Shown one piece after another: positions 1 to 6,581 of a DNA stretch of 6,581 nucleotides; positions within the stretch are counted from its first letter, which is position 1, and every line of letters starts with the position of its first letter. Position numbers and translations under genes: made by a program. Under the pieces are notes generated by a model. The model was not told where the DNA came from and did not search any database. It worked only from the letters and a program-made list of their open reading frames with translations. Location of the stretch: the NCBI GenBank assembly GCA_003232015.1, contig QIKU01000046.1, forward strand, positions 1 through 6,581. The letters run 5' to 3'. The stretch is from Gammaproteobacteria bacterium. GTDB lineage: Bacteria > Pseudomonadota > Gammaproteobacteria > UBA6429.

Positions 1-35
1 TCGAGCTTCCATCCTCTTGCACCAAATCCATCGTC

Positions 36-146
36 CTATAATTTTTTGTAGGTAACAGCAAGGCATACCCCATCTGGATCTATTTTCAGAAACTCTTCCG
101 GATAGTATCGTACATCTTGCAATGAGTTGTTGATGAGGTTTGTCAT
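36..146 (-). CDS. Possible small or broken gene, 36 codons, unrecognised
   Basis: A short frame starts at ATG 146-144 with GAGAG six bases upstream, a reasonable ribosome binding site, and ends with TAG at 36-38. Its product begins MTNLINNSLQDVRYYPEEF and I do not recognise it. After the TAG the same frame stays open to the window edge (DDGFGARGWKL), so this could be a longer gene interrupted by a nonsense change or sequencing error. Alternatively, a separate gene could start at ATG 31-29 (MDLVQEDGSS) and run off the edge, with AGGA just upstream. It lies 121 bp downstream of the acetyltransferase on the same strand; that gap shows no clear terminator or other gene. The main support is the start signal and the sensible amino acid composition. 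Confidence 0.35.
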   Translation of the reverse strand: MTNLINNSLQDVRYYPEEFLKIDPDGVCLAVTYKKL

Positions 147-267
147 TTTCTACTCTCAGGTCACCCAGCCTGCTTTATAAGCTGTATGTTGTTTGTGCCC
201 GTAAACGATTCTTTGTATTCCTGCCGTGGGCTTGCAGGATCTGTTTCTGATATCGAGCGTATTCCGG

Positions 268-1062
268 CTATATCTTCTGATAGTTCCTAATGTGAAACTG
301 CATTCTAAATCCTAAGCTACTATACAGTGGTTGACCAGCCTCTGATGCCTGTAAAACAACATATTTTCCCTGCCAGCGTACACACGTCGCAATAATCTCC
401 TGCATGAAGCGTCGGGCAATGCCCTTGCCCTGGAACGCCCGTTTAACGCCTACCTGATGTAGGCCAATGGTCTCGCCAGTTTTATACAACAGTGCGCTGG
501 CAACGGCCTGGCCATCTTGAAAGCCTAGCAATATCTGCATGTCTTTATCACGGATTAAGGGTTCAATAACCGAATAGTCAATATGGTATGAAAAAGCCTC
601 GCTGCCGATATCCGCCCATGCCTTAATTTGTTCCGATGTGCGGACTGGACTCATCCGAAATCCAGTATGCGCTGAAAGTGAGACGGTTTGTTCTTTGGGC
701 ACCTCCAGATACATGGCCACCTGTTCAAATTCACACAGCCATTTTTTTGCTATTAATTGTTTTTCAATAAACGGCTGTTCAAACTGGATCGTATGTTCAT
801 CGTCGTTGGTGCTGCTCATCATTGGCCAGACGGGCATGATTGCGGATTCAGGCACCTTATCCAATATGGTGTTGTTGTTCGCATAGCGTTGCGAGGTTTT
901 TTGTATGTTGTTGTCAGAAAGTGTTTCCCAATCAAACCAGCAACGATGAGGCCAATGAGTATTGGCATACAGGCAGGGTAATGTATTGCCCATAATCTGT
1001 TGTGCGCCATACTTTTTCCACAGGCCGGTGAGGTTTGTGAGATTAGCCTGATGAAGGTGCAT
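268..1062 (-). CDS. GNAT family N-acetyltransferase
   Basis: This 264-residue protein has a C-terminal GNAT fold at about residues 137-260. GNAT enzymes move an acetyl group from acetyl-CoA to an amine; the substrate here cannot be read from sequence. Motif A, which binds the acetyl-CoA pyrophosphate, is visible at 203-216 (QVGVKRAFQGKGIA, with the Q-x-x-G-x-G/A pattern at Q211, G214 and A216). It is preceded by the beta strand ILLGFQDGQAVASALLY, and motif B is near 246-252 (LYSSLGF). The first 130 residues are not a standard GNAT domain and are probably a family-specific N-terminal extension. The ATG start lies inside the end of the transporter gene (20-bp overlap), so translation is probably coupled and the two are co-transcribed. 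It is likely cytoplasmic. GNAT identity is firm, substrate unknown. Confidence 0.9.
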   Translation of the reverse strand: MHLHQANLTNLTGLWKKYGAQQIMGNTLPCLYANTHWPHRCWFDWETLSDNNIQKTSQRYANNNTILDKVPESAIMPVWPMMSSTNDDEHTIQFEQPFIEKQLIAKKWLCEFEQVAMYLEVPKEQTVSLSAHTGFRMSPVRTSEQIKAWADIGSEAFSYHIDYSVIEPLIRDKDMQILLGFQDGQAVASALLYKTGETIGLHQVGVKRAFQGKGIARRFMQEIIATCVRWQGKYVVLQASEAGQPLYSSLGFRMQFHIRNYQKI

Positions 1063-1510
1063 AGCTGGGCTCCCAGTTAATCATTAACACGCCCGCGATG
1101 AGAGACATGACCCCAGCGATTTTTAAACCATTTATGGGTTTCACCGGTAGATCAAACCAGCCAAAGTGACTGGCAATAATGGCAATCAATATCTGACCTG
1201 ACAGGGCATACGACATCATCGAGCCGATGCCCATCTTCGGGATCAAATAGTAAAACATTCCGACGCCAAAAGCACTCAAGGCTCCGCCAGAAAACCATAA
1301 ATACACCGGTACGGCTTTTATCTCAGGCACCGGTGGGTACGGCCTGATCCATAAAATCATAGCTAACAAGCTAAACACAAAACTGAATAGAAACGCGATG
1401 CTGGTTCCCAGCATCGAGCTTTTTAGCAATACACCCAGTTGGGCATTCATGGTGGCCTGAATGGTGATCGCCATACCCGCCGTCAACGCAAGTAACGATA
1501 GAAAATTCAC
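1043..1510 (-). CDS. DMT-superfamily small transporter, YdcZ/DUF606 family
   Basis: This 155-residue, very hydrophobic protein has about five predicted membrane helices (roughly 3-21, 34-54, 68-90, 95-115 and 128-145). The N-terminal pattern MNFLSLLALTAGMAITIQA, with a following NAQLG, and the closing segment KIAGVMSLIAGVLMI fit the YdcZ/DUF606 branch of the drug/metabolite transporter superfamily. The length (about 150) is normal, and such half-size proteins are thought to pair in the inner membrane. Its substrate is unknown. The start is GTG at 1510-1508; the frame upstream is closed by a TGA, and the N-terminus aligns with the family from this position. An AGG lies directly against the start, so initiation probably depends on ribosomes finishing the 24-codon remnant whose TAG ends one base upstream. 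The 3' end overlaps the acetyltransferase by 20 bp. It is likely part of the operon of the Crp/Fnr regulator upstream. Confidence 0.85.
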   Translation of the reverse strand: MNFLSLLALTAGMAITIQATMNAQLGVLLKSSMLGTSIAFLFSFVFSLLAMILWIRPYPPVPEIKAVPVYLWFSGGALSAFGVGMFYYLIPKMGIGSMMSYALSGQILIAIIASHFGWFDLPVKPINGLKIAGVMSLIAGVLMINWEPSYAPSSG

Positions 1511-1511
1511 C

Positions 1512-1586
1512 CTAAATCACCATTACAATTTCATCTGAAAATCTCTTAACTGCATAGCGCCAGTTTAATGCATCTAACAGCTTCAT
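1512..1586 (-). pseudogene. 5' remnant of a nitroreductase-family gene
   Basis: ATG at 1586-1584 opens a 24-codon frame ending in TAG at 1512-1514. An AAGGGA stretch and an A-rich spacer precede the ATG, so it retains a plausible ribosome binding site. The product begins MK and continues LLDALNWRYAVKRFSDE, which I recognise as the N-terminal signature of NAD(P)H nitroreductases (pattern: L-x-A-x-x-x-R-Y-A-x-K-x-F). The match ends around residue 20 and is followed by four unrelated residues (VMVI). A full family member has about 180-220 residues, so almost all of the flavin-binding domain is missing, consistent with an internal deletion that joined this start to the transporter gene. The stop codon is one base from the transporter's GTG, so the leftover frame may now act as a short leader that delivers ribosomes. 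The recognition is from memory of the family motif, not from a search. Confidence 0.6.
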
Positions 1587-1674
1587 TTTTCTTTATCCCT
1601 TTATATCTGGTGCTCAACCGAGAGATTTTCGGTTAGCCATTGAGGGACAGGGTACGGGCGATATCTTGTTAATG
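1572..1674 (-). other. Weak candidate integron attC site after the Crp/Fnr gene
   Basis: Just past the Crp/Fnr stop codon the minus strand reads CATTAACAAGAT (R''-like box at 1668-1674). About 100 bases on it reads GAAGCTGTTAGATG, where GTTAGAT at 1572-1578 fits GTTRRRY. The ends form an imperfect inverted repeat (TGCATTAACA against TGTTAGATGCA), and the interior contains the inverted pair AACCGA (1616-1621) and TCGGTT (1629-1634). The R'' box is a 6/7 match to the reverse complement of the GTTACTG box at the other end of the methyltransferase plus Crp/Fnr segment. Against it, GTTAGAT overlaps codons 3-5 of the nitroreductase remnant, where it encodes conserved residues, so chance is a real possibility. 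Confidence 0.22.
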
Positions 1675-1677
1675 CAT

Positions 1678-2316
1678 TTACATAGGTTGATTTGCGATAA
1701 GTTTTTTTCGAATACGGCTTAATTGTGTAGGTGTAATGCCAAGATGCGATGCGATATGGTATTGAGCCAGGCGATCAACAAGGCCAGGATGCTCATTGAT
1801 GAAGCGCAGATATCGCGCAGAGGCATCCTCCTGCACAAGTTCAATTTCACGCGCGTCTTTTTCCAGCAGCCAGTTTTTTTCCAGATAATAGATTTGAAAT
1901 AACTTCAAATCGTCTTTTTCAATCATCAGTTTTCTATAAGCCGAAAAATCTATTTCAATAATGAGAGTCTCTTCTATGGCTTCAAAAGCCAGTACCGATG
2001 GACTTGAGTTGAGCAATGCCGTCATCGATCCGGGAAACGTTCCCTCGTCGAAAAAGTTTTTATTGTACTCCCTGCCTTTTTCATCACAGACAAAACATCT
2101 GACCAGCCCCCGATAAATATAAGCATAAGAATGAGGGACTTCACCTGCACGATAGAGAAGGGCGTGCTTTGTCAGTGCTCGAAATTTAGTAATTTTCGTC
2201 AACGCTTGCCAGGTTTCATTACTGATCGACGCATATTCTGTGATAGATTCTCTCAGGGCAAGGAAGGCTTTGTTTTCATCAGGTAACGTCATGGATTCTA
2301 TCACCGTTGTATTCAT
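1678..2316 (-). CDS. Crp/Fnr family transcriptional regulator
   Basis: This 212-residue protein has the two-part Crp/Fnr layout. An N-terminal cyclic-nucleotide-binding-like beta roll occupies about residues 44-125 (LLYRAGEVPHSYAYIYRGLV, then FDEGTFPGS near 89-97). A long dimerisation helix follows at about 125-155, and a winged helix-turn-helix ends the protein, with the helix pair at about 187-206 (HIASHLGITPTQLSRIRKKL). The arginine and glutamate pattern of true cAMP binders is not obvious, and there is no N-terminal FNR iron-sulphur cysteine set; the C74-x-x-C77 pair in the beta roll is not an FNR cluster. The ligand is therefore unknown. The start has only a weak ATAGG upstream and lies 14 bp after the methyltransferase stop. 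The genes downstream (transporter, acetyltransferase) are candidate targets because small Crp/Fnr regulators often control adjacent genes, but that is inference. Confidence 0.9.
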   Translation of the reverse strand: MNTTVIESMTLPDENKAFLALRESITEYASISNETWQALTKITKFRALTKHALLYRAGEVPHSYAYIYRGLVRCFVCDEKGREYNKNFFDEGTFPGSMTALLNSSPSVLAFEAIEETLIIEIDFSAYRKLMIEKDDLKLFQIYYLEKNWLLEKDAREIELVQEDASARYLRFINEHPGLVDRLAQYHIASHLGITPTQLSRIRKKLIANQPM

Positions 2317-2330
2317 AACCTATTGAGCTA

Positions 2331-2984
2331 TTATTTTTCATTAGAATATTTCAACGACTTTATCGCTCGTAGTACAACAAAAGAACCTTCCCCATGCCCC
2401 TGTTTTATTTCCGGTTCATAATTTTCTTTAATATCATCGGGTAGTATTGCCTGAACACATTCAATATCACTGAACCCGGTTTTTTCTAATTTTCCCTGTA
2501 TTTCTATAACGGAATGGAAGTTTGCATGTTTATAAAACTTACTTTTATTTTTTGTAGCTTCGTATTTTTTACCAAGCTTACTATCTTTATCTATTAAACC
2601 AACAATTATGGTTCCTGTTGTTTTAAGTACTCGGTATACTTCTTTAAAGGCTAGTTCAGGCATAACAAGGAAGCAATCGATGGTCACTAACAACGCATAA
2701 TCATATAAACTGCTTTCAACCGGGAGGTTTTCAGCTGTGCCTGCGATAACATTGGCCCCACGTCTAAGTGCCAGATTACGCATAGCTTCGCAAGGCTCAA
2801 TCCCCAAATGTATTCCAAGAGGCTGGGTAAACCGTCCCGTGCCGGCACCTATTTCAATTCCAAGCCCCTTTTTAGGTAGAAACTCCTTTATAGCTTTTAA
2901 TTCTAGCGCATACTCCGTTTCGTGATTTTCAAACCATTTATCATATTCTCGCGCCAAACCATCAAAAGCTTCTAATTTAATCAT
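2331..2984 (-). CDS. Class I SAM-dependent methyltransferase (Methyltransf_11 type)
   Basis: This 217-residue protein shows the ordered motifs of a Rossmann-fold methyltransferase. Motif I is GIEIGAGTGRF at 42-52 for S-adenosylmethionine binding. The acidic residue of strand 2 is E63 in HLGIEPCEAM. AGTAENLPV lies at 81-89, motif II at about 94-106 (YDYALLVTIDCFL) and motif III at 115-132 (EVYRVLKTTGTIIVGLID). The N-terminal LAREYDKWFENHETEYALEL resembles the UbiE/BioC-like small-molecule methyltransferase group; the acceptor is unknown. The length is normal and the frame intact. The gene is AT-rich compared with its downstream neighbours. No Shine-Dalgarno sequence precedes the ATG; instead the nearer copy of a 57-bp-period tandem repeat ends about eight bases upstream. 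It is followed after 14 bp by the Crp/Fnr gene with no recombination site between them. Confidence 0.9.
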   Translation of the reverse strand: MIKLEAFDGLAREYDKWFENHETEYALELKAIKEFLPKKGLGIEIGAGTGRFTQPLGIHLGIEPCEAMRNLALRRGANVIAGTAENLPVESSLYDYALLVTIDCFLVMPELAFKEVYRVLKTTGTIIVGLIDKDSKLGKKYEATKNKSKFYKHANFHSVIEIQGKLEKTGFSDIECVQAILPDDIKENYEPEIKQGHGEGSFVVLRAIKSLKYSNEK

Positions 2985-2992
2985 GAGTTTTT

Positions 2993-3088
2993 AGTGACGT
3001 ATATTGAATGTGGTGTTGCAAGATCGGCTCCCGTTTTCCATTGCCTCGCAGTAACGCATATTGAATTTGGCATTGCAAGATGAGCCCC
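2993..3088. repeat. Two-copy imperfect tandem repeat upstream of the methyltransferase
   Basis: A roughly 39-base unit occurs at 2993-3032 and again at 3050-3088, a period of 57 bases, with about one difference in five positions. The shared core reads ATATTGAATNTGG followed by TTGCAAGAT and a G/C-rich tail (CGGCTCCC or GAGCCCC). The outer ends AGTGACGT and AGTAACGC are also related. The copies fill most of the gap between the membrane-protein cassette and the methyltransferase start. They could be a duplicated recombination-site arm, a regulatory site pair for the methyltransferase operon, or an interspersed genomic repeat. Confidence 0.7.
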
Positions 3089-3178
3089 TTTTATTTCTGT
3101 TCAATTATTCCTGGTAAGTTGTTACGTTATCGGTAGCCCGCAAAGCTTTGGCGATGACTATTAAATGAGTTGTTATGC
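3049..3178 (-). other. Candidate attC site of the membrane-protein cassette
   Basis: One base past the membrane-protein stop codon the minus strand reads GCATAACAACTCATTT, a good R''-L'' arm (box at 3172-3178). The only matching far end is GCGTTACTG, with the box at 3049-3055, giving about 130 bases. A 9-base inverted repeat, TAACGCATA at 3052-3060 and TATGCGTTA at 3174-3182, joins the two ends. The R'' end is convincing; the R' end is degenerate and overlaps the 57-bp-period repeat, so the exact limit is uncertain. Confidence 0.42.
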
Positions 3179-3179
3179 G

Positions 3180-3509
3180 TTAACCCTCTATGAACCATAC
3201 AAAAGCCGTTATAACAATTGCTATATTTAAAATAAACACAGCCCACGATTCTTTTGCTGACTTATTTACTGGATCTCGATCCGGATTAAATCCGGTAACC
3301 ACCATGTATAGAACGCCAATTATAACGCAAGCCGTGAACCAAAGCCTCCCGCCAACACCTACTATAAACTCTGGATTTCCTGTTAACTTGGAAAGAAAAA
3401 TAATTAATACAAAACCGCCTAGCCAAGTAGAAATAAGTAATTTCTTTAATATGGATTCTTTCCCTTGTAGGAGTTTTGATAATTTTACATATATATTTCC
3501 AGTTGCCAT
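3180..3509 (-). CDS. Small three-helix membrane protein, unrecognised
   Basis: This 109-residue protein has three clear hydrophobic helices: about 23-45 (LLISTWLGGFVLIIFLSKL), 56-74 (LWFTACVIIGVLYMVVTGF) and 88-107 (WAVFILNIAIVITAFVWFI). A charged loop, NPDRDPVNKSAKES, joins helices two and three. The positive residues before helix one (KLLQGKESILKK) suggest a cytoplasmic N-terminus. I recognise no family and assign no function beyond an inner-membrane location. The ATG lies 16 bases after a GTTATTC core box, with only a weak AAGA as ribosome binding site, and the stop codon abuts an R''-type box. This is the usual tight packing of an integron cassette gene. An antisense open frame over the same bases is less convincing because its product lacks this regular helix pattern. 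Confidence 0.72.
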   Translation of the reverse strand: MATGNIYVKLSKLLQGKESILKKLLISTWLGGFVLIIFLSKLTGNPEFIVGVGGRLWFTACVIIGVLYMVVTGFNPDRDPVNKSAKESWAVFILNIAIVITAFVWFIEG

Positions 3510-3525
3510 GTTCTTATTTTATTGC

Positions 3526-3674
3526 GAATAACGCCTAGCTCGCCGGTAAAATGCGAGCGTGGCAAGTATTTTTCCGATGCAGCTACTTGTGTACGCCCAG
3601 CATGTGAGTTATTACTCTGACACCAAATACAACCCCAAATACAATACAAGCGGTTTTGACCAGCTTGTTAGAGC
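3526..3674 (-). other. attC recombination site of the DUF4468-like cassette
   Basis: The minus strand after the stop codon reads GCTCTAACAAGCTGGTCAAA (box GTTAGAGC on plus at 3667-3674). It ends with TTTTACCGGCGAGCTAGGCG followed by GTTATTC (box at 3526-3532). The arms pair imperfectly (AGCT, GGT and AAAA elements in mirrored order). The interior has a strong imperfect palindrome, plus-strand GCGTGGCAAGTA against TACTTGTGTACGC, and a smaller CTCGC/GCGAG pair. Its roughly 149 bases make it a long but acceptable attC. A 10-base direct repeat, CCAAATACAA at 3623-3632 and 3635-3644, lies inside. Confidence 0.6.
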
Positions 3675-3684
3675 GCATTATCCT

Positions 3685-4224
3685 TTACCATTTTGCCGAA
3701 TTCTTGGCTTTTTTCAGATAACCAGTGAGTTCGTTTGAAAACTCGGCTAACATGGACTTGGCCATTGGTTCTATACGATATCTATTAGCGCCCTCTAGCC
3801 TGCCAAATGCTGATACGACCCCGTTACCATCTATGGCCTCGATATTCGACATTTGCAGCCGATACCTTCCATCCTTTGCATCAAGCACTAGACGACCTTT
3901 TATACCCTTAAATGCGTCAAAGAAACCCGCTTTTGAATTTATAAGGACGACATTTCCAACTATCTTTCCCAATTCAGAGTCTTTCAATTGGATCACACTT
4001 TTGGCTGATACGAATTTCTCAGCAATAAAGGCGGATGAGTAAGAAATAATTTCAGATTTGTTTAGATCGACATTCTCGATTCTTTCAAACACGTATGGGC
4101 TGTCAGATGGTTTCTCCTCGCTTTTTGCTTCTTCTGCGTAAACAGTCGGCACAAAGGCAGCAAGAGCTAAGATAGCAAGGAGTGACCAAGCGGAAAATTG
4201 GAACGGCTTTTTAACTAAGAACAT
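3685..4224 (-). CDS. Exported DUF4468-like protein
   Basis: This 179-residue protein has a classical signal peptide. KK lies near the N-terminus, a hydrophobic core spans about 11-27 (SAWSLLAILALAAFVP), and a likely signal peptidase I site follows VYA at residue 30. No lipobox cysteine is present, so a periplasmic product is expected. Residues about 55-130 (KSEIISYSSAFIAEKFVSA, then VIQLKDSELGKIVGNVVL) match the pattern I know for DUF4468, a TBP-like-fold domain of unknown function: a helix with FIAENF-like sequence, then VIQ-x-KD-x-E-x-GKI-x-G. The charged stretch 31-42 is a linker. The start is fixed by a strong GGAGG six bases upstream of the ATG, unusual among the genes here. The gene begins 23 bases after a core box and ends ten bases before an R'' box. 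I am moderately sure of the domain; the function is unknown. Confidence 0.82.
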   Translation of the reverse strand: MFLVKKPFQFSAWSLLAILALAAFVPTVYAEEAKSEEKPSDSPYVFERIENVDLNKSEIISYSSAFIAEKFVSAKSVIQLKDSELGKIVGNVVLINSKAGFFDAFKGIKGRLVLDAKDGRYRLQMSNIEAIDGNGVVSAFGRLEGANRYRIEPMAKSMLAEFSNELTGYLKKAKNSAKW

Positions 4225-4230
4225 GTGTTT

Positions 4231-4235
4231 CCTCC
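4231..4235 (-). promoter_or_regulatory. Strong Shine-Dalgarno site of the DUF4468-like gene
   Basis: The minus strand reads ATGGAGGAAACACATG, so GGAGG sits six bases before the start codon at 4224. It lies inside the cassette, between the core box and the start, so the cassette carries its own translation signal even if it relies on an outside promoter. The other cassette genes lack a comparable site. Confidence 0.75.
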
Positions 4236-4247
4236 ATTTTTACTGCA

Positions 4248-4334
4248 TTCTAATGCTCATTTAACTGCTAATATTTTAGCGAAGCGAGTAGCATGAAATT
4301 GCTATGCTTAGAATTATGCAAATGCTTGTTAGAT
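4248..4334 (-). other. attC recombination site of the HEPN-protein cassette
   Basis: Five bases past the HEPN gene stop the minus strand reads ATCTAACAAGCATTT, a textbook RYYYAAC box and L'' arm (box at 4328-4334). The far end reads AAATGAGCATTAGAAT, whose AAATG and TTAGA mirror the first arm. The R' box (4248-4254) is ATTAGAA rather than GTTRRRY, so the G that borders the crossover is an A. The 87-base site contains inner inverted pairs, for example TAGCA with TGCTA around a six-base loop, and the common attC-like stretch ACTCGCTTCGCT. The R'' box is a perfect reverse complement of the GTTAGAT box at 5051-5057 that opens the same cassette. Confidence 0.62.
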
Positions 4335-4339
4335 TGTTT

Positions 4340-5044
4340 TTATGTACATTCTGCTCGCTTTTTGTATTCACGATATAAATTAGTTTCTTTCTTTTCATAT
4401 ATAAAACAATTAAAGTTTTCGTCAAAAAGTCTTACCCACTCTCTTACAAATTCAAACGGATACCAGCTATCCATTAATGTTAGAACTTTATAGTTTGCTG
4501 GTGAACCTTTATGAACAATATCATTCCTTATTGTATAAAGTAGTTGTAAAGCTGCCCAACAATTTTTAGCAAAAAAGTTGCAGCCCTCAGAGGTATGGAA
4601 ATCGATTTCAAAAGAAGGAAGATGAATGTTAAAAAATTTTTTATACAAGTTCTTAAAGTCGTCTAAACTTCTAAAATTAATTTTTTTAAAAGTTTCTTCT
4701 ATTATTTGATCATTGGAACTCGACACAAGATATCTATAGTATTCTCTAAATTTCAATATCAAATACGATTCTAGCGCAGTATGAGAAGCTACAATTATTT
4801 GCTGGCCGATTTCTGTAAAATGGCCTTCCTTTTCAAGCATTTCAAATTCTTTTTTTTTATATAAACTACCAATTAGATTAAGGCCAGATATTTTATTATT
4901 GTCCATTATTGATGCAATCGTTTCTAAAGGAGGCTCCTCGTTTCGTATTTTCGCCATTACATGCAATGCATATACATCTGCTGCGCGCACTATTCCAAGT
5001 ACACCTTGTTCCAATTCGCGAAATTTCTCTATTGCTTTAGTCAT
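4340..5044 (-). CDS. HEPN-motif protein of an integron cassette, possible RNase
   Basis: This 234-residue, largely helical and AT-rich protein is not one I can name. The notable feature is R173-N-D-I-V-H178 in LLYTIRNDIVHKGSP, which fits the R-x4-6-H catalytic motif of HEPN ribonucleases, including the polar residue right after the arginine. An earlier helix, ASHTALESYLILKFREYYRYL (86-106), resembles the first HEPN helix, with the conserved helix-E-x-x-L pattern. The HEPN region therefore probably covers about 80-215. Residues 1-80 may be a separate helical or DNA-binding-like segment (FEMLEKEGHFTEIGQQI resembles a winged-helix end). HEPN proteins act as toxins, phage-defence RNases or non-catalytic partners; no partner gene is adjacent. 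There is no Shine-Dalgarno sequence: the ATG is six bases from the GTTAGAT core box, so translation is probably weak or leaderless-like. The motif is short, so HEPN assignment is likely but not proven. Confidence 0.75.
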   Translation of the reverse strand: MTKAIEKFRELEQGVLGIVRAADVYALHVMAKIRNEEPPLETIASIMDNNKISGLNLIGSLYKKKEFEMLEKEGHFTEIGQQIIVASHTALESYLILKFREYYRYLVSSSNDQIIEETFKKINFRSLDDFKNLYKKFFNIHLPSFEIDFHTSEGCNFFAKNCWAALQLLYTIRNDIVHKGSPANYKVLTLMDSWYPFEFVREWVRLFDENFNCFIYEKKETNLYREYKKRAECT

Positions 5045-5050
5045 ATTTAA

Positions 5051-5178
5051 ATCTAACTAGTATATAGGTCTCCGAACTGCAGAATATCACACTTGAAGTA
5101 CCGGTTTGTTCGAATAAATATATTTCATTATCAGGATCTTATACTCTATAAACTCCCTAATTTTAAGGGGATACTAGT
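5051..5178 (-). other. Opening core box of the array and possible decayed attC or attI
   Basis: The minus strand reads GTTAGAT at 5057-5051, a GTTRRRY box that opens the HEPN cassette. An 8-base perfect inverted repeat, ACTAGTAT at 5056-5063 and ATACTAGT at 5171-5178, could be the two arms of a site of about 130 bases. An inner CCC/GGG pair flanks TAATTTTAA nearby. The far box would be GCAGACT, which lacks the AAC of a functional R'' box. The element may be a decayed attC, the end of an attI, or only a chance inverted repeat next to a true core box. Confidence 0.4.
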
Positions 5179-5237
5179 CTGCAATGTGCATACTAATCTT
5201 CGTGTACCAATATAAATCAACTGTTTATAGTGTTTCA

Positions 5238-5265
5238 TTTACCCTGTGGATATTGAAAATATAAT
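5238..5265 (+). promoter_or_regulatory. Putative sigma-70 promoter for the Xre/MbcA/ParS-like gene
   Basis: A perfect -10 hexamer TATAAT lies at 5260-5265. TTTACC at 5238-5243 matches four of six positions of the -35 consensus with a 16-base spacer. Transcription would start near 5272, leaving about 39 bases before the ATG at 5311. The surrounding intergenic stretch (5058-5310) is AT-rich and holds no gene that I can see; I could not find a convincing promoter for the opposite-facing HEPN gene. Confidence 0.42.
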
Positions 5266-5310
5266 AGGTAAGTCGGTTCTAGTTTACAGATTTCGTGTTA
5301 TAAAACCGTT

Positions 5311-5667
5311 ATGGTCTTTGAAATAAAAAATAAACTGGTTAGTCCTCGGCAGTTAAGCCAGTCGGTGTTGCAGATCACCGAGATGCTGGGAATGTATCAT
5401 GCCGAGCTTGCCCGGGTATTGCACTTGCAGTGTGCTGATATCGGTGCGTTGGCCAATGGTAAAATGGTTTTGGATGAACACAGTGAGAGCTGGTCGCATG
5501 CGTTGGCCTTTTTGGCGTTTTATCAGGCCCTGTATTCGTATTTTGAAGGTGATGGGGTGGCGATGTGCAACTGGTTGCGGCGGGATCATGTTGAGTTTGG
5601 TAAGACGCCGTTGTTGGTGATGGTGGATGATCTGCGCATTGGTGATGTTGCTCGATTGTTAGATTAA
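5311..5667 (+). CDS. Orphan Xre/MbcA/ParS-like (DUF2384-type) protein
   Basis: This 118-residue protein resembles the antitoxin half of RES-Xre/ParS-type toxin-antitoxin pairs. Residues 12-52 (PRQLSQSVLQITEMLGMYHAE, then LARVLHLQCADIGALANGK) look like a helix-turn-helix. The C-terminal 88-118 (NWLRRDHVEFGKTPLLVMV, then DLRIGDVARLLD) follows the toxin-binding pattern W-L-x(n)-G-x-T-P-L-x-L-(helix)-G-x-x-x-V-x-x-L-L. The residues between them (ALAFLAFYQALYSYFEGD) match the linker helices. No RES-domain toxin lies downstream, where only repeats and a convergent LysR gene follow, nor upstream, so it would be an orphan. No strong ribosome binding site precedes the ATG, and the start could be slightly different. 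Its moderate GC content fits the LysR side of the window rather than the AT-rich array. The alternative is a stand-alone DNA-binding protein without toxin pairing. Confidence 0.75.
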   Translation: MVFEIKNKLVSPRQLSQSVLQITEMLGMYHAELARVLHLQCADIGALANGKMVLDEHSESWSHALAFLAFYQALYSYFEGDGVAMCNWLRRDHVEFGKTPLLVMVDDLRIGDVARLLD

Positions 5668-5675
5668 GTCACAGC

Positions 5676-5749
5676 AAGATCCTTCGCTTTGCTCAGGATG
5701 ACAAAATTAAGAAGATTAAGATCCTTCGCTTTGTTCAGGATGACAAAAT
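5676..5749. repeat. Two near-identical 32-bp repeats between convergent genes
   Basis: Copies at 5676-5707 and 5718-5749 differ at one base (gctcagg versus gttcagg) and are separated by ten bases. Each contains an imperfect hairpin, ATCCT...AGGAT with an inner GC pair around TTT, followed by GACAAAAT. They sit between the stop codons of the Xre/ParS-like gene and the LysR gene, with both genes pointing at them. Similar AGATCCTTCGC...CAGGATGAC elements are, to my recollection, scattered in many bacterial genomes. They might aid bidirectional transcription termination, but no T-run follows the hairpins, so I do not call a terminator. Confidence 0.85.
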
Positions 5750-5770
5750 GAGGGGATGTCGAGAAAAGAC

Positions 5771-6581
5771 TTATGTTAAACACTGTTCCCAATACGGTAC
5801 CCCGGCAAAACGTTCCACCAGGAAATCAATAAAGCTTCTGACGCGTTGTGATAAATGTCGGGTTGGGGGGTAGATCGCATAGGCGTTGATATGTGGAATG
5901 GTAAAATCTTCTAAAATTGGAATAAGTTCGCCTCTGGCGATCGACTCGTAGGCGATGAAGGTCGGTTGGCGTATTACCCCCAGGCCTGAAATCGCCGCCT
6001 GGCGCATGAAGTCTCCGTTGTTGGCTTGCATCATCCTGGGTACTTTGACTGTTTGCATCTGTCCTTGCAGATCAACAAATGACCATTGCTCGGGATTGTC
6101 CAGATAGCTGTAAGTTAAGCATTGATGTTCGGTTAAATCGTCTGGTGTGGTGGGTGTGCCGTGTGTTGTTAGATAGGCCGGGCTGGCGCAGACTACGGTG
6201 GATACGCTTGCGAGTTTGCGTGCGATCAAACTGGAATCTTTCAGGTCGGCGATGCGAATGCCGAGATCAAAGCCTTCCTGAATCAAATCAATCTGACGAT
6301 CATTAAAGTCGATGTCGAAGTTTATTTTCGGATGCTGTTGCTGGAATTCGATGATCGCGGGGCCTAGATGCAGAACGCCAAAGCTAAAGGGCGCGGCGAT
6401 CCGCAGTTGCCCGCTTAATTCATGATGCGCCTGACTGACCGCGTTTTGTGCCTCGTTTAGATCGGCGAGGATACGAACGCTGTGCTGATAAAAGCCGCGG
6501 CCACTGTCGGTCAGGATCAGTTTGCGCGTGGTGCGGTGGAACAGTTCCACCCCGAGCTTGTCTTCTAGCTCGGATAAACGT
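5771..6581 (-). CDS. LysR-family transcriptional regulator, N-terminus outside window
   Basis: The frame runs from the window edge (first full codon at 6580) to TAA at 5771-5773, giving about 269 residues. The window begins within the winged helix-turn-helix: RLSELEDKLGVELFHRTTRK and LILTDSGRGFYQHSV are the end of the LysR DNA-binding domain. A family member has about 300 residues, so roughly 30 are missing at the N-terminus. The GTG at 6550 is an internal valine of that domain, not the start. The long linker helix follows (ILADLNEAQNAVSQAHHELSG), then the periplasmic-binding-like effector domain, beginning LRIAAPFSFGVLHLGPAI and including FDLGIRIADLKDSSLIARKL and GLGVIRQPTFIAYESIARGE. The last residues are FLVERFAGVPYWEQCLT. 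The effector and target genes are unknown; LysR regulators often control a divergent neighbour, which here would lie beyond the window. Confidence 0.92.
   Translation of the reverse strand, partial: RLSELEDKLGVELFHRTTRKLILTDSGRGFYQHSVRILADLNEAQNAVSQAHHELSGQLRIAAPFSFGVLHLGPAIIEFQQQHPKINFDIDFNDRQIDLIQEGFDLGIRIADLKDSSLIARKLASVSTVVCASPAYLTTHGTPTTPDDLTEHQCLTYSYLDNPEQWSFVDLQGQMQTVKVPRMMQANNGDFMRQAAISGLGVIRQPTFIAYESIARGELIPILEDFTIPHINAYAIYPPTRHLSQRVRSFIDFLVERFAGVPYWEQCLT

Follow-up and report, generated by a model that had tools for sequence, protein, structure and literature searches.

The attI site normally adjoins intI, and cassette arrays without an integrase represent a form of gene storage known from many bacteria. 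Cassette insertion outside integrons, at attG sites, was reportedly found by Loot et al. in 2024. The core-site consensus RYYYAAC/GTTRRRY and the point of crossover have been described (PMC12901181). Arrays of at least two attC sites without a proximal integrase are usually called CALINs (PMC12444791; PMC8618304). Routes by which such arrays may arise are described in PMC8618304 and PMC12901181, and mobilisation of CALIN cassettes in trans is possible (PMC9668308). HEPN genes, whose products are defined by an Rx4-6H motif, were described in integron cassettes in 2013 (PMC3710099). HEPN proteins in integron cassettes, CALINs, defence in connection with integrons and attG sites are all already in print. 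The locus described here adds to the known cassette cargo a HEPN family with an invariant Rx4H motif and no sequence match in the PDB. Of most interest is the spread of this HEPN gene, with relatives that adjoin attC-type sequences in two further phyla; the array itself is ordinary.

The DNA analysed (the window, 6581 bases) is a whole contig of an uncultured gammaproteobacterium. Its region 3049-5057 very probably represents a short array of integron-type cassettes that has no detectable integrase (Table 1). It was classed as a CALIN because it has two attC sites, no integrase in 6.6 kb and non-cassette genes on both flanks. The array is real but ordinary in kind, with two to three cassettes that are partly decayed. 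It resembles CALINs, as these are characterized in PMC8618304 and PMC12444791, in having at least two attC sites, functionally unrelated genes and no proximal intI, but differs from those descriptions in being very short, with partly decayed sites and an uncertain third site. The order of transcription on the minus strand is HEPN-like, DUF4468, membrane protein, methyltransferase, CRP-like, YdcZ-type transporter and GNAT. The three cassettes have G+C contents of 31, 42 and 36 %, compared with 45 and 49 % for the flanking DNA.

Table 1 Features of the cassette array and its flanks (coordinates in the window)
Feature	Position	Strand	Remarks
LysR gene	beyond the Xre/MbcA/ParS_C-like gene	minus	
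Xre/MbcA/ParS_C-like gene	5311-5667	plus	weak match
Opening core box GTTAGAT, HEPN cassette	5051..5057	minus	exact GTTRRRY; 7/7 against reverse complement of own closing box
Putative HEPN-fold protein gene (cassette 1), 234 aa	4340..5044	minus	R173/H178 (Rx4H)
attC A	4248..4334	minus	R'' ATCTAAC, degenerate R' ATTAGAA; R1 E 0.017, R2 E 0.039
DUF4468 protein gene (cassette 2), 179 aa	3685..4224	minus	hydrophobic N-terminal segment; PF14730
attC B	3526..3673	minus	R'' CTCTAAC, R' GTTATTC; R2 E 0.047
Small membrane protein gene (cassette 3), 109 aa	3180..3509	minus	three hydrophobic stretches (hydropathy)
Candidate attC C	3049..3178	minus	R'' GCATAAC, R' GTTACTG; R2 2.1 bits, E 8.7
Direct repeat, 39 nt, 79 % identity	2993-3031 and 3050-3088 (2993..3088), 57 bases apart	minus	right half of candidate attC C twice
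Methyltransferase gene	2984-2331	minus	
CRP-like gene	2316-1678	minus	
YdcZ-type transporter gene	1510-1043	minus	
GNAT gene	1062-268	minus	

Integrases above the TIGR02249 cut-off were found in 71 of 398 Pseudomonadota genomes, and the integrase-adjoining stretch was taken from 20. A motif scanner reported attC-like sites in 16 of these 20 loci, mostly on one strand, and none at the stated threshold in the other four. A model combining a weight matrix with pairing was built from 217 of the attC-like sites reported by the scanner. Its best score in the window, 35.45 at 3533-3673 on the minus strand, was reached in none of 200 shuffles, and both the left half (14.7 bits) and the right half (12.5 bits) of site B score higher than any other on the minus strand. 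The score at 4248-4334 (16.03) ranked fourth on this strand, with 177 of 200 shuffles reaching 16, and the left half of candidate site C ranked third (11.1 bits).

No consensus structure emerged when 51 mixed attC sites were aligned. The training sites of two home-made covariance models were attC sites adjoining integrases of other genomes: for R1, 28 long-form sites, hand-picked from 65, and for R2, 24 of 25 longer sites, L067:9099-9235 being left out as seemingly spurious. The two training sets share 3 sites and contain none from the window; that of R2 includes sites from genomes with HEPN relatives (L023, L024, L026). The E-values of both models are rough, because calibration was short. R1, run with filters off, placed minus 3526-3596 (E 6.3e-4, covering the 3' part of site B only) and minus 4248-4334 (E 0.017) at the top of 13 matches, the next following at E 3.3. 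Likewise, the top two of 21 R2 matches were 4248-4334 (E 0.039) and 3526-3673 (E 0.047), both on the minus strand, with the next at E 0.87, and the ends of site A were identical in both models. The initial annotation had named attC sites at these two places; the match at 4248-4334 and the one ending at 3526 thus head both lists, on the predicted strand. As a positive control, five integron loci (92 kb) were searched with R1 and gave 16 sites at E ≤1; in the negative control, five other loci totalling 67 kb, no match was better than E 0.25. Candidate site C was absent among the 13 R1 matches, and R2 listed it with exactly the expected ends as 20th of 21. It is weakly supported, at noise level, and is either a decayed attC or no attC at all. 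Above chance are sites A and B by the covariance models, and only 3533-3673 by the weight matrix. An attC thus lies on the gene-sense strand directly 3' of the HEPN and DUF4468 genes, and weakly so for the membrane protein gene, which upholds the reading as an integron-type array for two consecutive genes and leaves the third weak. Sequence likeness among the three sites was in no case above that of shuffles.

Each of the three genes was said to be bracketed by RYYYAAC/GTTRRRY-type boxes, the opening box matching the reverse complement of its own closing box. All three genes are indeed boxed, and the exact consensus is found in the HEPN pair only (opening GTTAGAT, closing ATCTAAC). The DUF4468 gene has ATTAGAA, in which the G of the crossover is absent, and CTCTAAC; the membrane protein gene has GTTATTC and GCATAAC, and the next opening box is GTTACTG. 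The distances from opening box to start are 6, 23 and 16 bases according to the coordinates. The TAACAA-type closing boxes begin 5, 11 and 1 bases past the stops of the HEPN, DUF4468 and membrane protein genes. Opening and own closing boxes agree at 7/7 positions in the HEPN cassette, 5/7 in the DUF4468 cassette and 6/7 in the membrane protein cassette. The match of each box to its own partner was overstated, because foreign boxes fit comparably: the DUF4468 opening box agrees no less with the closing box of the HEPN cassette (5/7), and that of the HEPN cassette matches the DUF4468 closing box at 6/7. The minus strand contains 7 NNNTAACAA sites, one beside each of the three cassette stops and a fourth 3 bases past the stop of the CRP-like gene. 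When 7 NNNTAACAA sites were placed at random, all three stops were hit in a fraction of 1.5e-5 of 200,000 trials, a test that was chosen post hoc.

The imperfect palindromes annotated after each stop are weak features. In bottom-strand folding, 18/200 shuffles folded at least as well as 3520-3680, 47/200 as 4242-4340 and 156/200 as 3043-3188; for 2985-3188 the count was 147/200. Folding thus surpasses that of shuffles slightly or not at all. These poor hairpins, the deviating boxes and the E-values of 0.0006 to 0.05, which come from a short calibration, would be in keeping with chance boxes in ordinary intergenic sequence with no integron history. This explanation is nevertheless highly improbable, given that two covariance models and the box test concur on position, strand and ends.

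Ten integrase queries (one of which, L048, was mis-framed) gave no match better than E 0.28 in the 6.6-kb window, as annotated, whereas at least six of them recovered the full-length integrase of control locus L058 (e.g. E 9.6e-93). The array could be part of a complete integron, with the integrase just outside the contig, which is only 6.6 kb long, and integrases above the family cut-off are as common in Pseudomonadota as noted above. However, no intI lies next to the array within the window, while attI normally adjoins intI. Upstream of the first core box there are ~250 bases without a detectable integrase, followed by the Xre/MbcA/ParS_C-like and LysR genes, and four other genes lie downstream of the array. 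A complete integron is therefore regarded as improbable. No attC was found before the opening box of the HEPN cassette. This box possibly represents the insertion point, as a remnant of attI or an attG-like site. With its single GTT box ahead of cassette 1 and its non-cassette flanks, the locus is reminiscent of the attG insertions outside integrons reported in PMC12901181 and may have originated in this way.

In the CALIN reading each cassette would consist of one gene followed by its attC. An integron integrase, encoded elsewhere or since lost, would have inserted the cassettes via the folded bottom strand of attC, the crossover falling at G/TT in its R' box. The sites appear to be partly decayed: site A has ATT for GTT, site B has a long spacer (that before R' exceeds the usual length), the hairpins are poor and half of candidate site C is duplicated, a duplication that may be read as decay. 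The array is therefore probably a relic, or mobile only rarely and in trans. As to its origin, a relic, a rearranged fragment and insertion at a site other than attI are all conceivable.

A fourth, two-gene cassette consisting of the methyltransferase and CRP-like genes (2984-1678) was considered. These genes are 14 bases apart, a CATTAAC box (1674) begins 3 bases past the stop of the CRP-like gene, and GTTACTG (3049-3055) agrees with its reverse complement at 6/7 positions. Against this, no attC at 1572-1674 of the minus strand appears among the R1 or R2 matches; for 1572-1638 R2 gives E 0.92 on the plus strand and E 4.9 on the minus strand. With the box present and the attC models giving no support, this cassette is quite improbable and was not accepted.

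Residues R173 and H178 (Rx4H) of the HEPN protein are invariant in all 30 aligned sequences, and the conserved Rx4-6H motif that characterizes the HEPN superfamily is thus present. The protein scores below the gathering cut-off of Pfam family PF18735, RiboL-PSP-HEPN (17.9 vs 28.4 bits), and two of its distant homologues carry the RiboL-PSP-HEPN label. It resembles the integron cassette protein 3jrt, as presented in PMC3710099, in being an Rx4-6H HEPN protein as cassette cargo in Gammaproteobacteria. The profile of its family, however, has no sequence match to any PDB chain at E ≤1, 3jrt included, so that the window protein probably belongs to a different HEPN family. Judging from the motif and the putative fold, its product is probably an RNase by which growth would be slowed during stress or infection, and on the same basis only a role of the cassette in defence is plausible. 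Among five proteins submitted to PADLOC the methyltransferase gave the only match (mad2, E 7.3e-5), and the three cassette proteins gave none. The DUF4468 protein scores above the gathering cut-off of PF14730 (30.5 bits vs 22.6), and the fold nearest to it is 4e6f, itself a DUF4468 protein. No member of this family was found in 398 Pseudomonadota genomes at E 1e-15 or, at E 1e-5, in the 7 genomes with a HEPN relative, both searches being without a positive control. Homologues in metagenome contigs number 61 for the HEPN protein and 53 for the DUF4468 protein. The 109-aa membrane protein has no Pfam family.

A single scan of genome contigs for relatives of the HEPN protein gave 8 loci; the context analysis covered 7 of them, all but L008 (33 % over residues 17-111). 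Integrases above the cut-off occur in 4 of the 7 genomes. Two of the 7 relatives adjoin an attC-type sequence (L001 and L003), by differing lines of evidence. The relative in L001, from a Scalindua MAG, has 64 % identity to the window protein. The sequence 3' of its gene is attC-like, with 73 % identity over 111 columns to an attC that adjoins the integrase on a different contig of this genome (score 102, shuffle maximum 42); its first box has CTAATA instead of TAAC. The relative in L003, from a Bacteroidetes MAG, has 43 % identity. GCCTAAC begins 16 bases past its stop, in a stretch that recurs downstream with 89 % identity over 174 bases; the matching GTTAGGC lies ~310 bases on, beyond the usual attC length. 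A GCATAAC/GTTATG pair (9915, 9948) is found upstream of the HEPN gene, and the scanner has matches at 6443-6602 and 11588-11696. L004 has a weak R2 match 154 bases past the stop (2549-2633, E 0.39), which was not counted. Nothing attC-like was found beside the HEPN genes of L002, L005, L006 and L007 (R2 was run on L002 and L007 only). In the loci of HEPN relatives that were searched, no R1 match was better than E 0.43 and no R2 match better than E 0.1; the sensitivity of the models across phyla is poor, because they are weak in loci where other evidence places attC-type sequences. Viewed by themselves, 5466-5582 of L001 is a lone attC-like sequence after a HEPN gene, and 9900-11940 of L003 is an array-like stretch with its 174-base repeats (89 %) after cassette-like genes.

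The HEPN coding DNA of the window and L001 is 69 % identical (482/700), while the likeness of their attC sequences is not above that of shuffles. This combination may reflect either re-packaging or plain divergence. A relationship of the attC sites of the window to those of the HEPN relatives was dropped, the similarity not exceeding that of shuffles. It is a tentative and rather unlikely proposal that a solitary HEPN RNase gene travels as a cassette across phyla (a gammaproteobacterium, a Scalindua planctomycete and a Bacteroidetes member) with an unrelated attC each time, having been packaged more than once and acting, with no antitoxin linked to it, as a single-gene module for growth arrest or against phages. 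By what route a gene gains its attC is, to our knowledge, an open question, for which a single gene family associated with unrelated attC types would represent a tractable case.

Searches of plasmids with the window (near mode), the HEPN protein and the DUF4468 protein gave no match, and viral contigs contained no relative of the GNAT, HEPN or DUF4468 proteins. Rfam and tRNA scans of the window yielded no matches and zero tRNAs. The short minus-strand reading frame MKLLDALNWRYAVKRFSDEIVMVI at 1512-1586 is reminiscent of a nitroreductase N-terminus; a nitroreductase remnant was dropped as a candidate, neither Pfam nor NCBIfam giving a match. The LysR protein has a match in 1 of 398 Pseudomonadota genomes at E 1e-90 (54 % identity). 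Those of the best LysR matches that carry a name stem from Gammaproteobacteria or a hydrothermal vent metagenome, and the host is accordingly taken to be an uncultured, probably marine gammaproteobacterium. The protein encoded at 5311-5667 matches the Xre/MbcA/ParS antitoxin C-terminal domain below the threshold (17.9 vs 24.5 bits) and has no match in 398 Pseudomonadota genomes at E 1e-12, and no toxin partner for it was recognised among the genes of the 6.6-kb window. Located 3' of this plus-strand gene is a 32-bp direct repeat (5676-5749), of which the two copies are 97 % identical and 42 bases apart.
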